A stretch of DNA of 64,000 nt, taken from an uncultured Pelagibacteraceae bacterium (GTDB taxonomy: Bacteria > Pseudomonadota > Alphaproteobacteria > Pelagibacterales > Pelagibacteraceae). The notes under the pieces were generated by a model. That model did no database searches, was not told where the DNA came from, and saw only the letters and a program-made list of their open reading frames with translations. The position numbers and the translations under genes are program-made. The stretch lies in NCBI GenBank assembly GCA_902586125.1, contig CACIGI010000002.1:1-64000 (forward strand). Reading direction: 5' to 3'. Shown in pieces: positions 1 to 64,000 of the stretch; position 1 is the stretch's first letter; every line of letters begins with the position of its first letter.

Positions 1-318
1 TTTTGATCTGAGATTTAGATTTTTCCAATATTTGCTTCCAGGACCAAAATTCTTCAGAATATTTTTTTTAAATTCTTTCTCTATATTTTCATAATTTTCT
101 AGAAGTGTTTGAAACATAACTTGTCCAATTTCATTATAACCTGATACTTTCCCAGTTTTTATATTGTAGAAAGGACTTTTATTTTTTTTTAAAAAAGTAA
201 AGTCTTTTTTACCTTTAATATAGGAATTAAGTTTTTTTTGATTGTATACCCAATGTAATGGTCTTGCAGCTGCATCAGCAACTGTTGCTCCTAAAAATAC
301 ATGAAGGTTATTTTTCAC
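1..318 (-). CDS. ADP-ribosylglycohydrolase / J1-crystallin-like protein (partial, 3' end outside window)
   Basis: The reverse strand reads openly from a GTG at 318 to the window edge, giving 106 residues without a stop. The N-terminus FLGATVADAAARPLHWVY resembles the start of ADP-ribosylglycohydrolase / jellyfish J1-crystallin family proteins, which open with a G-A-x-x-A-D-A-x-x-x-P-L-H-W motif holding metal-binding residues. Such enzymes remove ADP-ribose from proteins or small molecules, but the substrate cannot be told here. The gene lies one base downstream of the trxB stop and is probably co-transcribed with it. The missing C-terminal part would hold the second metal-binding motif, so activity cannot be judged. 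Confidence 0.6.
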   Translation of the reverse strand, partial: MKNNLHVFLGATVADAAARPLHWVYNQKKLNSYIKGKKDFTFLKKNKSPFYNIKTGKVSGYNEIGQVMFQTLLENYENIEKEFKKNILKNFGPGSKYWKNLNLRSK

Positions 319-319
319 T

Positions 320-1264
320 TTAATGTGATAAAAACTTTTCAGCCTCTAGTGCTGCCATACAACCCATACCAGCCGCAGTCACTGCCTGTCTGAATGTTTT
401 ATCTTTTACATCTCCAGCCGCATAAACGCCTGGTACATTAGTCTCCGTTGAATCTGGTTTAGTTATCAAATAACCTTCTTTGTCCATTCTTAGCTGATTT
501 TTAAATAATTGCGTAGCTGGATCATGTCCAATTGCGATGAAGACACCATCTAATTTAATTTCGTCAATTTTATTAGTTTTTACATTCTTGATTTTAATTC
601 CTTTAACATTTTTTGGATCTTTATCACCAATTACGTCTTCAACAACACTATCCCAAATAATTTCAATTTTTTTATTTTCCATAAGTTTTTTTTGAAGCAT
701 TTTTTCAGCTCTTAAATTATCTCTTCTATGAATTAATTTTACTTTTGATGCAAATTTCGTAAGAAACATCGCTTCCTCAACAGCTGCATTACCTCCTCCA
801 ACGACAGCTACTTCTTTGTCTTTAAAGAAAAAACCATCACATGTTGCGCATGCGGATACTCCAAAACCTCTGAACTCTTGTTCTGATTTCAAATTTAACC
901 ATCTTGCTTGTGCACCTGTTGAAATTATTATGCTTTCAGCAGTGTATTTTTGACCAGTATCACCGATAGCTTCAAAAGGCGTTTTTTTTAAATCGACAGA
1001 ACTTATATGATCTTCAATCATTTCTGTTCCAACTGCTTTTGCTTGCTCTTTCATTTGATTCATAAGCCAAGGACCCTGAATAACATCAGCAAACCCTGGA
1101 AAATTTTCAACATCCGTTGTTGTAGTTAATTGTCCACCTGGCTCTGAACCATAAACTAAAATTGGATTTAACATTGCTCTTGCCGCGTAAACAGCTGCTG
1201 TATATCCAGCTGGACCAGACCCAATTATTAACACTTTTGTGTGTTTAGTTGGATTTTGACTCAT
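320..1264 (-). CDS. trxB: thioredoxin-disulfide reductase
   Basis: This flavoprotein of 314 aa, the usual length for the family, reduces thioredoxin with NADPH in the cytoplasm. It has the N-terminal FAD motif GSGPAGYTAAVYAARA (residues about 15-30), the redox-active CATC in SACATCDGFFF, the NADPH motif GGGNAAVEEA followed by HRRD, and the C-terminal FAD motif AAGDVKD. It is divergent from the ELM1-family gene (21 bp gap), and the ADP-ribosylglycohydrolase-like gene follows on the same strand. Confidence 0.97.
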   Translation of the reverse strand: MSQNPTKHTKVLIIGSGPAGYTAAVYAARAMLNPILVYGSEPGGQLTTTTDVENFPGFADVIQGPWLMNQMKEQAKAVGTEMIEDHISSVDLKKTPFEAIGDTGQKYTAESIIISTGAQARWLNLKSEQEFRGFGVSACATCDGFFFKDKEVAVVGGGNAAVEEAMFLTKFASKVKLIHRRDNLRAEKMLQKKLMENKKIEIIWDSVVEDVIGDKDPKNVKGIKIKNVKTNKIDEIKLDGVFIAIGHDPATQLFKNQLRMDKEGYLITKPDSTETNVPGVYAAGDVKDKTFRQAVTAAGMGCMAALEAEKFLSH

Positions 1265-1285
1265 ATGGAAGCTATATAGTGATTA

Positions 1286-2236
1286 ATGACTAAATTAAAA
1301 GGTTTATTATTGACCGAGGGCATGCATGGCATGATTAGCCAAGTTGAAGGACTTGCCAAAGCTTTAGATTTAGATTTTATACACGAGAAAATTGAACTGA
1401 ATAATTTTTGGAAAATGATCCCCCCAAAAATCACGCCAATTAAAAGGTTTGTTTTTAAAAATGATATTTTAGAAAAATTTAATGTTGTGATCTCTTGTGG
1501 CAGAAAAAGTGTAATTCCTTCAATTTTCTTAAAAAAAAAGTTTGGAAATAAAATCATGAATATTCATATCCAAGATCCGAAGGTATCTTTAAATAATTTC
1601 GATTTTGTAATTGCCCCAGAACATGATGATCTAAAAGGTGAAAACGTATTATCAACTAAAGGAGCCATCCACTATCTACGAGAAAGTGAATTAAACGATA
1701 ATATAAATTATTTAAAACCAAAAATTCAAAAAGAAAAAGTAGTTGTACTTGTTGTTGGTGGTCCAAATAAATATTATAATTTTAGGGATAATTTAGTTGA
1801 AGAAATTTTTCATAAAATTAAAAAAAATTTTCTTGATAATGGCTACCAATTAATTTTTATTCCTTCAATGAGAACCCCTCAAAGAATTATTGATAAAGCT
1901 AAAGATTTTTATAATGGGGATCAAATCATTATTTCAGATGTTGATAAAAAAGCTTATTTATCATCACTTAAGTTAGCAGATCATATAGTGGTAACTTGTG
2001 ACTCAACGTCCATGATATCTGAAGCTGCAATAACAGGTAAACCTATATATGTAGCAGATATGCCTGCTATTAAGAACAATTATCGATTCAAAAAATTTTT
2101 TGAGTTGTTCAAATCTTTAGATATTATAAGAAATCTGGACTTTTCTGTTGAGAGTTGGGATTATAAAAAACTTAATGAAACTGATAGAATAGCAGGTTAT
2201 ATAGAAAAAAAATTTCAAAATTATGACTTTTCTTAA
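1286..2236 (+). CDS. ELM1-family (DUF1022) protein
   Basis: A 316-aa protein of the ELM1 / DUF1022 family, named after the plant mitochondrial fission factor ELM1. The bacterial members have no settled function and look like a GT-B-type glycosyltransferase fold. Family-type segments visible are EGMHGMISQVEGLAKAL near the N-terminus, SCGRKSVIPS, IHIQDPK, VIAPEHDD and TKGAIHYL in the first half, and VTCDSTSMISEA in the C-terminal half, where a nucleotide-sugar site would be expected. The gene overlaps the next one by 14 bp, so the two are probably translated together. Confidence 0.75.
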   Translation: MTKLKGLLLTEGMHGMISQVEGLAKALDLDFIHEKIELNNFWKMIPPKITPIKRFVFKNDILEKFNVVISCGRKSVIPSIFLKKKFGNKIMNIHIQDPKVSLNNFDFVIAPEHDDLKGENVLSTKGAIHYLRESELNDNINYLKPKIQKEKVVVLVVGGPNKYYNFRDNLVEEIFHKIKKNFLDNGYQLIFIPSMRTPQRIIDKAKDFYNGDQIIISDVDKKAYLSSLKLADHIVVTCDSTSMISEAAITGKPIYVADMPAIKNNYRFKKFFELFKSLDIIRNLDFSVESWDYKKLNETDRIAGYIEKKFQNYDFS

Positions 2237-2885
2237 TTCCATTTTAAACAACTCCAAAAAATATGAATCTCCTTTTAATCATTGGGAATACAATAATGCC
2301 TTAAGCGATGAAGCAATTAAAGAAATTGAAAATGCAGACATCCCTGACATCAGTAAACATAATCTTAATTATGATGGAACAAGAGCTATCGATGGTGGTG
2401 CGGCAGAATTTAGAGAAGGAATAGCATCCGGAGGAAAAGCAATTAAGTTTAGATGTTTTGTCACAAAAGAAAACGCTTCACAATTTCCAAATTTGGTAAA
2501 ATTTATTACCGAGCTTCAATCAAAAGCAACCTGTAATGCAATTTCAAAAATGATTGATAAAGATTTATCTAATTCATATGTTAGAATTGAAATTATATGT
2601 GATCGTGAAGGTTTTTGGCTTAAACCGCATTGCGATATTAAAGAAAAATTAATGTCAGGTTTAATTTTTGTCAATAATGCAAAAGAGTCTGAGGATTTAG
2701 GAACTGATTTTTATAATGAAAAATTAGAAAAGGTTAAAACAGTTCCTTACAAACATAATTATGGATATTTATTCACTAGTGGACCTAATACTTGGCATGG
2801 TATGGAAAAAAAGAAGATTATCAAGGAAAGAAGATGTATTCAGGTAAATTATGTCACCTTTCCCACTGATTGGAAAGTTGAGTGA
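2223..2885 (+). CDS. putative 2OG-Fe(II) oxygenase family protein
   Basis: A protein of 220 aa. The arrangement KPHCDIKEKLMSGLIFVN, then TSGPNTWHGMEKK and KERRCIQVNYV, fits the H-x-D...H...R pattern of the double-stranded beta-helix 2-oxoglutarate/Fe(II) oxygenases: HCD and WHG would bind iron and the late Arg would bind 2-oxoglutarate. The substrate is unknown. It overlaps the ELM1-family gene by 14 bp and its stop abuts the stop of the convergent small gene. In this family, overall similarity is often low and function cannot be assigned from the motif alone. Confidence 0.6.
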   Translation: MTFLNSILNNSKKYESPFNHWEYNNALSDEAIKEIENADIPDISKHNLNYDGTRAIDGGAAEFREGIASGGKAIKFRCFVTKENASQFPNLVKFITELQSKATCNAISKMIDKDLSNSYVRIEIICDREGFWLKPHCDIKEKLMSGLIFVNNAKESEDLGTDFYNEKLEKVKTVPYKHNYGYLFTSGPNTWHGMEKKKIIKERRCIQVNYVTFPTDWKVE

Positions 2886-3146
2886 TTAACTTAATAAACT
2901 CGAATATAAACCAATAAAACTAAATACGCCCAATACTAAACAGATTCCTGTTACTGCTTTCAACTGGTCACCATCTTCATGAATATTTGTTTTGTCATAA
3001 AGTTTCCAATAGGCACATTTATCTAGATTAGTAGTATTTGATTTTAAAATTTTTTTTTTGATAGGAAGTTTTAATAGTTGAGCACTAAAAATTTCACTTT
3101 TTTTAGATGCGTCTTCGATAATATATTGACGAATTTCTGAACTCAT
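2886..3146 (-). CDS. hypothetical small protein with C-terminal membrane segment
   Basis: A small ORF of 86 aa that I do not recognise. The first 65 residues are polar and Lys-rich; the last 20 (AVTGICLVLGVFSFIGLYSS) form one hydrophobic segment, so it may be a tail-anchored membrane protein. It ends exactly where the convergent oxygenase gene ends and has about 107 bp of non-coding DNA upstream. The clean fit between neighbours and the typical codon use favour a real gene. Confidence 0.5.
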   Translation of the reverse strand: MSSEIRQYIIEDASKKSEIFSAQLLKLPIKKKILKSNTTNLDKCAYWKLYDKTNIHEDGDQLKAVTGICLVLGVFSFIGLYSSLLS

Positions 3147-3253
3147 ATGAATAAATTTTAAAAAATAAATTTGATGAATACAACCTAACGATTATTCATT
3201 TTGGGCAATTATTCCTTAGAAAAAAAATTTTACAACTTCCAATTGTAATTTAA

Positions 3254-6200
3254 TTAAAGTTCTTGAAGTGCAATTATATCAAGTTTTTTTGTTTTAAGAG
3301 ATTTTATTGCCTCCAAACATGCTTGAGCAGTTGACATATTTGTACAATATGGAACTTTATTTTTTAAAGTTGCTCTTCTTAATGCAATAGCATCGTTTAT
3401 TCGATGCTCACTATTTCCTCCACCAGTATTAATTACAAGAGCTATTTTTTTTGAGTCTAAAATATCCACTATGTGAGGTGTTCCACTGCTGACTTTATTT
3501 ATAATTTTACACTTCATGCCATGTTTTCTAATGTACTCTGCGGTGCCTTTTGTTGCACTTAACTTAAAATTTAATTTAATTAAATCTTTAGCCAGATCTA
3601 TCCCCTCATCCTTGTGAGAGTTTTTCAAAGATATAAATGCAAGACCGTTTTTTGGAAGTGAATTCGCAGCAGCAATTTGGCTTTTTGCAAATGCCATGCC
3701 AAAATTTTTATCAAACCCCATCACTTCACCAGTTGATTTCATTTCTGGACCAAGAAGCAAGTCGCTATTTGGAAATTTATTAAAAGGAAATACTGCTTCT
3801 TTAACTGCATACATTCCTTTTGATTTTTCCTTTAAGTTGAATTTCAATAATTTCTCTCCAGCCATTACTCTTGATGCAATCTTTGCTAATGGCAAACCTT
3901 TTGCTTTAGATACAAAGGGTACAGTTCTACTAGCTCGAGGATTTACTTCAATCACATAAATCTCATCTTTTTTTATTGCAAATTGGATATTCATGAAACC
4001 TTTTACTTTTAAAGCTAACGCTAGTTTTTTAGTTTGATTTTCAATTTCCTTTACTAAAAATGGCTTAATAGATATTGGAGGCAAACTACAAGCAGAGTCC
4101 CCAGAATGAATACCAGCTTCTTCAATGTGCTGCATAATACCAGCTACATATACCTCTTTACCATCAGATATTGCATCAACATCCACTTCCATTGCATGAT
4201 TAATAAATTTGTCAATTAAAATTGGATTTTTTTCTGCAGCCTTAAAGGCTTCTTCAATAAAATTTTTTAATTGTGCTTTTTCATAAACTATTTCCATTGC
4301 TCTTCCACCCAAAACATATGAGGGTCTTACCATTAAAGGTAATCCAATTTTATCAGCAATCTTGATCGCTTCTTTATAAGTTTTGGCAATTCCACTTTCT
4401 GCTTGTTTTAATTTTAATTTATTCAATAAATTTCTAAATCTATCCCTATCCTCTGCTAAATCTATAGAGCTGTATTGAGTTCCTAAAATAGGTAATTTGT
4501 TTTGATGTAAAAATTTAGCAAGTTTGATTGGAGTTTGTCCTCCAAACTGGGCAATTATACCAATTAAGTTTCCATTCATTTGCTCTTTTTTGATGATATT
4601 AAAAACGAATTCTTCTTTTAAAGGTTCAAAATAAAGTCGATCACTAGTATCATAATCGGTAGAGACTGTCTCAGGATTGCAGTTTATCATAATTGTTTCG
4701 AAACCAGCGTCTTTTAAAGAAAAGCTTGCTTGACAGCAACAATAATCAAATTCTATTCCTTGACCAATTCTATTCGGTCCACCTCCTAGAATAATTATCT
4801 TTTTTTTACTAGTCGGCTCTGCTTCACATTCTGAAACTATTGAAAAGTTTCTTTGATAAGTTGAATACATGTATGGTGTGAAAGATTTAAATTCAGCAGC
4901 ACAAGTGTCAACTTTTTTATAAACAGGTAATATTTTTAGCGCTATCCTTTTTTTTCTAACAACGTCCTCAGAAAGATTTGTTAATTCCGATAATTTTTTA
5001 TCTGAGAAACCTATAGATTTAATCCCATTAAATTCCGTAAAATTTCTTGGTAATCCTTTTCTTTTTAAATTTATTTCACAATCAACAATTTCTTTAATTT
5101 GGCTTAGAAACCATGGGTCAATTTTAGATAACTTAAAAATCCTATCTAAACTAATTTTTTTTCTAAATCCTTCTGCAACTAGTAAAATTTTGTTTGGAAT
5201 ATTTTCTTTTAGTTTTTTTTCAATTTGTTGTTTTGATAAATTAAATATTCTATCAAGACCCGAGAAACCAGTTTCTAATGATATCAAAGCTTTTTGAAGA
5301 GACTCTTTAAAATTTCTCCCTATGGCCATAGCCTCACCAACAGATTTCATTGAAGTACCAAGAGTGACTGGAGAGGTTGAAAATTTTTCAAAAGTAAATC
5401 TTGGTATTTTAGTTACTACATAATCGATACTTGGTTCAAATGATGCTGGAGTAATTTTGGTGATTTCATTTTTGAGTTCATCTAAAGTATATCCGACAGC
5501 TAATTTTGCTGCTACTTTTGCAATTGGAAATCCAGTTGCTTTAGATGCCAAAGCTGATGATCTTGATACACGTGGGTTCATCTCAATTATAACCATTCGA
5601 CCATTTTTAGGATTAATTGCGAATTGAACATTAGATCCACCTGTTTCAACTCCAATCTTTCTTAAACATGCGATAGATGCATTTCTCATAACCTGGTATT
5701 CTTTATCTGTTAGAGTAAGTGCTGGCGCAACTGTTACTGAATCACCCGTGTGTATTCCCATTGGATCAATATTCTCAATGGAACAAATAATGATACAATT
5801 ATCTTTCTTATCTCTAACGACTTCCATCTCGAATTCTTTCCAGCCCTCTAAGCATTCTTCAACCAAAACTTGACTCACAGGTGACTCATGTAGTCCATTT
5901 TTTACAATTTTAAGATAGTCTTTTTTTGTTTTGGCTATTCCTCCACCAAGTCCACCCAATGTAAAAGCAGGTCTTATGATTGCGGGTAAACCAATTTTTT
6001 TTAGAACTCTTGTAGCTTGATTATTCTTGTTTAAGATTTCGGATTTAGGTAAATCTAATCCAATTTCTAACATATTTTTTCTAAACTTTTTTCTATCTTC
6101 GGCGTTTGAAATTGCATTTGAATTTGCTCCAATAAGTTCAATCTTATATCTTTTTAAGATCCCTTTTTTTTCAGCCTCCATAGCTAGATTGAGTGCAGTT

Positions 6201-6478
6201 TGACCTCCCATTGTGGGAAGAATTGCATCAGGTTTTTCTTTCTTAAGAATTTTTTCTAAAACATCTAGAGTAATTGGTTCAACGTAGGTTTTGTCTGCAA
6301 CATCTGGATCTGTCATGATAGTTGCTGGATTTGAATTTATTAAAATTACTTTATAACCTTCATCTTTAAGAGCCTTGCAAGCTTGTGTTCCTGAATAATC
6401 AAATTCACATGCTTGTCCAATGATGATTGGGCCAGCTCCAACAACTAATATTTTTTTAATGTCTTTTCTTTTTGGCAT
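3254..6478 (-). CDS. carB: carbamoyl-phosphate synthase large subunit
   Basis: A protein of 1074 aa, full length for CarB. It makes carbamoyl phosphate from bicarbonate, ATP and ammonia delivered by CarA, feeding pyrimidine and arginine synthesis. The two homologous ATP-grasp halves are visible: the first begins [20 protein letters not shown] and contains [12 protein letters not shown] and [18 protein letters not shown]; the second begins [19 protein letters not shown] and contains [15 protein letters not shown] and [16 protein letters not shown]. The last 130 residues are the MGS-like allosteric domain ([24 protein letters not shown]). It overlaps carA by 23 bp. Confidence 0.98.
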
Positions 6479-7649
6479 TTCTTTTTATATTATGAATAAA
6501 TTCTTGAAATAAATAGACACTATCTTGAGGCCCTGGATTGGACTCCGGATGATACTGAACAGAAAATACTGGTCTATTTTTTAATCTTATGCCTTCAATA
6601 CTTCCATCGAATAAAGACTTATGAGTAACCTCAATATTTTTTGGCAATGTTTCTTTAACTACTTCAAAACCATGATTTTGACTAGTAATTTCAACATTAT
6701 CATGAATTAAATTTTTTACCGGGTGGTTTGCTCCTCTATGACCTAATTTCATTTTTTTTGTTTTACCCCCAAGAGCTAGTGCAAGAATTTGATGACCTAA
6801 ACAAATACCAAATATTGGTAAATTTTTTTTAATAAGGTCTTTGATAATATTGATCGCGTATTTGCCAGTTGCTGCTGGATCTCCAGGCCCATTGGATAAA
6901 AAAATTCCATCAGGCTTAAGACCCAATATTTTTTCTGCAGAAGTCTTACATGGAACAACAGTAACTTTACAATTAAAGTTGGAAAAATATCTTAAAATAT
7001 TTTTTTTTATTCCATAGTCAATTGCAACAATATGCAAAGACTTTTTTTTATTTTTTTCAAATCCAAATTCTTTCCTCCAGGTCTTAAGCCCTTTCCAAAT
7101 ATAATTTTTTCTGGTGGACACGACCTCGGCAAGATCTAAATTTTTTAAACCACTCCATTTTATTGTTGTATTTGTGAGTTTATTAATATTAAATTTTCCT
7201 TTATTTGAATAACAAATGGTACCTTTGGGGGCTCCTTTATCTCTAATGAAATTTGTAAGGTTTCTAGTATCTAATCCAGTGATACCAATAATTTTATTTT
7301 TTTTAAGCCAATAATCTAAATGTGAAAATGATCTATAATTTGAGGGATTAGTTATTTCAGAATTTAAAATTACTCCTCTAGTCCAGATTTTATCTGACTC
7401 ATGATCCTCATGATTTGTTCCAACATTTCCAATGTGAGGAAAAGTAAAATTAATAATTTGACCTGCATAAGAAGGGTCAGATATGATCTCTTGATAACCA
7501 GTTAACGACGTATTAAAACACACCTCTCCTGTTGCAACGCCTTGGTAACCAATTCCTATACCTTTAAAAACTTTCTTATTTTCAAGAACTAAAATACCTG
7601 TATGTGTTTGTGAAATTTTTGAGCTATTTTTTTTTGCTTTTTTGATCAA
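6456..7649 (-). CDS. carA: carbamoyl-phosphate synthase small (glutaminase) subunit
   Basis: A 397-aa glutamine amidotransferase subunit that hydrolyses glutamine and passes ammonia to CarB. The N-terminal CPSase domain shows [20 protein letters not shown]. The class I amidotransferase domain has the nucleophile Cys in [16 protein letters not shown] and the His/Glu of the triad in [12 protein letters not shown]. The only start candidate near the expected N-terminus is a TTG directly after an in-frame TAA, so translation starts at TTG 7649 or at a rarer codon a little downstream. The stop overlaps carB by 23 bp, forming a tight carAB unit. The dihydroorotase of the same pathway is far away (55007). 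Confidence 0.96.
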
Positions 7650-7774
7650 TTACAACTCATGAGTTAAAGGTTAATACAATAAAAGGTTTATTATCGCAAC
7701 AGAGATGTATTATAAAATTACAAAAAAACAATTTTTCTTTTGAAGAATTTTTTCTTTAAAGTAGATTAAAAATT

Positions 7775-8242
7775 ATGTCCTTAAAAGAGACCATAGAAAC
7801 TGAATATAAAAAGTCGCTTAAATCAAAAGATAAAACTAAAATCTCAACTTACAGGTTAATTCTATCCTCCATCAAGGATTTGGATATCTTAAATAGATCT
7901 GGTCCAAATAAAAAGGAGACTGATGATGATGATATTAAAAAATTATTTAAGAAGATGATGAAACAAAGAGCCGAATCAATTGAAATTTATAAAAAAAATA
8001 ATCGGTCCGATCTTTTGGAAGTTGAGCAAAATGAATACGATATTTTGTCAAGTTTTCTACCTAAGCAATTAAATGAGGAGGATACAAAAAAAATATGTGA
8101 AGGAATAATATCTAAAGTGGGTGCTATTTCTGTGAAAGATATGGGCAAAGTTATGGGAGAATTAAAAAAACAACATGCTGATGAGATTGATTTTTCCAAA
8201 GCAGGAGCACTAATTAAACAATTACTTAATAAGCAGTTATGA
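7775..8242 (+). CDS. GatB/YqeY domain protein
   Basis: A 155-aa stand-alone YqeY protein. The helical bundle of the family is similar to the C-terminal tail of GatB, the tRNA-dependent amidotransferase subunit; the role of the free form is unsettled. Typical features are the N-terminal helix with STYRLILSSIKDLDI, the central KQRAESIEIYKK, and SSFLPKQLNEEDTKKICEGII followed by KDMGKVMGELKKQ. Its stop overlaps the dnaG start (ATGA). YqeY-dnaG-rpoD is a common order in Alphaproteobacteria, corresponding to rpsU-dnaG-rpoD of enterics. Confidence 0.9.
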   Translation: MSLKETIETEYKKSLKSKDKTKISTYRLILSSIKDLDILNRSGPNKKETDDDDIKKLFKKMMKQRAESIEIYKKNNRSDLLEVEQNEYDILSSFLPKQLNEEDTKKICEGIISKVGAISVKDMGKVMGELKKQHADEIDFSKAGALIKQLLNKQL

Positions 8243-10017
8243 AATATCCAAAAGAATATTTAGAGGAAATTAAAACAAGATTGAAAGTGTCAACAGTAGT
8301 TTCAAAATACGTCAGTTTAAAAAAAAGAGGTAAAGAATACGTTGGTCTTTCGCCATTTAAAAATGAAAAAACCCCATCCTTTACTGTAAATGATGAAAAA
8401 GAATTTTATCATTGTTTTGCAACATCCGAACATGGAAATATTTTTGACTTTGTAATGAAAACTCAAAATTTTAAATTTGGCGAGGCTGTAAAGCACTTGG
8501 CAAATTTAGCTGGTATGCAACCTTATATTTTTTCAAAACAAGATGAAGAAAAAGAAAAAAAATGGAAAATATACTCATCCATTTTCGTAGAATATGTGGA
8601 CTTTTACCATAATCAACTTTTGAAAAATGAAAAATATTCTAAAGCAAGATATTATCTAAAAAATAGATCACTTGACAAAGATCAAGTTAAAAAATTTAAA
8701 ATTGGTTTTGTAGAAAAGAATCCAAATTTATTTAAAAAATTAAAAAATAATTATCAAATTGATGATTTGCTTGAAACAGGATTATTTTATTTAGATGAAA
8801 AAAAGAACATTTATGTTGAAAGATTTAGAGGAAGATTAATTTTTCCAATCAATAATATTTCAGGACAACCAATTGCCCTGGGGGGTAGGATAATTGAAAA
8901 AAGTGATTTTCTTGCTAAGTATGTAAATTCCCCAGAAACATTATTCTTTAAAAAAGGATCCAACCTATACAATTTAGATTTAGCAAGAAAATTATCAAAT
9001 AAGTTTGACAATATTTTTTTAGTTGAGGGCTATATGGACGTAGTGGGTTTAAATAAAAATGGAATAGAAAATGCTGTTGCTAATTTAGGTACTTCTTTAA
9101 CTGACAAACAAATATTTAATCTTAATCAGTTTTTTAATGATATTATTATTTGTTTTGATGGTGATGAGAGTGGATACAAGGCAGCCTTAAGAGCTGCAGA
9201 AAACTCTATAAAAGATATGAAACCTGAAAAGCAAATATCATTTCTATTTTTACCAGACCAAGAAGATCCAGATAGTTTTGTTAATAAGAATGGTAAAGAA
9301 TATTTTTTTGATTATTCAAAACAAAATAAAATATCAATACATCAGTTTATATTTAATCATTATAAAAAAAATACTCAAAATAATCCATCTTCTATGGCAA
9401 TTTTTGAAAAAAAATTAAGATCCATAGCTTACACAATAAAAGATGATTATATTAAAAAATACGTCTTAGAATATTTTATAGAAAAAATTTCTGGATTAAC
9501 TCCATATACAAATCAAAATCAAAAAAACTTTTATGCGAAAAAAACTAGATCTTTAGAGAAGACCAAAAAACACTTTAACGAAAGTCAATCATTGACAGGT
9601 GTAGAATTAAAAGAATTTTCATTAATTTATCTCGTTCTTGATAATTTGAATTTAATGCGAGATCACATCAATTTGCTTAAAGATATAAAATTATTTTCTG
9701 AGGTAAATAAACAAATTTTTGAAAAAATTTTGTTCAAATTAAACTTAGAAACTAATTTGTCTGTTGATCAACTAGATATTGACACTCAATTAATTGATAA
9801 AATTACAAAATTTGCTCCCATTAAACACATTTTACAAAAAAAGAAATTTAATAAGGATCATGAAATTATTGAATTACTAGAGGACATAACTCGTGATTTA
9901 AATAACTATGATTTAGAATTTAGGATACAGGAATTAGAATCGAAATTTTCAAAAGATTTGAGTGAGACGACATTTAATGAGCTAAAAGAACTAAAAAAAA
10001 AGCAAAATATCAATTAA
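8239..10017 (+). CDS. dnaG: DNA primase
   Basis: A primase of 592 aa that makes RNA primers for replication. The N-terminal CHC2-type domain is recognisable (SPFKNEKTPSFTVNDEKEF, YHCFATSEHGNIFDFVMK) but lacks most zinc ligands: the usual C-x2-H...C-x2-C reads S38-x2-K41...C59-x2-T62. The catalytic TOPRIM domain is intact, with FLVEGYMDVVGL (Glu) and FDGDESGYKAALRA (the DxD-type acidic pair). The Lys-rich C-terminal helical part would bind DnaB helicase. The gene overlaps the YqeY-like gene by 4 bp; rpoD follows after 66 bp. Confidence 0.96.
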   Translation: MKYPKEYLEEIKTRLKVSTVVSKYVSLKKRGKEYVGLSPFKNEKTPSFTVNDEKEFYHCFATSEHGNIFDFVMKTQNFKFGEAVKHLANLAGMQPYIFSKQDEEKEKKWKIYSSIFVEYVDFYHNQLLKNEKYSKARYYLKNRSLDKDQVKKFKIGFVEKNPNLFKKLKNNYQIDDLLETGLFYLDEKKNIYVERFRGRLIFPINNISGQPIALGGRIIEKSDFLAKYVNSPETLFFKKGSNLYNLDLARKLSNKFDNIFLVEGYMDVVGLNKNGIENAVANLGTSLTDKQIFNLNQFFNDIIICFDGDESGYKAALRAAENSIKDMKPEKQISFLFLPDQEDPDSFVNKNGKEYFFDYSKQNKISIHQFIFNHYKKNTQNNPSSMAIFEKKLRSIAYTIKDDYIKKYVLEYFIEKISGLTPYTNQNQKNFYAKKTRSLEKTKKHFNESQSLTGVELKEFSLIYLVLDNLNLMRDHINLLKDIKLFSEVNKQIFEKILFKLNLETNLSVDQLDIDTQLIDKITKFAPIKHILQKKKFNKDHEIIELLEDITRDLNNYDLEFRIQELESKFSKDLSETTFNELKELKKKQNIN

Positions 10018-10083
10018 TATTATTAAATTAATAATGGATTTTTTGAAATTTGCCATTATATACATCTTTTCAAATATATTAGT

Positions 10084-11910
10084 GTGGAAAGAATAATTAC
10101 AAAATCATTTGCTCGTTTAATGGGTCGTGGAACTCATCGGGGTTTTATTACTCATGAAGAATTAAGCAAGTCTCTTGGAAAAAGAAATCTTTCAGATCAA
10201 AACTTAGCCCAAGCTTTCATCCATATTTTAGACGAAAAAATAATTCTAGTTGAAAAAAAATCAGATTTTAAAGTTTTAAGAAAAAAAGAAGGATCATCCA
10301 AAGATGAGGGTAAGACTATTGAGAAAAGTGATGATCCAATTCGAATGTATCTTAGAGAAATGGGAGGCGTAGAGCTTTTATCTAGAGAAGGTGAAATTGC
10401 TATTGCAAAAAGAATTGAAGCTGGAAAAGATGTGATGTTAATTGCATTATCTCAAAGCCCAATAACTGCTCAACAATTTTTCGAGTGGAACGAAAAACTG
10501 CAAAAAGATGAGATCTTAGTTAGAGAAATTATTGATATTGATACTAACTACATGGAAGATGAAACTACAGGTCCAAGTGCAAAACAAAAAAATTCAGGTG
10601 AAGCAGAAAGTGATGATAATTCGAGCGACGAAGGTGATGATGATTTTAATCCAACATTAGCTGCGATGGAGACAGAAATTAAACCGAAAGTGCTAAAAAC
10701 TGTTCACAATTTAACTAAAGATTACAACAAGTTAATAAAATATCAAAAAGAAAAACTTGATTGTATTTTGAATTCAAAACTTTTTTCTCCAGCAAAAGAA
10801 AAAAGTTACGAAAAACTTGTAAAAGAAATTTTAGAGGATATTAAATCACTTCAATTATCGCCATCAGTTTTGGAAACACTTGTTCAAAAACACTATATTG
10901 AAAATAAAAAGATTATTTCTTTAGAGGGAAATCTTATGCGTTTAGCTATAGATCATAAAATTTCAAGAAATGAATTTTTAAAATTTTACGTTGGAAATGA
11001 AATTAACCCAAATCTTAAAAAATTCTTAGATACGAATTCAATATGGAAACAATTTTTTTCTAAGAATAAAGACAAATTTAAAGCTATACGTGAAAGATTA
11101 ATTGAATTTAGTCATAAAATAGGAATGTCTGTAACAGATTTTAAAAAATTAGTGAGCAGAGTTCAAAAAGGTGAAAAAGAGTCCAGAATAGCAAAAAAAG
11201 AAATGGTTGAAGCTAATTTAAGATTAGTTATCTCAATTGCAAAAAAATATACAAACAGAGGATTACAATTTTTAGATTTAATTCAAGAAGGAAATATAGG
11301 ATTAATGAAGGCGGTTGACAAGTTTGAGTACAGAAGAGGTTATAAATTTTCCACATATGCAACTTGGTGGATAAGACAAGCAATAACTAGATCCATCGCT
11401 GACCAGGCTAGGACGATCAGAATTCCTGTTCATATGATTGAAACAATAAACAAAATTGTCAGAACTCAGAGATTGATTTTAAGTGAGTTTGGTAGGGAAG
11501 CTACTCCTGAGGAACTAGCTAAAAAGCTAAGGATGCCATTAGATAAAGTTAGAAAAGTCTTAAAAATATCTAAAGAGCCCGTGTCACTAGAAAAACCTGT
11601 TGGTGATGAAGAAGATAGCAGTTTGGGAGATTTTATAGAAGACACAAAAGCTCTAGCGCCTCTTGAACAAGCAATTAAATCAAATTTAGGTGAAGCTACA
11701 ACTAAAATATTATCAACATTGACACCAAGAGAAGAAAGAGTCTTGAGAATGAGATTTGGAGTCGGCATGAATACTGATCATACGTTAGAGGAGGTTGGTT
11801 TGCAGTTTTCCGTCACTCGAGAAAGAATTCGACAGATAGAAGCAAAAGCACTTAGAAAATTAAAACATCCTAGTAGATCAAAACAATTAAAAAGTTTCTT
11901 GGAAAGTTAA
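10084..11910 (+). CDS. rpoD: RNA polymerase primary sigma factor (sigma-70)
   Basis: Housekeeping sigma factor of 608 aa. Region 1.1 covers about residues 1-75; region 1.2 is [22 protein letters not shown]; an acidic linker ([15 protein letters not shown]) sits in the non-conserved part. Regions 2.1-2.4 contain [14 protein letters not shown] and [20 protein letters not shown], then [20 protein letters not shown]; region 4 has [15 protein letters not shown] and the helix-turn-helix [20 protein letters not shown]. Translation appears to begin at a GTG. It closes the YqeY-dnaG-rpoD unit and is followed after 10 bp by a tRNA. Confidence 0.98.
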
Positions 11911-11920
11911 TATTGATTTT

Positions 11921-11995
11921 GGGCCGTTAGCTCAATAGTAGAGTACTGCATTGACATTGCAGGGGTAGTTGGAGCGTAACCAACACGGCCCACCA
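11921..11995 (+). tRNA. tRNA-Val(GAC), atypical D and T loops
   Basis: A 75-nt cloverleaf with encoded CCA. The acceptor stem GGGCCGT/ACGGCCC, anticodon stem CTGCA/TGCAG and T stem GTTGG/CCAAC pair completely, and the D stem GCTC/GAGT has one G-U. The anticodon loop TTGACAT places GAC at 11953-11955. The D loop is AATAGTA, without the usual G18-G19, and the T loop is AGCGTAA instead of TTCRAnn, so the standard D-loop/T-loop contact residues are missing on both sides. The stems show it is not random decay. It lies 10 bp after rpoD and 59 bp before the tRNA fragment that marks the island edge. Confidence 0.85.
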
Positions 11996-12054
11996 TTATA
12001 AGATTTGTTGATTGATTAAAATTCTAAAACAAAGTAAAAAAAGACTATTTGTTT

Positions 12055-12094
12055 GGGCCTGTAGCTCAGTTGGTTAGAGCAGTACACTCATAAT
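12055..12094 (+). pseudogene. 5'-half fragment of the CAT-anticodon tRNA gene
   Basis: Forty nucleotides identical to positions 19813-19852, covering acceptor 5' strand, D arm and anticodon arm up to the base after the anticodon loop. The sequence then departs (TTCTTTC instead of GTATTGG). No matching 3' half follows, so this copy cannot fold into a tRNA. It is interpreted as the host 5' half left behind by the island insertion. Confidence 0.9.
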
Positions 12095-12168
12095 TTCTTT
12101 CTTATAAAAAAATCTTAAATTAGTATTATAAATCAACCTTAATTGGAGGATTTTTTTTGCAATACACA

Positions 12169-12202
12169 TTTACCAACTATTTACCAACGGATGCAATTAT
12201 AG
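12169..12202 (+). repeat. left arm-like direct repeat (tandem TTTACCAAC)
   Basis: Two copies of (T)TTACCAAC with 11-bp spacing, followed by GGATGCAATTA. It matches the right copy at 19699-19733 with few differences, one of them a single-base length change between the two units. It lies 75 nt inside the left tRNA core. Repeats of this kind next to an att core are typical of arm-type binding sites of tyrosine integrases; that role is inferred. Confidence 0.65.
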
Positions 12203-12213
12203 TACGTTTTATT

Positions 12214-13452
12214 ATGAATTTAAAAATATTTAGCAAAATTTTTTTGATTATAAATTTTGTCTTTTTTTTGAATGGAATATCTAACGCAGATGAAAAAGAT
12301 ATTAAATTAAGAAGTAGTGACAATAGCGATAATTTAGAGCCTGTTCAAATTACAATTAGTCCTGATTTATTAGATATTGATAAAGCCTTAAGCTTAAAAT
12401 CTAAATATAAAATTGCAAAAGAATTTTCAATAACAACAGACAAAACTTTAAAAAAGAAAAAAAAAATTAAATATAGAGGAAGTGCTAAAAATATTTTCAA
12501 AAATTATGTAAATAGCGTGGTTTTCTTATACAATCCGACTGAAGGAGAAGAAAGTTTAGGCGCAGGTTTTTTAGTAGATAAATCTGGTATTATTTTAACT
12601 AATTGGCATGTAACAAAAGGAACAAAGGAAATTTTTGTATGGCCATTACCTGTGGGTGGATCCGTTGAGACGGAGGTATTATTCAAAGAAATTGATCCTC
12701 ATTTTGGAGCAGTACTAGCTGAAAATAAAACCCAAGATCTTGCTTTAATCAAAGTTAATGGTCTTCCATCTAGTGTAAAATTAGTTGAGCTTGGAAACAA
12801 CTCAGATATAGAAATCGGTGATACAGTTTACGCAATTGGTCACCCAAATGGATTACCTTGGAATTTTACTAATGGAATGGTTACTCAAATAAGAAAGAAT
12901 AAAAAATGGATTTATGAGGACAAATCTGAGCATACTGCCACTGTTATTCAAACTCAAACTCCTATTAGTCCTGGTAATTCTGGAGGACCATTATTTTCTG
13001 AAAAGGGAAAAATAGTTGGAATTAATACTTGGGGTGCTGAGGGTCAAAATTTAAATTTTGCTGTAGCTGTTGACCATGCAAAAGAATTTATTAAACAGAA
13101 TCCAAATTTAAAAAACGTAAATCCAGTTGATTCATTAATAAAAAAAGATTACCCAAATGCAAAAACTCAAGATTATAATAAAAATGGTGTTATAGACACC
13201 TGGTATGTTGATGAAAATAAAAATGGAAGAATTGACCTAGGATTTATTGACGATAATGAAAATGGTTTTGTTGAGGGAACTTTGATAGATAAAGATGAGG
13301 ATGGTATTTGGGAAGTATTAATTCTTGATTCTGATGAAAATGGAAAAACCGATCAAGCTTATTTAGACGAAAATTCAGATGGTAAACCTGATGTCTTAGC
13401 TCATGATTATAATGAGGATGGTGAGTGGGATAAATTTGAAAATCTTTCTTAA
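12214..13452 (+). CDS. exported trypsin-like serine protease with Ca-binding-type repeats
   Basis: The ATG at 12214 gives 412 aa with a clear signal peptide (NFVFFLNGISNA, cleavage after about residue 25). The reading frame is open further upstream to a TTG at 12157, but that would bury the signal peptide. The protease domain has the full triad: His132 in ILTNWHVTKG, Asp175 in TQDLALIKV and Ser256 in SPGNSGGPL, as in HtrA-like proteases. No PDZ domain follows. Residues 320-410 are seven 13-residue repeats of the form D-x-(N/D)-x-(N/D)-G-x-x-(D/E), which resemble EF-hand or thrombospondin type 3 calcium loops. It is convergent with the MORN-caspase gene and overlaps its end by 4 bp. Likely periplasmic or extracellular. 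Confidence 0.88.
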   Translation: MNLKIFSKIFLIINFVFFLNGISNADEKDIKLRSSDNSDNLEPVQITISPDLLDIDKALSLKSKYKIAKEFSITTDKTLKKKKKIKYRGSAKNIFKNYVNSVVFLYNPTEGEESLGAGFLVDKSGIILTNWHVTKGTKEIFVWPLPVGGSVETEVLFKEIDPHFGAVLAENKTQDLALIKVNGLPSSVKLVELGNNSDIEIGDTVYAIGHPNGLPWNFTNGMVTQIRKNKKWIYEDKSEHTATVIQTQTPISPGNSGGPLFSEKGKIVGINTWGAEGQNLNFAVAVDHAKEFIKQNPNLKNVNPVDSLIKKDYPNAKTQDYNKNGVIDTWYVDENKNGRIDLGFIDDNENGFVEGTLIDKDEDGIWEVLILDSDENGKTDQAYLDENSDGKPDVLAHDYNEDGEWDKFENLS

Positions 13453-15548
13453 GATTTAGGAAAAAATAAAAATTCTCCTCCGTTATGACCCGTGCCATGT
13501 ATTAATGAATGTTCAGGTGTTTGATTTGCATTATTAATTACGTAATTTTGAACAGTTTGAAATAATTCAATTGATCTTATTACATTAGTATTCTCTTTTA
13601 ATGCTCTTATTAAAGGTTCTGCAAAAACTGAATTTTTTGAGTCTCCAATCCCATCAGCTACTTCTTCATTTCCACCAGATGTAATTACTAATCTCGTTTT
13701 TTTAACTTGTAGTCTTTTGATTGAAGTTGCAGTTAATTTTTCTACTGATTTATTTTCACCACTTCCTCTCATAAGAGAACCAGAGAAACAACTATCAACA
13801 ATCAACAAAATATGTTTTGCATCCGATGCTCCTATCAGATCTTTAATATTTAGATTACTAATCCATTTAGAATCTTGTGTAGCTCCAGCATCTGTTGGCA
13901 ACCAATAGCCTCTTTTTTGTTTTTTTTCTAATTGTCCATGCCCTGCATAAAAAATTAAAATATTATCTTGTTTGTCTCTATTTTTAGTAAAATTAATAAT
14001 TGCATCTAAAGTATCACCAGATTTTTTGTCAGTTAATAAAGTGGTCTCAAAGCCATATTTTTCTCTTAAAACTTTTTCTAAATCCTTTGCATCATTTACT
14101 GCATTATCTAGATCTTCTAATTTGTCATAATCATTATTACCAATTATTAATGCATAGTACTTTTCGTCAGTTGTGAATTTTGCCAATGTGGTTTTACCTT
14201 CTGCTTCTTTGCCATCTTCCCATAATCCTTCATAAATATTTCCATTTGCATAGACCATTTTTCCATTACCATGCATGACACCGTCTTTAAATTGTCCAAA
14301 GTATTTATCTCCATTATTAAAATTGAAAGTTCCTTCGCCATGCTCATATCCTCTTAAAAACTCACCGATATATTTATCACCATTTGAATAAGATATTTTG
14401 CCATAACCCTCTATAATATTATCTTTAAAATCTCCTTCGTAAATTGTACCACTGACATAAGTGTATTTACCTTTTCCATTTCTTAATCCATCTAAAAATT
14501 TACCCTCATATTTTTCACCATCGGCCCATGTAAAAATACCAAATCCGCTTTCTAAACCTTTTTCCCAAGAACCTTCATATTTATTTCCATTTTTGTATTT
14601 GAAAATCCCTTTACCATCGTAAAGATTATTTTTAAAATCTCCTTCGTAAGTCTGCCCATTTTCATCAATATATTTTCCCTTACCTTGACGAAGATTGTTT
14701 TTAAATTCTCCCTCATAAATTGACCCGTCAGTCCAATAAAATTTACCTTTTCCATTTAAAAGATTATTTTTAAATTCACCCTCTCCTTTGTCTCCATTAG
14801 CATAAGTATAAGTGCCGTAACCATTGAGTCTATCATCTTTAAATTCACCTATAGCAATATCACCATTATCAAATTTCCAAGTACCCTGACCGTTTAAATA
14901 ATCTTTTACAAAAAAACCAGTGACTTCAGTTCCATCTGGTTTGCTGTAAAAACCATCACCATTTAAAAATCCATCTTTAAAAGTACCTTTATATATTGCA
15001 CCATTCCAATTTGTAAAAACACCCTGACCGTTTAGAACAAAATTTTCGAATTGGCCCTCGGACACTGATCCAAGGTTATCTGTAAATTTTCCATAACCGT
15101 GCCAAACCATATCTTTGAATTCTCCTTCGTAAAAAGATCCATCTGGCATGCTTATTTTCCCCTTACCATTACATAGATCTTTTCTAATCTCACATTCCCA
15201 CCAAGTTCCATCTTTTTCTACTTGTTTACCAAAACCATCAGCAAGATTATTTTTAAAACCTCCCACATAAATTCCACCCCAAGCTTCTCTCAAAACTCCT
15301 TGACCATGAAACTGTCCATCTTTCCATTCTCCTTTATATATATTTCTTGGAAATTTGAACTCACCATAACAATTAGTCCATTTAGTATAATCGGTTCCTT
15401 CACAATTAGGTAAGGATGTTTCAATTTTATATTTTTCCGGAATTTCAGTATTTGCTTTAAAACCTAAAATAAAAATAAACATAATTAGTAAGGAGTACTT
15501 AATTATTCTTGAGAATTTATTTTGATAAATTGATAGAAGTAATTTCAT
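13449..15548 (-). CDS. MORN-repeat caspase-fold (C14) protease
   Basis: A 699-aa protein. Residues 16-31 form a hydrophobic export signal or membrane anchor. Residues 70-460 are 17 consecutive 23-residue MORN repeats (pattern YxGxFxxxxxxGxGxxxxxxG). Residues 463-699 are a caspase/metacaspase-type domain with catalytic His537 in FYAGHGQ and Cys587 in VDSCFSG. Metacaspase-like enzymes usually cut after Arg or Lys; the target here is unknown. The C-terminus (NANQTPEHS, HNGGEFLFFP) closely matches the second island caspase at 17834. The gene overlaps the anti-sigma gene by 32 bp and is the last gene of the sigma operon. Confidence 0.92.
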   Translation of the reverse strand: MKLLLSIYQNKFSRIIKYSLLIMFIFILGFKANTEIPEKYKIETSLPNCEGTDYTKWTNCYGEFKFPRNIYKGEWKDGQFHGQGVLREAWGGIYVGGFKNNLADGFGKQVEKDGTWWECEIRKDLCNGKGKISMPDGSFYEGEFKDMVWHGYGKFTDNLGSVSEGQFENFVLNGQGVFTNWNGAIYKGTFKDGFLNGDGFYSKPDGTEVTGFFVKDYLNGQGTWKFDNGDIAIGEFKDDRLNGYGTYTYANGDKGEGEFKNNLLNGKGKFYWTDGSIYEGEFKNNLRQGKGKYIDENGQTYEGDFKNNLYDGKGIFKYKNGNKYEGSWEKGLESGFGIFTWADGEKYEGKFLDGLRNGKGKYTYVSGTIYEGDFKDNIIEGYGKISYSNGDKYIGEFLRGYEHGEGTFNFNNGDKYFGQFKDGVMHGNGKMVYANGNIYEGLWEDGKEAEGKTTLAKFTTDEKYYALIIGNNDYDKLEDLDNAVNDAKDLEKVLREKYGFETTLLTDKKSGDTLDAIINFTKNRDKQDNILIFYAGHGQLEKKQKRGYWLPTDAGATQDSKWISNLNIKDLIGASDAKHILLIVDSCFSGSLMRGSGENKSVEKLTATSIKRLQVKKTRLVITSGGNEEVADGIGDSKNSVFAEPLIRALKENTNVIRSIELFQTVQNYVINNANQTPEHSLIHGTGHNGGEFLFFPKS

Positions 15549-16272
15549 AATTATTATCTATTTTACATACATCTAGAGTAACATCGGTTCCTTGATCACT
15601 TTCAGACAATCTTAAAGGCTCATTAAATGCAATTTTTTTACAATTATTGCCACTTACATTAAAGTTTTCAACTAGTAAAAACTTAACTCTTTTACCATCA
15701 TTATCTTCCAATGAAGTTTGAAACTCTTCATTAATTTCTAAATCATCAATGGTTGAATTGATATCTTGGATAAATTGATTTTGGTTAAAATATTTATACA
15801 AATTTGTAATTCTTGTAGACAAATCTTCATCTTGTTTAGGCATGCCTCTAAATTTTAGATCTTTTGGGGCATCGATTGACTGGTTTAAGGCTATAACTTC
15901 ATTACCACTTTTTACATCTTTTCCTGAAATAAAAGTATCTGCATAAAATCCAGCAACAAACATTAAACAACATGCTGCAGCTACTCCAGCATATTGAATT
16001 TTAAATAATCCAAAGAAATTAAAAGAACCAAACTCTTTAGCTATTGGTTTTTTCCACTTTTTAATAATATCAGCTTTTTCTTGAAGATTTTTTGGTAAAG
16101 GTTGCGATTTGATTTCATTACCTAATTTAAATAATAAGTCCCCTGTTTCTTGAAAGCTATTATATAACTCTTTTAACTTTGGATCAGCTTCAATTGCTTT
16201 TTTAACCTCTTCACGTTCTTCTGTTGGAAGTGTTCCATCAGCGTATTGCATTACTTTAGTTTCATCAATCAT
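15517..16272 (-). CDS. membrane-anchored anti-sigma factor candidate
   Basis: A protein of 251 aa from the ATG at 16272, which overlaps the sigma gene stop (TAATG), so translation is coupled; an upstream in-frame start at 16305 is less likely. Residues 1-50 (KVMQYADGTLPTEEREEVKKAI) look like the cytoplasmic N-terminal domain of ECF anti-sigma factors, without the zinc-binding His/Cys. One transmembrane helix lies at about 93-112 (YAGVAAACCLMFVAGFYA). The remaining 140 residues would be periplasmic. The role as anti-sigma factor rests on domain layout plus position directly after the sigma gene. It could be the target of the proteases encoded beside it. Confidence 0.75.
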   Translation of the reverse strand: MIDETKVMQYADGTLPTEEREEVKKAIEADPKLKELYNSFQETGDLLFKLGNEIKSQPLPKNLQEKADIIKKWKKPIAKEFGSFNFFGLFKIQYAGVAAACCLMFVAGFYADTFISGKDVKSGNEVIALNQSIDAPKDLKFRGMPKQDEDLSTRITNLYKYFNQNQFIQDINSTIDDLEINEEFQTSLEDNDGKRVKFLLVENFNVSGNNCKKIAFNEPLRLSESDQGTDVTLDVCKIDNNYEITSINLSK

Positions 16273-16760
16273 TAAGCAATTAATCCTTTTAATTCTTTTC
16301 GACAATTTGATAACCTACTTAAAACAGTTCCTAAACTTTTAACTCCAGTAACTTCTTGCATTTCTTGCATGCTCATTCCTTCAGATGCTAACATTAAAAT
16401 TTCCTGACATTTTTCACCCATAGTTTTGATAGCTGAAAGAACTTTTTTTGTCTCATCTTTTAAGCCTATTCTTTCTGAAATATCATTTTGTTTATCATCA
16501 ACTACCTGTAAGTCGTTTCCTTCATCATCAGTCATAGAAGTCATTTTTTGATTTTTTCTAATTTCATCAATAAAGAGACCTTTCATTTTTAATACAGCTA
16601 TAGCTTTAATGTTTGGGTGATCCATATATTTATCTTTATTAGATATTAAATATTCCATAGCACCATTGACTAATTCGTAAGGGTCGCTTTTCCCCCTTAC
16701 TATCCCCAGCGCTATCACTACTAAGCTCTTTATAAAATTCTCGTCCAATTTCTCTGTCAT
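16272..16760 (-). CDS. ECF-type RNA polymerase sigma factor
   Basis: A 162-aa protein from the ATG at 16760; the frame is open back to a TTG at 16775. Region 2 is recognisable from ALGIVRGKSDPYELVNGAME and NIKAIAVLKMKGLFIDEIRKN, which mirrors the L-x-x-I-A-x-N-x-x-x-D-x-x-R region 2.4 pattern. Region 4 is CQEILMLASEGMSMQEMQ followed by VKSLGTVLSRLSNCRKEL, the DNA-binding helix-turn-helix. It lacks regions 1 and 3, as ECF factors do. Streamlined SAR11 genomes carry very few sigma factors, so an accessory one is noteworthy. The first 120 bp overlap another open frame (16639-16827). It is coupled to the anti-sigma gene. Confidence 0.82.
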   Translation of the reverse strand: MTEKLDENFIKSLVVIALGIVRGKSDPYELVNGAMEYLISNKDKYMDHPNIKAIAVLKMKGLFIDEIRKNQKMTSMTDDEGNDLQVVDDKQNDISERIGLKDETKKVLSAIKTMGEKCQEILMLASEGMSMQEMQEVTGVKSLGTVLSRLSNCRKELKGLIA

Positions 16761-16827
16761 ACTTAAAATCTTCAATGAGATCTAAAGTATCAAATCTAAA
16801 ACAATTATAGCTCTTATTCAATTTCAT
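16639..16827 (-). CDS. 62-aa ORF overlapping the sigma gene start (status uncertain)
   Basis: This frame starts at an ATG fused to the preceding stop (TAATG at 16829-16825), the same coupling used elsewhere in this operon. Its first 45 codons use the A/T-rich codons normal for this genome. It runs into the 5' part of the sigma gene in a different frame and stops at 16639. Either it is a small overlapping gene, or it is the true N-terminus of the sigma protein separated by a frameshift near the G-rich stretch around 16685-16700. No family is recognised. Confidence 0.35.
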   Translation of the reverse strand: MKLNKSYNCFRFDTLDLIEDFKYDREIGREFYKELSSDSAGDSKGEKRPLRISQWCYGIFNI

Positions 16828-17018
16828 TATATCCTCTTAATACTTGGTGAATCACCACATCTATAAAGTGGATTTGAGTAGGTATTTATAAATTGATACT
16901 CAACTTCTGAGTTGCAGGAAAAATATATATTTTCTGCACTCGCTCTTAAAGGATTATTAATTATTAAAACTATTTTTAATAATAAAAAAATAATAAATAT
17001 TATAAAATAATTCTTCAT
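16827..17018 (-). CDS. small exported protein, 63 aa, two cysteines
   Basis: The protein is MKN plus a strong hydrophobic stretch (YFIIFIIFLLLKIVLIIN) and a cleavage-like site NPLRASA-E, followed by a 35-residue mature part with two Cys that could form a disulfide. No family is recognised. It starts inside the stop of peptide A (TAATG) and its own stop overlaps the next ATG, so it belongs to the sigma operon transcribed from the promoter at 17202-17227. Confidence 0.6.
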   Translation of the reverse strand: MKNYFIIFIIFLLLKIVLIINNPLRASAENIYFSCNSEVEYQFINTYSNPLYRCGDSPSIKRI

Positions 17019-17158
17019 TAGAAATTTGCTCCTTTAATAAATTTGTTTGTATAAAAATTATACCCATTCAAATCATTAGAAATAACATTCCATTCACTTG
17101 CTTGAGATGTGTTATGTAAAGCTGCAATTATACCAAAAATCATAATTATCTTTTTCAT
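17018..17158 (-). CDS. small exported peptide A, 46 aa, first gene of the sigma operon
   Basis: The 46-residue sequence has the signal peptide MKKIIMIFGIIAALHNTSQA and a mature part of about 26 residues (SEWNVISNDLNGYNFY and onward). The start is set by AAAGGA 8 nt upstream of ATG 17158; an in-frame ATG 36 nt further up lies in the conserved leader. Its stop overlaps the start of the 63-aa gene. It is the promoter-proximal gene of the operon peptide A - 63 aa - sigma - anti-sigma - MORN caspase. No similarity to known families is seen in the mature part. Confidence 0.65.
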   Translation of the reverse strand: MKKIIMIFGIIAALHNTSQASEWNVISNDLNGYNFYTNKFIKGANF

Positions 17159-17201
17159 CGTGTTTCCTTTTGTTAGTTGTTTGTTTTTGTTCATGTTTAA
17201 T

Positions 17202-17227
17202 TAACGTTTGATGTTGAATTTTATTCA
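17202..17227 (-). promoter_or_regulatory. ECF-type promoter A (sigma operon)
   Basis: On the minus strand TGAATAA (17227-17221), 14 nt, then CGTTA (17206-17202). Written as TGAAT-N16-CGTTA it has the geometry of ECF promoters (GGAAC-N16-CGTT). It is followed by the conserved leader with AACAAAAACAAACAACTAAC and the ribosome site AAAGGA. The operon downstream encodes the sigma factor itself, which suggests autoregulation. Confidence 0.75.
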
Positions 17228-17240
17228 AAAAAAAAGATAA

Positions 17241-17269
17241 AAAAAAAGCCCCTGAAAAGGGGCTTTTTT
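17241..17269 (-). terminator. terminator of peptide B
   Basis: The hairpin AAGCCCC-TGAA-AAGGGGCTT is flanked by an A run on one side and a T run on the other, so it can work in both directions. It lies 14 bp after the stop of peptide B and just upstream of promoter A, insulating the two units. The same sequence recurs at 19384-19414. Confidence 0.85.
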
Positions 17270-17283
17270 AATCATAATTATTA

Positions 17284-17427
17284 CTAGTAAATAATAATTA
17301 CTGAAGGTCCAGAAGAGCTATAACTTGGATTAGACATAGTGCTCATGTAACTATTGTCTCTAGTAACTGCATTTGCACTTGTTGCTAAAATTGAAAGTAT
17401 TCCTATTACCATTGCTATCTTTTTCAT
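17284..17427 (-). CDS. small exported peptide B, 47 aa
   Basis: This ORF encodes 47 aa: signal peptide MKKIAMVIGILSILATSANA (19 of 20 residues identical to peptide D) and a mature part of 27 residues rich in Ser, Tyr and Asn (VTRDNSYMSTMSNPSYSSSG and onward). The start follows AAAGGAAACACG. It is preceded by promoter B and followed by a terminator, so it forms its own transcription unit. The mature part matches none of the other island peptides. Confidence 0.65.
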   Translation of the reverse strand: MKKIAMVIGILSILATSANAVTRDNSYMSTMSNPSYSSSGPSVIIIY

Positions 17428-17470
17428 CGTGTTTCCTTTTGTTAGTTGTTTGTTTTTGTTCATATTTAAC

Positions 17471-17496
17471 TAACGTTTGAAGTCAGATTTTATTCA
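17471..17496 (-). promoter_or_regulatory. ECF-type promoter B
   Basis: TGAATAA (17496-17490), 14 nt, CGTTA (17475-17471) on the minus strand, followed by the same leader as promoters A, C and D. It drives peptide B. Confidence 0.75.
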
Positions 17497-17515
17497 AAAA
17501 AAATTGAATTTTTTT

Positions 17516-17553
17516 TGCCTAAAAGGAGCAATTTATTAAGCTCCTTTTAGGTG
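17516..17553. other. 12-bp stem inverted repeat after the NPW-repeat gene
   Basis: CCTAAAAGGAGC and GCTCCTTTTAGG pair perfectly around a 10-nt loop, 6 bp after the stop of the 17559-17774 gene. The sequence that would follow the hairpin in that transcript is A-rich rather than U-rich, so it is not a classical intrinsic terminator. It may stabilise the mRNA 3' end. Confidence 0.55.
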
Positions 17554-17558
17554 ATTAT

Positions 17559-17774
17559 TTATCTTTCGTATTTCCACTTACCTGTCCAAGGGTTGTATTC
17601 AAGCTGTGAGTCCTTTCTTTCATAACTCCATTCGCTTTCCCAAGGGTTGTATTTTAAAGAGGAATCCCTTGGCGCACTTTCCCATTGGCCAGAGTAAGGG
17701 TTATACTTAATCTCAGCCAAACTTATGTTTGGTAGGAGTAAAAAAAACGAAATAATCAGTAGTTTTTTTTTCAT
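17559..17774 (-). CDS. exported 71-aa protein with three NP(W/Y) repeats
   Basis: The start at ATG 17774 is fixed by an excellent AGGAGG 5 nt upstream; an open frame reaches back to 17819 but lacks such a site. Residues 1-19 are a signal peptide (LLIISFFLLLPNISLA). The mature part consists of three repeats of 15-17 residues: IKYNPYSGQWESAPRD, LKYNPWESEWSYERKD and LEYNPWTGKWKYER. The pattern is (K/E)YNP(Y/W)xxxW. No family is recognised; the repeats might bind a carbohydrate or peptide. It is divergent from the second caspase gene and has promoter element E. Confidence 0.72.
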   Translation of the reverse strand: MKKKLLIISFFLLLPNISLAEIKYNPYSGQWESAPRDSSLKYNPWESEWSYERKDSQLEYNPWTGKWKYER

Positions 17775-17792
17775 TTTAACCTCCTGGAATGT

Positions 17793-17818
17793 TAACGATA
17801 AAGTGATAAATTTATTCA
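17793..17818 (-). promoter_or_regulatory. ECF-type promoter E (NPW-repeat gene)
   Basis: TGAATAA (17818-17812), 14 nt, CGTTA (17797-17793) on the minus strand, 19 bp upstream of ATG 17774. Unlike copies A-D the following leader is not the conserved one, so the match of both boxes and of the exact spacing is independent support for the promoter reading. Confidence 0.72.
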
Positions 17819-17833
17819 ATTGAATTAAGAAAT

Positions 17834-19078
17834 ATGAAAATACATAATAGAAATAGTTTATTGTTTTTACTCTGTATCTTTTTTAGTATTTCATTTTTAT
17901 TTCCTGCTCATTCTAATCAAATAGATAATGCTAAAAAATTAAATTTTAAAGAATCTGGTCCATTTTATGGGGTGAAAAAAAATGGTAAAAAATTAAGAGG
18001 AATATTAATTGGTACTAAAATGGACTCTGGGCAAAGTGATTGGTATGGAACATTTGATAAAAAAGGTGCATATTGGAAAGGTTATTTTAAACATACTTAC
18101 CCTGATGGTGAAATATTATATCAATACACTGAATATGGTGTGGATAGTAAGGGAATAGTAATTAGAGAGGGCAAATCATGGAAAGTTGTAGATCAGTATC
18201 TGATTTCGAAAGAGGATTTTGAGAAAGTAAAACTATATATTCAGTACGATATTGAGCTCCCTTTTAGCTTTTATGAGTTTGACTTAGGGGACAAAAAAAT
18301 TGCTGAGCAAAAACCTCAAGAAGAAAAAGTTAAATTAACTAAAACACAAACATTTTCTACTGAAGAAAATTACTATGCTTTAGTTATTGGAAACAATAAT
18401 TATCAACATTTAGAAAAATTAGATGCAGCTGAAAATGATGCTGTTGTGATTGCTGATGTGTTAGAGAAAAAATACGGATTTGAAGTAGATTTACTTTTAA
18501 ATGCAGATTATGACCAAACAGTTAATTCCCTGTTTAAAATTACAGATAAACTTAAAAGAAATGATAATTTGCTTATTTATTATGCAGGTCATGGAGAATT
18601 AGATAAAGATGAAAATAGAGGTTACTGGCTGCCAGTTGATGCAAGTTATGAAATGAGATCAAAATGGATAAGTAATCAAAGGATTGTTGATCGAATTAAG
18701 GCTACAAAAGCTAAGCATGTTTTATTAGTTGCAGATAGTTGTTTTTCAGGAACATTAATGAGATCGGGAGGTAATTTAGAGAAAGAAGAATCTATTGATG
18801 AAAAATATATTAAGAGACTTAAAAACAAAAAAACACGTCTAGTTATTACTTCTGGAGGGAATGAACCAGTTGTTGATAGTGTAGGTGGTGATCATTCTTT
18901 GTTTGCTCTAAAATTCATCGATACCTTAAAAAACAATAATACTGTAATTAATTCTCAAATTTTATTTGAAAACGTTAGAAGATATGTGGTAGCAAATGCA
19001 GACCAAACCCCAGAAAGAGCAATGGTTCATAAAACTGGTCACGATGGAGGAGATTTTTTATTTTTTCCTAAGAAATAA
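17834..19078 (+). CDS. exported caspase-fold (C14) protease
   Basis: A 414-aa protein with a signal peptide (LFLLCIFFSISFLFPAHS). Residues 60-110 contain MORN-like stretches (GTFDKKGAYWKGYFKHTYPD). The caspase domain spans about 178-414, with catalytic His253 in YYAGHGEL and Cys303 in VADSCFSG. It is clearly a paralogue of the C-terminal domain of the 13449-15548 protein: RGYWLPVDA, KWISNQRI, TRLVITSGGNEPV and the tail GGDFLFFPKK all have counterparts there. It is the only caspase not in the sigma operon; it is divergent from the NPW-repeat gene and no ECF element is seen upstream on its strand. Probably periplasmic. Confidence 0.9.
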   Translation: MKIHNRNSLLFLLCIFFSISFLFPAHSNQIDNAKKLNFKESGPFYGVKKNGKKLRGILIGTKMDSGQSDWYGTFDKKGAYWKGYFKHTYPDGEILYQYTEYGVDSKGIVIREGKSWKVVDQYLISKEDFEKVKLYIQYDIELPFSFYEFDLGDKKIAEQKPQEEKVKLTKTQTFSTEENYYALVIGNNNYQHLEKLDAAENDAVVIADVLEKKYGFEVDLLLNADYDQTVNSLFKITDKLKRNDNLLIYYAGHGELDKDENRGYWLPVDASYEMRSKWISNQRIVDRIKATKAKHVLLVADSCFSGTLMRSGGNLEKEESIDEKYIKRLKNKKTRLVITSGGNEPVVDSVGGDHSLFALKFIDTLKNNNTVINSQILFENVRRYVVANADQTPERAMVHKTGHDGGDFLFFPKK

Positions 19079-19110
19079 AAAAAGCCCCTTAAGGAGTAAA
19101 GGGGCTTTTA
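19079..19110. terminator. bidirectional terminator between caspase and peptide C
   Basis: The hairpin AGCCCCTT / AAGGGGCT with loop AAGGAGTA is bordered by an A run on the left and TTTT on the right. It lies directly after the caspase stop and 17 bp from the stop of the convergent peptide C gene. Confidence 0.85.
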
Positions 19111-19126
19111 ATTAACTAGAGATTGA

Positions 19127-19303
19127 TTAGCAACCACTGAAATTATTCCAGCAAATTCCATCAGGGTTTGTTCTGTAATGAGACTCTACATAAGTGCCAT
19201 TACTTTTAAAATATCCATCAACTAATACTAAAGCATTAGCAGCTGTATTTAAATTTAGGCCAATTACCGAAATTAGACCAATCATCATTATTACTTTTTT
19301 CAT
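19127..19303 (-). CDS. small exported peptide C, 58 aa
   Basis: The start at ATG 19303 follows AAAGGAAACACA; an in-frame ATG at 19339 lies in the leader. The protein has the signal peptide MKKVIMMIGLISVIGLNLN with cleavage after TAANA, then VLVDGYFKSNGTYVESHYRT followed by NPDG and a C-terminal part with two Cys. The motif GYxxxNGTYVxxHYRTNPDG occurs in many small exported proteins of unknown role in Proteobacteria, so unlike A, B and D this peptide has recognisable relatives. Confidence 0.68.
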   Translation of the reverse strand: MKKVIMMIGLISVIGLNLNTAANALVLVDGYFKSNGTYVESHYRTNPDGICWNNFSGC

Positions 19304-19346
19304 TGTGTTTCCTTTTGTTAGTTGTTTGTTTTTGTTCATATTTAAC

Positions 19347-19372
19347 TAACGTTTGATTTTGATTTTTATTCA
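19347..19372 (-). promoter_or_regulatory. ECF-type promoter C
   Basis: TGAATAA (19372-19366), 14 nt, CGTTA (19351-19347) on the minus strand, followed by the conserved leader of peptide C. The block terminator-promoter-leader here is nearly identical to that of copy A (17190-17272), which shows duplication of the whole block. Confidence 0.75.
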
Positions 19373-19383
19373 AAAAAAAAGAT

Positions 19384-19414
19384 AAAAAAAAAGCCCCTGA
19401 AAAGGGGCTTTTTT
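19384..19414 (-). terminator. terminator of peptide D
   Basis: AAGCCCC-TGAA-AAGGGGCTT with A and T runs, the same sequence as 17241-17269. It lies 25 bp after the stop of peptide D and upstream of promoter C. Confidence 0.85.
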
Positions 19415-19438
19415 ATTTTATTACTTTTGGATTTTAGC

Positions 19439-19591
19439 TTAGTGCCATCCACCCATTAATATATTATAAGTAGGAGTATAAGTACTAGTGTATCCACCAC
19501 CAAATCCGTTAGGTGTATGTGTCCAGTAACCAGCATTAGCACTTGTTGCTAAAACTGAAAGTATTCCTATTACCATTGCTATCTTTTTCAT
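19439..19591 (-). CDS. small exported peptide D, 50 aa
   Basis: The start at ATG 19591 follows the ribosome site AAAGGAAACACA. The signal peptide MKKIAMVIGILSVLATSANA differs from that of peptide B by one residue. The mature part of 30 residues (GYWTHTPNGFGGGYTSTYTP and onward) is rich in Gly, Tyr, Thr and Trp, and is unlike peptide B. Transcription would come from promoter D and end at the hairpin at 19384-19414. Confidence 0.65.
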   Translation of the reverse strand: MKKIAMVIGILSVLATSANAGYWTHTPNGFGGGYTSTYTPTYNILMGGWH

Positions 19592-19634
19592 TGTGTTTCC
19601 TTTTGTTAGTTGTTTGTTTTTGTTCATATTTAAC

Positions 19635-19660
19635 TAACGTCTGATGATGAATTTTATTCA
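19635..19660 (-). promoter_or_regulatory. ECF-type promoter D
   Basis: TGAATAA (19660-19654), 14 nt, CGTTA (19639-19635) on the minus strand, followed by the conserved leader of peptide D. It is the rightmost copy, 39 bp from the right arm-like repeat. Confidence 0.75.
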
Positions 19661-19698
19661 AAAAAAAATTAAATTATTCCAGTAAAAGGTGAAAATCA

Positions 19699-19733
19699 CT
19701 TACCAACCGATTTACCAACGAATGCAATTACAG
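19699..19733 (+). repeat. right arm-like direct repeat (tandem TTTACCAAC)
   Basis: Two copies of (T)TTACCAAC with 12-bp spacing, followed by GAATGCAATTA; it is the partner of 12169-12202. It lies 80 nt before the tRNA core at 19813. The stretch 19661-19812 holds no gene that I can see. Confidence 0.65.
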
Positions 19734-19812
19734 ACAGAAACAAATAGAAACAAAATGAAAACATTCCAGCTTGATTAAAGTTAATATTGTTGTAAAACCT
19801 AGATTCTTAATA

Positions 19813-19889
19813 GGGCCTGTAGCTCAGTTGGTTAGAGCAGTACACTCATAATGTATTGGTCCCAGGTTCGAGTCCTGGCGGGCCCACCA
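19813..19889 (+). tRNA. tRNA with CAT anticodon, probably tRNA-Ile2 (or elongator Met)
   Basis: A 77-nt cloverleaf with encoded CCA: acceptor GGGCCTG/CGGGCCC, D arm GCTC-AGTTGGTTA-GAGC, anticodon loop CTCATAA (CAT at 19847-19849), T arm CCAGG-TTCGAGT-CCTGG. The first 40 nt are duplicated at 12055, so the 5' half of this copy was supplied by the island and the 3' half is the original host one. A GGGCC acceptor and TTGGTC after the anticodon stem look more like the lysidine-type tRNA-Ile2 than elongator tRNA-Met, but sequence alone does not settle this. Confidence 0.93.
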
Positions 19890-19896
19890 TAAAATT

Positions 19897-20739
19897 ATGA
19901 TTAATTTTAAAGATCAAATATTCAATTGTAAAAATATAATCATTTTTTCGCTTGATAAAAAAAATTTCATAAAGGCTTTTACTAGATTTATAACTTTCTT
20001 ATATAAATTGAGTATTTTTATATTTAAAATTTTTTTTATAAATAAGAAAATTGAAGAATTTTCCGTTGAGAGTAAGCGATTAAACGAGGTATTTATACAC
20101 TTTGCAACTAACAAAGGATCTCACTTTTTTTCTAACAACATCAAGCACTCTGGTCATGGATATGATGCCTTTTACGAAAAACTTTTTAAAGAAAATAGGA
20201 CTAAAAACTTGAATATAATGGAATTCGGAATTCATCATGGAGACTCTCTTGCGGCCCTATCTAGTTATTTTCCAAATGCAAATATAGTAGGAGTAGATAA
20301 AAATCCATTTTCGACCAATTATAAATCCAAAAGAATAAGGACCTTACATTGCGATGTATCCTCAGAAAAAAATTTAGCGAGCTTATCTAATTATCTTAAT
20401 AAAGATTATGATTATATTATAGATGATGCAAGCCATAACCCAATTCACCAAAAATTGACTCTTTTTTCAATGTTTCAAAATCTTAAAAGTGGAGGGATTT
20501 TTGTGATTGAAGAATTAAATTTTTTTCAATCAGAGAATAACAAAGATGATCCTAATCAAAATTTTTTAAGAAATTTACTAATTGATGTTTCAAAAAAATC
20601 TGAAACTATTTTAAAATCAAAATATAATGATAAGATTATGGATTTTATTGATGATGTACAAGATGTGGAAATAAATAAAGGAGTTTTGACTCACAAAGAG
20701 GTCAACGTGTCTGAAATTGCTTTCATAAAAAAAAAATAA
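19897..20739 (+). CDS. class I SAM-dependent methyltransferase (MycE/macrocin O-methyltransferase-like)
   Basis: A protein of 280 aa. The core has NKGSHFFSNN, GHGYDAFYEKLF, MEFGIHHGDSLAALSSYFPN (SAM-binding motif I), GVDKNPF and DYIIDDASHNP, then LKSGGIFVIEELN. This resembles sugar O-methyltransferases of the MycE/macrocin type, where the DDASH-like motif helps bind metal. The first 55 residues are hydrophobic and Lys-rich with no clear match. It starts 7 bp after the tRNA CCA, with little room for a promoter. The substrate is unknown; a glycan is plausible. Confidence 0.72.
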   Translation: MINFKDQIFNCKNIIIFSLDKKNFIKAFTRFITFLYKLSIFIFKIFFINKKIEEFSVESKRLNEVFIHFATNKGSHFFSNNIKHSGHGYDAFYEKLFKENRTKNLNIMEFGIHHGDSLAALSSYFPNANIVGVDKNPFSTNYKSKRIRTLHCDVSSEKNLASLSNYLNKDYDYIIDDASHNPIHQKLTLFSMFQNLKSGGIFVIEELNFFQSENNKDDPNQNFLRNLLIDVSKKSETILKSKYNDKIMDFIDDVQDVEINKGVLTHKEVNVSEIAFIKKK

Positions 20740-20769
20740 TAGCAATGAACCTAATGATTTAAATTGAGA

Positions 20770-21360
20770 TTAATTTTTAGAAAATTCTTCTAAAGTTTTA
20801 AAAAGAGCATCTATTTGGTTATCATTTGAATTCAAAATAGAGGCAAACTCTTCTTTTTGTGTCCTAGCTAAACTTAGTCCCTCAATAATTAAATCTCTAA
20901 TCAAAGGATTTTCAGGATTTTTTGTATAAACTCGCCAGTCAATTTTGACCTCAGGTCTTTCTGACGTTCCTTTTAAAAGACTATTCACAATTGTGTAGTT
21001 TTCATTCAAAACTTCTTTAGATAAAACATCAATTTCTGGATTTGTATATTCCGAAAGTCTGCTAGAAAAACTTTTAAGAAAATATTCTCTAAATAATTTT
21101 GAATATTTTTTTTTCTGGTTATCATCAAGGTTTTTTCTTATAGAACCAAGTGTATAGAAACCGATACCTCTAATATCCACTGTTTCTTCAGCAATTATTT
21201 TTAGTTTGTTTATTTTTTCATCTTTAGATAAGTTTTCTGAGAGTATTTTTGAAGCTCTATTAACTGTTGATTGTACAAATATGTCAGCTTCAATGGAAAA
21301 AGAGCTTCCTATTGTTAAAAAATAAAAAAAAATTATTAAAATAATTTTTCTGATCTTCAT
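20770..21360 (-). CDS. mlaC: MlaC/Ttg2D-like periplasmic phospholipid-binding protein
   Basis: A 196-aa protein with a signal peptide (IILIIFFYFLTIGSSFS). It matches the MlaC (toluene tolerance Ttg2D) family: VDIRGIGFYTLGS, KKYSKLFREYFLKSFSSRLSEY, VDWRVY-type KIDWRVYTKNP, and LIRDLIIEGLSLARTQKEEF. MlaC carries phospholipids between the MlaA complex in the outer membrane and the inner-membrane MlaFEDB transporter. It lies 10 bp downstream of mlaA on the same strand; the transporter genes are not in this window. Confidence 0.88.
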   Translation of the reverse strand: MKIRKIILIIFFYFLTIGSSFSIEADIFVQSTVNRASKILSENLSKDEKINKLKIIAEETVDIRGIGFYTLGSIRKNLDDNQKKKYSKLFREYFLKSFSSRLSEYTNPEIDVLSKEVLNENYTIVNSLLKGTSERPEVKIDWRVYTKNPENPLIRDLIIEGLSLARTQKEEFASILNSNDNQIDALFKTLEEFSKN

Positions 21361-21370
21361 ATTTTTAATT

Positions 21371-22156
21371 TTATTGGCTTATCTCATCCCAATCACTATC
21401 ATTTTGAGTGTTAATTATTTTCCTGGAGTTGAGAATTTTTTGTTGGCGATCTTGTAAATATAAACTTTTAACTGAAGCATAAAAGTCTAATGAATTTTTC
21501 TTTAAGTTTTCAATCGAGTCATAATTTTTAGCTCTGAAATCAATTCCAGAGGCACCTTTGGAATAATAATAATCTGAGTTTTTGAAATATTGAGTGTCTT
21601 CACCAACTGTTATATTGTACCAAGGATCACCACCAAGGTAATTGAAAGTTGAAGCAACTGTATCTCTAATTGTGCTTGGACCTAAAACTGGCAGAACAAT
21701 GTAACATCCTGGGCCAACACCTAATTTAGCTAAAGATTGACCATAATCTTCTTTTTCATAATTTGTCAGTCCTAGATATTCAGCAACATCAAAAATACCC
21801 AAAATCCCCACAGTTGTATTTATTATAAATCTTCCAGTGTTTACACCTGCCTGTTTAAAATCACCTTGTAAAATATTATTTGGTATTGTTATCAAGTGGG
21901 AAATGTTATCCAAAGAATTACTTACACCAGTTTTTGCCGGTGAGGGTAATTTTCTATATAAAGATGCAATGGGTTTAAAAACCACCCCGTCTAAAGTTTG
22001 ATTGAATGCAAAGGTAAACCTATTAATTTTTTCGAAGCAATCCTTTACTTCAGCAGGTTCATTTTTTTTTAATATTAAATCTCCGTCAGATCCGGCGTTG
22101 ACATTTAGAGTTAACGCAAGGGTTGTAAATATAATAATTAAGAATTTTTTTATCAT
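21371..22156 (-). CDS. mlaA: MlaA/VacJ family protein
   Basis: A protein of 261 aa of the VacJ/MlaA family, the outer-membrane component that removes mislocalised phospholipids. Family segments are FEKINRFTFAFNQTLDGVVF, KPIASLYRKLP, NISHLITIPNNILQGDFKQA, RFIINTTVGILGIFDVA, EDYGQSLAKLGVGPGCYIVLP and LGPSTIRDTV. The N-terminus is an ordinary signal peptide (FTTLALTLNVNA-G) with no lipobox Cys, although MlaA is usually a lipoprotein. It forms a unit with mlaC. Confidence 0.92.
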   Translation of the reverse strand: MIKKFLIIIFTTLALTLNVNAGSDGDLILKKNEPAEVKDCFEKINRFTFAFNQTLDGVVFKPIASLYRKLPSPAKTGVSNSLDNISHLITIPNNILQGDFKQAGVNTGRFIINTTVGILGIFDVAEYLGLTNYEKEDYGQSLAKLGVGPGCYIVLPVLGPSTIRDTVASTFNYLGGDPWYNITVGEDTQYFKNSDYYYSKGASGIDFRAKNYDSIENLKKNSLDFYASVKSLYLQDRQQKILNSRKIINTQNDSDWDEISQ

Positions 22157-22213
22157 AGAATTTTTATATTATATTCGACCATAAAGTAAATTAAGTATTA
22201 ATTAAATATAAAA

Positions 22214-22954
22214 ATGTATCAAAAAATAGGCTTAAAAATGGCCACAAGTTATTCCCCAAATTTTAATTTACCCAAAAGGGTAAAAAACAAAATTAAATTT
22301 ATAATAATTCATTACACAGGTATGAAAAAAGAATCTACAGCTATTAAAAGACTGCAAGACCCAAAATCAAAAGTTAGCGCGCATTATTTGATTAAAAGAA
22401 ATGGTGAAATAATAAATTTAGTTCCAGATCTTTTTGAAGCTTGGCATGCTGGAGTTTCAAGCTGGAAACACTTTAAATCTCTTAATAAAAATTCAATAGG
22501 TATTGAGATTACTAATCCAGGCCATAAACATGGTTATAAAAAATTTTCAAAAAAGCAAATATTTTCAATTCAAAAATTACTCAATGTTTTAGTAAAAAAA
22601 TATAAAATTAAAAAAAGATATATTCTTGGTCACTCTGATATAGCTCCAGGTAGGAAAAAAGATCCAGGTGAAAAATTTCCATGGGAAATGTTAGCAAAAA
22701 ATAAATTAAGTTTTTGGCATAATCTTAATCAAAAAAAAATTAAAAAGTTTAGAGAAAAAAATCTTATTAACAAAGTTGATGAAAGTTTATTTTTAAAAAA
22801 TCTGTATAAAATTGGCTATAATAATGTAAAAAAATTCAAATCTCATAAAAACATCAAGTTCCTTACACTAGCTTTTCAAAGACGATTTAGACAGAGTCTT
22901 GTTAATGGTAAGATTGATAAAGAGTGCCTATTAATTAGTAGAAACCTTCTATAA
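22214..22954 (+). CDS. N-acetylmuramoyl-L-alanine amidase (AmpD-like)
   Basis: This 246-aa amidase_2 family enzyme cleaves the MurNAc-L-Ala bond in peptidoglycan or its recycled fragments. Zinc ligands are His in IIIHYTGM and His/Asp in GHSDIAPGRKKDPG; EAWHAGVSSW and NSIGIEITNPGH are further family motifs. The C-terminal 80 residues resemble a short peptidoglycan-binding helical region. No signal peptide is seen, which points to a cytoplasmic recycling role. A second start at ATG 22238, preceded by ATAGG, is possible. Confidence 0.87.
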   Translation: MYQKIGLKMATSYSPNFNLPKRVKNKIKFIIIHYTGMKKESTAIKRLQDPKSKVSAHYLIKRNGEIINLVPDLFEAWHAGVSSWKHFKSLNKNSIGIEITNPGHKHGYKKFSKKQIFSIQKLLNVLVKKYKIKKRYILGHSDIAPGRKKDPGEKFPWEMLAKNKLSFWHNLNQKKIKKFREKNLINKVDESLFLKNLYKIGYNNVKKFKSHKNIKFLTLAFQRRFRQSLVNGKIDKECLLISRNLL

Positions 22955-23002
22955 TAAGAAAAATTTTGCTTGAAATATCAAATTTTAGCAATAAATTGAA
23001 CA

Positions 23003-23358
23003 TGCCAGATGAACGACTTATCGCTTTAGAACTTTAAAGAGGAAAGTCCGGACTCTACAAAGATGCAGTGCCAGGTAACACCTGGCAGGGGAAACCCTAG
23101 GGATAGTGCCACAGAAAATATACCGCCTTAACAAGGCAAGGGTGAAAAGGTGTGGTAAGAGCACACCGGTTCTATTGGTAACAATGAACGCTGGAAAACC
23201 CCACTGGGAGCAAGACTAAGTAGAGATGACATTGTTGAAAAACTAAAAGCTATCTTTGGCTCGTCATCAGGGTTAGTTGCTTGAGCTTAAGAGTGATCTT
23301 GAGCCTAGACAAATGATAAGTTTAAACGACAGAACCCGGCTTATAGTTCATCTGGCTT
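23003..23358 (+). ncRNA. rnpB: RNase P RNA
   Basis: Bacterial type A RNase P RNA. Conserved blocks are GAGGAAAGTCCGGACTC near the 5' end, CAGGGGAAACCC, GCCACAGAAAATATACCGCC, GGTAAGAGCACACCGG, and ACAGAACCCGGCTTA at the 3' end. The terminal helix pairs TGCCAGATGAAC with GTTCATCTGGC, which sets the ends. It processes the 5' ends of tRNAs. It sits alone between the amidase gene and the dcw cluster. Confidence 0.96.
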
Positions 23359-23464
23359 TTAATCGAAAATTAATATCTCCCAAATGTTCACCTTTTGACT
23401 CATCATAATCCTCAATTGGTCTACTTCAATTATAAATAGTATTTGTTGACTCATTCAAAAAAAA

Positions 23465-23489
23465 CCCATAATATCCCATCAATTCCCAA
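23465..23489 (-). promoter_or_regulatory. MraZ operator (three TGGGN boxes)
   Basis: The plus strand has CCCAT, CCCAT and CCCAA starting at 23465, 23475 and 23485, exactly 10 bp apart; read on the minus strand this is three TGGG(A/T) boxes separated by 5 nt. MraZ is known to bind such direct repeats in front of its own operon. The array ends 29 bp before the mraZ start. The remaining non-coding part from 23359 to 23464 shows no other feature I can name. Confidence 0.8.
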
Positions 23490-23517
23490 ATAAGGGGTTT
23501 ATAGGATTTTATGGTTT

Positions 23518-23973
23518 ATGTTTTTATCGACCTACGAAAACAAATTGGACAAAAAAGGAAGGGTCTCAGTGCCTGCAAGTTATAGATCATATTTATCTAA
23601 TTTGGGATATCACGGTGTAATTTGTTATCCATCTTTTAATAATCAATCAATAGAAGCATGGCCTCAAGATAGAGTAGAAAAAATTTCAAATACAATAGAC
23701 TCTTTAAATCCTTTTGAGGAAAAAAGAGATTTTTTTGCAACATCCATTTTATCTGAAAGTTCAAATTTACAATTCGATAGCGAAGGAAGAATTTCACTTA
23801 CTTCAAAATTATTAAAACATGCAAAAATCAAAAATAGCATGGTTTTTGTTGGTCAGGGTAAAACATTCCAAATTTGGGAACCAACAATATTTGAAAAATT
23901 TAAGGTTGCTGCAAGAAAAAAAGCTAATTTAAATCGAGCCAGCCTTAAATGGGAGCATCAACTAAATAAATAA
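23518..23973 (+). CDS. mraZ: transcriptional regulator MraZ
   Basis: A 151-aa protein made of two AbrB-like SpoVT domains. The first has [20 protein letters not shown], the second [19 protein letters not shown], each with the D-x-K/E-GR-(V/I)-x-(V/L) signature. MraZ forms a ring, binds repeated TGGGN boxes and represses the division/cell-wall operon. Such boxes are present just upstream. It is the first gene of the dcw cluster and is followed after 14 bp by ftsZ. Confidence 0.95.
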
Positions 23974-23987
23974 CGGGGGATAACAAA

Positions 23988-25451
23988 ATGACAATTAATT
24001 TTAAAGTACCAGAAATAAAAGAGCTTCAACCAAGATTATTAGTTATGGGAATAGGTGGAGCGGGAGGAAATGCAATAAATGAAATGATTGATAATGGCAT
24101 GCAAGGTGTTGAATTTATTGCGGTAAATACTGATGCTCAAGATTTAAAACATAGCAAAGCAAAATCTAAAATTCAAATTGGTTTAAATTTAACAAAAGGT
24201 TTAGGAGCTGGAGCAAAACTTGATATCGGTCAAGCCGCTGCTGACGAATCTTTAAATGATATAGTGAATATTTTACAAGGTGCGAATATGGTTTTCATAG
24301 CTGCTGGTATGGGTGGTGGAACAGGCACAGGTGCTGCGCACGTAATCGCAAGAGCTGCAAAAGAATTAAACATTCTAACAGTTGGAGTAGTTACACTCCC
24401 ATTTTTATATGAAGGCCCTTCAAGAATGAGAAGAGCCCAACAAGGTTTGGAGGAACTAAGAAGACATGTTGATACAATTATAGTTATTCCAAATCAAAAT
24501 TTGTTCAAGATAGCTAATGAGCAGACTACATTTGAAGAGTCATTTAATCTGTCAAATAATGTTTTAATGCATGGTGTCCAAAGTATTACTGATTTAATGG
24601 TAAGACCAGGATTGATCAACCTTGATTTTGCTGACGTAGAATCTGTTATGGCTTCAATGGGCAAAGCTATGATGGGAACAGGTGAAGCCGAGGGAGAAGG
24701 TAGATCAATGAAAGCAGCCGAGATGGCCATTAGCAATCCTCTTATTGATGACTATACACTAAAAGGAGCAAAAGGATTGTTAGTGAATATTACTGGCGGT
24801 AAAGATCTTAAATTATTTGAAGTTGATGAGGCTGTAAACAAAGTAAGAGCAGAAGTAGATCCTGAAGCTGAATTAATTATAGGCGCTATCACAGATCCAG
24901 AACTTGATGGTAAAATGAGAGTTTCAATTGTAGCCACATCTTTAGATGGCCAACAACCGGAAACTAAATCAGTTATTAACATGGTCCATCGTATTCAAAA
25001 TCGAAATCCTGGTTATTCTGATTTTGGAACAACTGCTGGAACAACTTCTTTTAATTTTCAGAATACAAACTCAAACCCTATTTCTGAAGGTGCAACTGCA
25101 CTTAAACTAGAAAATGAAATAGTATCAGAGAGTATTCAGAGTCAGTCAGTTGATGATGTGAACAAGCAGTATCATGAAGAATTGTTAAAAAATCAAGAGG
25201 CTGAGCATATTGTAGAAAATATCTCAGAGGACAATGACAATTCTTTTTCACATGAAGCATTAAGCTCATCTAACACTGAAGAAGAGTCCTCAAATGATCT
25301 AAAGGAATTTGGTGTAGATACAGATGAACCAGATTTATTTAATACAGAAAATCAAGCTTCAACTTCTGACGATTTGCTTGGATCATCAGATGAAGATCAA
25401 GAAGAGGATGATTTAGAAATACCTGCATTTTTACGAAGACAAAAAAATTAA
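23988..25451 (+). CDS. ftsZ: cell division GTPase FtsZ
   Basis: A tubulin homologue of 487 aa that forms the Z ring. GTP-binding motifs are [13 protein letters not shown] near the N-terminus and [13 protein letters not shown], with NTDAQDL and the T7-loop region [12 protein letters not shown] long acidic linker (residues about 340-470) leads to the C-terminal peptide [10 protein letters not shown] that binds FtsA/ZipA-type partners and is typical of Alphaproteobacteria. The position is unusual: second gene of the cluster rather than after ftsQ-ftsA. Confidence 0.98.
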
Positions 25452-25469
25452 TGGTCTTCGAAAAAATAA

Positions 25470-26480
25470 ATGGACGCCACCATGGTATCGGATGCTCCAA
25501 AACATTATCCGGTATTGCTTAATGAAATAATTAGCATTATTACCCCTCAACATGGTGGCACATTTATTGACTGTACTTTTGGTCAAGGTGGTTACACCAA
25601 AAAAATTTTAAGTTATAAAGATACCCAAGTAATTGCAATTGATAGAGATATAGAAAGTAAAAAAATTGCGGATAAAATTTCCGAAAAGTTCCCAAACAGA
25701 TTTATTTTTAAACATAAAAAGTTTAGTCAATTAAATAATCTAAAGCTTAAAGATCAAAAAATTAAAGGGATACTTTTTGATTTAGGTTATTCTTTTACGC
25801 AAATTAAAGATCCTAAAAAAGGTTTATCATTTAATTATGTGGGAGATCTTAATATGCAAATGGGTTTAAATAATTTTTCTGCAAGTGATGTAATAAATAA
25901 TTTAGATATTTTTGAATTAGAAAAAATTTTCAAATTTTTCGGTGAAGAATTAGAGGCAAAAAGAATTGCATCGAATATCGTTATAGAAAGAAAGAAAAAA
26001 AAAATTGATACAAAAAAACTAGTTGAATTGATTGAAAAATCAAAAAAAAGAAAAAGTTTTAAGATAAATAACTCTACAAAAACTTTTCAGGCACTTAGAA
26101 TTTTTGTGAATAAAGAAATAAGTGAATTAATATATGGTTTAATTGCAGCTACAAAAGTATTAAAAAAAGATGGCATATTGGCTGTTGTTACTTTCCATTC
26201 ACTAGAGGATAAAATTGTAAAATATTTTTTTAAAAGTTTATCCGAAAAAAAAAGTATATCCCGATATATGCCAAATATAGATCAACCTGAGACACTATTT
26301 AGTATGATTGAAAAAAAACCAATAACACCATCAGCTAATGAACTAAAAGAAAATATTCCATCAAGATCAGCAAAACTCAGATACGTAGTAAAAAAAGATG
26401 ATTTTTATAATTTTGAGACAGATATAGTGAAAAAATTTAAAACACTTTTAGATATTGAGAATTTTGGTGAAAAATTATGA
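25470..26480 (+). CDS. rsmH: 16S rRNA m4C1402 methyltransferase RsmH
   Basis: A protein of 336 aa (MraW/RsmH family) that N4-methylates C1402 of 16S rRNA. It shows [13 protein letters not shown], the SAM motif [45 protein letters not shown] and [16 protein letters not shown]. The first ATG (25470) adds four residues before a second ATG at 25482; either could be used. Its stop overlaps the ftsL start. Confidence 0.96.
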
Positions 26481-26788
26481 AAAAATTTTTTGTTACATTG
26501 TTAATATTTTCTTTAATTTTCTTAACGGCAATAGTTAAAAATTCAACAAAAAGGATTGATGATGAAATATTTGTCTTAAAAGAAAACATTAGAGATTTAA
26601 AAAAAAATTTTGAAAATACTAGATTGGAATTCGATTATTTGAGTTCTACAGAAAAATTACTTCAGTTTCAAAATTTTTATTTTGATAATGAATTAATAAA
26701 ATTTGATATCCAGGAAATTCAAACAATCATAAGAAAAAATAATGAAATCCAAATAGGTCAATTAAGTTTTAATAAAAATGAAGAATAA
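26477..26788 (+). CDS. ftsL: FtsL-like division protein
   Basis: A small bitopic protein of 103 aa: a short N-terminus, one transmembrane helix ([17 protein letters not shown]) and a coiled-coil periplasmic part ([19 protein letters not shown]). Sequence similarity in this family is low; the assignment rests on size, topology and position between rsmH and ftsI, where ftsL lies in dcw clusters. It overlaps both neighbours (4 and 11 bp). Confidence 0.75.
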
Positions 26789-28469
26789 AAATTCACAAAT
26801 TATTTTAGAAGATAATCGTAACGATTTTTCTTTTCAAAAAAATAAATCAAATATTAATATTTCATTTAATAGAATTTCATTTATTTTTTTTATCTTTTTC
26901 ATCATTTTTATAATTTTTTCTATACATTTAATACATCTTGGCTCCAGAGACTCCAAAAAAGTAATGAATGAAAATTTAGGTATTGCTTCTAATAAACTTT
27001 ATAGAGCAGACATAATTGATAGAAATGGAAAATATCTTAGTAAAACAGTAAGCTCAATTGATATTGGAATAAGCACTAGAAAAGTTATTGATAAAAAAAA
27101 GTTATTAATTAATTTAAAATATATTTTTCCAAATAAAGATTTTGTCAAAATTAAAAATCAATTGAATAATAAAAAATTTTTTTACTTAGAAAAAAAAATA
27201 TCTGAAGAAAATTATGAAAAGGTAATGAAACTAGGTGACAAATCAATTCAACCTGAGGAAAAATTAACAAGAATTTATCCTGAAAAAAACTTATTTAGCC
27301 ATATTCTTGGTCAAATTGATAATGATAATAACGGTGTCTCAGGTCTGGAAAAATCATTAGATAAAATTTTAAGAAATAGCAAAGAATCTATTCAATTAAC
27401 AGTCGACAAAGACGTCCAATTTTTAATCAGAGAAGAGTTAATTAAATTCAACAAAATTTTTAATACTATTGGAAGTGCTGCAATTTTGATGGATGTAAAT
27501 AATGGTGAAATACTATCTTTAGTTTCTCTTCCTGACTTTGATCCAAATCAGAGAGAAAAAATCTTAGATCCAAATTATATAAATCGAGTTACTAAAGGAG
27601 TCTATGAATTTGGGTCTGTATTTAAAACCTTCACATTAGCTGCTGCTCTTGATGAAAAAATTATTACTGCTGAAACAGAATATGTTGATTTACCAAAATC
27701 TCTTATGTGTGCAGGATTTCCGATAAGAGAATACGACAAAAAAATTCCATCCAATCTTACTGCTGAACAAATATTAGTTCGTTCTGGTAATATAGGCTCA
27801 GTTAGAATTGTTCAGCAAGTGGGCGTGGAAAAATTTAAGTCATTTTTATCAAAGACTGGTATTTTAGAAAAAATTGACTTTGATATTGAGGAAGTAGGAA
27901 AACCAATACAATTCAATTGGGGAAAATGTTCACTTGCTACAGCATCATTTGGTCATGGCATTACAACTACATTGCTTCAATTAGCAAAAGCTTATTCTAT
28001 TGTTGTTAATGGGGGTTATCAAATAAAACCTAAGTTGGTCAAAAATAACAACAATGAAAAAAAAGAAAAAATTTTAAGTCAAGACTTATCAAGAGAAATT
28101 TTACCAATCTTGAGAAAAGTTGTTTCAACAAAAGATGGAACCGCATCACTAGCAAATGTTAATGGATATGAAATTGGTGGTAAAACAGGAACAGCTGAAA
28201 AAAATGTGGATGGAGAGTATTCAGATAAGAAGATTAATTCTTTTGTGTCAGTATTTCCAACATCTAAACCAAAATTTGTTTTAGCCGTTATGTTGGATGA
28301 GCCAAAAATAAATGAAAACTATATTTATCATTATAGAGATGGATCAAACATAAAGTACAGAGGGACACCTTTTAATACTGCTGGATGGACAACAGTTGAA
28401 GCTACGGGTCAAATTGTTGAAAAAATTGGGCCTATTTTAGCCACAAAATATAGTGAATTTAATTTTTAA
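26778..28469 (+). CDS. ftsI: peptidoglycan transpeptidase FtsI (PBP3)
   Basis: A class B penicillin-binding protein of 563 aa. It has one N-terminal membrane anchor (FIFFIIFIIFSIHLIHLG), the pedestal domain with RADIIDRNGKYLSKTV, and the transpeptidase domain with catalytic Ser in GSVFKTF (SxxK), RSGNIGS (SxN) and GGKTGTAE (KTG). It cross-links septal peptidoglycan together with FtsW, which lies downstream in the same operon. Confidence 0.95.
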   Translation: MKNKNSQIILEDNRNDFSFQKNKSNINISFNRISFIFFIFFIIFIIFSIHLIHLGSRDSKKVMNENLGIASNKLYRADIIDRNGKYLSKTVSSIDIGISTRKVIDKKKLLINLKYIFPNKDFVKIKNQLNNKKFFYLEKKISEENYEKVMKLGDKSIQPEEKLTRIYPEKNLFSHILGQIDNDNNGVSGLEKSLDKILRNSKESIQLTVDKDVQFLIREELIKFNKIFNTIGSAAILMDVNNGEILSLVSLPDFDPNQREKILDPNYINRVTKGVYEFGSVFKTFTLAAALDEKIITAETEYVDLPKSLMCAGFPIREYDKKIPSNLTAEQILVRSGNIGSVRIVQQVGVEKFKSFLSKTGILEKIDFDIEEVGKPIQFNWGKCSLATASFGHGITTTLLQLAKAYSIVVNGGYQIKPKLVKNNNNEKKEKILSQDLSREILPILRKVVSTKDGTASLANVNGYEIGGKTGTAEKNVDGEYSDKKINSFVSVFPTSKPKFVLAVMLDEPKINENYIYHYRDGSNIKYRGTPFNTAGWTTVEATGQIVEKIGPILATKYSEFNF

Positions 28470-31313
28470 ATGTTACTTAAAGATTATTTCCCAAATATTG
28501 GAAAAAAATATGAAAAGACTTTTTTTTCTGACATCTGTTTTGAGAGTTCAAAAGTAAAAAAAGATAATGTCTTTTTTGCGATTAAAGGCACAAATATTGA
28601 TGGAAATAATTACATATTAGATGCAATAAACAATGGCTCAAAAATTATTGTAACTGAAAAGAAAATAAAAAAATTTCCAAATGGTGTATTAATTATTCAT
28701 TCAAAAAATGTGAGAAAATTATTAGCTGAAGTTTCATTTAAAATTTATAATAAAAAACCATCAAATTTAATAGCAATTACAGGAACTAATGGAAAGTCTT
28801 CCGTAGCTGATTTTTATTATCAAATATTAAAATTTAATAAAAGAAAAGTTGCATCAATTGGAACTTTGGGTGTTAAGTCAAACAACAAATATATCAATTT
28901 ATCCAATACAACCATCGACCCAATTCAATTGGGGAAGATATTAAATTATCTTAAAAATCAGAAAGTAGATGATGTAATATTGGAAGCTTCAAGTCATGGT
29001 TTAAGTCAAAATAGGTTAGATGGTTTAAAATTTAATTCAGGAATATTTACAAATTTATCTCAAGATCATTTAGATTATCACAAAAATTTAAAAGATTATT
29101 TAATCGCAAAACTCTATCTTTTTGAGAAACTTCTATCTATTCAAGGCAATGTAATTACTGATGAAAAAATACCTGAATTTAGAAACATAAAAAAAATTGC
29201 ATTAAAGAGAAATTTAAAGATTTATTCTATAAATAATCCAAAAAATCACTTTAAAATTTTATCTCATTATTTTTTAGGTGAGAAACAAATGTTAATAATC
29301 AAATATAAAAACTTAATCAAAAATATTAAACTCAATCTTATTGGTAAAATACAACTCAAGAACATAATGATGGCAATTATAGCTGCTCAAAAAAGTAATC
29401 TAAGTTTAAATAAAATTTTGGCAGTTATTCCAAAAATAAGATCTGTTAAGGGAAGACTAGAAAAAATTGGCAATATTAAAAATAAATCTAAAGTTATCTT
29501 GGATTACGCTCACACACCAGATGCATTAAAAATATCTCTTCTTTCACTAAGAGAGCAATTTCCTAATAAAAAAATTGTTCTTTTATTTGGTTGTGGTGGA
29601 AATAGAGATCAAAATAAAAGATCAAAAATGGGTAGAATTGCTTCATTATATGCAGATCAAATATATTTAACAGATGATAATCCTAGATTGGAAAATCCTA
29701 ATAAAATTAGAAAAGATATTAAAAAAGGAATAAATAGTAAAAAAATATCAGAAATTTCTGATAGAGCAAAGGCGATTTCTGAAGCGGTTAAAAATTTAAC
29801 TACAGGCAATATCTTATTAGTTGCTGGTAAGGGTCATGAAAAAATTCAAGAAATTGGTAATCGTAAAATTTATTTTTCAGATAAAAAAATAATTTTAAAC
29901 GCAATCAAATTAAAAAATTTGAGTTTATCGAATAATTTGAAATTAAATCTTATTAAAGAGTCATCTGGTGATAAAAAATTAAATACAAATTTAACCCTGG
30001 GACAAGCTAGAATTAATTCAAAAGAAGTTAAAAAAAATGACATTTTTTTCGCTATACGAGGCAGGAAAAATGATGGAAATAAGTTTGTTGAAGAAGCTCT
30101 GAAGAAAAAAGCTTCCATGGTAGTTGTAAATAAAATTAAAAAAAAATTAGATTATAAAAAACAAATAAAAGTAATAGATTCATTGAAATTTTTAACCGAA
30201 ACATCAACTATTTTCAGAGAGAATATTGATGCAAAGATAATTGCAATAACAGGGAGCTGTGGAAAAACTACACTTAAGGAATTATTAGGCAAAACTTTAA
30301 AAAAAATTTCTAAAACAACTATTTCTCCAAAATCTTATAATAACAAATATGGGGTTCCATTAAGCCTTTTTAATTTGAGTAAGAACGATAATTATGGAGT
30401 TTTGGAAGTCGGTATGGATAAAAAAGGGGAAATTGATTATTTATCAAAAATTATCAAACCAGACATAAGCGTTATAACTAATATAAATTACGCTCATGCC
30501 AAAAATTTTAAGAATATAAAAGATATTGCACTTGCAAAATCTGAAATAATTTCAAATACGAAACCAAATGGTTTTGTGATTTTAAATGCAGATGATAATT
30601 TTTTTAGATTACATCAAAAAATAGCTACCAAAAATAATATTAATACAATTTCATTTGGGATCAAAAATCATAAATCTGATGTGAAGTTAATTAATATTAT
30701 TAAAATTTATAATAATTTTAAAATAACTATCAAAACAAAAGATTTTAAAAAAAGTTTTGTGATTTCTAATAATTTTCAAAATAATATTTATAATACTTTA
30801 GCTGCTTTAGCTGTAATGAGTATTAATATTGATATTACAAAATTAGATAAAAAAGTTTTTTTTAATTTTACAACTCCTCGAGGGCGGGGAGATTTATCAA
30901 GGATAAAAATAAATAAAAAAAATATAAATCTAATAGATGAAAGTTATAATTCAAATCCTTTATCACTTAAATCTGCGATATTAAATTATGACAAATTAAA
31001 TAGCAAAAAATTTAAAAAATATCTCTTACTTGGTGATATGTTAGAACTTGGAACTCATTCCAAAAAACTTCACCAGTCAATTATTCCAATAATTAATAAA
31101 ACAAAAATTGATAAAATTTTCTTAAAGGGCAACTATATAAGTCAAATTTTCGAAAAGATTGTAAAATCAAAAAGAGGTAAAGTTTTTAGAACCAACTCCC
31201 AGATGATTAAATTTATTAAAAATGATTTGAATAATAATGATTATTTAATGGTTAAAGCCTCAAATGCGACAGGTTTTAATAAGATGATAAATGATTTAAA
31301 AGGAATTAAGTAG
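28470..31313 (+). CDS. murE-murF: MurE-MurF fusion (UDP-MurNAc-tripeptide ligase plus D-Ala-D-Ala ligase)
   Basis: A single 947-aa frame holding two Mur ligases. The first (residues 1 to about 480) is MurE: ATP motif AITGTNGKSSVADF, VILEASSHGLSQNRLDG, DYAHTPDALKISL and the TDDNPR motif that marks meso-diaminopimelate-adding enzymes. The second (about 490-947) is MurF: ATP motif AITGSCGKTTLKELL at about 592, LEVGMDKKGEIDYLS, NAHAKN-like NYAHAKNFKN and DESYNSNPLSLKSAI. It performs two successive additions to the cytoplasmic peptidoglycan precursor. No stop or start codon context is seen at the junction. Confidence 0.95.
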   Translation: MLLKDYFPNIGKKYEKTFFSDICFESSKVKKDNVFFAIKGTNIDGNNYILDAINNGSKIIVTEKKIKKFPNGVLIIHSKNVRKLLAEVSFKIYNKKPSNLIAITGTNGKSSVADFYYQILKFNKRKVASIGTLGVKSNNKYINLSNTTIDPIQLGKILNYLKNQKVDDVILEASSHGLSQNRLDGLKFNSGIFTNLSQDHLDYHKNLKDYLIAKLYLFEKLLSIQGNVITDEKIPEFRNIKKIALKRNLKIYSINNPKNHFKILSHYFLGEKQMLIIKYKNLIKNIKLNLIGKIQLKNIMMAIIAAQKSNLSLNKILAVIPKIRSVKGRLEKIGNIKNKSKVILDYAHTPDALKISLLSLREQFPNKKIVLLFGCGGNRDQNKRSKMGRIASLYADQIYLTDDNPRLENPNKIRKDIKKGINSKKISEISDRAKAISEAVKNLTTGNILLVAGKGHEKIQEIGNRKIYFSDKKIILNAIKLKNLSLSNNLKLNLIKESSGDKKLNTNLTLGQARINSKEVKKNDIFFAIRGRKNDGNKFVEEALKKKASMVVVNKIKKKLDYKKQIKVIDSLKFLTETSTIFRENIDAKIIAITGSCGKTTLKELLGKTLKKISKTTISPKSYNNKYGVPLSLFNLSKNDNYGVLEVGMDKKGEIDYLSKIIKPDISVITNINYAHAKNFKNIKDIALAKSEIISNTKPNGFVILNADDNFFRLHQKIATKNNINTISFGIKNHKSDVKLINIIKIYNNFKITIKTKDFKKSFVISNNFQNNIYNTLAALAVMSINIDITKLDKKVFFNFTTPRGRGDLSRIKINKKNINLIDESYNSNPLSLKSAILNYDKLNSKKFKKYLLLGDMLELGTHSKKLHQSIIPIINKTKIDKIFLKGNYISQIFEKIVKSKRGKVFRTNSQMIKFIKNDLNNNDYLMVKASNATGFNKMINDLKGIK

Positions 31314-32399
31314 ATGCTTTATCAATTTTTATTAAATTATGTAGACACGTTTGGATTTTTGAATGTTTTTAAATACTTAACTTTCAGAACTGGTTTATCT
31401 GTTTTCACATCACTTATAATAGTTTTAATAATTGGAGGACCGTTTATAAAATTCTTCTCTAATCAAAAAATTTTAAATCCTATAAGAGATGACGGACCTG
31501 AAGATCATATAATTAAAAAAATTGGTACACCAACTATGGGTGGATTAATTATTCTATTAGGTTTACTCACATCAGTAATTTTGTGGGCAGACTTATCAAA
31601 TATTAATATTTTATTTTGTTTGTACGTTGCTGTTTCATTTGGACTTTTAGGAGCATTTGATGATTATAAAAAGATTAAGTATAGTAACTCTTCAGGGATT
31701 TCATCTAAATTTAAAATAATTTTACAAATTGTATTATCAATTATTGGTGTTGTTATTTATGTAAATTTTATAGATTACCAAAATATAACTAATTTATATT
31801 TTCCATTTTTTAAAAACTTAATCATTAATCTTGGTTGGTTTTTTATTCCTTTTGCAATATTTGTAATTATTGGTTCATCAAATGCTGTTAATTTGACAGA
31901 TGGTTTAGATGGTTTGGCAACTGTTCCAGTAATTTTGGTGGCAGCATGCTTTGCATTTATTAGTTATGTAACTGGTAATATTGTATTTTCAGATTATCTA
32001 CAAATTCCTTACATAGAGGGAACTGGAGAGGTAGCAATATTTTGTGGAGCTATAATAGGTTCATGCCTTGGATTTTTATGGTTTAACGCACCTCCAGCTA
32101 AAATTTTTATGGGCGATACTGGTTCATTGTCTTTAGGAGGATCTTTAGGAGCTGTTGGAATAATAACAAAACATGAAATAGTTTTAGCAATCACAGGGGG
32201 CCTTTTTGTATTAGAGGCAGTTTCTGTAATGGTTCAAGTTATTTCATTTAAACTTACTGGAAAAAGAATTTTTAAGATGGCTCCTATCCACCATCACTTT
32301 GAGAAAAAAGGTTGGCCAGAGTCGACTGTTGTAATAAGGTTTTGGATCATTTCTATAATTCTTGCAATGATAGGATTAGCTACTTTAAAATTGAGATGA
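31314..32399 (+). CDS. mraY: phospho-N-acetylmuramoyl-pentapeptide transferase
   Basis: This 361-aa polytopic membrane enzyme transfers phospho-MurNAc-pentapeptide to undecaprenyl phosphate, making lipid I. Signature segments: TPTMGGLIILLG, GAFDDYKKIKY (catalytic Asp pair), NAVNLTDGLDGLA, NAPPAKIFMGDTGSL and MAPIHHHFEKKGW. About ten transmembrane helices are seen. It follows murEF directly and shares ATGA with murD. Confidence 0.97.
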   Translation: MLYQFLLNYVDTFGFLNVFKYLTFRTGLSVFTSLIIVLIIGGPFIKFFSNQKILNPIRDDGPEDHIIKKIGTPTMGGLIILLGLLTSVILWADLSNINILFCLYVAVSFGLLGAFDDYKKIKYSNSSGISSKFKIILQIVLSIIGVVIYVNFIDYQNITNLYFPFFKNLIINLGWFFIPFAIFVIIGSSNAVNLTDGLDGLATVPVILVAACFAFISYVTGNIVFSDYLQIPYIEGTGEVAIFCGAIIGSCLGFLWFNAPPAKIFMGDTGSLSLGGSLGAVGIITKHEIVLAITGGLFVLEAVSVMVQVISFKLTGKRIFKMAPIHHHFEKKGWPESTVVIRFWIISIILAMIGLATLKLR

Positions 32400-33682
32400 A
32401 AAAAAAAATTGAAAATATTTTTTTGAAAAAAAAAATATTAATCTATGGTCTTGGAAAAAGTGGAATATCATCTTTTAGATTTTTAAGAAATAAAGCTGAT
32501 ACTTATCTATTTGATGATTTAAAAAACACACATCCAAAACAAGTTTCTAAATTAAAATTATTAAAAATAAAATTTGATATAATCATTATTAGCCCAGGTA
32601 TCAATATTTTTAATTGTAAATTATCTAAATTTCTAAAATTTAATAAGAAAAAAATTTATACAGATTTAGATGTATTTTTTACTTTTTTTAAAAATAAATG
32701 CATTACTATTACAGGTACAAACGGAAAATCCACTACTGCTAAAATTTTATATGAAGTTTTAAAAGATCAAAAAAAAGATGTGAGACTTATTGGAAATATT
32801 GGAAATCCTCCATTAAATGAAAAAAGAATATCAAAAAATACAATTTTTGTGATAGAGGCATCTTCTTACCAGCTTGATTATAGTCAGTTATTTAGTTCAA
32901 AATATTCAATAATCTTGAATATTAAACCTGATCATCTTGAAAGACATAAAACTCTTCAAAATTATGTTGATGCAAAATTTAAACTTTTAGACTCTCAATC
33001 CAAAAGTTGTTTAGCATTTGTTAAAAGTGATGACATACTAATTTCGAGAAAATTAAAAACTAAAAAATTTAATTGTAAAATTGTTAAAGTAAATACAAAA
33101 AAAAATTACAATGATTTTTCGAATATCAAAAATAAATATTTTTTAACTGAATCAAATAGTGAAAATCTATCTTTTATTATAGAATTAGCAAAAAAATTAA
33201 AACTAAAAAACTATCTTTTACAAAAAACGATAAAAAATTTTAAGGGTTTAAAATATCGCCAACAAATTATTTTCCAAAAGAAGAATCTCACTATTGTAAA
33301 TGACTCAAAATCCACCAGTTTCTCATCTTCTGTTGGAATATTAAAAAAAGATTCCAATATATTATGGTTATTAGGTGGTATTTATAAAAAAGGTGACAAA
33401 TTAGAATTAAAAAAAAAAGATTTAAGTAATGTTACTGCTTTTATTTATGGAAAAAATAAAAATTTTTTTCATAAACAGCTTAGAGGTAAAGTCAAATTTA
33501 AAAATTATAAAAATTTACAAGATGCAGTGAAAAACGTCTTTTCTATAATCAAAAAAAAAAGATCTGTTAAATATACGATATTATTTAGCCCATGTGCAGC
33601 ATCGTTTGATAGTTTTAAAAACTTCGAAGAAAGAGGTTTATATTTTAATCGATTAGTAAAAAGGTTTATGTATGAAAAATAA
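32396..33682 (+). CDS. murD: UDP-MurNAc-L-Ala:D-Glu ligase
   Basis: A Mur ligase of 428 aa that adds D-Glu. The start at ATG 32396 overlaps the mraY stop (ATGA) and gives the expected N-terminus KKILIYGLGKSGISSFRFL; the frame is open further upstream within mraY. ATP motif TITGTNGKSTTAKILYEV, IEASSYQLDYS, NIKPDHLERH and NDSKSTSFSSS are visible. It overlaps ftsW by 11 bp. Confidence 0.95.
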   Translation: MKKKIENIFLKKKILIYGLGKSGISSFRFLRNKADTYLFDDLKNTHPKQVSKLKLLKIKFDIIIISPGINIFNCKLSKFLKFNKKKIYTDLDVFFTFFKNKCITITGTNGKSTTAKILYEVLKDQKKDVRLIGNIGNPPLNEKRISKNTIFVIEASSYQLDYSQLFSSKYSIILNIKPDHLERHKTLQNYVDAKFKLLDSQSKSCLAFVKSDDILISRKLKTKKFNCKIVKVNTKKNYNDFSNIKNKYFLTESNSENLSFIIELAKKLKLKNYLLQKTIKNFKGLKYRQQIIFQKKNLTIVNDSKSTSFSSSVGILKKDSNILWLLGGIYKKGDKLELKKKDLSNVTAFIYGKNKNFFHKQLRGKVKFKNYKNLQDAVKNVFSIIKKKRSVKYTILFSPCAASFDSFKNFEERGLYFNRLVKRFMYEK

Positions 33683-34796
33683 TAACACTTTATTTGATAT
33701 CTATTATGATTGGTGGAAAAATATTGATAAGTTTCTTTTTTCCCTGATTGTTTTATTATTTTTGACAGGTTTATTTTTTTCATTAGTTTCCACATCATTA
33801 ATTGCTTCTGATAAATTAGATACAAATGATTACCAATTTTTTTTTAAACATTTAGTTTTTATTTTGTTAGGAATAATTATAATTTTTGTATTATCTTCAA
33901 TTAAAAAAGAACAACTTCTAAGATATTCTACTCTATTCTTTTTCTTATCATTAATATTTTTAATTTTAGTGCCTATAATTGGAGTAGAGGTTAAGGGTTC
34001 AAAAAGATGGATAGATCTATACTTTCTACCTAGATTTCAACCGATAGAATTAGTTAAGCCATTTCTTATCATTTTTATTAGCTTGATATTGTGTAGCCAG
34101 AAATTTAGCAACATTTATATAAAGTATTTATTTTCTTTTATAATAACTTTAGGTATTGCCTTACTATTATCATTACAGCCAGATATAGGACAAACTCTTT
34201 TAGTTTTTTTTAGTTGGTCAGTTTTAATATTTACTTCGGGTATAAGTATATTTTTACTTTTTTTTTTATTTTCATCAATTATTTTAATATTTTTTTACTT
34301 AATTTTTTTTGTTTCAAAATTTACATACATTAAAAATAGATTAATATCTTTTATAAACTCAGAAACTGGAACTTACAATTTTCAATCAGACAAAGCTTTA
34401 GAGTCCATTACGAGTGGAGGCTTTTTTGGGAAAGGTATAGGAGAGGGGACTTTAAAAAATAGAGTTCCAGAAGCACATACAGATTATATTATTTCGGTAA
34501 TTTCTGAAGAGTTTGGTGTAATTGCCATAATTTTAATCTTTTTATTGTTTTTAGTATTCATTTACTCAGTGTTTAAAAAAGTTAATTATGAAAATGAAGG
34601 AAAAATTAAATTAATTTTAGTTGGATCTATAAGCCTTATATTAATGCAAACTATAATTCATATTGGAGTAAATATTAGATTATTTCCTACAACTGGCATG
34701 ACATTACCTTTTATAAGTTATGGTGGTTCCTCAATAATTAGTATTTCAATTTTATCTGGAATAATTTTGAACTTTACAAAAAGAAATCTAAATTAG
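33672..34796 (+). CDS. ftsW: septal peptidoglycan polymerase FtsW
   Basis: A SEDS-family glycosyltransferase of 374 aa with about ten transmembrane helices. Family motifs are GSKRWIDLYFLPRFQPIELV, LLSLQPDIGQTLL, LESITSGGFFGKGIGEG, RVPEAHTDYIISVISEEFGV and the C-terminal LPFISYGGSSII. It polymerises septal glycan with FtsI. Confidence 0.96.
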   Translation: MKNNNTLFDIYYDWWKNIDKFLFSLIVLLFLTGLFFSLVSTSLIASDKLDTNDYQFFFKHLVFILLGIIIIFVLSSIKKEQLLRYSTLFFFLSLIFLILVPIIGVEVKGSKRWIDLYFLPRFQPIELVKPFLIIFISLILCSQKFSNIYIKYLFSFIITLGIALLLSLQPDIGQTLLVFFSWSVLIFTSGISIFLLFFLFSSIILIFFYLIFFVSKFTYIKNRLISFINSETGTYNFQSDKALESITSGGFFGKGIGEGTLKNRVPEAHTDYIISVISEEFGVIAIILIFLLFLVFIYSVFKKVNYENEGKIKLILVGSISLILMQTIIHIGVNIRLFPTTGMTLPFISYGGSSIISISILSGIILNFTKRNLN

Positions 34797-34797
34797 A

Positions 34798-35862
34798 ATG
34801 AATAAGAATTATTTGATAACTACAGGAGGATCAGGCGGCCATGTAATCCCCGCAGTAATACTTTATGAACATTTATCTAGAGATGCAAAAGTAATAATCA
34901 CAACCGATAAGAGGGGCTTAAAATATTTAAATGGTGAAAATTATCAAGTAAGAATTATTGATACCCCAAGGTTAAATAATATATTTTTATTTCCAATCAA
35001 TTTAATATTTGTAATTATACTTACAATAAAATCATTTTTATTATTAAAAAAAAATAATATTGAAAAATTGTTCTCTACTGGGGGCTATATGTCTCTTCCG
35101 TTGTTATTAGCAGCAAAATTCTTAAGATTAAAAATTTACCTATTAGAACCCAATCAAGTTTTGGGTAAAGCAAATAAATTTTTTTTAAGTTCATGTAAAA
35201 AAATAATTTGTTACAAAGAAAAGATAAAAAATTTTCCGCCAAAATATAAAAGTAAAATTGAAACTATATTTCCCTTGGTAAAAGAAAAATTTTATAGTTT
35301 AAAACAAAAAAATTTAAACCATCAAAAATTAGATTTATTGGTTGTTGGAGGAAGCCAGGGAGCAAATATCTTTGATATTAATCTCAAAAATAAAATTGTT
35401 AATATTTCAAAAAAACACCCAATCAGAATTTTGCATCAAACAAATGAAAAAAATATTCTTAATTTAAAAAATTTCTATGATGAAAATAAGGTTGAATGTT
35501 TTATCTTCAGTTTCAATAAAAACTTTGAAGAAATAATTAATAATTCAGATATTTGTATAACTAGATCAGGTGCTTCAACTTTAGCTGAATTATCATTATT
35601 AAATATACCATTTATTGCAGTGCCATTACCAAATTCTAAGGATAATCATCAATTTGAAAATGCTTTATTTTACAAAGAAAAAAATTGTTGCTGGATGCTT
35701 AATCAAGAGACATTTGAAGATAATATAGAGCAACTTTTAAACAATATATTAACTAATAATTCTGAATTTTTGCAAAAAAAGGAAAATTTAAAAAAATTAA
35801 ATTACAAAAATACTTGGACTAATGTACATCAAAAAATATTAAATATAATTAATGAAAATTGA
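34798..35862 (+). CDS. murG: lipid II-forming GlcNAc transferase
   Basis: A GT28 glycosyltransferase of 354 aa acting at the inner face of the membrane. It has the N-terminal TGGSGGHVIPAVILYEHL, FSTGGYMSLPLLLAAKF, LLEPNQVLGKAN, VVGGSQGANIFD and TRSGASTLAELSLLNIPFIA, which bind the acceptor and UDP-GlcNAc. It begins one base after the ftsW stop and overlaps murC by 11 bp. Confidence 0.96.
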   Translation: MNKNYLITTGGSGGHVIPAVILYEHLSRDAKVIITTDKRGLKYLNGENYQVRIIDTPRLNNIFLFPINLIFVIILTIKSFLLLKKNNIEKLFSTGGYMSLPLLLAAKFLRLKIYLLEPNQVLGKANKFFLSSCKKIICYKEKIKNFPPKYKSKIETIFPLVKEKFYSLKQKNLNHQKLDLLVVGGSQGANIFDINLKNKIVNISKKHPIRILHQTNEKNILNLKNFYDENKVECFIFSFNKNFEEIINNSDICITRSGASTLAELSLLNIPFIAVPLPNSKDNHQFENALFYKEKNCCWMLNQETFEDNIEQLLNNILTNNSEFLQKKENLKKLNYKNTWTNVHQKILNIINEN

Positions 35863-37246
35863 ATTAGCAAAAACTGAGGTTATTCACTTCATTGGTATCG
35901 GCGGTATTGGTATGAGCGGACTTTCTTTAATCATGAAAGGGAAAGGATTTAAAGTGCAAGGTAGTGACGTATTCTCAAATAAGAATATAGATAGATTGAA
36001 AAAAGAAAAAATAAAAGTTTTTATTGGTCAAAAAAAAAAAAATTTAAATAATGCAACAATAGCAGTTATTTCCTCAGCAATAAAAAAAAATAATTCAGAA
36101 TACATTGAAGCTAGAAGAAAAAAACTTCCAATTATTACCAGAGGAAGAATGTTAGCTCATATTGTTTCTCTTACGAAAAATATTGTTGTGGTTGGCTCAC
36201 ATGGCAAGACCACAACAACTTCTTTAATTACCTCAATACTGCAAAAAACTAAATTAGATCCAACAATTATTAATGGAGGGGTAATTAATTCTATCAAAAA
36301 TACTGCTAAGTTGGGAAAGAGTGATTGGACAGTTTTGGAAGCTGATGAGTCTGATGGAAGTTTCCTTCATATACCTCCTACTTATTCAATTATTACAAAT
36401 ATAGACAGAGAACATATGGATTTTTATAAATCTATGGGTGACTTAGAGAAGTATTTTATTAATTTTATAAAAAAAGTTCCTTCGTTTGGAAAATCATTTA
36501 TTTGTTTAGATGACCCTATTAATAACAGGATAATTAAAAAATTAAGTAATAGAAATTTTTATACTTATGGGCTTAATCCAAAATCAAATTTTTTTATTAA
36601 AAATATAAATCAAAATAAAAATTTTACAGAGTTTGATGTATTAGTAAATGTCCCAAATAAGAAAAAAATAAATATAAAAAAAATAAGAATACCATTACTA
36701 GGTATTCATAATGTAAGAAATTCTGTTGCAGCTGCAGCAGTTGCGATTACAATTGGTATTTCGATATCTGATATAAAAAGAGGATTAAAAAATTTTAAGG
36801 GTGTTCAAAGAAGATTTAATAAAATATTTACTCACAACAATATTGATTTTTATGATGATTACGCTCATCATCCAACTGAAATAAAAGTAGTTTTAGATGG
36901 TGTAAACAAAGTTTATAAAGATTACGAAAAAGTTTGTATTTTTCAACCACATAGAGTGTCAAGACTTAAAGATTTGAGAAAAGAATTCTCTTTTGCGTTT
37001 AAAAATGCTGATATTGTTGTTTTATGCCCTGTATATTCAGCTGGAGAAAAAATAAAGTTAGGATTTAATTATATAAATTTTGCTAAAGAGATTATAAAAA
37101 ATTCGAAAGTAAAATTATTTTTAGTAAATGATAATTTTCAACTGGCTAAATTTATAAAAAGAAATATGAGTGGAAAAAAAATCGTAATTGGAATGGGTGC
37201 AGGTTCCATCTCTAATTGGATGAGGGAACTTCCAAAATTAATATAA
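35852..37246 (+). CDS. murC: UDP-MurNAc:L-Ala ligase
   Basis: A 464-aa Mur ligase that adds L-Ala, the first amino acid of the stem peptide. Motifs are HFIGIGGIGMSGLSLIM, GSDVFSN, VVGSHGKTTTTSLITSI (ATP), EADESDGSFL, TNIDREHMDFY, DFYDDYAHHPTEIK and FQPHRVSRL. Its stop shares TAATG with the murB start. Confidence 0.96.
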   Translation: MKIELAKTEVIHFIGIGGIGMSGLSLIMKGKGFKVQGSDVFSNKNIDRLKKEKIKVFIGQKKKNLNNATIAVISSAIKKNNSEYIEARRKKLPIITRGRMLAHIVSLTKNIVVVGSHGKTTTTSLITSILQKTKLDPTIINGGVINSIKNTAKLGKSDWTVLEADESDGSFLHIPPTYSIITNIDREHMDFYKSMGDLEKYFINFIKKVPSFGKSFICLDDPINNRIIKKLSNRNFYTYGLNPKSNFFIKNINQNKNFTEFDVLVNVPNKKKINIKKIRIPLLGIHNVRNSVAAAAVAITIGISISDIKRGLKNFKGVQRRFNKIFTHNNIDFYDDYAHHPTEIKVVLDGVNKVYKDYEKVCIFQPHRVSRLKDLRKEFSFAFKNADIVVLCPVYSAGEKIKLGFNYINFAKEIIKNSKVKLFLVNDNFQLAKFIKRNMSGKKIVIGMGAGSISNWMRELPKLI

Positions 37247-38154
37247 TGAAATTAGATCAATTAAAAACATTGTTTGGAGAATTTGATGAAAGCGTTAGAT
37301 TTGAGTACGATCTTAAAAAAAAAAATTGGTTTAATATTGGTGGAAAAACAAAAGTTTTTTTTAAAGCTAACAATCTTCATGAACTGATTAAATTTTTGAA
37401 AATAGTAAATAATCAGGAAAAAATATTTATTCTTGGAGCAGGTTCTAACACTTTAATATCTGATGATTTATTTGATGGTATAGTCATAAAATTAGGAAAA
37501 AATTTTAATAAAATCTCACTTCTTGGAGATGATGTGATAATTGCCGGAAGTGCTGTGACTGATAAGTCTCTATCAGACTTTGCTGTAAAAAATAGTCTCA
37601 GCGGATTTGAGTTTTTATCTTGTATACCAGGCACAATAGGAGGTGGAATAAGAATGAATGCAGGTTGTTTTAACAAAGAATTTAAAGATATATTGATATC
37701 TGTTCAAGCAATCGATAATTATGGAAATATCATCACTATCCCAAGTAAAGAAATTAAATTTGAGTATAGAAAAATTAACTTATCCGATAATTTGATCTTT
37801 TTAAGCGCTTCATTTAAAGGGTCAAAATCCAGTCCTTCTCGAATAAAAAATGAAATTGAGAATTTAGAAAAAAAAAAAGAAAAAGCACAACCAACTAGGA
37901 TTAAAACTAGCGGAAGCACTTTTAAAAATCCTAAATCACAAACAAATAAGAAAGTTTGGGAGTTAATTAAAGAATCAGTTCCTTTAAACAAAAGCTTTGG
38001 GGATGCATGTATTTCAGAAAAACATTGTAATTTTTTTGTAAATAAAGGTAGCGCTTCTTTTAATGATATGAACAATTTAATTGAATTTGTATCAAAAGAG
38101 GTTTTAGAAAAAACTGGTGTAAAATTAGAAAAAGAAATTAAGATTTTAAAATAA
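37246..38154 (+). CDS. murB: UDP-N-acetylenolpyruvoylglucosamine reductase
   Basis: An FAD enzyme of 302 aa that makes UDP-MurNAc. The start at ATG 37246 (TAATG with murC) is preferred over an upstream open stretch. Motifs are WFNIGGKTKVFFKANN, FILGAGSNTLISDD, LSCIPGTIGGGIRMNAGCF, TSGSTFKNP (catalytic Ser) and SEKHCNFFVNKGSA (Glu/His region). A ddl gene follows after one base. Confidence 0.95.
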   Translation: MKLDQLKTLFGEFDESVRFEYDLKKKNWFNIGGKTKVFFKANNLHELIKFLKIVNNQEKIFILGAGSNTLISDDLFDGIVIKLGKNFNKISLLGDDVIIAGSAVTDKSLSDFAVKNSLSGFEFLSCIPGTIGGGIRMNAGCFNKEFKDILISVQAIDNYGNIITIPSKEIKFEYRKINLSDNLIFLSASFKGSKSSPSRIKNEIENLEKKKEKAQPTRIKTSGSTFKNPKSQTNKKVWELIKESVPLNKSFGDACISEKHCNFFVNKGSASFNDMNNLIEFVSKEVLEKTGVKLEKEIKILK

Positions 38155-38155
38155 G

Positions 38156-39067
38156 TTGAAAAGAATATTAATAATTTCAGGTGGAATTTCGAAAGAAAGA
38201 GCAATTAGCCTTGATACTGGAAAACAAGTAGCTAAGGAACTAAAAAAAAATAATTATTTTGTAAAGATAACAGAGCCAAATTTTCATTTATTTAATGTTG
38301 TTAAAAAATTTAAACCAAACAAAATTTTCAATGCGTTGCATGGTCAGTTTGGTGAGGATGGCTATATTCAAACAATATTAGAGGGCTTCAAAATTCCTTA
38401 TACACATTCAGGTGTAATTTCATCATCAATAGCAATGGATAAAGTGTTATCAAAAAAGATTTTTATAAAGAATAAAATATTGACCCCAAAATTCTTGACC
38501 TATTCTTTCAGCAAAGATAAAAAAAATATTGTTAGAACCATTGAAAAAAAACTTAAATTTCCAGTTGTGATAAAGCCAATCAATGAAGGTTCAAGCGTTA
38601 ATGTATTTATATGTACAAAAACAGATTTCAAAAAAAAACTGAAGTATTTAGAAGATTATAAAAAAATAATTATTGAAGAATTCATACCTGGTAGAGAGAT
38701 TCAGGCTGCAATGATTGGTACCAAGAAACTTGGTGCAATTGAATTAAAACCAAAAAGAAAATTTTATGATTATCAAGCAAAATATAATCCAAAAGCAAAA
38801 ACGGAACACATTATACCTGTGGATTTACCTAAAAAAAAATATGAACAAATAATGAGAATTTCCTCGAAAGCACACAATTTAGTTGGTTGTAGAGGAGTTA
38901 CCCGTTCAGATTTTAAATATTACAGGGGTAAGTTTTATCTTTTAGAAATTAATACTCAGCCAGGAATGACAAAACTTTCTTTAGTTCCTGAGATTGCTGC
39001 ATTTCGTGGTATTAGTTTCATTAAACTTATTGAATTAATTTTAAAAGATGCTTCAACGAATAAATAA
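38156..39067 (+). CDS. ddl: D-alanine--D-alanine ligase
   Basis: An ATP-grasp ligase of 303 aa that supplies D-Ala-D-Ala to MurF. The start is a TTG at 38156. Motifs are LIISGGISKERAISLDTG, ALHGQFGEDGYIQTILEGF, YTHSGVISSSIAMDK, KPINEGSSVNVF, EEFIPGREIQAAMIG, RGVTRSDF and LEINTQPGMTKLSLVPE. It overlaps ftsQ by 20 bp. Confidence 0.95.
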   Translation: MKRILIISGGISKERAISLDTGKQVAKELKKNNYFVKITEPNFHLFNVVKKFKPNKIFNALHGQFGEDGYIQTILEGFKIPYTHSGVISSSIAMDKVLSKKIFIKNKILTPKFLTYSFSKDKKNIVRTIEKKLKFPVVIKPINEGSSVNVFICTKTDFKKKLKYLEDYKKIIIEEFIPGREIQAAMIGTKKLGAIELKPKRKFYDYQAKYNPKAKTEHIIPVDLPKKKYEQIMRISSKAHNLVGCRGVTRSDFKYYRGKFYLLEINTQPGMTKLSLVPEIAAFRGISFIKLIELILKDASTNK

Positions 39068-39716
39068 GAAATTTTTTTTTTATATTTCATTAATAATCAT
39101 TCTTGGCACTTTCAATAACAAAAATTTGAAAAATTTTGAACTTTCTAAAATTGATAAAGTTAATATAGAAGGAATAGAATTTGATAATAATGAATTTCTA
39201 AAAATCACAAATTTGATGAAATTAAATAATTTATTATCTATTCAAAAATCCCAAATAAAAGAAATATTAAACTCTAATAATTTAATTGAGGAATATGAAG
39301 TATTTAAAAGATATCCATCATCTCTTGAAATCAAAATAAAAAAAACAAATTTTTTAGCATCTACAAATTTTGATGGAAAAAATTATTTAGTTGGATCTAA
39401 TGGCAAATTAATAAATACAAAAAACTATTCTCAAAATTTACCTTTTATTTTTGGAAATTTTGAAACAGAAAAATTTTTAGAATTCAAAAATATTATTCTT
39501 CAAACTCGTTTTAAATATAATAATATCGAAAATTTTTACTATTTTCCCTCTGGGCGATGGGATATTGAAATGATTTCAGGAGTTTTAATTAAATTACCAA
39601 TCACAGGAATTAAAGAGTCCTTAAATTTATCAATTGATTTACTTGATGATATAGAATTTAGTAATATAAAAATTTTGGATATACGTCAAAAAGATCAAAT
39701 TGTTATAAATGACTAG
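39048..39716 (+). CDS. ftsQ: cell division protein FtsQ
   Basis: A bitopic protein of 222 aa: one N-terminal hydrophobic segment (FFFYISLIIILGTF), a POTRA domain (KIDKVNIEGIEFDNNEFLKI and FKRYPSSLEIKIKKTNFLAS), and a FtsQ/DivIB beta domain ending RQKDQIVIND. It is shorter than the usual 250-300 aa. It links the FtsWI synthase to the ring through FtsL/FtsB. It overlaps the next gene by 8 bp. Confidence 0.85.
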   Translation: MLQRINKKFFFYISLIIILGTFNNKNLKNFELSKIDKVNIEGIEFDNNEFLKITNLMKLNNLLSIQKSQIKEILNSNNLIEEYEVFKRYPSSLEIKIKKTNFLASTNFDGKNYLVGSNGKLINTKNYSQNLPFIFGNFETEKFLEFKNIILQTRFKYNNIENFYYFPSGRWDIEMISGVLIKLPITGIKESLNLSIDLLDDIEFSNIKILDIRQKDQIVIND

Positions 39717-40413
39717 AGAAGCAGATTATCAAACTTATCTTTATTTAAATAATACTCAATATATAATTTATGTTACCGACAATAAATTAAATGAAAAAAT
39801 TTATTCTGAAAAATTAACACTAGAAGAAAATTCGTCAAAGTTGAAATTTAGTAAATTGGATGAATTTTTAGACTCCAACATATTAAAAATTGAAAAAAAA
39901 TTAAATAATTTTATTAATGACGTATATGTTATTTTAGATAGTAAGGAATTTCACTCAATAAAATTGTCAATCAAAAAAGATAATAATGGAAATCTTATAA
40001 ACTCAGAGGCTTTAATTCATCCATTAAACGACTTAAAAAATTTATGTCAATCGAACTTACAAAATGAAAAAGTTATACATTTTCTTATAGAAAAATACGT
40101 GATCGACAATAAATTTTATACAACTTTACCAGAAAATATTATTTGTAATATTTTTTCTTTAGATACAGAATTTATCTGTCTTTCAAAAAGTTTAATTGAA
40201 AATATAGAAAAAATTTTAAAAAAATATCATATTTCTGTAAAACAAATTTTAAGTGCTACATATTTAGAAAAATTTAAAGATAATAAAGATAGCACTATTT
40301 TTACAACAGCTAGTAGAATTATTTCAGGCCATAATAGTAATGAGGTTTTGTTAATTGGTAAAATTATTAAAAAACAGGGTTTTTTTGAGAGATTCTTTAA
40401 CTTTTTTGATTAA
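39709..40413 (+). CDS. reduced FtsA-like division protein
   Basis: A 234-aa protein in the ftsA position (after ftsQ). Residues 54-90 (ILKIEKKLNNFINDVYVILD and SIKLS) resemble the end of FtsA subdomain IA, and 119-188 (VIHFLIEKYVIDNKFYTTLP, then FICLSKSLIENIEKILKKYH) follow the pattern of the FtsA SHS2 subdomain 1C. The final 16 residues (KIIKKQGFFERFFNFF) form an amphipathic helix like the FtsA membrane-targeting sequence. The second actin lobe with the DxGGGTTD-type ATP motif is absent; full FtsA has about 400 residues or more. I infer a membrane tether for FtsZ that has lost the ATPase. The weak similarity needs a structure-level test. Confidence 0.6.
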   Translation: MTREADYQTYLYLNNTQYIIYVTDNKLNEKIYSEKLTLEENSSKLKFSKLDEFLDSNILKIEKKLNNFINDVYVILDSKEFHSIKLSIKKDNNGNLINSEALIHPLNDLKNLCQSNLQNEKVIHFLIEKYVIDNKFYTTLPENIICNIFSLDTEFICLSKSLIENIEKILKKYHISVKQILSATYLEKFKDNKDSTIFTTASRIISGHNSNEVLLIGKIIKKQGFFERFFNFFD

Positions 40414-40477
40414 TTAGTAGTTTATCGTAATATTTGTTGTTTTCAGTTTTTTTTCTTAACATATTAAAAGAATTTTC

Positions 40478-41398
40478 GTGTCATTGTTAAGTCAAAAAAC
40501 CTTAAAAAAAATAGCAACCTTTAGTGGAGTAGGACTTCATAATGGTAAATTTGCCAAAGTGTTAATAAAACCCTCTAAACCAAATACAGGAATTGTTTTT
40601 AAAAGAGTAGATTTACAATCAAACAATTATGTATACCCAAGTTTTACGAACGTAACCAATACATTATTAAATACAACTATATCTAACGAGCACGGAGTAA
40701 AAGTATCAACTATTGAACATTTAATGGGTGCTTTATTTGGATTAGGAATTGATAATGCGTTGGTGGAAATTAACAATGAGGAGATACCAATTTTAGACGG
40801 ATCAGCAAGAGAATTTATAGAAATTTTAAAAAGTTGTGGGTTAGAAAAAAGCGAGGCGCCAATTAAGATAATCAAGATACTAAAAAAAATATCATATCAT
40901 TATGGAGAAAAATTTATTACCATAGAGCCTTCTAAGTTAAGTTTGGATATTAATTTTAAATTGAAATTCGACAATTGTTTAATTGGAAATCAAGAAAATA
41001 AAGTAAACGTTTACGAAGACAATTTGGACGACATCTTTAACTCAAGAACATTTTGTTTGTTCGATGATGTAGAAAAAATTAAAGAAAAAGGACTCGCAAA
41101 AGGTGGGAGTTTAGAGAATGCAATCGTTGTTAAGGGTAACGAAATCTTAAATTCTGAAAAGCTAAGAAATCCGAAAGAATTTGTGAATCACAAAATACTT
41201 GATTGTATTGGAGATCTATACACATGTGGTTATAGAATGATTGGGAGTGTAAATTGTTCACAAGGAGGTCATTCTCTTACAAATCAACTTTTAAAAAAAA
41301 TGTTTGAAAACAAAGAAAACTTTTCAATAATTGAGATACAAGAAAGAAACCTTCCTCACACAATTCTTAATAAAACCTTATTAAGATCGATTGCTTAA
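40478..41398 (+). CDS. lpxC: UDP-3-O-acyl-N-acetylglucosamine deacetylase
   Basis: This zinc enzyme of 306 aa catalyses the committed step of lipid A synthesis. It starts at GTG 40478. Motifs are KKIATFSGVGLHNG, VSTIEHLMGALFGLGIDN (zinc His), EIPILDGSAREFIE, FVNHKILDCIGDLY (zinc His and Asp) and CSQGGHSLTNQL (catalytic His). lpxC after the dcw genes is a common arrangement. Its presence indicates an LPS-containing outer membrane. Confidence 0.97.
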   Translation: MSLLSQKTLKKIATFSGVGLHNGKFAKVLIKPSKPNTGIVFKRVDLQSNNYVYPSFTNVTNTLLNTTISNEHGVKVSTIEHLMGALFGLGIDNALVEINNEEIPILDGSAREFIEILKSCGLEKSEAPIKIIKILKKISYHYGEKFITIEPSKLSLDINFKLKFDNCLIGNQENKVNVYEDNLDDIFNSRTFCLFDDVEKIKEKGLAKGGSLENAIVVKGNEILNSEKLRNPKEFVNHKILDCIGDLYTCGYRMIGSVNCSQGGHSLTNQLLKKMFENKENFSIIEIQERNLPHTILNKTLLRSIA

Positions 41399-41445
41399 GA
41401 TATATTGATCTTTGAAATTTTTATCTAAGTCTGTATAAAACCAAT

Positions 41446-42294
41446 ATGTTAAAGTTTAAAATTTTAGTTTTTTTTATAATTTTAAATTTATTAAGCTCAT
41501 GTTCTAAAGAACCATTAAAAGATACAACTATAAAAGAAAAAAGTTTGGAACTACAAGTTGAAGAAGCTTATAAAGAAGGAATGGAAGCTCTGAATAGTGG
41601 TGATGTTTTATATGCTGCAAAAAAATTTAACGAGGCTGAAATATTATTCCCACAAGCAGTATCAGCTCCTCAATCAGCATTAATGGCAGCATATTCTTAT
41701 TATACTCAAGATTATTATGGTGATGCTATAGCTGAATTAAAAAGATTTTTAAAAGTATATCCTGCACATAAAGATATAGGATATGTATATTATATGATAG
41801 CAATTTGTTATTATGAACAGATTGTTGATGAGAAAAAAGATTTACAATCTATTATTAATGCAAAAAAAAATTTCAATATAATTCTTAAAGATTATCCCAA
41901 CACAGAATATGCAATGGATGCAGAGTTCAAAATAGATTTAATAAATGATATACTTGCCGCCAAAGAAATGTATTTAGGCAGATATTATTTTGATAGGAAA
42001 AAATGGATACCTGCGATTAATAGATTTAGAGAAATAATTGATAATTATGACACTACTATTTTTGCAGAAGAGGCCTTACATAGATTGGTTGAGGTACATT
42101 ATACAATTGGTTTAATTGATGAGGCTGAAAAATATGCTCAATTACTAGGTTATAATTATCAATCATCCAAGTGGTATGAAAACAGTTATAGTTTATTTGA
42201 TAAAACTTACAAAAAAAGAAAAAAAAAGAGATTAAACACTTTTAAGAAAAAAAGCGATGGCTTAATAAAAAAATTTAAAACTTTATTAGAATGA
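41446..42294 (+). CDS. bamD: outer membrane assembly lipoprotein BamD
   Basis: A 282-aa lipoprotein with signal and lipobox FFIILNLLSSC-S, then TPR-type helical repeats (EEAYKEGMEALNSGDVLYAAK, KFNEAEILFPQAVSAPQSAL, DAIAELKRFLKVYPAHKDI). BamD is part of the BAM complex that inserts beta-barrels into the outer membrane. The C-terminus is very Lys-rich. It ends one base before the ligA start. Confidence 0.92.
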   Translation: MLKFKILVFFIILNLLSSCSKEPLKDTTIKEKSLELQVEEAYKEGMEALNSGDVLYAAKKFNEAEILFPQAVSAPQSALMAAYSYYTQDYYGDAIAELKRFLKVYPAHKDIGYVYYMIAICYYEQIVDEKKDLQSIINAKKNFNIILKDYPNTEYAMDAEFKIDLINDILAAKEMYLGRYYFDRKKWIPAINRFREIIDNYDTTIFAEEALHRLVEVHYTIGLIDEAEKYAQLLGYNYQSSKWYENSYSLFDKTYKKRKKKRLNTFKKKSDGLIKKFKTLLE

Positions 42295-42295
42295 G

Positions 42296-44323
42296 ATGGA
42301 TAGAAATAAAATTAAAAAAGATTATAATGAAAAAATTAAAAATTTATTAAGGCTAAACAAACATTATTACGATTTAAATAAACCTTTAGTAAATGATCAT
42401 GAGTATGATCAAATTAAAGCAGATATATTATCTTTAGAAAAAAAATATGATTTTTTAGAAAGTGTAAATTCACCCTCTAAAATAGTAGGTTTTAAACCAT
42501 CCAAAACTTTTTTAAAAGTTTTACACAGAGTTCCGATGCTTTCCCTTTCAAATGCGTTTGATGAGGAGGATCTAGTAAATTTTGAAAAAAAAATTAATAA
42601 TTTTTTAGATCAAAAAAGCTTAAACGAATTAGAGTATAGTGCAGAACCTAAGATTGATGGTATTTCTGCCTCCTTAATTTTTAAAAAGGGGAAATTTATA
42701 ATGGGACTTTCAAGGGGTGATGGTAAAGAAGGAGAGGATATTACAAATAATTTAATGACAATTGATGATATTCCTAAAAATATTTCAGCTAAAAATTTTC
42801 CTGATGAAATAGATATTCGGGGTGAAGTATTTATTCAAAATAATGATTTTGAAAATTTGAAAGACAAGTTCGCTAACCCAAGAAATGCTGCATCTGGATC
42901 ATTAAGACAAAAAAATCCTCAAGATACAAAGAAAATTCCTTTAAAGTTTATTGCTTATACATTTGGGTATGTAAATAATATGAAAATAAAAAGTCAAAGC
43001 AACTACTTACAACAATTAAGTGAGTGGGGTTTTAAAATAAATCCATTTAATAAAACTATAAAAGGTATTAAAAATTTAATGAAAAATTACCATGAAATAG
43101 AAAAAAAAAGAAATGAGATTGACTTTGACATTGATGGTATCGTTTACAAAATAAATAGTTTTGATTTACAGAAACGTTTAGGCAACGTAGCGAATTCACC
43201 TCGTTGGGCTATTGCGCACAAGTTTTCTGCTAATAAAGGCATTTCAAAGATTTTAAATATTGAGATACAAGTTGGTAGGACAGGGGCATTGACACCTGTT
43301 GCAAAAATAAAACCAATTAATATTGGTGGGGTAGTTGTTTCAAATGCTACTCTCCATAATGAGGATGAAATAATAAGAAAAGATATTAGAATAAACGACA
43401 CTGTTGTTTTAGAAAGAGCAGGTGATGTGATACCTCATGTTGTTTCAGTAGATTCAAAAAAAAGAAGAAAGGAGTCAAAAAAATTTATCTTTCCAAAAAA
43501 ATGCCCATGTGGTTATGAAACAATAAAGGAATACAACGAGATTACTAAAAAATTTGATGCAGTAAGAAGATGTCCTGATAGAGGGTTTGACTGTGATAGA
43601 ATTGCCAAGGAAAAACTTAAACATTTTGTGTCGAAGGAAGGTTTTAATATTGAAGGTTTTGGTAAAAAAATAGTTGGAAACTTTTGGGATTTAAAATTGA
43701 TAAGACTTCCACAGGATATATTTAACCTGAATTATAAAAAAATTGAGTCATTAGATGGTTGGGGAAAACAATCTGTCGCTAATTTAAGATATGCAATTGA
43801 GGAAAAGAAAAATATTTCCTTTGAAAAATTTGTATATGCTCTTGGTATAAGACATATTGGTTTTGAAAATGCTAAATTAATTGCGAAAACACTCAAAAAT
43901 CCCGAGAAGTTTTTAAATCTTTCTAAAGAAAATAAAGTTGATGATTTGTTAAATATTGATGGGATTGGAGAAACTCAAATAACTTCTTTAAAAAAATTTT
44001 TTTCGAATAAGACTAATTTAAAGGTAATTAAAGATCTTCAAAAAATTTTAAACATCAAGAAAACATTAGAAAATAAAACTGATGGCGTATTAAGTGAAAA
44101 GATATTTATGTTTACTGGAAAATTAACAGGTATGAGTAGAGCAGAGGCCAAGTCCTTAATAGAGAAAAATTCAGGAACAATAATCAGTAATGTTTCAAAA
44201 AAACTTGATTATCTGATAATCGGAGAGAAACCTACTAAACGGAAAGTTGACGCTGCAAAAGAGTTAAAGATTAAAATTATAGATCAATCAGAATTACATA
44301 AATTATTGAATAAAAGTAGCTAA
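42296..44323 (+). CDS. ligA: NAD-dependent DNA ligase
   Basis: A ligase of 675 aa. The adenylation domain has the nucleophile Lys in EPKIDGISASLIF, plus GLSRGDGKEGEDITNNL and EVFIQ. OB fold: EIQVGRTGALTPVAKIKPI. Zinc-finger region KKCPCGYETIK to RGFDCDRIA, then helix-hairpin-helix repeats and a C-terminal BRCT domain (IFMFTGKLTGMSRAEAKSLI). It seals nicks in replication and repair. Its end overlaps the convergent peptidase gene by 21 bp. Confidence 0.97.
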   Translation: MDRNKIKKDYNEKIKNLLRLNKHYYDLNKPLVNDHEYDQIKADILSLEKKYDFLESVNSPSKIVGFKPSKTFLKVLHRVPMLSLSNAFDEEDLVNFEKKINNFLDQKSLNELEYSAEPKIDGISASLIFKKGKFIMGLSRGDGKEGEDITNNLMTIDDIPKNISAKNFPDEIDIRGEVFIQNNDFENLKDKFANPRNAASGSLRQKNPQDTKKIPLKFIAYTFGYVNNMKIKSQSNYLQQLSEWGFKINPFNKTIKGIKNLMKNYHEIEKKRNEIDFDIDGIVYKINSFDLQKRLGNVANSPRWAIAHKFSANKGISKILNIEIQVGRTGALTPVAKIKPINIGGVVVSNATLHNEDEIIRKDIRINDTVVLERAGDVIPHVVSVDSKKRRKESKKFIFPKKCPCGYETIKEYNEITKKFDAVRRCPDRGFDCDRIAKEKLKHFVSKEGFNIEGFGKKIVGNFWDLKLIRLPQDIFNLNYKKIESLDGWGKQSVANLRYAIEEKKNISFEKFVYALGIRHIGFENAKLIAKTLKNPEKFLNLSKENKVDDLLNIDGIGETQITSLKKFFSNKTNLKVIKDLQKILNIKKTLENKTDGVLSEKIFMFTGKLTGMSRAEAKSLIEKNSGTIISNVSKKLDYLIIGEKPTKRKVDAAKELKIKIIDQSELHKLLNKSS

Positions 44324-46003
44324 CCATTTTTTCTCATTTGAGTTTAAATATTTATGAAGTTTTGTATAAATATCTAAATTATATTTCCAAAGGTAATTTT
44401 TTTCATCATTCGTTAATAAATCGAAATTAATTAAATCTTTATCAATTGGAGCAAGTGTTAAATTTTTAAAGTACAGTTTATTTTTATTTTTTTTAACATA
44501 AATCAAATTTTCTATACGTATTCCAAATTTATTTTTTTTATAATATCCTGGTTCATTGCTTAAAATCATCCCCTCACGTAACCTTATTTTATTAAATTTT
44601 GAGATACCTTGGGGGCCCTCATGCACATTTAAAAAAAAACCTACACCATGTCCAGTTCCATGTTGATAATCTAAGTTGATCTCTTTTAAAAATTTTCTTG
44701 CTCTAATATCTATCAAATTACCAGAGGAATATTTATTTAAATTAGATTTTACAACTGCAATATGACCTTTTAATACTCGTGTGAAAATATTTTTTATATT
44801 CTTTTTGGGTTTTGAGAAACAAATTGTTCTAGTCACATCTGTAGTACCATATCTATATTGCCCTCCAGAATCACATAAAAAAATATCTTTTTTTTTTATT
44901 TTTTTGGAATTTTTTTTTGTTGCTCTATAATGAACAATAGCTGCATTCCCCGCGGTACCAGCAATAGTATTAAAACTTGGATATAAATAATCTTTATTTT
45001 TTTTTCTAAAATTTTCTAATTTATTTTGTGCATCAAACTCAGTAATCGTTTTTTTGTTTATATTTTTGATCCAGTAAATAAACTTTGTTAAAGCTACTCC
45101 ATCAAAAATATGAGCATTTAACATATTTTTTATTTCTGTTTTATTCTTCAAAGATTTAAGTGAGTAAATTGGATCTTCAATACTTAAAACCTTGAATTTT
45201 TTTTTTAATATATTTTCAAAAAAAATTGAGCAAGTATTTTTATCAATAATAATTTTTTTACCTTTAAGATTTGAGATAAATTTATTGAAATTCTTTGGCT
45301 CAATTACCTGATCAGATTTTATTTTTTTTTCATTAATTAATTTTGAAACTTTATCTTTAGATGAAATCAAATAAAAACTTTTTTTATTGTTTATGATTAA
45401 TTGACAATTAGGAATAGGACTATTTGGATTGTCATGTCCCCTAATATTAAGAAGCCATGCTATATTTTCTGGTGCTGTAATAAATAAATAATCTGATTTG
45501 TTTTTATTTAAGTATTTTCTTATCTTCATAATTTTAGTTTTATAATTTTCACCAACTATTTTGTTTTTAAGAGAAAAAAAAGGTTTACTAGATTTAACTT
45601 TGTTTTTACGAATTTGATCAATTAAATTTGACTCAATGCTTTTGACTTTATTGTTTTTGTGAAAAAAATTCTTAATTTGTTTAGATGTAAAGATCTTTGG
45701 ATCAAAACCTATTGATAGATTTTGGAATAAATCGCAATTAATAATTTTATGCAAATCTACAATTTTAAAGCTTTTACCCACCTCTTTTTTGGCTTGAATT
45801 GTATATCTCCCATCAACAAATAAATATTTCTTCTTTTTTAAAATGATTGAATAGCCAGCAGAGCCAGAAAAGTTTGTGATAGCTTTAAGTCTATCATTCG
45901 CAGAGTATTCTGAAAAAAATTCATCATTTTTGGGAATAATATATCCATCTATATTATATCTATTAAATTTACTAATAAGAGTTTTTATTCGTTCAGTAAT
46001 CAT
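44303..46003 (-). CDS. Xaa-Pro aminopeptidase family protein (M24B)
   Basis: A metallopeptidase of 566 aa with two N-terminal creatinase-like domains (FVDGRYTIQAKKEV near residue 65) and a C-terminal pita-bread domain. Metal ligands are in FLCDSGGQYRYGTTDVTRT, HGTGHGVGFFLNVHEGP, MILSNEPGYYK and GIRIEN. It is similar in layout to eukaryote-type aminopeptidase P. It removes an N-terminal residue before proline. It overlaps the uvrD stop by 4 bp, suggesting a shared transcript. Confidence 0.93.
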   Translation of the reverse strand: MITERIKTLISKFNRYNIDGYIIPKNDEFFSEYSANDRLKAITNFSGSAGYSIILKKKKYLFVDGRYTIQAKKEVGKSFKIVDLHKIINCDLFQNLSIGFDPKIFTSKQIKNFFHKNNKVKSIESNLIDQIRKNKVKSSKPFFSLKNKIVGENYKTKIMKIRKYLNKNKSDYLFITAPENIAWLLNIRGHDNPNSPIPNCQLIINNKKSFYLISSKDKVSKLINEKKIKSDQVIEPKNFNKFISNLKGKKIIIDKNTCSIFFENILKKKFKVLSIEDPIYSLKSLKNKTEIKNMLNAHIFDGVALTKFIYWIKNINKKTITEFDAQNKLENFRKKNKDYLYPSFNTIAGTAGNAAIVHYRATKKNSKKIKKKDIFLCDSGGQYRYGTTDVTRTICFSKPKKNIKNIFTRVLKGHIAVVKSNLNKYSSGNLIDIRARKFLKEINLDYQHGTGHGVGFFLNVHEGPQGISKFNKIRLREGMILSNEPGYYKKNKFGIRIENLIYVKKNKNKLYFKNLTLAPIDKDLINFDLLTNDEKNYLWKYNLDIYTKLHKYLNSNEKKWLATFIQ

Positions 46004-48033
46004 TTAATTCTTTTTTGATATCTCAACCATCCAGGACTATTAATACCACTCTCATCTTCAATATCTTGATTAAATTCAAATTCCTCTATCTCCTCTTTAG
46101 TTTCATCAAAAAAAGAATTTTTTTCTAAATATTTGTCTGGAAGTTCATCAATAAATCTCGAGGCCATGCTATCTATCCAATCACCTTGGTAAAATCTGTT
46201 CATCGAGAAAGATACCACTACCTTTTTCTTAGCTCTAGTTAAACCTACATAAGCCAATCTCCTCTCTTCTTCCAATCCATTTTGACCTTTTTCTTCAATG
46301 GATTTTTGATGAGGAAAAAGTCCTTCCTCCCAACCAGGTAAAAAAACTACCTCAAATTCTAGACCTTTCGCAGCATGCATTGTCATCATATTAATCTTTT
46401 CACCTTCCCATTCTTGGTCAATTGACGTTGCAAGTGAAACATGATCTAAAAAACTTTCTAAATTATCAAATTCTTTCATCGCGCTTAATAATTCTTTTAT
46501 ATTTTCAAGTCTATTTTCATTTTCTAAATCTTTTTTATTTTTAAGCATTGCTGAATATCCAGACTCATCAAGAATAGTTTGTAATAATTTAACATGACCC
46601 TTTTTTTTTATTGTTAGATCATTTCTCCATTTTGAAATTAAATCTAAAAAAGAAATTAAACCTATTTTAGCTTTAGGTTTAATTAAGTTTTCTTCTATCA
46701 TTTTTCTAGAAGATATCTCTAAACAATCTTTTTGCTTTTTTGCAAATTCATGAATACTTTTTAGCGTGCTATCACCAATCGAGCGCTTTGGATTGTTAAC
46801 AATTCTCTCAAAAGCCAGATCATCTTTTTCTTGATACACTAATCTTAAATATGCAACACAATCTTTTATTTCAGCTCTCTCATAAAATTTTATTCCTCCT
46901 AAAATTCTGTAAGGTAGTCCAATTTTTAAAAATCTTTCCTCAAATTCTCTAGTTTGAAATATCGCCCTTACAAGAATGGTAATATTATTATATGAGTAAT
47001 CTTTCTTTATTTTCTCAATTTCATCTGAAATTCCAATAGCCTCGTCTTTTCCATTTTTATAACAATTTAATTTGACTAATTCACCCTCGTTTAAAGTTGT
47101 CTTTAATGTTTTGCCAACTCTATTTTTATTATTTGCTATTAAGTTTGATGCAACAGCTAGAATATTTTCAGTAGATCTATAATTTTCCTCTAGTCTAATT
47201 ACTTTTGTATTTTCATAAACTTGGTCAAATTCTAAAAAATTTTTTATTTCTGCGCCCCTCCAACTATAAATTGATTGATCATCATCTCCTACACAACAGA
47301 TATTTTTATTTTTTTCTGATAATAATCTAAGCCATTTACTTTGTATAAAATTTGTATCTTGATATTCATCAACTAGAATATATTTAAAATTTCTTGAGTA
47401 AATTTCTCTTAAATCTTTATTTTTTTCTAGGATCTTGACTGCATGAAGAATTAAATCACCAAAGTCACAAGAGTTTAAATCAATCAATTTCTGTTGATAA
47501 ATTTTATAAATTGGCAAAATAGTTTTTTCGTAAATATCCTTTTGATTGATTATTACCTCATTTGGATAAAATCCTTTATTTTTCCACTTATCAATTATTG
47601 CAAGAATATATCTTGGAGCTAATTGTTTAATATCAATATTTTCTGCTTTACATATGTTTTTTATTAGCCTTGTTTGGTCATCAGTATCTATTATTGTAAA
47701 ATTTGAATTAAGATTAACTGCTGGAGCGTGTTTTCTTAAGAGTTTTGCGCAAATAGAATGAAAAGTTCCAAGCCATGATAACCCAGTCGCTGAAGAGCCT
47801 AAAATTTTGCTTACTCTAGTTTGCATTTCTTTGGCTGCTTTATTAGTGAATGTTACTGCTAGTATTTGATTAGGATAAGCTTTTTTTTCTTTAATTATAT
47901 TTGCTATCCTTGATGTAAGTACTTTAGTTTTTCCAGAACCAGCACCAGCCACGATTAAAAGAGGTCCATCAAGATGCGTGACAGCCTCTTTTTGAGCATT
48001 ATTAAGATTTTTTAAATATTCAGAGTTTAACAT
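46000..48033 (-). CDS. uvrD: UvrD/PcrA-type DNA helicase
   Basis: A superfamily 1A 3'-5' helicase of 677 aa for nucleotide excision and mismatch repair. Motifs: Q-motif region LNNAQKEAV, Walker A IVAGAGSGKTKVLTSR, LAVTFTNKAAKEMQ, Walker B ILVDEYQDTN, VGDDDQSIYSWRGA, LEENYRST, MTMHAAKGLEFEVVFLPG and RRLAYVGLTRAKK. It starts 34 bp from the divergent AsmA-like gene. Confidence 0.95.
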   Translation of the reverse strand: MLNSEYLKNLNNAQKEAVTHLDGPLLIVAGAGSGKTKVLTSRIANIIKEKKAYPNQILAVTFTNKAAKEMQTRVSKILGSSATGLSWLGTFHSICAKLLRKHAPAVNLNSNFTIIDTDDQTRLIKNICKAENIDIKQLAPRYILAIIDKWKNKGFYPNEVIINQKDIYEKTILPIYKIYQQKLIDLNSCDFGDLILHAVKILEKNKDLREIYSRNFKYILVDEYQDTNFIQSKWLRLLSEKNKNICCVGDDDQSIYSWRGAEIKNFLEFDQVYENTKVIRLEENYRSTENILAVASNLIANNKNRVGKTLKTTLNEGELVKLNCYKNGKDEAIGISDEIEKIKKDYSYNNITILVRAIFQTREFEERFLKIGLPYRILGGIKFYERAEIKDCVAYLRLVYQEKDDLAFERIVNNPKRSIGDSTLKSIHEFAKKQKDCLEISSRKMIEENLIKPKAKIGLISFLDLISKWRNDLTIKKKGHVKLLQTILDESGYSAMLKNKKDLENENRLENIKELLSAMKEFDNLESFLDHVSLATSIDQEWEGEKINMMTMHAAKGLEFEVVFLPGWEEGLFPHQKSIEEKGQNGLEEERRLAYVGLTRAKKKVVVSFSMNRFYQGDWIDSMASRFIDELPDKYLEKNSFFDETKEEIEEFEFNQDIEDESGINSPGWLRYQKRIK

Positions 48034-48067
48034 TTTTTATTTTAAATTATAACTTGTCTCAATTTAT

Positions 48068-49555
48068 ATGAGAAAACAAAATTTATTATCAAAAAAAATT
48101 AGTAAACAAATTTTATCTATAAATAATTTATTAGAGAGTTATTTCAATAGTTTAAGACGCTTCATATTAGACACAAAAAGATTAAGATTTGATAAGAATA
48201 ATAAAGTATTTTTTGTAATAGTTTCAATTATATTTTTGACACTTGTGTATTTTCTAATACCTACTGCTTATAATAAAGAATTGATTCAAAAAGAAATAAA
48301 GAATCAAGTTCTTCAAAAATATAATATAAGTATAAAATTTGATAATGAAATACGATATAATTTTTTTCCAAAACCACATTTTAGTTCAAAAAATTTATTT
48401 ATATATAATGATAAAAAAAAAATTGGTGAAGTAAAAAATTTTAAAATTTTTATTGATTTTAAAAATTTTTTTAACTTTAATGAAATTCAAACAGAAAATG
48501 TAATTTTTGATAAAGCTGATTTTAATTTTAAAAAATCCGACTTAAGTTTTTTTACAGATCTCTTAAAAACAGAGCCAAATAGAAATGTAATAAAAATTAA
48601 AAGGAGTAATCTTTTTTTTACTAATAGTGATGATGAAGTTTTATTTATTAATCAAATAAATGACAGTAATTTTTATTACGATCTTAAAAATTTGAAAAAT
48701 GCCTTAGTTTTAAAAGGTAAAGTTTTTAATGTTCCATATAAATTAATCATAGGAAATGATAAGTTAAACGAAATTTTAGATTTTGAATTCACTTCTAAAA
48801 AACTCGTTTTAAAGATTGAAAATGAAACTGATTATAAAAAAGAAAATGATACCGGTAATCTAAAAATAAGCTTTAAAAATAAAAATAATATTTTTGGGTA
48901 TCAGATTAATAAGAATTCTTTAGATATTACTTCAGATGATAATAATAAGATATTTAGAGGTTTAATAGAATTTAAGCCATTTTATTTAGTTTCAAATTTT
49001 AAATATCAAACTTTTCGAATAAAAGATCTTTTATATAATCCTTTTTTCATTGAAATTTTAAAATCTCAAATTTTAGATAATAAAAATCTTAACGCTATAG
49101 TAAATTTTGATGTTAAGAATGTTTATGGTTTTGATAGATTTTCAGATTTATCATTAAAATTGAAAATAGAGGAAGGAAATTATAATTTTTCTAACTCTAA
49201 TATAATTTGGAAAGAAAATGTAAATGTAAGTTTTTCTGATGCATTTTTAAATTTTGACAAAGAAAAAATTAATTTTAATGGAAGAACTTCATTTGATGTT
49301 AAAAATCAGGACGAGTTTTTTAAATTTTTTCAAATAAAAAAAGATTTAAGAAAAAATATAGGAAAAATAGAATTAGACTTTAATTATGATTTTAATGAGG
49401 AGAAAATTACTTTTGACAATTTAAGAATTGACAATAAGTCCAATAAAAAGATAGAAGAAATTATCTCAAATTTTAATTCAAATAGTAAAAAATTTTTTAA
49501 TAAAATTACTTTTAAAAATTTTGTAAATGATATTTTAGCAGCTTATTTTGGATAA
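48068..49555 (+). CDS. AsmA-like protein
   Basis: A protein of 495 aa with one transmembrane helix near residues 48-65 ([19 protein letters not shown]) and a long periplasmic part rich in beta-type sequence. [21 protein letters not shown] followed by [16 protein letters not shown] matches the N-terminal pattern of the AsmA family, bridge-like proteins thought to move phospholipids to the outer membrane. It is very A+T rich (many Asn, Lys, Phe). Convergent with fumC and overlapping it by 13 bp. Confidence 0.7.
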
Positions 49556-50931
49556 ATCATTTTTTTGGGATTTACAATTCTGTTAAAATCCCTTTCATTT
49601 ATTAATTTTGTTTTTAAAGCCTCCTCTTTTAGTGTTGTGCCTTTTTTAAGCGCTGTCTTAGCTATTTTGGCAGAGTTATCGTATCCAATATGAGGAGCTA
49701 GTGCAGTAACTAGCATTAATGAGTTGTCTAAAAATTTTTTAATTTTTACTTTATCTGCTTTAATTCCTTTAACGCAATATAGAGCGAAATTATTGGTGCT
49801 ATCTGCAAGAAGATCAATAGATTGTAAAATGTTGTGAGCAATTAATGGTTTAAAAACATTAAGTTCAAAATGTCCATGTGAACCTGCCATTGTTATTCCA
49901 TTATGATTACCAATCACTTTTACACAAACCATTGTCACTGCTTCTGATTGTGTTGGATTTACTTTTCCAGGCATAATCGATGAACCTGGTTCATTTGCAG
50001 GTAAAATTATTTCACCATATCCAGCTCTGGGTCCTGACCCTAAAAATCTTATATCATTAGCAATTTTCATTAAACTAACAGCAGTGGTATTTAAGGTTCC
50101 AGAAAAATTTACAATTTCATCGTGAGCTGCCAACGCAGCAAATTTATTCTTAGTTGGTTTAAAAGGTAGTTTTGTTATTTTTTTTATTTCGTTTATTACT
50201 TTTTTATCAAAACCTTTTTTACTATTAATTCCTGTGCCAACTGCAGTACCACCTTGAGCTAAATAATAAATTTCATTTAAAGCATTTTTAATTCTTACAA
50301 TACAATCCTCTAATTGAGATTGATATCCTGAAAACTCTTGTCCTAACGATAAAGGAGTTGCATCCTGAAGATGAGTTCTTCCAACTTTTATAATATTTTT
50401 AAATTGAGAAACTTTTTTTTTCAATTCTTTGTTTAAAAGTTCAAGGGATGGTAGCAATTTTTTTTTAGTTTCCATAGCTATAGCTATATGCATTGCTGTA
50501 GGAAATACATCATTGGTAGATTGAGATTTATTTACATGGTCATTTGGATGAACTGGTTTTTTTGTACCTTTTCTTCCACCTAAAATTTCTATTGCTCTAT
50601 TTGCAATTACTTCATTTACATTCATGTTAGTTTGAGTGCCAGAGCCAGTTTGCCAGACTTTTAGTGGAAAATGTTCGTCTAATTTACTACTGATTACCTC
50701 ATTAGATGCTTTTACAATTGCATTAGAAATTTTTGGTGCAATCTGTTTTTCTTTTTTATGAACTATAGCGGCAGCTTTTTTAATTATTGCAATAGATTTT
50801 ATTAAAACTGGTCTAACTAGAAATTCTCCAATATCAAAATATTTTTTTGATCTTTGAGTTGATGCTCCCCAATATTTATCATTAGGAACATTAATTGTTC
50901 CAATACTATCGAATTCTTTTCTTAATTTCAT
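49543..50931 (-). CDS. fumC: fumarate hydratase class II
   Basis: A protein of 462 aa of the fumarase/aspartase family, which hydrates fumarate to malate in the TCA cycle. Motifs are [55 protein letters not shown] and the signature [13 protein letters not shown]. The GTGINS segment ([14 protein letters not shown]) distinguishes it from argininosuccinate lyases. No iron-sulfur Cys set is needed for this class. Confidence 0.96.
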
Positions 50932-50997
50932 TGATTAATAGACAAATCTTAAATTACTATAAATATACATTAATTTTATAAAACTTACAGGAGCATT

Positions 50998-51369
50998 ATG
51001 TCAAATTTTAGCAAGGTTGGAATTTTTATGAAAACCTTTGGTCAAGAGGTTAAAAATAAACCTTCATTTAGCACAGAGAAAATCAATAAATTACGATTAG
51101 ATCTAATAAAAGAGGAATTGAGCGAGCTCACAGATGCAATGAATAATAAGGATTTATTAGAGGTTGCTGATGCTCTAACAGATATCTTGTATGTTACATA
51201 TGGAGCAGGGCACGCTTTTGGAATTGATTTAGATAAGTGTTTTGATGAAGTTCAAAATTCTAATATGAGCAAGTTAGACGAGGATGGAAAACCAATTTAT
51301 AATGAACATGGCAAAGTAATGAAAGGTCCAAATTATTTTAAACCAGATCTCTCAAAATTTGTTAATTAA
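50998..51369 (+). CDS. MazG / PRA-PH-like nucleotide pyrophosphohydrolase
   Basis: A 123-aa all-alpha NTP pyrophosphohydrolase. Metal-binding acidic residues are in LIKEELSELTDAM (E-E-x-x-E) and EVADALTDILYVTYGAG (E-x-x-D-x-x-x-D). The segment FDEVQNSNMSKLDEDGKPIY and GKVMKGPNYFKPDL is typical of the phosphoribosyl-ATP pyrophosphohydrolase-like branch. The substrate is uncertain: a house-cleaning dNTPase is most likely. It overlaps the convergent nadC by 4 bp. Confidence 0.8.
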   Translation: MSNFSKVGIFMKTFGQEVKNKPSFSTEKINKLRLDLIKEELSELTDAMNNKDLLEVADALTDILYVTYGAGHAFGIDLDKCFDEVQNSNMSKLDEDGKPIYNEHGKVMKGPNYFKPDLSKFVN

Positions 51370-52199
51370 ATTTCTAATTTAAAATCAATCGCTGGTGCAC
51401 TATGAGTTATGCCGCCAACAGAAATTCTATCTACACCAGTTTTTGCGATCGTTTTTACTTTTTTGAGATTTATATTTCCTGAAGCTTCAGTTTGATAATA
51501 TTTTTTTGCAAGTTTAACTCCTAATTTTAAATTTTTAATACTCATATTATCAAATAAAACACGATCAAATTTTAATCCGATTATTTTCTTCAGTTGTTTA
51601 ATTGTGTCTACTTCCACAGTTATTTTCTTTCGTTTTTTATTTTTTATTGCCAAACTTACCATTTCTCTTATTTTTGAATTGGCAATATGATTGTCTTTTA
51701 TCAAAAATTCATCACTTAAGTTAAATCTATGGTTGGTTCCTCCACCTAACTTTACAGCATATTTTTGTATAACCCTTAGATTAGGTATAGTCTTTCTAGT
51801 GCAACAGATTTTACATTTTTTTCCTGCCAATTTTACAAATTGATTTGTTTTTGTGGCTATACCCGAAATATGAGATAAAAAATTTAGCGCAACTCTTTCT
51901 GCTATCAAAATATTTTTTTTATTTCCTCTAATAATTGCAATTGTTGAATTTCTTTTAACAAAAGATCCATCTTTCGTTTTTACAATAAATTTAATTTTTT
52001 TATCAATAAGTGAAAAAGTATATTTTACAAATAGTAACCCACCAATAACAGCGTTTTGGTTAGATATTAATTTTGCTTCTATGATTTTATTATTTTTGAT
52101 TAAATCAGAAGTAATATCGCCTGATGGATATAAATCTTCATTAAGTGCAAGTTTAACATTACTTTTAATAAAATTTTCGCTAAGTTTTATTTGAGACAC
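51366..52199 (-). CDS. nadC: nicotinate-nucleotide pyrophosphorylase (carboxylating)
   Basis: A protein of 277 aa that converts quinolinate and PRPP to nicotinate mononucleotide in de novo NAD synthesis. Motifs are LNEDLYPSGDITSDL, RVALNFLSHISGIAT, CCTRKTIPNLRVIQKYAV, GGGTNHRFNLSDEFLIKDNH, VEVDTIKQL and EASGNINLKKV. It follows nadA by 5 bp and forms a nadA-nadC unit; no nadB is next to it. Confidence 0.95.
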   Translation of the reverse strand: MSQIKLSENFIKSNVKLALNEDLYPSGDITSDLIKNNKIIEAKLISNQNAVIGGLLFVKYTFSLIDKKIKFIVKTKDGSFVKRNSTIAIIRGNKKNILIAERVALNFLSHISGIATKTNQFVKLAGKKCKICCTRKTIPNLRVIQKYAVKLGGGTNHRFNLSDEFLIKDNHIANSKIREMVSLAIKNKKRKKITVEVDTIKQLKKIIGLKFDRVLFDNMSIKNLKLGVKLAKKYYQTEASGNINLKKVKTIAKTGVDRISVGGITHSAPAIDFKLEI

Positions 52200-52204
52200 A
52201 AAAG

Positions 52205-53194
52205 TTATCTGCCGATAGCAACCATTTTTTCTACAGACATTCTTGCTTTATTGATTGTTTCTTGATCCATAATAATTTCACCAGTTTCGTTCTCTAAACA
52301 ATCTAATATTTTTGGTAAGGTTATCTTTTTCATATGAGGACACATGTTGCATGGTCTAACGAATTCTACATTTGGATTTTCGACTTGAATATTGTCACTC
52401 ATTGAACATTCAGTAACCATCATTACTTTTTTAGGCTGATTATCTTTAACATAATTTATCATTCCTGAAGTTGACCCAGCAAAATCACTTGCTTTGATTA
52501 CATCTGGTGGACACTCAGGATGAGCTATGATTTTTATCCCTGGGTTACTCTTTCTAATGTTTTGAATTTCTTTTTCATTGAATTGATCATGCACAATACA
52601 AATTCCTTTCCAAGAAATGATCTCAACATCTGTTTGAGAGGCAACATATTTTGCAAGGTAATCATCTGGTAGAAAAATTACTTTCTTAACTCCTAAAGAT
52701 TTTACAATCTTTACAGCATTTGCAGATGTACAACACACATCTGTTTCAGCTTTAACATCCGCAGAAGTATTGACATAAGAAACTACTGGAACACCAGGAT
52801 ATTTTTCTTTTAATAATCTTACATCTTTTCCTGTGATTGAAGATGAAAGAGAACAACCTGCTTTCATATCAGGTAGTAAGACTTTTTTATTTGGACTCAT
52901 TAGTTTTGCAGTTTCAGCCATGAAATGCACACCAGCCATAACAATTATATCTGCTGAAGTTTTTGAAGCTTCTACAGCAAGAGCTAGAGAGTCTGCTGAG
53001 AAATCTGCAATACCATGATAAATTTCTGGGGTTTGATAATTGTGAGCTAAAATTACTGCGTTCTTTTCTTTTTTAAGTTTATTGATTTTATGTATATAAG
53101 GAGCATGCACTGACCATTCAATTTCTGGCATAACCTTTGAGATCTTTTTATAAATTGGATCAGTTGCTTGTTTTACTTCCTGATTAAATTCCAT
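52205..53194 (-). CDS. nadA: quinolinate synthase A
   Basis: A 4Fe-4S enzyme of 329 aa that condenses iminoaspartate and dihydroxyacetone phosphate. Motifs are VILAHNYQTPEIYHGIADFS, GVHFMAETAKLMSP, DMKAGCSLSSSI (cluster Cys), SADVKAETDVCCTSANA, HPECPPDVI (cluster Cys region) and RPCNMCPHMKKITL (cluster Cys). It is the first gene of the nadA-nadC unit and is divergent from the tRNA-Leu gene. Confidence 0.96.
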   Translation of the reverse strand: MEFNQEVKQATDPIYKKISKVMPEIEWSVHAPYIHKINKLKKEKNAVILAHNYQTPEIYHGIADFSADSLALAVEASKTSADIIVMAGVHFMAETAKLMSPNKKVLLPDMKAGCSLSSSITGKDVRLLKEKYPGVPVVSYVNTSADVKAETDVCCTSANAVKIVKSLGVKKVIFLPDDYLAKYVASQTDVEIISWKGICIVHDQFNEKEIQNIRKSNPGIKIIAHPECPPDVIKASDFAGSTSGMINYVKDNQPKKVMMVTECSMSDNIQVENPNVEFVRPCNMCPHMKKITLPKILDCLENETGEIIMDQETINKARMSVEKMVAIGR

Positions 53195-53251
53195 AATAAA
53201 AATTTATCAATTTGAAACCTACTTGTCATTGATTTAATGTGGGGCAAATTT

Positions 53252-53337
53252 GCGGCTATGCTGAAATTGGTAGACAGGCACGGTTGAGGGCCGTGTGGAC
53301 TTAGTCCATGAGAGTTCGAGTCTCTCTAGCCGCACCA
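53252..53337 (+). tRNA. tRNA-Leu(GAG)
   Basis: An 86-nt class II tRNA with encoded CCA: acceptor GCGGCTA/TAGCCGC, anticodon stem CACGG/CCGTG around TTGAGGG (GAG at 53286-53288), a long variable arm TGGACTTAGTCCA and T arm GAGAG-TTCGAGT-CTCTC. All four arms pair well. Confidence 0.95.
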
Positions 53338-53349
53338 AAAAATATTTAT

Positions 53350-54051
53350 TTAAAAGGATATTCTGTAATCAATTCTGTAGTGCGTTATGTCAAAATCAGC
53401 ATCGTAACCATTTTCCATACTTCTAATTTGATCATTTTCACATTCAAGAAGTAACCTTTCAATAGAGAAACCATAACCTTTTAGAAATCCTGAATTTACA
53501 AAAAAACCCAAATTTGGAGTTACACCTAAACATCTTACATATGTGTGTGGCCCACCCTCACCATATCTTGGACCATCATATTGAGTGTCTGATTGTTTAC
53601 CTAAAAAATAGGTAGCATTTAAATTTGCATATGGTGTTAGATTAGAAATTTCTTTAAATCTATAACTTGGACCCAAATCAAAAATTAAACCATAAAAATA
53701 TATATCTGGAAAAGAAGAATTATATCCACCATCGAATGTGATAGTTGTGTCAGTGGTACTATGTTTTACTAATGATACTCCTGAATTTAGATAAAGATTG
53801 TCTTTTAGATTTTTATTATAATCAATATTTAATGAGATATTAGTGTTTAAACTATCGTCATCTAAAACTAAACCTTTAATGTTAGTACCTGGATTACCAG
53901 TTACAGGAGTGTGTAAGCCACTAACATTTTCCATTATACCTTTACCCAGCGCTATACCTAAAGAGATTTCATCATCAGCAATACTGACATTTTTAGAAAA
54001 TAGTAAATAGATTAAAATAAAAATTTTATAAAAGATAATTTTTGATTTCAT
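53350..54051 (-). CDS. putative outer-membrane beta-barrel protein
   Basis: A protein of 233 aa with a signal peptide (FILIYLLFSKNVSIA-D). The mature part has alternating polar/hydrophobic strands separated by Gly/Asn/Asp turns (NISLNIDYNKNLKDNLYLNS, IFDLGPSYRF, LGFFVNSGFLKGYGFSI) and ends in Phe (HYRIDYRISF), as barrel proteins recognised by BAM do. Two Cys (RCLGV, LLLECEND) are present. No specific family is recognised. Confidence 0.6.
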   Translation of the reverse strand: MKSKIIFYKIFILIYLLFSKNVSIADDEISLGIALGKGIMENVSGLHTPVTGNPGTNIKGLVLDDDSLNTNISLNIDYNKNLKDNLYLNSGVSLVKHSTTDTTITFDGGYNSSFPDIYFYGLIFDLGPSYRFKEISNLTPYANLNATYFLGKQSDTQYDGPRYGEGGPHTYVRCLGVTPNLGFFVNSGFLKGYGFSIERLLLECENDQIRSMENGYDADFDITHYRIDYRISF

Positions 54052-54069
54052 TAGGGTATCCTTAGCAAA

Positions 54070-54963
54070 CTAAAAATGTATTTCAAGCCAATCTGGGATT
54101 AATACTTTTATTGACCCATTTTTACATTTAAAAATTTTATTTTTATTGAAGTTTTTGTCTAAGAATTTAATTAAAGCAAAGGGATAATCACCATTAATTA
54201 AAACTTTTCCAATTTCAGAGTCATTAGCAAAAATTGCATCATTCTCATTCAATTTTCCATCGATAATCTCTATTGGTAATAGTCTTTTTGAAAGTTTATT
54301 TTTTAATTTAATTCTTGCAGTGTTTTCTTGACCTACATAGCAACCTTTTTTAAAGTCAATGCCATTCAATTCTTCGTAATTACACTCAATACCAAATAAT
54401 CTATTTTTTAATTTATTTAAATTTTTAGGTACAATTCCTAGCTTATAACTTTTGATATGATAATTATTTATTTTAGAGTCCTTTAAATCGAGTTTCTTTA
54501 AAGATAAATATAGCTTCTCTAAATTGATGATAAGTCTAGCACCCAAAAGTTTATTTCTTGGATCTAAAAATATTGGGTCTTCCCTGTATTTAAAAGTGAA
54601 TCCCAACATATCTTTTGAACCTTTAATCGATAAATATTTTTCATATCCGAAGCAAGCAACCACAAATTCGTTACTTAAATTTAGAATTTCTACTTTTGAT
54701 CTTATTTTATAAAGATTTAGTTGTTTAAAAATTTCCTCAGATTGTGATTTTTCGCAATCAATAAAGTAACCCGATTTATGTTTGACAACCATAAATTCAT
54801 AGAGAAATTTACCTTGAGGGGTAAATAATGATGCAAAACAACTTGAATTATCTGTGACCTTATTAATATCGTTACTGATAAGATTTTGTAAAAAATCTTT
54901 CGCATCAGTGCCATTTATATAAAGTATGGCTCTATCATCTAATATATAAACATCATTATTCAT
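54070..54963 (-). CDS. ygfZ: YgfZ/IBA57-type folate-binding protein
   Basis: A protein of 297 aa related to the T protein of glycine cleavage. It has DAKDFLQNLISNDINKV, LFTPQGKFLYEFMV and the family signature KGCYVGQENTARIK, whose Cys is needed for function. It helps maturation or repair of certain iron-sulfur enzymes with tetrahydrofolate. It is divergent from the dihydroorotase gene (43 bp). Confidence 0.9.
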   Translation of the reverse strand: MNNDVYILDDRAILYINGTDAKDFLQNLISNDINKVTDNSSCFASLFTPQGKFLYEFMVVKHKSGYFIDCEKSQSEEIFKQLNLYKIRSKVEILNLSNEFVVACFGYEKYLSIKGSKDMLGFTFKYREDPIFLDPRNKLLGARLIINLEKLYLSLKKLDLKDSKINNYHIKSYKLGIVPKNLNKLKNRLFGIECNYEELNGIDFKKGCYVGQENTARIKLKNKLSKRLLPIEIIDGKLNENDAIFANDSEIGKVLINGDYPFALIKFLDKNFNKNKIFKCKNGSIKVLIPDWLEIHF

Positions 54964-55006
54964 ATTTGATTAGTATTTAATTTTAATATAATTACTTTTT
55001 TCACAA

Positions 55007-56314
55007 ATGTTAGATTTAATAATCAAAAATGGAAAATGCTATATCGACGGTGATCTCAAAGAAGTAAGTGTAGGTGTTAAGGGTGGCAAAATTGATAAGA
55101 TTGGTGAAATTTCATCTGATGCTAAAGAGACTATTGATGCAAAAGATTTGTTAGTTTTACCAGGATGTATAGATACCCAAACTCATTTTAGAGAACCAGG
55201 CTCAACAGATACAGAAGATCTTCACTCAGGAAGTAGAGCGGCAGTTGTGGGAGGTATTACAGCAGTATTTGAAATGCCCAATACAAATCCACCTACGTCC
55301 AATATAAAAGAATTTCAAAGAAAATTAGATCTTGCAGAAAAAAGAATGTATTGCAATTACGCTTTCTATTTTGGTGCAACTGCTAAAAACGTCAATCAAT
55401 TAGCAGAACTTAAAGATTTAGAAGGATGTTGTGGTATTAAATTATTTGTCGGTTCATCAACAGGTAATCTTTTAGTAGCTCTTGAAGATGATATCGATAA
55501 AGTCTTTCAACATTGCTCAAAAATTGTTGCAGTTCATTCCGAAGATGAGGAAATTTTAAATAGGAATAAAAAATTAATTAAGATTGGAAATGTTCACTCT
55601 CATCCTGTGTGGAGAAGTGAGGAGTGTGCTATTTCTTCAACTAGAAGGATTGTTAGGATTGCCAAAAAATATAATAAAAAAGCTCACGTTCTTCATATTA
55701 CAACAAAGCAAGAGATAGATTTTTTATCTCAACACAAAGGTAATATTACTTTTGAAATCACCCCACAGCATTTAACAATCTATGCACCAGATTGTTATGA
55801 TAAACTCGGAACGTATGCACAAATGAACCCACCCATTAGAGACAAATCTCATTACGATCGATTATGGTATGCAGTAAAAAATAATATTAATGACACAATT
55901 GGTTCAGACCATGCACCTCATTTAAAGGTAAACAAAGATAAAGAATATCCTAATTCACCCTCAGGTATGCCTGGCGTTCAAACATTAATGCCAGTGATGT
56001 TAAATCATGTAAATGATGGAAAATTATCACTTAAACAATTAATGAATTTAGTGTGTGAAAATCCAATTAAAATCTTTGGTATAAAGAATAAAGGATTTAT
56101 AAAAGAGGGTTATGATGCTGATTTCACAATTGTCGATATGAATAAAAAGATTGTGATTAAAAATGAAAATATTGAGAGTAAATGTGGCTGGTCGCCTTTT
56201 AATAATGTTGAATTTAAAGGAACACCTGTAGCAACAATTATTGCTGGTAAAACAAAAATGAAAGATGGAAAAATTTTAGGAGATCCAGAAGGAACCCCAT
56301 TAAAGTTTAATTAA
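55007..56314 (+). CDS. pyrC: dihydroorotase (class I type)
   Basis: An amidohydrolase of 435 aa. Metal ligands are in DTQTHFREPG, the carboxylated Lys region GIKLFVGSSTG, AVHSEDEEIL, HVLHITTKQE and SDHAPHLK. The GSTDTEDLHSGSRAAVVGGIT segment is typical of dihydroorotase rather than allantoinase, though allantoinase or hydantoinase cannot be fully excluded. The enzyme forms dihydroorotate in pyrimidine synthesis, downstream of CarAB. It overlaps the convergent SMR gene by 8 bp. Confidence 0.88.
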   Translation: MLDLIIKNGKCYIDGDLKEVSVGVKGGKIDKIGEISSDAKETIDAKDLLVLPGCIDTQTHFREPGSTDTEDLHSGSRAAVVGGITAVFEMPNTNPPTSNIKEFQRKLDLAEKRMYCNYAFYFGATAKNVNQLAELKDLEGCCGIKLFVGSSTGNLLVALEDDIDKVFQHCSKIVAVHSEDEEILNRNKKLIKIGNVHSHPVWRSEECAISSTRRIVRIAKKYNKKAHVLHITTKQEIDFLSQHKGNITFEITPQHLTIYAPDCYDKLGTYAQMNPPIRDKSHYDRLWYAVKNNINDTIGSDHAPHLKVNKDKEYPNSPSGMPGVQTLMPVMLNHVNDGKLSLKQLMNLVCENPIKIFGIKNKGFIKEGYDADFTIVDMNKKIVIKNENIESKCGWSPFNNVEFKGTPVATIIAGKTKMKDGKILGDPEGTPLKFN

Positions 56315-56639
56315 GTTTTATTGTATAACTATTTACTAACACTACTCCAATTACAATTAAAAATAATCCCAATATTGCCTGCCAAGCTAAAGTTTGCTTA
56401 AAAAAAATATACCCTAGTATTGCAATTGTAAATATTCCAAGACCACTCCAAGTAGCATAAACGATTGCTATTGGTAGCTTGTTCACTACAAAAGTAAGTA
56501 AATAAAAAGCAGTTAAATAGAATATGGCAAGAAAACTTGTAGGAATAAGTTTGGTGAAATTTTGTGATACAGGTAATAGCATAGTGCCTGCTACCTCACA
56601 AAAAATTGCACCGATTAGAAATAAATAAGTTTTAACCAC
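56307..56639 (-). CDS. SMR-family small multidrug transporter
   Basis: A membrane protein of 110 aa with four transmembrane helices. The essential Glu is in GAIFCEVAGTMLL, and NKLPIAIVYATWSGLGIFTI matches the family motif in helix 3. SMR proteins work as dimers and export cations such as quaternary ammonium or guanidinium with proton exchange. It overlaps prpE by 8 bp on the same strand. Confidence 0.9.
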   Translation of the reverse strand: MVKTYLFLIGAIFCEVAGTMLLPVSQNFTKLIPTSFLAIFYLTAFYLLTFVVNKLPIAIVYATWSGLGIFTIAILGYIFFKQTLAWQAILGLFLIVIGVVLVNSYTIKLN

Positions 56640-58533
56640 TTTTTAGAATATTATTTTTGATTAAATCCTCTTTAATCTCATCTAAAATGGCTGGATCATC
56701 AATTGTTGGAGGCATTTTATACTCAACATTATCAGCAATTTTTCTTATTGTTCCTCTTAAAATTTTACCTGATCTTGTTTTTGGAAGCCTTTTGATAACT
56801 ATTGCAACTTTAAATGCTGCCACTGGTCCAATTTTATCTCGTACCATTTGGATACATTCTTTAGAAATTGTCTCGTTATCTTTATCTACTCCTGCTTTTA
56901 AAACAATTAATCCAATAGGTAATTGACCTTTAAGTTTGTCAGCTATTCCAAGCACTGCACATTCAGCTACTGATTGATGTTCTGATAAAACTTCCTCTAT
57001 TGCGCCTGTCGATAATCTGTGACCTGCAACATTGATAATATCATCAGTCCTAGACATGATCCAGATGTAGCCATCTTCATCTATGTGTCCTGCATCATAT
57101 GTTTGATAATATCCTTCATAATTTGACATATAATTTTCTTTATATCTTTGATTTGCATTCCAAAGAGTTGGAAAAGTTCCTGGCGGCAAAGGCAATTTTA
57201 CTACAATATCTCCCATCTCATTGGGTTTAGCTAAAGTTTGATCTGATTTTATGATTTTAACATCATAACCAGGCACAGCTTTACATGCTGAGCCATATTT
57301 AGTCTTCATCATTTCAATCCCTGTGCAATTTGAACTGATCGCCCAACTTGTTTCAGTTTGCCACCAGTGATCAATTACTGGAACTTTTAATAAATTTTCT
57401 GCCCATTTGATTGTATCTGGATCAGCACGCTCTCCTGCAAGAAATAGACTTTCAAATTTACTTAAATCATATTTTGAAAAGAATTTACCTTCAGGATCCT
57501 CTTTTTTGATAGCTCTAAAAGCTGTTGGTGCAGTGAATAAAGATTTTACTTTATAATCAGAAATAATTTTCCAGAAAGCACCTGCATCTGGTGTACCCAC
57601 AGGCTTACCTTCAAATAATACAGTGGTGCATCCTTTGAACAATGGAGCATAGACAATGTAAGAGTGACCGACAATCCAACCAATATCACTCGCTGACCAC
57701 CAAATATCATCTGCATCAATGTTATAGATATTTTTCATCGTCCATTTTAATGCAACGATGTGACCCCCAATATCTCTGACAATTCCTTTTGGGGTTCCAG
57801 TAGTACCTGATGTGTAAAGTATATAAGCAAACTCATTTGAATTCATTTCAACACAATCAATATCTTTGGCATTTGCATGGGCTTCATCCCAACTGATCTC
57901 CATTGGAGCATTTAATTTTACCTCGTGACCCATTCTTTGAAATAAAATCATCTTGCTAATTTTATGTTGCGCTTGTTTGATTGCTTCATCTACCAAAGGT
58001 TTGTATTCAACAGTTCGCCCAGGTTCAAAACCACATGAAGCAGTCACTAAAAGTTTGGCTTTACTATCATCAATTCTGCTTGCAAGCTCATTTGAGGCGA
58101 ACCCACCGAAGACAACTGAGTGTATGGCACCAATTCTTGCACAAGCAAGCATTGCAACAACTGCTTCAGGTATCATTGGCATGTAAATTATTACTCGATC
58201 CCCCTTATTGATACCTTGATCCTTAAGTGCGCCTGCAAACTTTGAAACTTTTGATCTTAATTCTTCATAAGTGAACTTACTTTTGTTTCCTGTAATGGGG
58301 CTATCGTAAATTAAAGCAGTTTTATTACCTTTGCCTTGGTCGATATGAAAATCTAAGGCGTTGTAACATGTGTTTGTCACTCCATCTTCGTACCATTTGT
58401 AAAAAGGGGGATTAGATTTATTTAAAATTTTTGTGGGTTTCTTAAACCAAAAGATGTCGTTAGCGGCTTCTTGCCAAAATTTTTCAGGATCTTTGATAGA
58501 AAGATCGTAAATTTTGCTGAATTTGTCTGACAT
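56632..58533 (-). CDS. prpE: propionyl-CoA synthetase (acyl-CoA synthetase family)
   Basis: An AMP-forming ligase of 633 aa. ATP motif is YILYTSGTTGTPKGIVRDIG; further motifs are WWSASDIGWIVGHSYIVYAP, DHWWQTETSWAI and the C-terminal KTRSGKILRGTIRKIA with the acetylatable Lys. TASCGFEPGRTVEYKPLVDEA matches PrpE better than acetyl-CoA synthetase; acetate may also be used. It makes propionyl-CoA from propionate. The 210-bp gap to the divergent proteorhodopsin gene holds the promoters of both. Confidence 0.87.
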   Translation of the reverse strand: MSDKFSKIYDLSIKDPEKFWQEAANDIFWFKKPTKILNKSNPPFYKWYEDGVTNTCYNALDFHIDQGKGNKTALIYDSPITGNKSKFTYEELRSKVSKFAGALKDQGINKGDRVIIYMPMIPEAVVAMLACARIGAIHSVVFGGFASNELASRIDDSKAKLLVTASCGFEPGRTVEYKPLVDEAIKQAQHKISKMILFQRMGHEVKLNAPMEISWDEAHANAKDIDCVEMNSNEFAYILYTSGTTGTPKGIVRDIGGHIVALKWTMKNIYNIDADDIWWSASDIGWIVGHSYIVYAPLFKGCTTVLFEGKPVGTPDAGAFWKIISDYKVKSLFTAPTAFRAIKKEDPEGKFFSKYDLSKFESLFLAGERADPDTIKWAENLLKVPVIDHWWQTETSWAISSNCTGIEMMKTKYGSACKAVPGYDVKIIKSDQTLAKPNEMGDIVVKLPLPPGTFPTLWNANQRYKENYMSNYEGYYQTYDAGHIDEDGYIWIMSRTDDIINVAGHRLSTGAIEEVLSEHQSVAECAVLGIADKLKGQLPIGLIVLKAGVDKDNETISKECIQMVRDKIGPVAAFKVAIVIKRLPKTRSGKILRGTIRKIADNVEYKMPPTIDDPAILDEIKEDLIKNNILKSG

Positions 58534-58680
58534 AGTTATTTTGATTCGTTGTTATAATTTGTTGTGGTTTTTAAATCACAAATTGTATTTAATTTTAAAA
58601 AACAAGTAAAATCAATGTAAATTAATGACAATTAAGTCTTCAATAAACTCTTTTTATTTGGTATTTAACCACAACTTTTG

Positions 58681-58715
58681 CTTAGAGTTATCTAAGCTTA
58701 GTTTATATAAACTAA
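58681..58715 (+). promoter_or_regulatory. two adjacent palindromes upstream of proteorhodopsin
   Basis: CTTAGA-GTTA-TCTAAG (58681-58696) is followed after one base by the perfect 18-bp palindrome TTAGTTTATATAAACTAA (58698-58715). They lie 28-63 bp before the proteorhodopsin ATG. The centre TATATA could be the -10 box, so a regulator bound here would overlap the promoter. The stretch 58534-58680 shows nothing else I can name. Confidence 0.5.
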
Positions 58716-58743
58716 TAAAAACTAACTAAAGAGGGAGTTTTTT

Positions 58744-59514
58744 ATGAAAAAACTTAAAATGTTTGCATTAGCAGCTGTTGCTCTTATCGGTATTACAGGT
58801 GTAGCAAACGCGGCGACCACTATGTTAGCTCAAGATGACTTTGTTGGGATATCTTTCTGGATAATCTCAATGGGTATGTTGGCTGCAACTGCCTTCTTCT
58901 TCATGGAGAGAGGTACAGTGGCTGCAGGTTGGAAAACGTCAGTAACTGTTGCTGGTCTAGTAACTGGTATCGCATTCATCCATTACATGTACATGAGGGA
59001 TGTATGGGTAACTACTGGTGACTCACCAACAGTGTATAGATATATTGACTGGTTAATTACTGTGCCATTACAGATGATAGAATTCTACTTAATTCTAGCA
59101 GCTATAAGAAAAGCAAATTCTGGAATGTTCTGGAGATTGTTAATTGGTTCATTAGTAATGTTAATCGGTGGATATTTAGGAGAAGCTGGATATATCAACG
59201 CTACACTTGGTTTTGTAATCGGTATGGCAGGTTGGATATACATTCTATATGAAATATTCTCAGGAGAAGCTGGAAAAGCTGCTGCTAAGAGTGGAAACAA
59301 AGCACTTGTTACTGCTTTTGGTGCAATGAGAATGATTGTAACAGTAGGATGGGCTATTTACCCGTTAGGCTACGTTTTTGGTTACCTAACAGGTGGAGTA
59401 GACGCTGACTCACTAAACGTGATTTACAACTTAGCTGACTTTATTAACAAAATTGCATTTGGTCTGGTAATCTGGGCTGCTGCAGTAAGTTCAGCTGGTG
59501 CAAGAGCAAGATAA
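58744..59514 (+). CDS. proteorhodopsin, blue-absorbing type
   Basis: A retinal-binding light-driven proton pump of 256 aa with a signal peptide (LAAVALIGITGVANA) and seven transmembrane helices. Key residues are counterion Asp102 in RYIDWLITVPLQMIEF, Thr106, proton donor Glu113, His80 (HYMYMR) and retinal Lys236 in DFINKIAFG. The tuning position (105 in the reference numbering) is Gln110 here, which marks blue-absorbing variants. A GAGGGAG ribosome site precedes the ATG, and a strong terminator follows. Retinal synthesis genes are not in the window. Confidence 0.98.
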   Translation: MKKLKMFALAAVALIGITGVANAATTMLAQDDFVGISFWIISMGMLAATAFFFMERGTVAAGWKTSVTVAGLVTGIAFIHYMYMRDVWVTTGDSPTVYRYIDWLITVPLQMIEFYLILAAIRKANSGMFWRLLIGSLVMLIGGYLGEAGYINATLGFVIGMAGWIYILYEIFSGEAGKAAAKSGNKALVTAFGAMRMIVTVGWAIYPLGYVFGYLTGGVDADSLNVIYNLADFINKIAFGLVIWAAAVSSAGARAR

Positions 59515-59534
59515 TTACGCTTTAAAATAAATTT

Positions 59535-59575
59535 ATAGGGCGAGTATGTTTTTACATACTTGCCCTATTTTTTTT
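59535..59575 (+). terminator. intrinsic terminator after proteorhodopsin
   Basis: A long hairpin (ATAGGGC-G-AGTATG, loop, CATACT-T-GCCCTAT) is followed by a run of T. It lies 20 bp after the proteorhodopsin stop and separates it from the ferredoxin gene, so the two are probably independent transcripts or only partly linked. Confidence 0.88.
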
Positions 59576-59594
59576 AGCACCTATATCTATTTCA

Positions 59595-59915
59595 ATGGCA
59601 AAAATTATATACATCACCCATGATAATCAAAAGCACGAAGTTGAAGTTCAAAATGGCCTGACTGTTATGGAAGGGGCTGTACAAAATGATATTCCAGGTA
59701 TTGACGCTGATTGTGGTGGAGGAATGGCTTGTGCAACCTGCCATGTTTATGTCAAAGAAGATTGGTTTAATAAAATTCCTAAAAAAGAAGATGGTGAAGA
59801 AGATATGTTAGATATGGCATTTGAACCTAAAACAAATAGTAGGCTTAGTTGTCAAATAGTAGTCTCTGATGAAATAGATGGCCTTGAGGTGAATATTCCA
59901 TCGAAGCAAGCATAA
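59595..59915 (+). CDS. 2Fe-2S ferredoxin (adrenodoxin type)
   Basis: An electron carrier of 106 aa. Cluster ligands are in [15 protein letters not shown] (C-x5-C-x2-C) and the later SCQIVV. The region [20 protein letters not shown] is typical of the adrenodoxin/FdxB type ferredoxins. The ferredoxin reductase gene starts right after its stop, so the pair probably forms one NADPH-driven chain; the final acceptor is not evident. Confidence 0.95.
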
Positions 59916-60935
59916 ATGATTACGACAGATGCATTAATCATTGGTGCGGGTCCTACAGGTTTATTTACTGCGCATCAATTAAAATTAATTGGTCTTAACT
60001 GTGAAGTGGTTGATAATTTAGATAAGATTGGTGGCCAATGTATTGAGCTTTATCCGGATAAACCAATTTATGATATACCTGCTGTCCCAGAATGTACTGG
60101 TGAAGAATTAACAAATAATTTAATTAAACAATTAAAACCATTTGATATTAAATTCCATTTAAATGAGAGAGTAGATGAAGTAAAAAAAGAAAATGACAAT
60201 TGGATAGTAAAAACAAGTAATAATAAATCATTTTACACACCTAACGTAATAATTGCTGGAGGTGTTGGCTCATTTGAACCAAGAAAGTTTTCTCCAAAAG
60301 AATGCGAAAAATTTGAAAATAAATCTTTATTTTACTCTGTAAAAAACAAAAATATTTTCACAGGGAAAACAGTATCAATTTTTGGCGGAGGAGACAGTGC
60401 ATTAGATTGGGCTGTTGAATTATCAAAAGAATGTAATGTTAATTTAATACACAGAAGAGATGAATTCAGAGGTGCACAGGCCACAATAGATAAAGTGCAT
60501 CAACTAGCAAAAGATGGAAAAATAAATTTATTTACAAAATATCAAATGGCTTCTGTTAAAGGAAATCAAAATTTAGAAGCAATCGATATCAAACATGACA
60601 ATAACGAAGTTAAGCATTTAAACACTGACTATGTCTTAGGCTTTTTTGGTTTAATTATGCAACTTGGACCAATTGCCAATTGGGGTCTTAATATTGATAA
60701 AAAAACAATTGAGGTAGATACAGAAAAATTTGAAACTAATCAAAAAGGAATTTATGCTGTTGGAGATATTTGTAATTACCCTGGTAAATTAAAATTAATC
60801 TTATCTGGTTTTCATGAAGGTGCTTTGGCGGCAAGAGCTTGTTTCAAATTAGCAAGACCTAATGAAAAATATCGATTTGAATTTACCACTTCATCAAAAA
60901 CCATTAAAGAGCGTCTTGGTGTAAAAGGTGATTGA
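59916..60935 (+). CDS. ferredoxin-NADP+ reductase, thioredoxin reductase-like
   Basis: A flavoprotein of 339 aa. It has the FAD motif IGAGPTGLFTAHQL, GGQCIELYPDKPIYDIPA, the NADPH motif FGGGDSALDWAVEL with HRRDEFRGA, and AVGDICNYPGKLKLI with ISGFHEGALAARA near the end. It lacks the CxxC of thioredoxin reductase and is therefore assigned to the TrxR-like ferredoxin reductases. It follows the ferredoxin gene without a gap and overlaps the GST gene by 8 bp. Confidence 0.92.
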   Translation: MITTDALIIGAGPTGLFTAHQLKLIGLNCEVVDNLDKIGGQCIELYPDKPIYDIPAVPECTGEELTNNLIKQLKPFDIKFHLNERVDEVKKENDNWIVKTSNNKSFYTPNVIIAGGVGSFEPRKFSPKECEKFENKSLFYSVKNKNIFTGKTVSIFGGGDSALDWAVELSKECNVNLIHRRDEFRGAQATIDKVHQLAKDGKINLFTKYQMASVKGNQNLEAIDIKHDNNEVKHLNTDYVLGFFGLIMQLGPIANWGLNIDKKTIEVDTEKFETNQKGIYAVGDICNYPGKLKLILSGFHEGALAARACFKLARPNEKYRFEFTTSSKTIKERLGVKGD

Positions 60936-61554
60936 ACTTTATTCTGCTAATACTCCTAACGGAAAAAAAATAAGTATCATGCTCGAGGAAATTGGCTATG
61001 AATACAAAGTAGTTAATATAGATCTCAACAAAGGTGATCAATTTAAACCTGAATTTAAAAAGATAAGTCCATTTAGTAAAATACCAGTGATCATTGATCA
61101 GGATAATCATAAGAGTATTTTCGAGTCAGGTGCAATTTTAATTTATTTAGCCGAGCAAAGTGGAAAATTTTATGATGCAGAAGATCGATTAGAAATAAAC
61201 CAATGGCTGATGGCGCAGATGGGTCATGTTGGCCCCATGTTAGGACAACATCATCAATTTCATCATTACAACCCTGGCAAAAGTCAGTTTGGTGAAGAAA
61301 GATACTTCAAGATATCCAAAAGAATATATGAGGAATTGGACAAAAGATTATCTAAATCAAGATTTCTAGCTGGAGAAAATTATACAATCGCTGACATAGG
61401 AACTTTTCCTTGGATAGCACGACATGAGTGGCATGACATTGGTCTTAAAAATTATAAAAATCTTACTAGATGGTATGTTGAGATATCTGAAAGAGGAGCG
61501 GTGAAGAAGGGTTTTAAATTTATGAATAAAGATGAAGTTCCACCGAAGCCCTAG
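60928..61554 (+). CDS. glutathione S-transferase family protein
   Basis: A protein of 208 aa starting at GTG 60928. The N-terminal thioredoxin fold has SANTPNGKKISIMLEEIGYE, KIPVIIDQD and FESGAILIYLAEQSG; the helical C-terminal domain has WLMAQMGHVGPMLGQHHQFH. This matches the Nu-class / YfcG-like GSTs, which act as disulfide-bond reductases with glutathione. It completes the ferredoxin-reductase-GST unit. Confidence 0.9.
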   Translation: MIELYSANTPNGKKISIMLEEIGYEYKVVNIDLNKGDQFKPEFKKISPFSKIPVIIDQDNHKSIFESGAILIYLAEQSGKFYDAEDRLEINQWLMAQMGHVGPMLGQHHQFHHYNPGKSQFGEERYFKISKRIYEELDKRLSKSRFLAGENYTIADIGTFPWIARHEWHDIGLKNYKNLTRWYVEISERGAVKKGFKFMNKDEVPPKP

Positions 61555-61655
61555 TTCATTGAGCTAATTAACCTAAATAGTGAAGCAAAAATTCCGTGAC
61601 CAGTTAGTTCTATAGCTATGATTGCAATAATTATTAAAATTAATTTTTGGTTCAT
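61551..61655 (-). CDS. tiny membrane peptide, 34 aa (uncertain)
   Basis: The reverse strand encodes 34 aa with one hydrophobic helix (LILIIIAIIAIELTG) and a short amphipathic tail. Its ATG directly abuts the stop of the 41-aa ORF upstream. Its stop overlaps the GST stop by 4 bp. Tiny single-helix proteins are easily missed, but chance ORFs of this size also occur in A+T-rich DNA. Confidence 0.35.
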   Translation of the reverse strand: MNQKLILIIIAIIAIELTGHGIFASLFRLISSMN

Positions 61656-61781
61656 TTAATTAATGAATACGAATAACAATAACAGAACCCAAAAAAAACC
61701 ATAATAATAGTAAATATATTTTTTGGTAAAATTATAGGTAATTGGATTATGAATTTTTTTACTTTTCTTTTTTTTAGTCAT
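61656..61781 (-). CDS. small membrane protein, 41 aa (uncertain)
   Basis: The ORF overlaps the end of the DksA-like gene by 8 bp (ATGACTAA) and encodes MTKKKKSKKIHNPITYNFTK followed by an aromatic and hydrophobic membrane segment (YGFFWVLLLLFVFIN). A Lys-rich head followed by one membrane helix is a plausible small membrane protein. Coupling to the gene upstream and the absence of any other reading for 61555-61773 support it. Confidence 0.4.
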   Translation of the reverse strand: MTKKKKSKKIHNPITYNFTKKYIYYYYGFFWVLLLLFVFIN

Positions 61782-62298
61782 CGGCGTGAACTTTTTCATC
61801 TTTCTCATGTTTTTCTTGTGCAGTTATAGTATATTTTGCAACAGGTCTTGCCATGAGTCTTTTTAGCCCTATTGGTTCTGCAGTATCTAGACAAAATCCA
61901 TAGGTATCTTCTCTTATTCTAGCTAAAGCTTTATCAATTTCTGAAATTAATTTGATTTGCCTATTGATTGCTTTCATTTCAACATTTTTATCTGTGTATG
62001 AACTTGCTTGATCGACAATATCGGCTGAAATACTATTATCATCCATACTGCCGTTATACAGAGCTTCATTATTTGCTCTAACCAGCTCTTTTTTCCACTC
62101 TTGTAATTTCATTCTAAAGAAAACTTTATGTTTTTCGCACATATATTTTTCAGTTTCTTTTGGAATATATGTTTTAGAAATCTTAATAGGTCCCTTGCTA
62201 ATTTCTTTTGTTTTACTGATGGTCTTAGGTTTTGATTTAGTTACAGTTTTAGTTTTAGCTTTGGTAACTTTTTTTTTAACTTTGCTAGTTTTAGGCAT
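61774..62298 (-). CDS. dksA: DksA/TraR-family transcription factor
   Basis: A protein of 174 aa. After a Lys/Thr-rich tail of about 45 residues comes the coiled coil (FRMKLQEWKKELVRANNEAL, DIVDQASSYTDKNVEM) with the tip Asp pair region, then the globular end YGFCLDTAEPIGLKRLMARP and QEKHEKDEKVH. DksA binds the RNA polymerase secondary channel and works with ppGpp. Three of the four zinc Cys are replaced, a state usual in alphaproteobacterial DksA. It is divergent from the glycosyltransferase gene. Confidence 0.9.
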   Translation of the reverse strand: MPKTSKVKKKVTKAKTKTVTKSKPKTISKTKEISKGPIKISKTYIPKETEKYMCEKHKVFFRMKLQEWKKELVRANNEALYNGSMDDNSISADIVDQASSYTDKNVEMKAINRQIKLISEIDKALARIREDTYGFCLDTAEPIGLKRLMARPVAKYTITAQEKHEKDEKVHADD

Positions 62299-62376
62299 TT
62301 TTCAATTTGAATTCGAGGGAGTATATTCAGCAAAATAGAGGTGTCAAGCAACGTTAATTATTGTAAATATTTACTT

Positions 62377-63699
62377 ATGAATGTCTTAAATAGAAATATT
62401 AATAATATATTTTTTATTTTTGCATTATCGCATTTAATAATTTGGACACTGATTCCCTCATTAACAAATAAAAATTTACCATTAGACACAATTGAAGCTT
62501 TAGCATGGGGAAGCAATTTAGATTGGGGTTTTAACAAACATCCACCTATGAGTGCTTTTTTTCCTGAAGTATTTTTTCAAATTTTCGGTTCTCAAGATTG
62601 GGTTTATTATTTATTAAGTCAAATATTCGTGATAGTTTCTTTTTATTACGTATTTAAATTTGCTTTTGAAATTTTTAGAGATTTAAAATTAAGTTTAATT
62701 TCTGTTTTATTATTAGTTTCTATCTATTTCTATAATTTCACTACTCCTGAATTTAATGTAAATGTTTGTCAATTACCATTTTGGTCATTAGTCGTTTATT
62801 ATTCATGGAAAATTTATTCATCACAAGAAATTAAATTTTCAGATTGTTTTTTAGTTGGCTTATTTGCTGCAATTGGTTTTTTATCTAAATACTTATTTAT
62901 CTACCTTTTGGTATCGATTGATTTATTGTTTATTTATTTAATTTTTTTTAAAAAAACTAAAAAATTTGATTTTAAATATTTGATAACAATTGAGGTCTTT
63001 TTAGTTTTATTAGTTCCTCATTTAATTTGGCTCTTTAACAATGATTTTATAACTATAGCGTATGGGTTAAATCGAACAGGATTAGAAGGTTCTAGTATTT
63101 TAGATCACATTAGTAATCCAGTATTATTTTTAACAAAACAAATTGGAATACTGTCTCCTTTCTTCTTTTTAATTTGGTTACTTACTAAAAAGATAAAATT
63201 TAAGCTAAATATAAAAGATAAAAAATTGATGTTTCTATTATTTATTAACTTTATGCCTATTATATTAATGTTTCTGACATCATTGATTACTGGTTCAAAA
63301 ATTCGAACGATGTGGATGACGCCTTTTTATTTATTTTTTGGAGTGTTATTTTTATATCTTCTAAAATCACAAATTAATTTAAAAAAAATAAATTCGTTTC
63401 TTTACGGATTTCTTTTTCTATTTTTTTTATCACCCATTCTTTATTCTTATGTCTCAATATCGCAGTCAGATAAACGAACGGATTATCCTGGAAAAGAAAT
63501 TGCAATGAAAATTCAATATGTTTGGGATCAAGATTTTGATAAAGAAATTCAATTTGTAACTGGTGATGAGTGGAAAGCTGGTAATCTTTCATATCACTTA
63601 AAATCTAGACCAAAGTGGGAGGGATTTAATAATAAAGAGATTCTTAATAACTCATCGCAATTTATTTGTGTAGGTGATGTTTGTTTGGGAAGATATTAA
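62377..63699 (+). CDS. GT39/ArnT-like membrane glycosyltransferase
   Basis: The ATG at 62377 gives 440 aa; the frame is open back to a GTG at 62341. It is a polytopic protein with about ten transmembrane helices. The first loop LPLDTIEALAWGSNLDWGFN followed by KHPPMSAFFPEVFFQIFG matches the PMT/ArnT family (GT39-like), whose acidic residue in this loop is catalytic and which use polyprenyl-phosphate sugars. The acceptor is unknown, possibly lipid A or another envelope glycan. A GT2 gene follows after 7 bp. Confidence 0.82.
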   Translation: MNVLNRNINNIFFIFALSHLIIWTLIPSLTNKNLPLDTIEALAWGSNLDWGFNKHPPMSAFFPEVFFQIFGSQDWVYYLLSQIFVIVSFYYVFKFAFEIFRDLKLSLISVLLLVSIYFYNFTTPEFNVNVCQLPFWSLVVYYSWKIYSSQEIKFSDCFLVGLFAAIGFLSKYLFIYLLVSIDLLFIYLIFFKKTKKFDFKYLITIEVFLVLLVPHLIWLFNNDFITIAYGLNRTGLEGSSILDHISNPVLFLTKQIGILSPFFFLIWLLTKKIKFKLNIKDKKLMFLLFINFMPIILMFLTSLITGSKIRTMWMTPFYLFFGVLFLYLLKSQINLKKINSFLYGFLFLFFLSPILYSYVSISQSDKRTDYPGKEIAMKIQYVWDQDFDKEIQFVTGDEWKAGNLSYHLKSRPKWEGFNNKEILNNSSQFICVGDVCLGRY

Positions 63700-63706
63700 T
63701 TTTTGA

Positions 63707-64000
63707 ATGAAAATTAAAATTTTAGTACCTATTTATAACGACTGGCAATCAGCTTCAAAATTACTGGAAGAGATTGATAATAATATTTCGGATTTAGATC
63801 ACGAAATCTCTATGATTATTGTCAATGATGCTTCAACACACGATCGTCAAGATGAGCAAAGAGATTTTAAGAATCTACATTCAATTAAAATTCTAAATAT
63901 GAAAATTAATCAAGGTCACGCTAGATGTATCGCAACTGGATTGAAATATATCTTTGAAAAAGAAGACTTTGATTATGTAATTCCAATGGACGGAGATGGA
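63707..64000 (+). CDS. family 2 glycosyltransferase (partial, cut by window end)
   Basis: Ninety-eight codons are visible from ATG 63707. MKIKILVPIYNDWQSASKLL, then IIVNDASTHDR, NQGHARCIATGLKYI and VIPMDGDG form the GT-A fold with the UDP-sugar-binding Asp and the DxD-type metal site. Enzymes of this kind beside a GT39-like protein often make polyprenyl-phosphate sugars (dolichol-phosphate mannose synthase type) that the partner then uses. The C-terminal part is outside the window. Confidence 0.85.
   Translation, partial: MKIKILVPIYNDWQSASKLLEEIDNNISDLDHEISMIIVNDASTHDRQDEQRDFKNLHSIKILNMKINQGHARCIATGLKYIFEKEDFDYVIPMDGDG

Follow-up and report, generated by a model that had tools for sequence, protein, structure and literature searches.

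Bacterial caspases are numerous, and little is known of how most of them are controlled or of what they act on. SAR11 bacteria are among the most abundant in the ocean and, to our knowledge, few defence or stress switches have been described in them. Tycheposons are small cargo elements that reside in the tRNA genes of streamlined marine bacteria. The cutting of RseA by DegS is a precedent for the release of a sigma factor by a protease. In the type III-E CRISPR system known as Craspase, the CHAT protease Csx29 cuts Csx30 and thereby frees CASP-sigma; this system is cytoplasmic, RNA-guided by Cas7-11 and accompanied by a CRISPR array (PMC10028731). A metagenome survey found metacaspases of aquatic bacteria in which MORN repeats are joined to a caspase domain (PMC4933709). 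Here we describe a SAR11 island that combines two caspases, an HtrA-type protease, an extracytoplasmic function (ECF) sigma factor, a membrane anti-sigma factor and small exported proteins, and whose most probable role is that of an envelope switch set off by proteolysis, possibly directed against phages.

The window (the entire stretch of DNA analysed, 64,000 nucleotides in length) contains the island at positions 12055–19852, between a tRNA-Val and a tRNA-Met gene. The left, attL-like end (12055..12094, plus strand) reproduces without mismatch the 40 nt with which the tRNA-Met gene (anticodon CAT; 19813..19889, plus strand) begins; this gene is the target, and its own first 40 nt form attR, ending at 19852. 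In four element-free relatives the two tRNA genes are only about 60–70 bp apart and the interval is empty, so the 7.8 kb found here are an insertion rather than ancestral sequence, and the extent given in the initial annotation is borne out to its last coordinate. Twin TTTACCAAC arm-type direct repeats lie just within the left end (12169..12202, plus strand) and an arm repeat, TTTACCAACGAATGCAATTA, lies near the right end (19711..19733, plus strand); short TTTACCAAC repeats are thus present just inside both ends. No integrase, and hence no element-encoded tyrosine recombinase of the kind that defines tycheposons and autonomous integrative elements, was found among the island open reading frames (ORFs). 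The sole Phage_integrase match of this genome is on a different contig (C11), and none of the tested genomes showed more than one tyrosine recombinase of about 325 amino acids, which lies outside the elements and which we take to be XerD-like. All relatives of the island in named genomes are Pelagibacteraceae records, and the arm repeat was not found in viral contigs. With slightly more confidence than doubt, and jointly with the whole switch model set out below, we regard the island as a tRNA-Met element that is non-autonomous and that carries a single regulatory circuit as its cargo.

Three exported proteases are encoded, as had been annotated. The first is an HtrA/trypsin-like serine protease (12214..13452, plus strand; start probably the ATG at 12214, inside the listed ORF), assigned by Pfam and NCBIfam models, comparison with the PDB and its triad motifs. 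It matches Trypsin_2 in Pfam (E = 3e-27) and HhoA in the PDB (E = 8.5e-23), and the His, Asp and Ser motifs (TNWHV, QDLAL and GNSGGP) are intact. Pfam models detected no PDZ domain, and the C terminus consists of seven acidic D-x-[ND]-x-[ND]-G loops. The other two are caspases of the Peptidase_C14 family, both of which retain the catalytic His and Cys (YAGHG and DSCFSG). One, a MORN-repeat caspase (13449..15548, minus strand; MORN, E = 1.4e-70; Peptidase_C14, E = 8e-27), is the closing gene of the sigma operon; the other stands alone (17834..19078, plus strand; Peptidase_C14, E = 8e-23) and has an N-terminal domain rich in beta-strands. The full-length caspase structure model (pLDDT 51) was too poor for use. 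Neither the caspase nor the caspase alignment had relatives among viral contigs.

The sigma gene (16272..16760, minus strand; probable start, the ATG at 16760 within the listed ORF) encodes a divergent ECF-type factor. Its best NCBIfam matches are ECF families (E = 9e-14 at best), under the curated cut-offs there as well as in Pfam, and profile positions 16–161 match solved structures of SigH and other ECF sigma factors (E = 1.9e-7), with regions 2 and 4 both represented. The adjoining gene (15517..16272, minus strand; probable start, the ATG at 16272, likewise within the listed ORF) encodes the candidate membrane anti-sigma factor, in which N-terminal helices resembling an anti-sigma domain are followed by one transmembrane segment and an alpha/beta domain with two invariant cysteines. 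Structural comparison of these helices ranks RslA (Z = 5.6) and RskA (Z = 5.2) first, with MucA (4.7) and ChrR (4.1) further down, on a predicted model with a mean pLDDT of 61; the fold match therefore lends the assignment modest support. The N-terminal region of the aligned anti-sigma proteins contains no ZAS motif (HxxxCxxC) of the type found in zinc anti-sigma factors, and a search with the periplasmic domain returned no clear relative. The gene ends of sigma, anti-sigma and MORN-caspase overlap, and the initial assignment of a sigma/anti-sigma pair to these families holds at the strengths given.

In one copy (L134, 6693–7178), the sigma factor differs from that of the window in the sequence type of its C-terminal region 4, which is similar to that of L138, and matches it in the rest; this looks like a domain swap, and the −35 element of the promoter is nonetheless unchanged. 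A different, weakly related ECF sigma/anti-sigma pair adjoins recA, without caspases, in another genome (G394; L133, 228–1345), and two further genomes (G018 and G552) have a weakly related ECF sigma, seen as sigma matches alone. Viral contigs contained no relatives of the island sigma, and phage records gave one weak match to it.

The small proteins number six, all encoded on the minus strand. The sigma operon opens with a protein of family D with an apparent signal sequence (17018..17158), followed by family E (16827..17018; ..NPxYRCGxSP..). The others are a protein that was not recognised in other copies (17284..17427), a peptide of YNPxxxxW repeats (family C, 17559..17774), and peptides of families A (19127..19303; GYFKSNGTYV..HYRTNPDG) and B (19439..19591; GYWTHTP..TYTPTYN..MGGW). 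Probable true starts are the ATGs at 17158, 17427, 17774, 19303 and 19591, within the listed ORFs. The initial count of six is correct; as to their export, hydropathy shows a clear N-terminal hydrophobic signal in five, and that of the protein at 17018..17158 is discerned by eye only. The family B peptide occurs twice in L134 (8174–8362 and 11078–11266) with an identical protein sequence. Small proteins with YNP repeats and with the GYxRSNGTYV motif are encoded on plasmids of Thermus oshimai (L224, 4995–5261) and Burkholderia glumae (L225, 3878–4147); at the level of sequence motifs, both features thus occur outside SAR11. Among phage records, peptide family A had no match and the YN repeats gave weak matches in Thermus phage.

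A 145-nt upstream repeat is common to four of the small-protein genes and, aligned across copies, contains a T-tract, TGAATAAAA and CAAACGTTA. We also considered the MNKNKQLTKGNT repeat that precedes four of the peptides as coding sequence. This was rejected because it lies between a promoter and a good ribosome-binding site directly preceding the second ATG, and it is best read as a common 5′ leader behind a common promoter. That promoter, TGAAT-N16-CGTT, lies ahead of the sigma operon (17202..17228), with further candidates at 17471..17497, 17793..17819, 19347..19373 and 19635..19661, all on the minus strand; these five are the only matches in the 977-kb genome. Its spacing equals the usual distance from GGAAC to CGT in ECF promoters. 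In the eight copies of the island, which are mutually related so that their sites are not independent events, the strict pattern TGAAT-N16-CGT[T/C] occurs 34 times, always on the peptide strand, compared with 0.58 expected from shuffled sequences and 0–2 matches for each other spacing. Across 349 genomes of the same genus, a stricter pattern has 13 sites in genomes that carry the sigma, with every one of these 4 genomes represented, and a single site in the remaining 345; the reversed pattern, used as a control, matched twice. By sequence, then, a GGAAC-like −35 element and a CGT −10 element about 16 nt apart precede both the sigma factor’s own operon and its candidate targets, in agreement with the ECF regulon of small exported proteins that had been proposed.

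Three peptide cassettes are followed by intrinsic terminators. Between peptide D and the start of the MORN-caspase gene the minus strand yielded none, and transcription of the entire operon (small proteins D and E, sigma, anti-sigma and MORN-caspase, in that order) is therefore probably under the first promoter. As in the earlier reading, the operon closes with the MORN-caspase. Because the first small-protein unit reads into the sigma, anti-sigma and MORN-caspase genes, positive autoregulation is implied. The predicted regulon, which is self-contained and autoregulated and comprises exported small proteins, sigma, anti-sigma and MORN-caspase, is well supported. The stand-alone caspase and the HtrA-type gene, the latter convergent to the anti-sigma operon in each copy, lack the ECF promoter, and which protease acts as trigger and which as output is accordingly a guess.

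These features also suit other readings. The island could be a secreted-peptide system, whose small peptides, matured or exported by the proteases, serve as toxins, signals or surface molecules. Several differing short families share one style of signal peptide, one leader and one promoter, and family B is duplicated unchanged in L134; however, the island ORFs and their Pfam matches revealed neither a dedicated transporter nor an immunity gene, and relatives of the family A motif and of the YN repeats occur in unrelated plasmid proteins. We consider this account distinctly unlikely. Somewhat less unlikely is a mobile envelope-stress response resembling that of sigma-E, with the HtrA-type protease in the role of DegS, small proteins that protect or remodel the envelope, caspases that serve housekeeping and no conflict role. 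The protease and the sigma/anti-sigma pair do resemble DegS-RseA-RpoE, and every product except the sigma factor is exported or membrane bound. However, of the 349 genomes of the genus only 4 contain the island sigma, the tRNA site is variable and shared with restriction–modification cargo, and the sigma promoter was not found in the genome beyond the island, such that housekeeping envelope genes are apparently outside the regulon.

Conservation of the set bears directly on whether the genes belong together. The caspase alignment, run against named genomes, matched 32 loci, of which 7 are from SAR11 and 25 from other organisms. All 7 SAR11 loci have the HtrA-type protease, sigma, anti-sigma, small proteins and one or more caspases, and all eight SAR11 copies found carry island-type caspases together with these partners. 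L138 has no MORN-caspase adjoining the anti-sigma gene, so the MORN-caspase may not be essential; the L131/L137 copy carries a third caspase (L131, 12825–15809; 994 amino acids, with several predicted N-terminal membrane segments), and the L139 copy ends at a contig edge. In flanks of up to 10 kb around the 25 non-SAR11 caspases, no profile match to the sigma, anti-sigma, trypsin or YN-peptide was found, with profiles that could miss divergent ECF sigma factors. In the same genus, island-type caspases were found only in the sigma-positive genomes; the caspases of ten further genomes, which lack the island sigma, are more distant. Ratios of dN/dS are 0.04–0.48 across the coding regions, small proteins included, and the island genes are under purifying selection. 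As tRNA islands often gather unrelated genes, a chance assembly of cargo with no common function has to be weighed. It is very improbable and largely refuted by co-occurrence: the set is kept in eight copies, promoter and sigma occur together, and the L140 copy keeps the set at a non-tRNA site adjoining azlCD-like genes. The initial annotation had proposed a coherent system, which scattered genes would have undermined; the co-location of the parts, the family fit of sigma and anti-sigma and the ECF promoter all argue for it.

The same tRNA-Met interval holds other cargo, flanked by the same twin TTTACCAAC repeats, at nine loci (L187, L189, L211, L212, L213, L215, L217, L218 and L219). This cargo includes C5 methylases with an HNH nuclease, an HSP90-like ATPase with a Z1 protein, an RNase H/helicase protein, Hsp70, leucine-rich proteins and PrsW proteases; no integrase was found on these sister elements. 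Judged from gene content, the site is a hot spot at which defence cargo is plentiful though not exclusive. The circuit also directs attention to a family of tRNA-Met elements that have no integrase and by which restriction and protease genes are shuffled among SAR11 bacteria. The sister cargo indirectly favours a phage-defence or suicide module, in which a phage-induced envelope signal leads exported caspases and peptides to kill the cell or to block phage entry or release, as do a partial match to the PADLOC caspase model (E = 4.7e-13) and the precedent of Craspase. However, the Hsp70, PrsW protease and leucine-rich proteins among the sister cargo are not defence genes, and cytoplasmic phage signals would be out of direct reach of exported caspases. 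We hold this reading to be possible but short of probable.

A distant variant was found in one genome of another family in the same order (G113). Here a CHAT-domain protein (Pfam, E = 9e-45) with HG and C motifs and an N-terminal hydrophobic segment is encoded divergently from a related sigma, an anti-sigma and an exported YN-repeat peptide, and GGAAT-N16-CGT precedes the sigma and the peptide (5 sites in 20 kb, compared with 0.44 expected). A predicted membrane-anchored CHAT protease thus appears to stand in place of the C14 caspases, with sigma, anti-sigma and a related YN-repeat peptide kept, which suggests a common core of caspase-clan protease, sigma and its inhibitor, and YN peptide. The 53 genomes of that family yielded no further clear CHAT case, so that the variant is represented by one genome.

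The best explanation for the island, to which we incline slightly more than not, is a mobile sigma/anti-sigma circuit that converts an envelope event into the production of exported small proteins through proteolysis of the anti-sigma. At rest, the sigma would be held at the membrane by the anti-sigma. An envelope event, possibly phage attack, would activate the exported HtrA-type protease and/or a caspase, which would cleave the periplasmic domain of the anti-sigma and free the sigma. The free sigma would then direct synthesis of several short exported proteins in large amounts and of more MORN-caspase, and this output may remodel or dismantle the envelope. The regulon, the architecture of autoregulation, the export signals, the catalytic motifs and the conservation of the unit can be read from the DNA itself; we infer the trigger, the cleavage and the defence role. 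DegS-RseA and Csx29-Csx30-CASP-sigma together indicate that proteases of both kinds can free a sigma factor elsewhere. A broader proposal, that periplasmic caspase-clan proteases (C14 or CHAT) act upstream of a sigma that releases small exported effectors as an extracytoplasmic caspase–ECF immune switch, is tentative and rather doubtful.

Several described systems share parts of this design. The evidence goes against the initial link to published conflict systems that pair caspases and trypsins: C14 caspase and trypsin-like protease do share a locus in those EACC systems, and the best NCBIfam caspase model is caspase_w_EACC1, but the scores are 84 and 75 bits against a cut-off of 140, no NTPase or EACC partner domain is present in the island, and its enzymes are exported and under ECF sigma control. 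The MORN-caspase architecture is identical to that of the MORN-metacaspases of aquatic bacteria; the text of that survey makes no mention of sigma factors, with which the island pairs its MORN-caspase (PMC4933709). The island resembles tycheposons and similar tRNA-borne elements of marine plankton in being a small cargo element in a tRNA gene, but unlike tycheposons carries no integrase. Among open-licence papers we found none in which caspases and an HtrA-type protease are joined to an ECF sigma and small exported proteins, consistent with the earlier suggestion that the linkage of caspases and trypsin to an ECF regulon of exported peptides is undescribed.

The closest known logic is that of Craspase and DegS-RseA, and the island belongs to neither. 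Like Craspase, it encodes a caspase-clan protease with an ECF-type sigma and an inhibitor, and the sigma motif lies in promoters of its own locus (PMC10028731). Unlike Craspase, its proteases are exported, its inhibitor is a membrane protein and its output is exported small proteins; neither Cas genes among the island ORFs nor a CRISPR array among its repeats was found. With DegS-RseA-RpoE and AlgW-MucA-AlgU it shares a membrane anti-sigma, an ECF-type sigma, an exported HtrA-type protease and autoregulation; it differs in that the protease has acidic D-x-N-x-N-G loops and no PDZ domain, in that the unit includes caspases and small exported proteins, and in that the regulon is limited to the mobile island. 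Because sigma, inhibitor, promoter and targets of this caspase system are defined, its control and output are directly testable. Its parts belong to known families, and their combination is a variant of the protease-controlled sigma switch.
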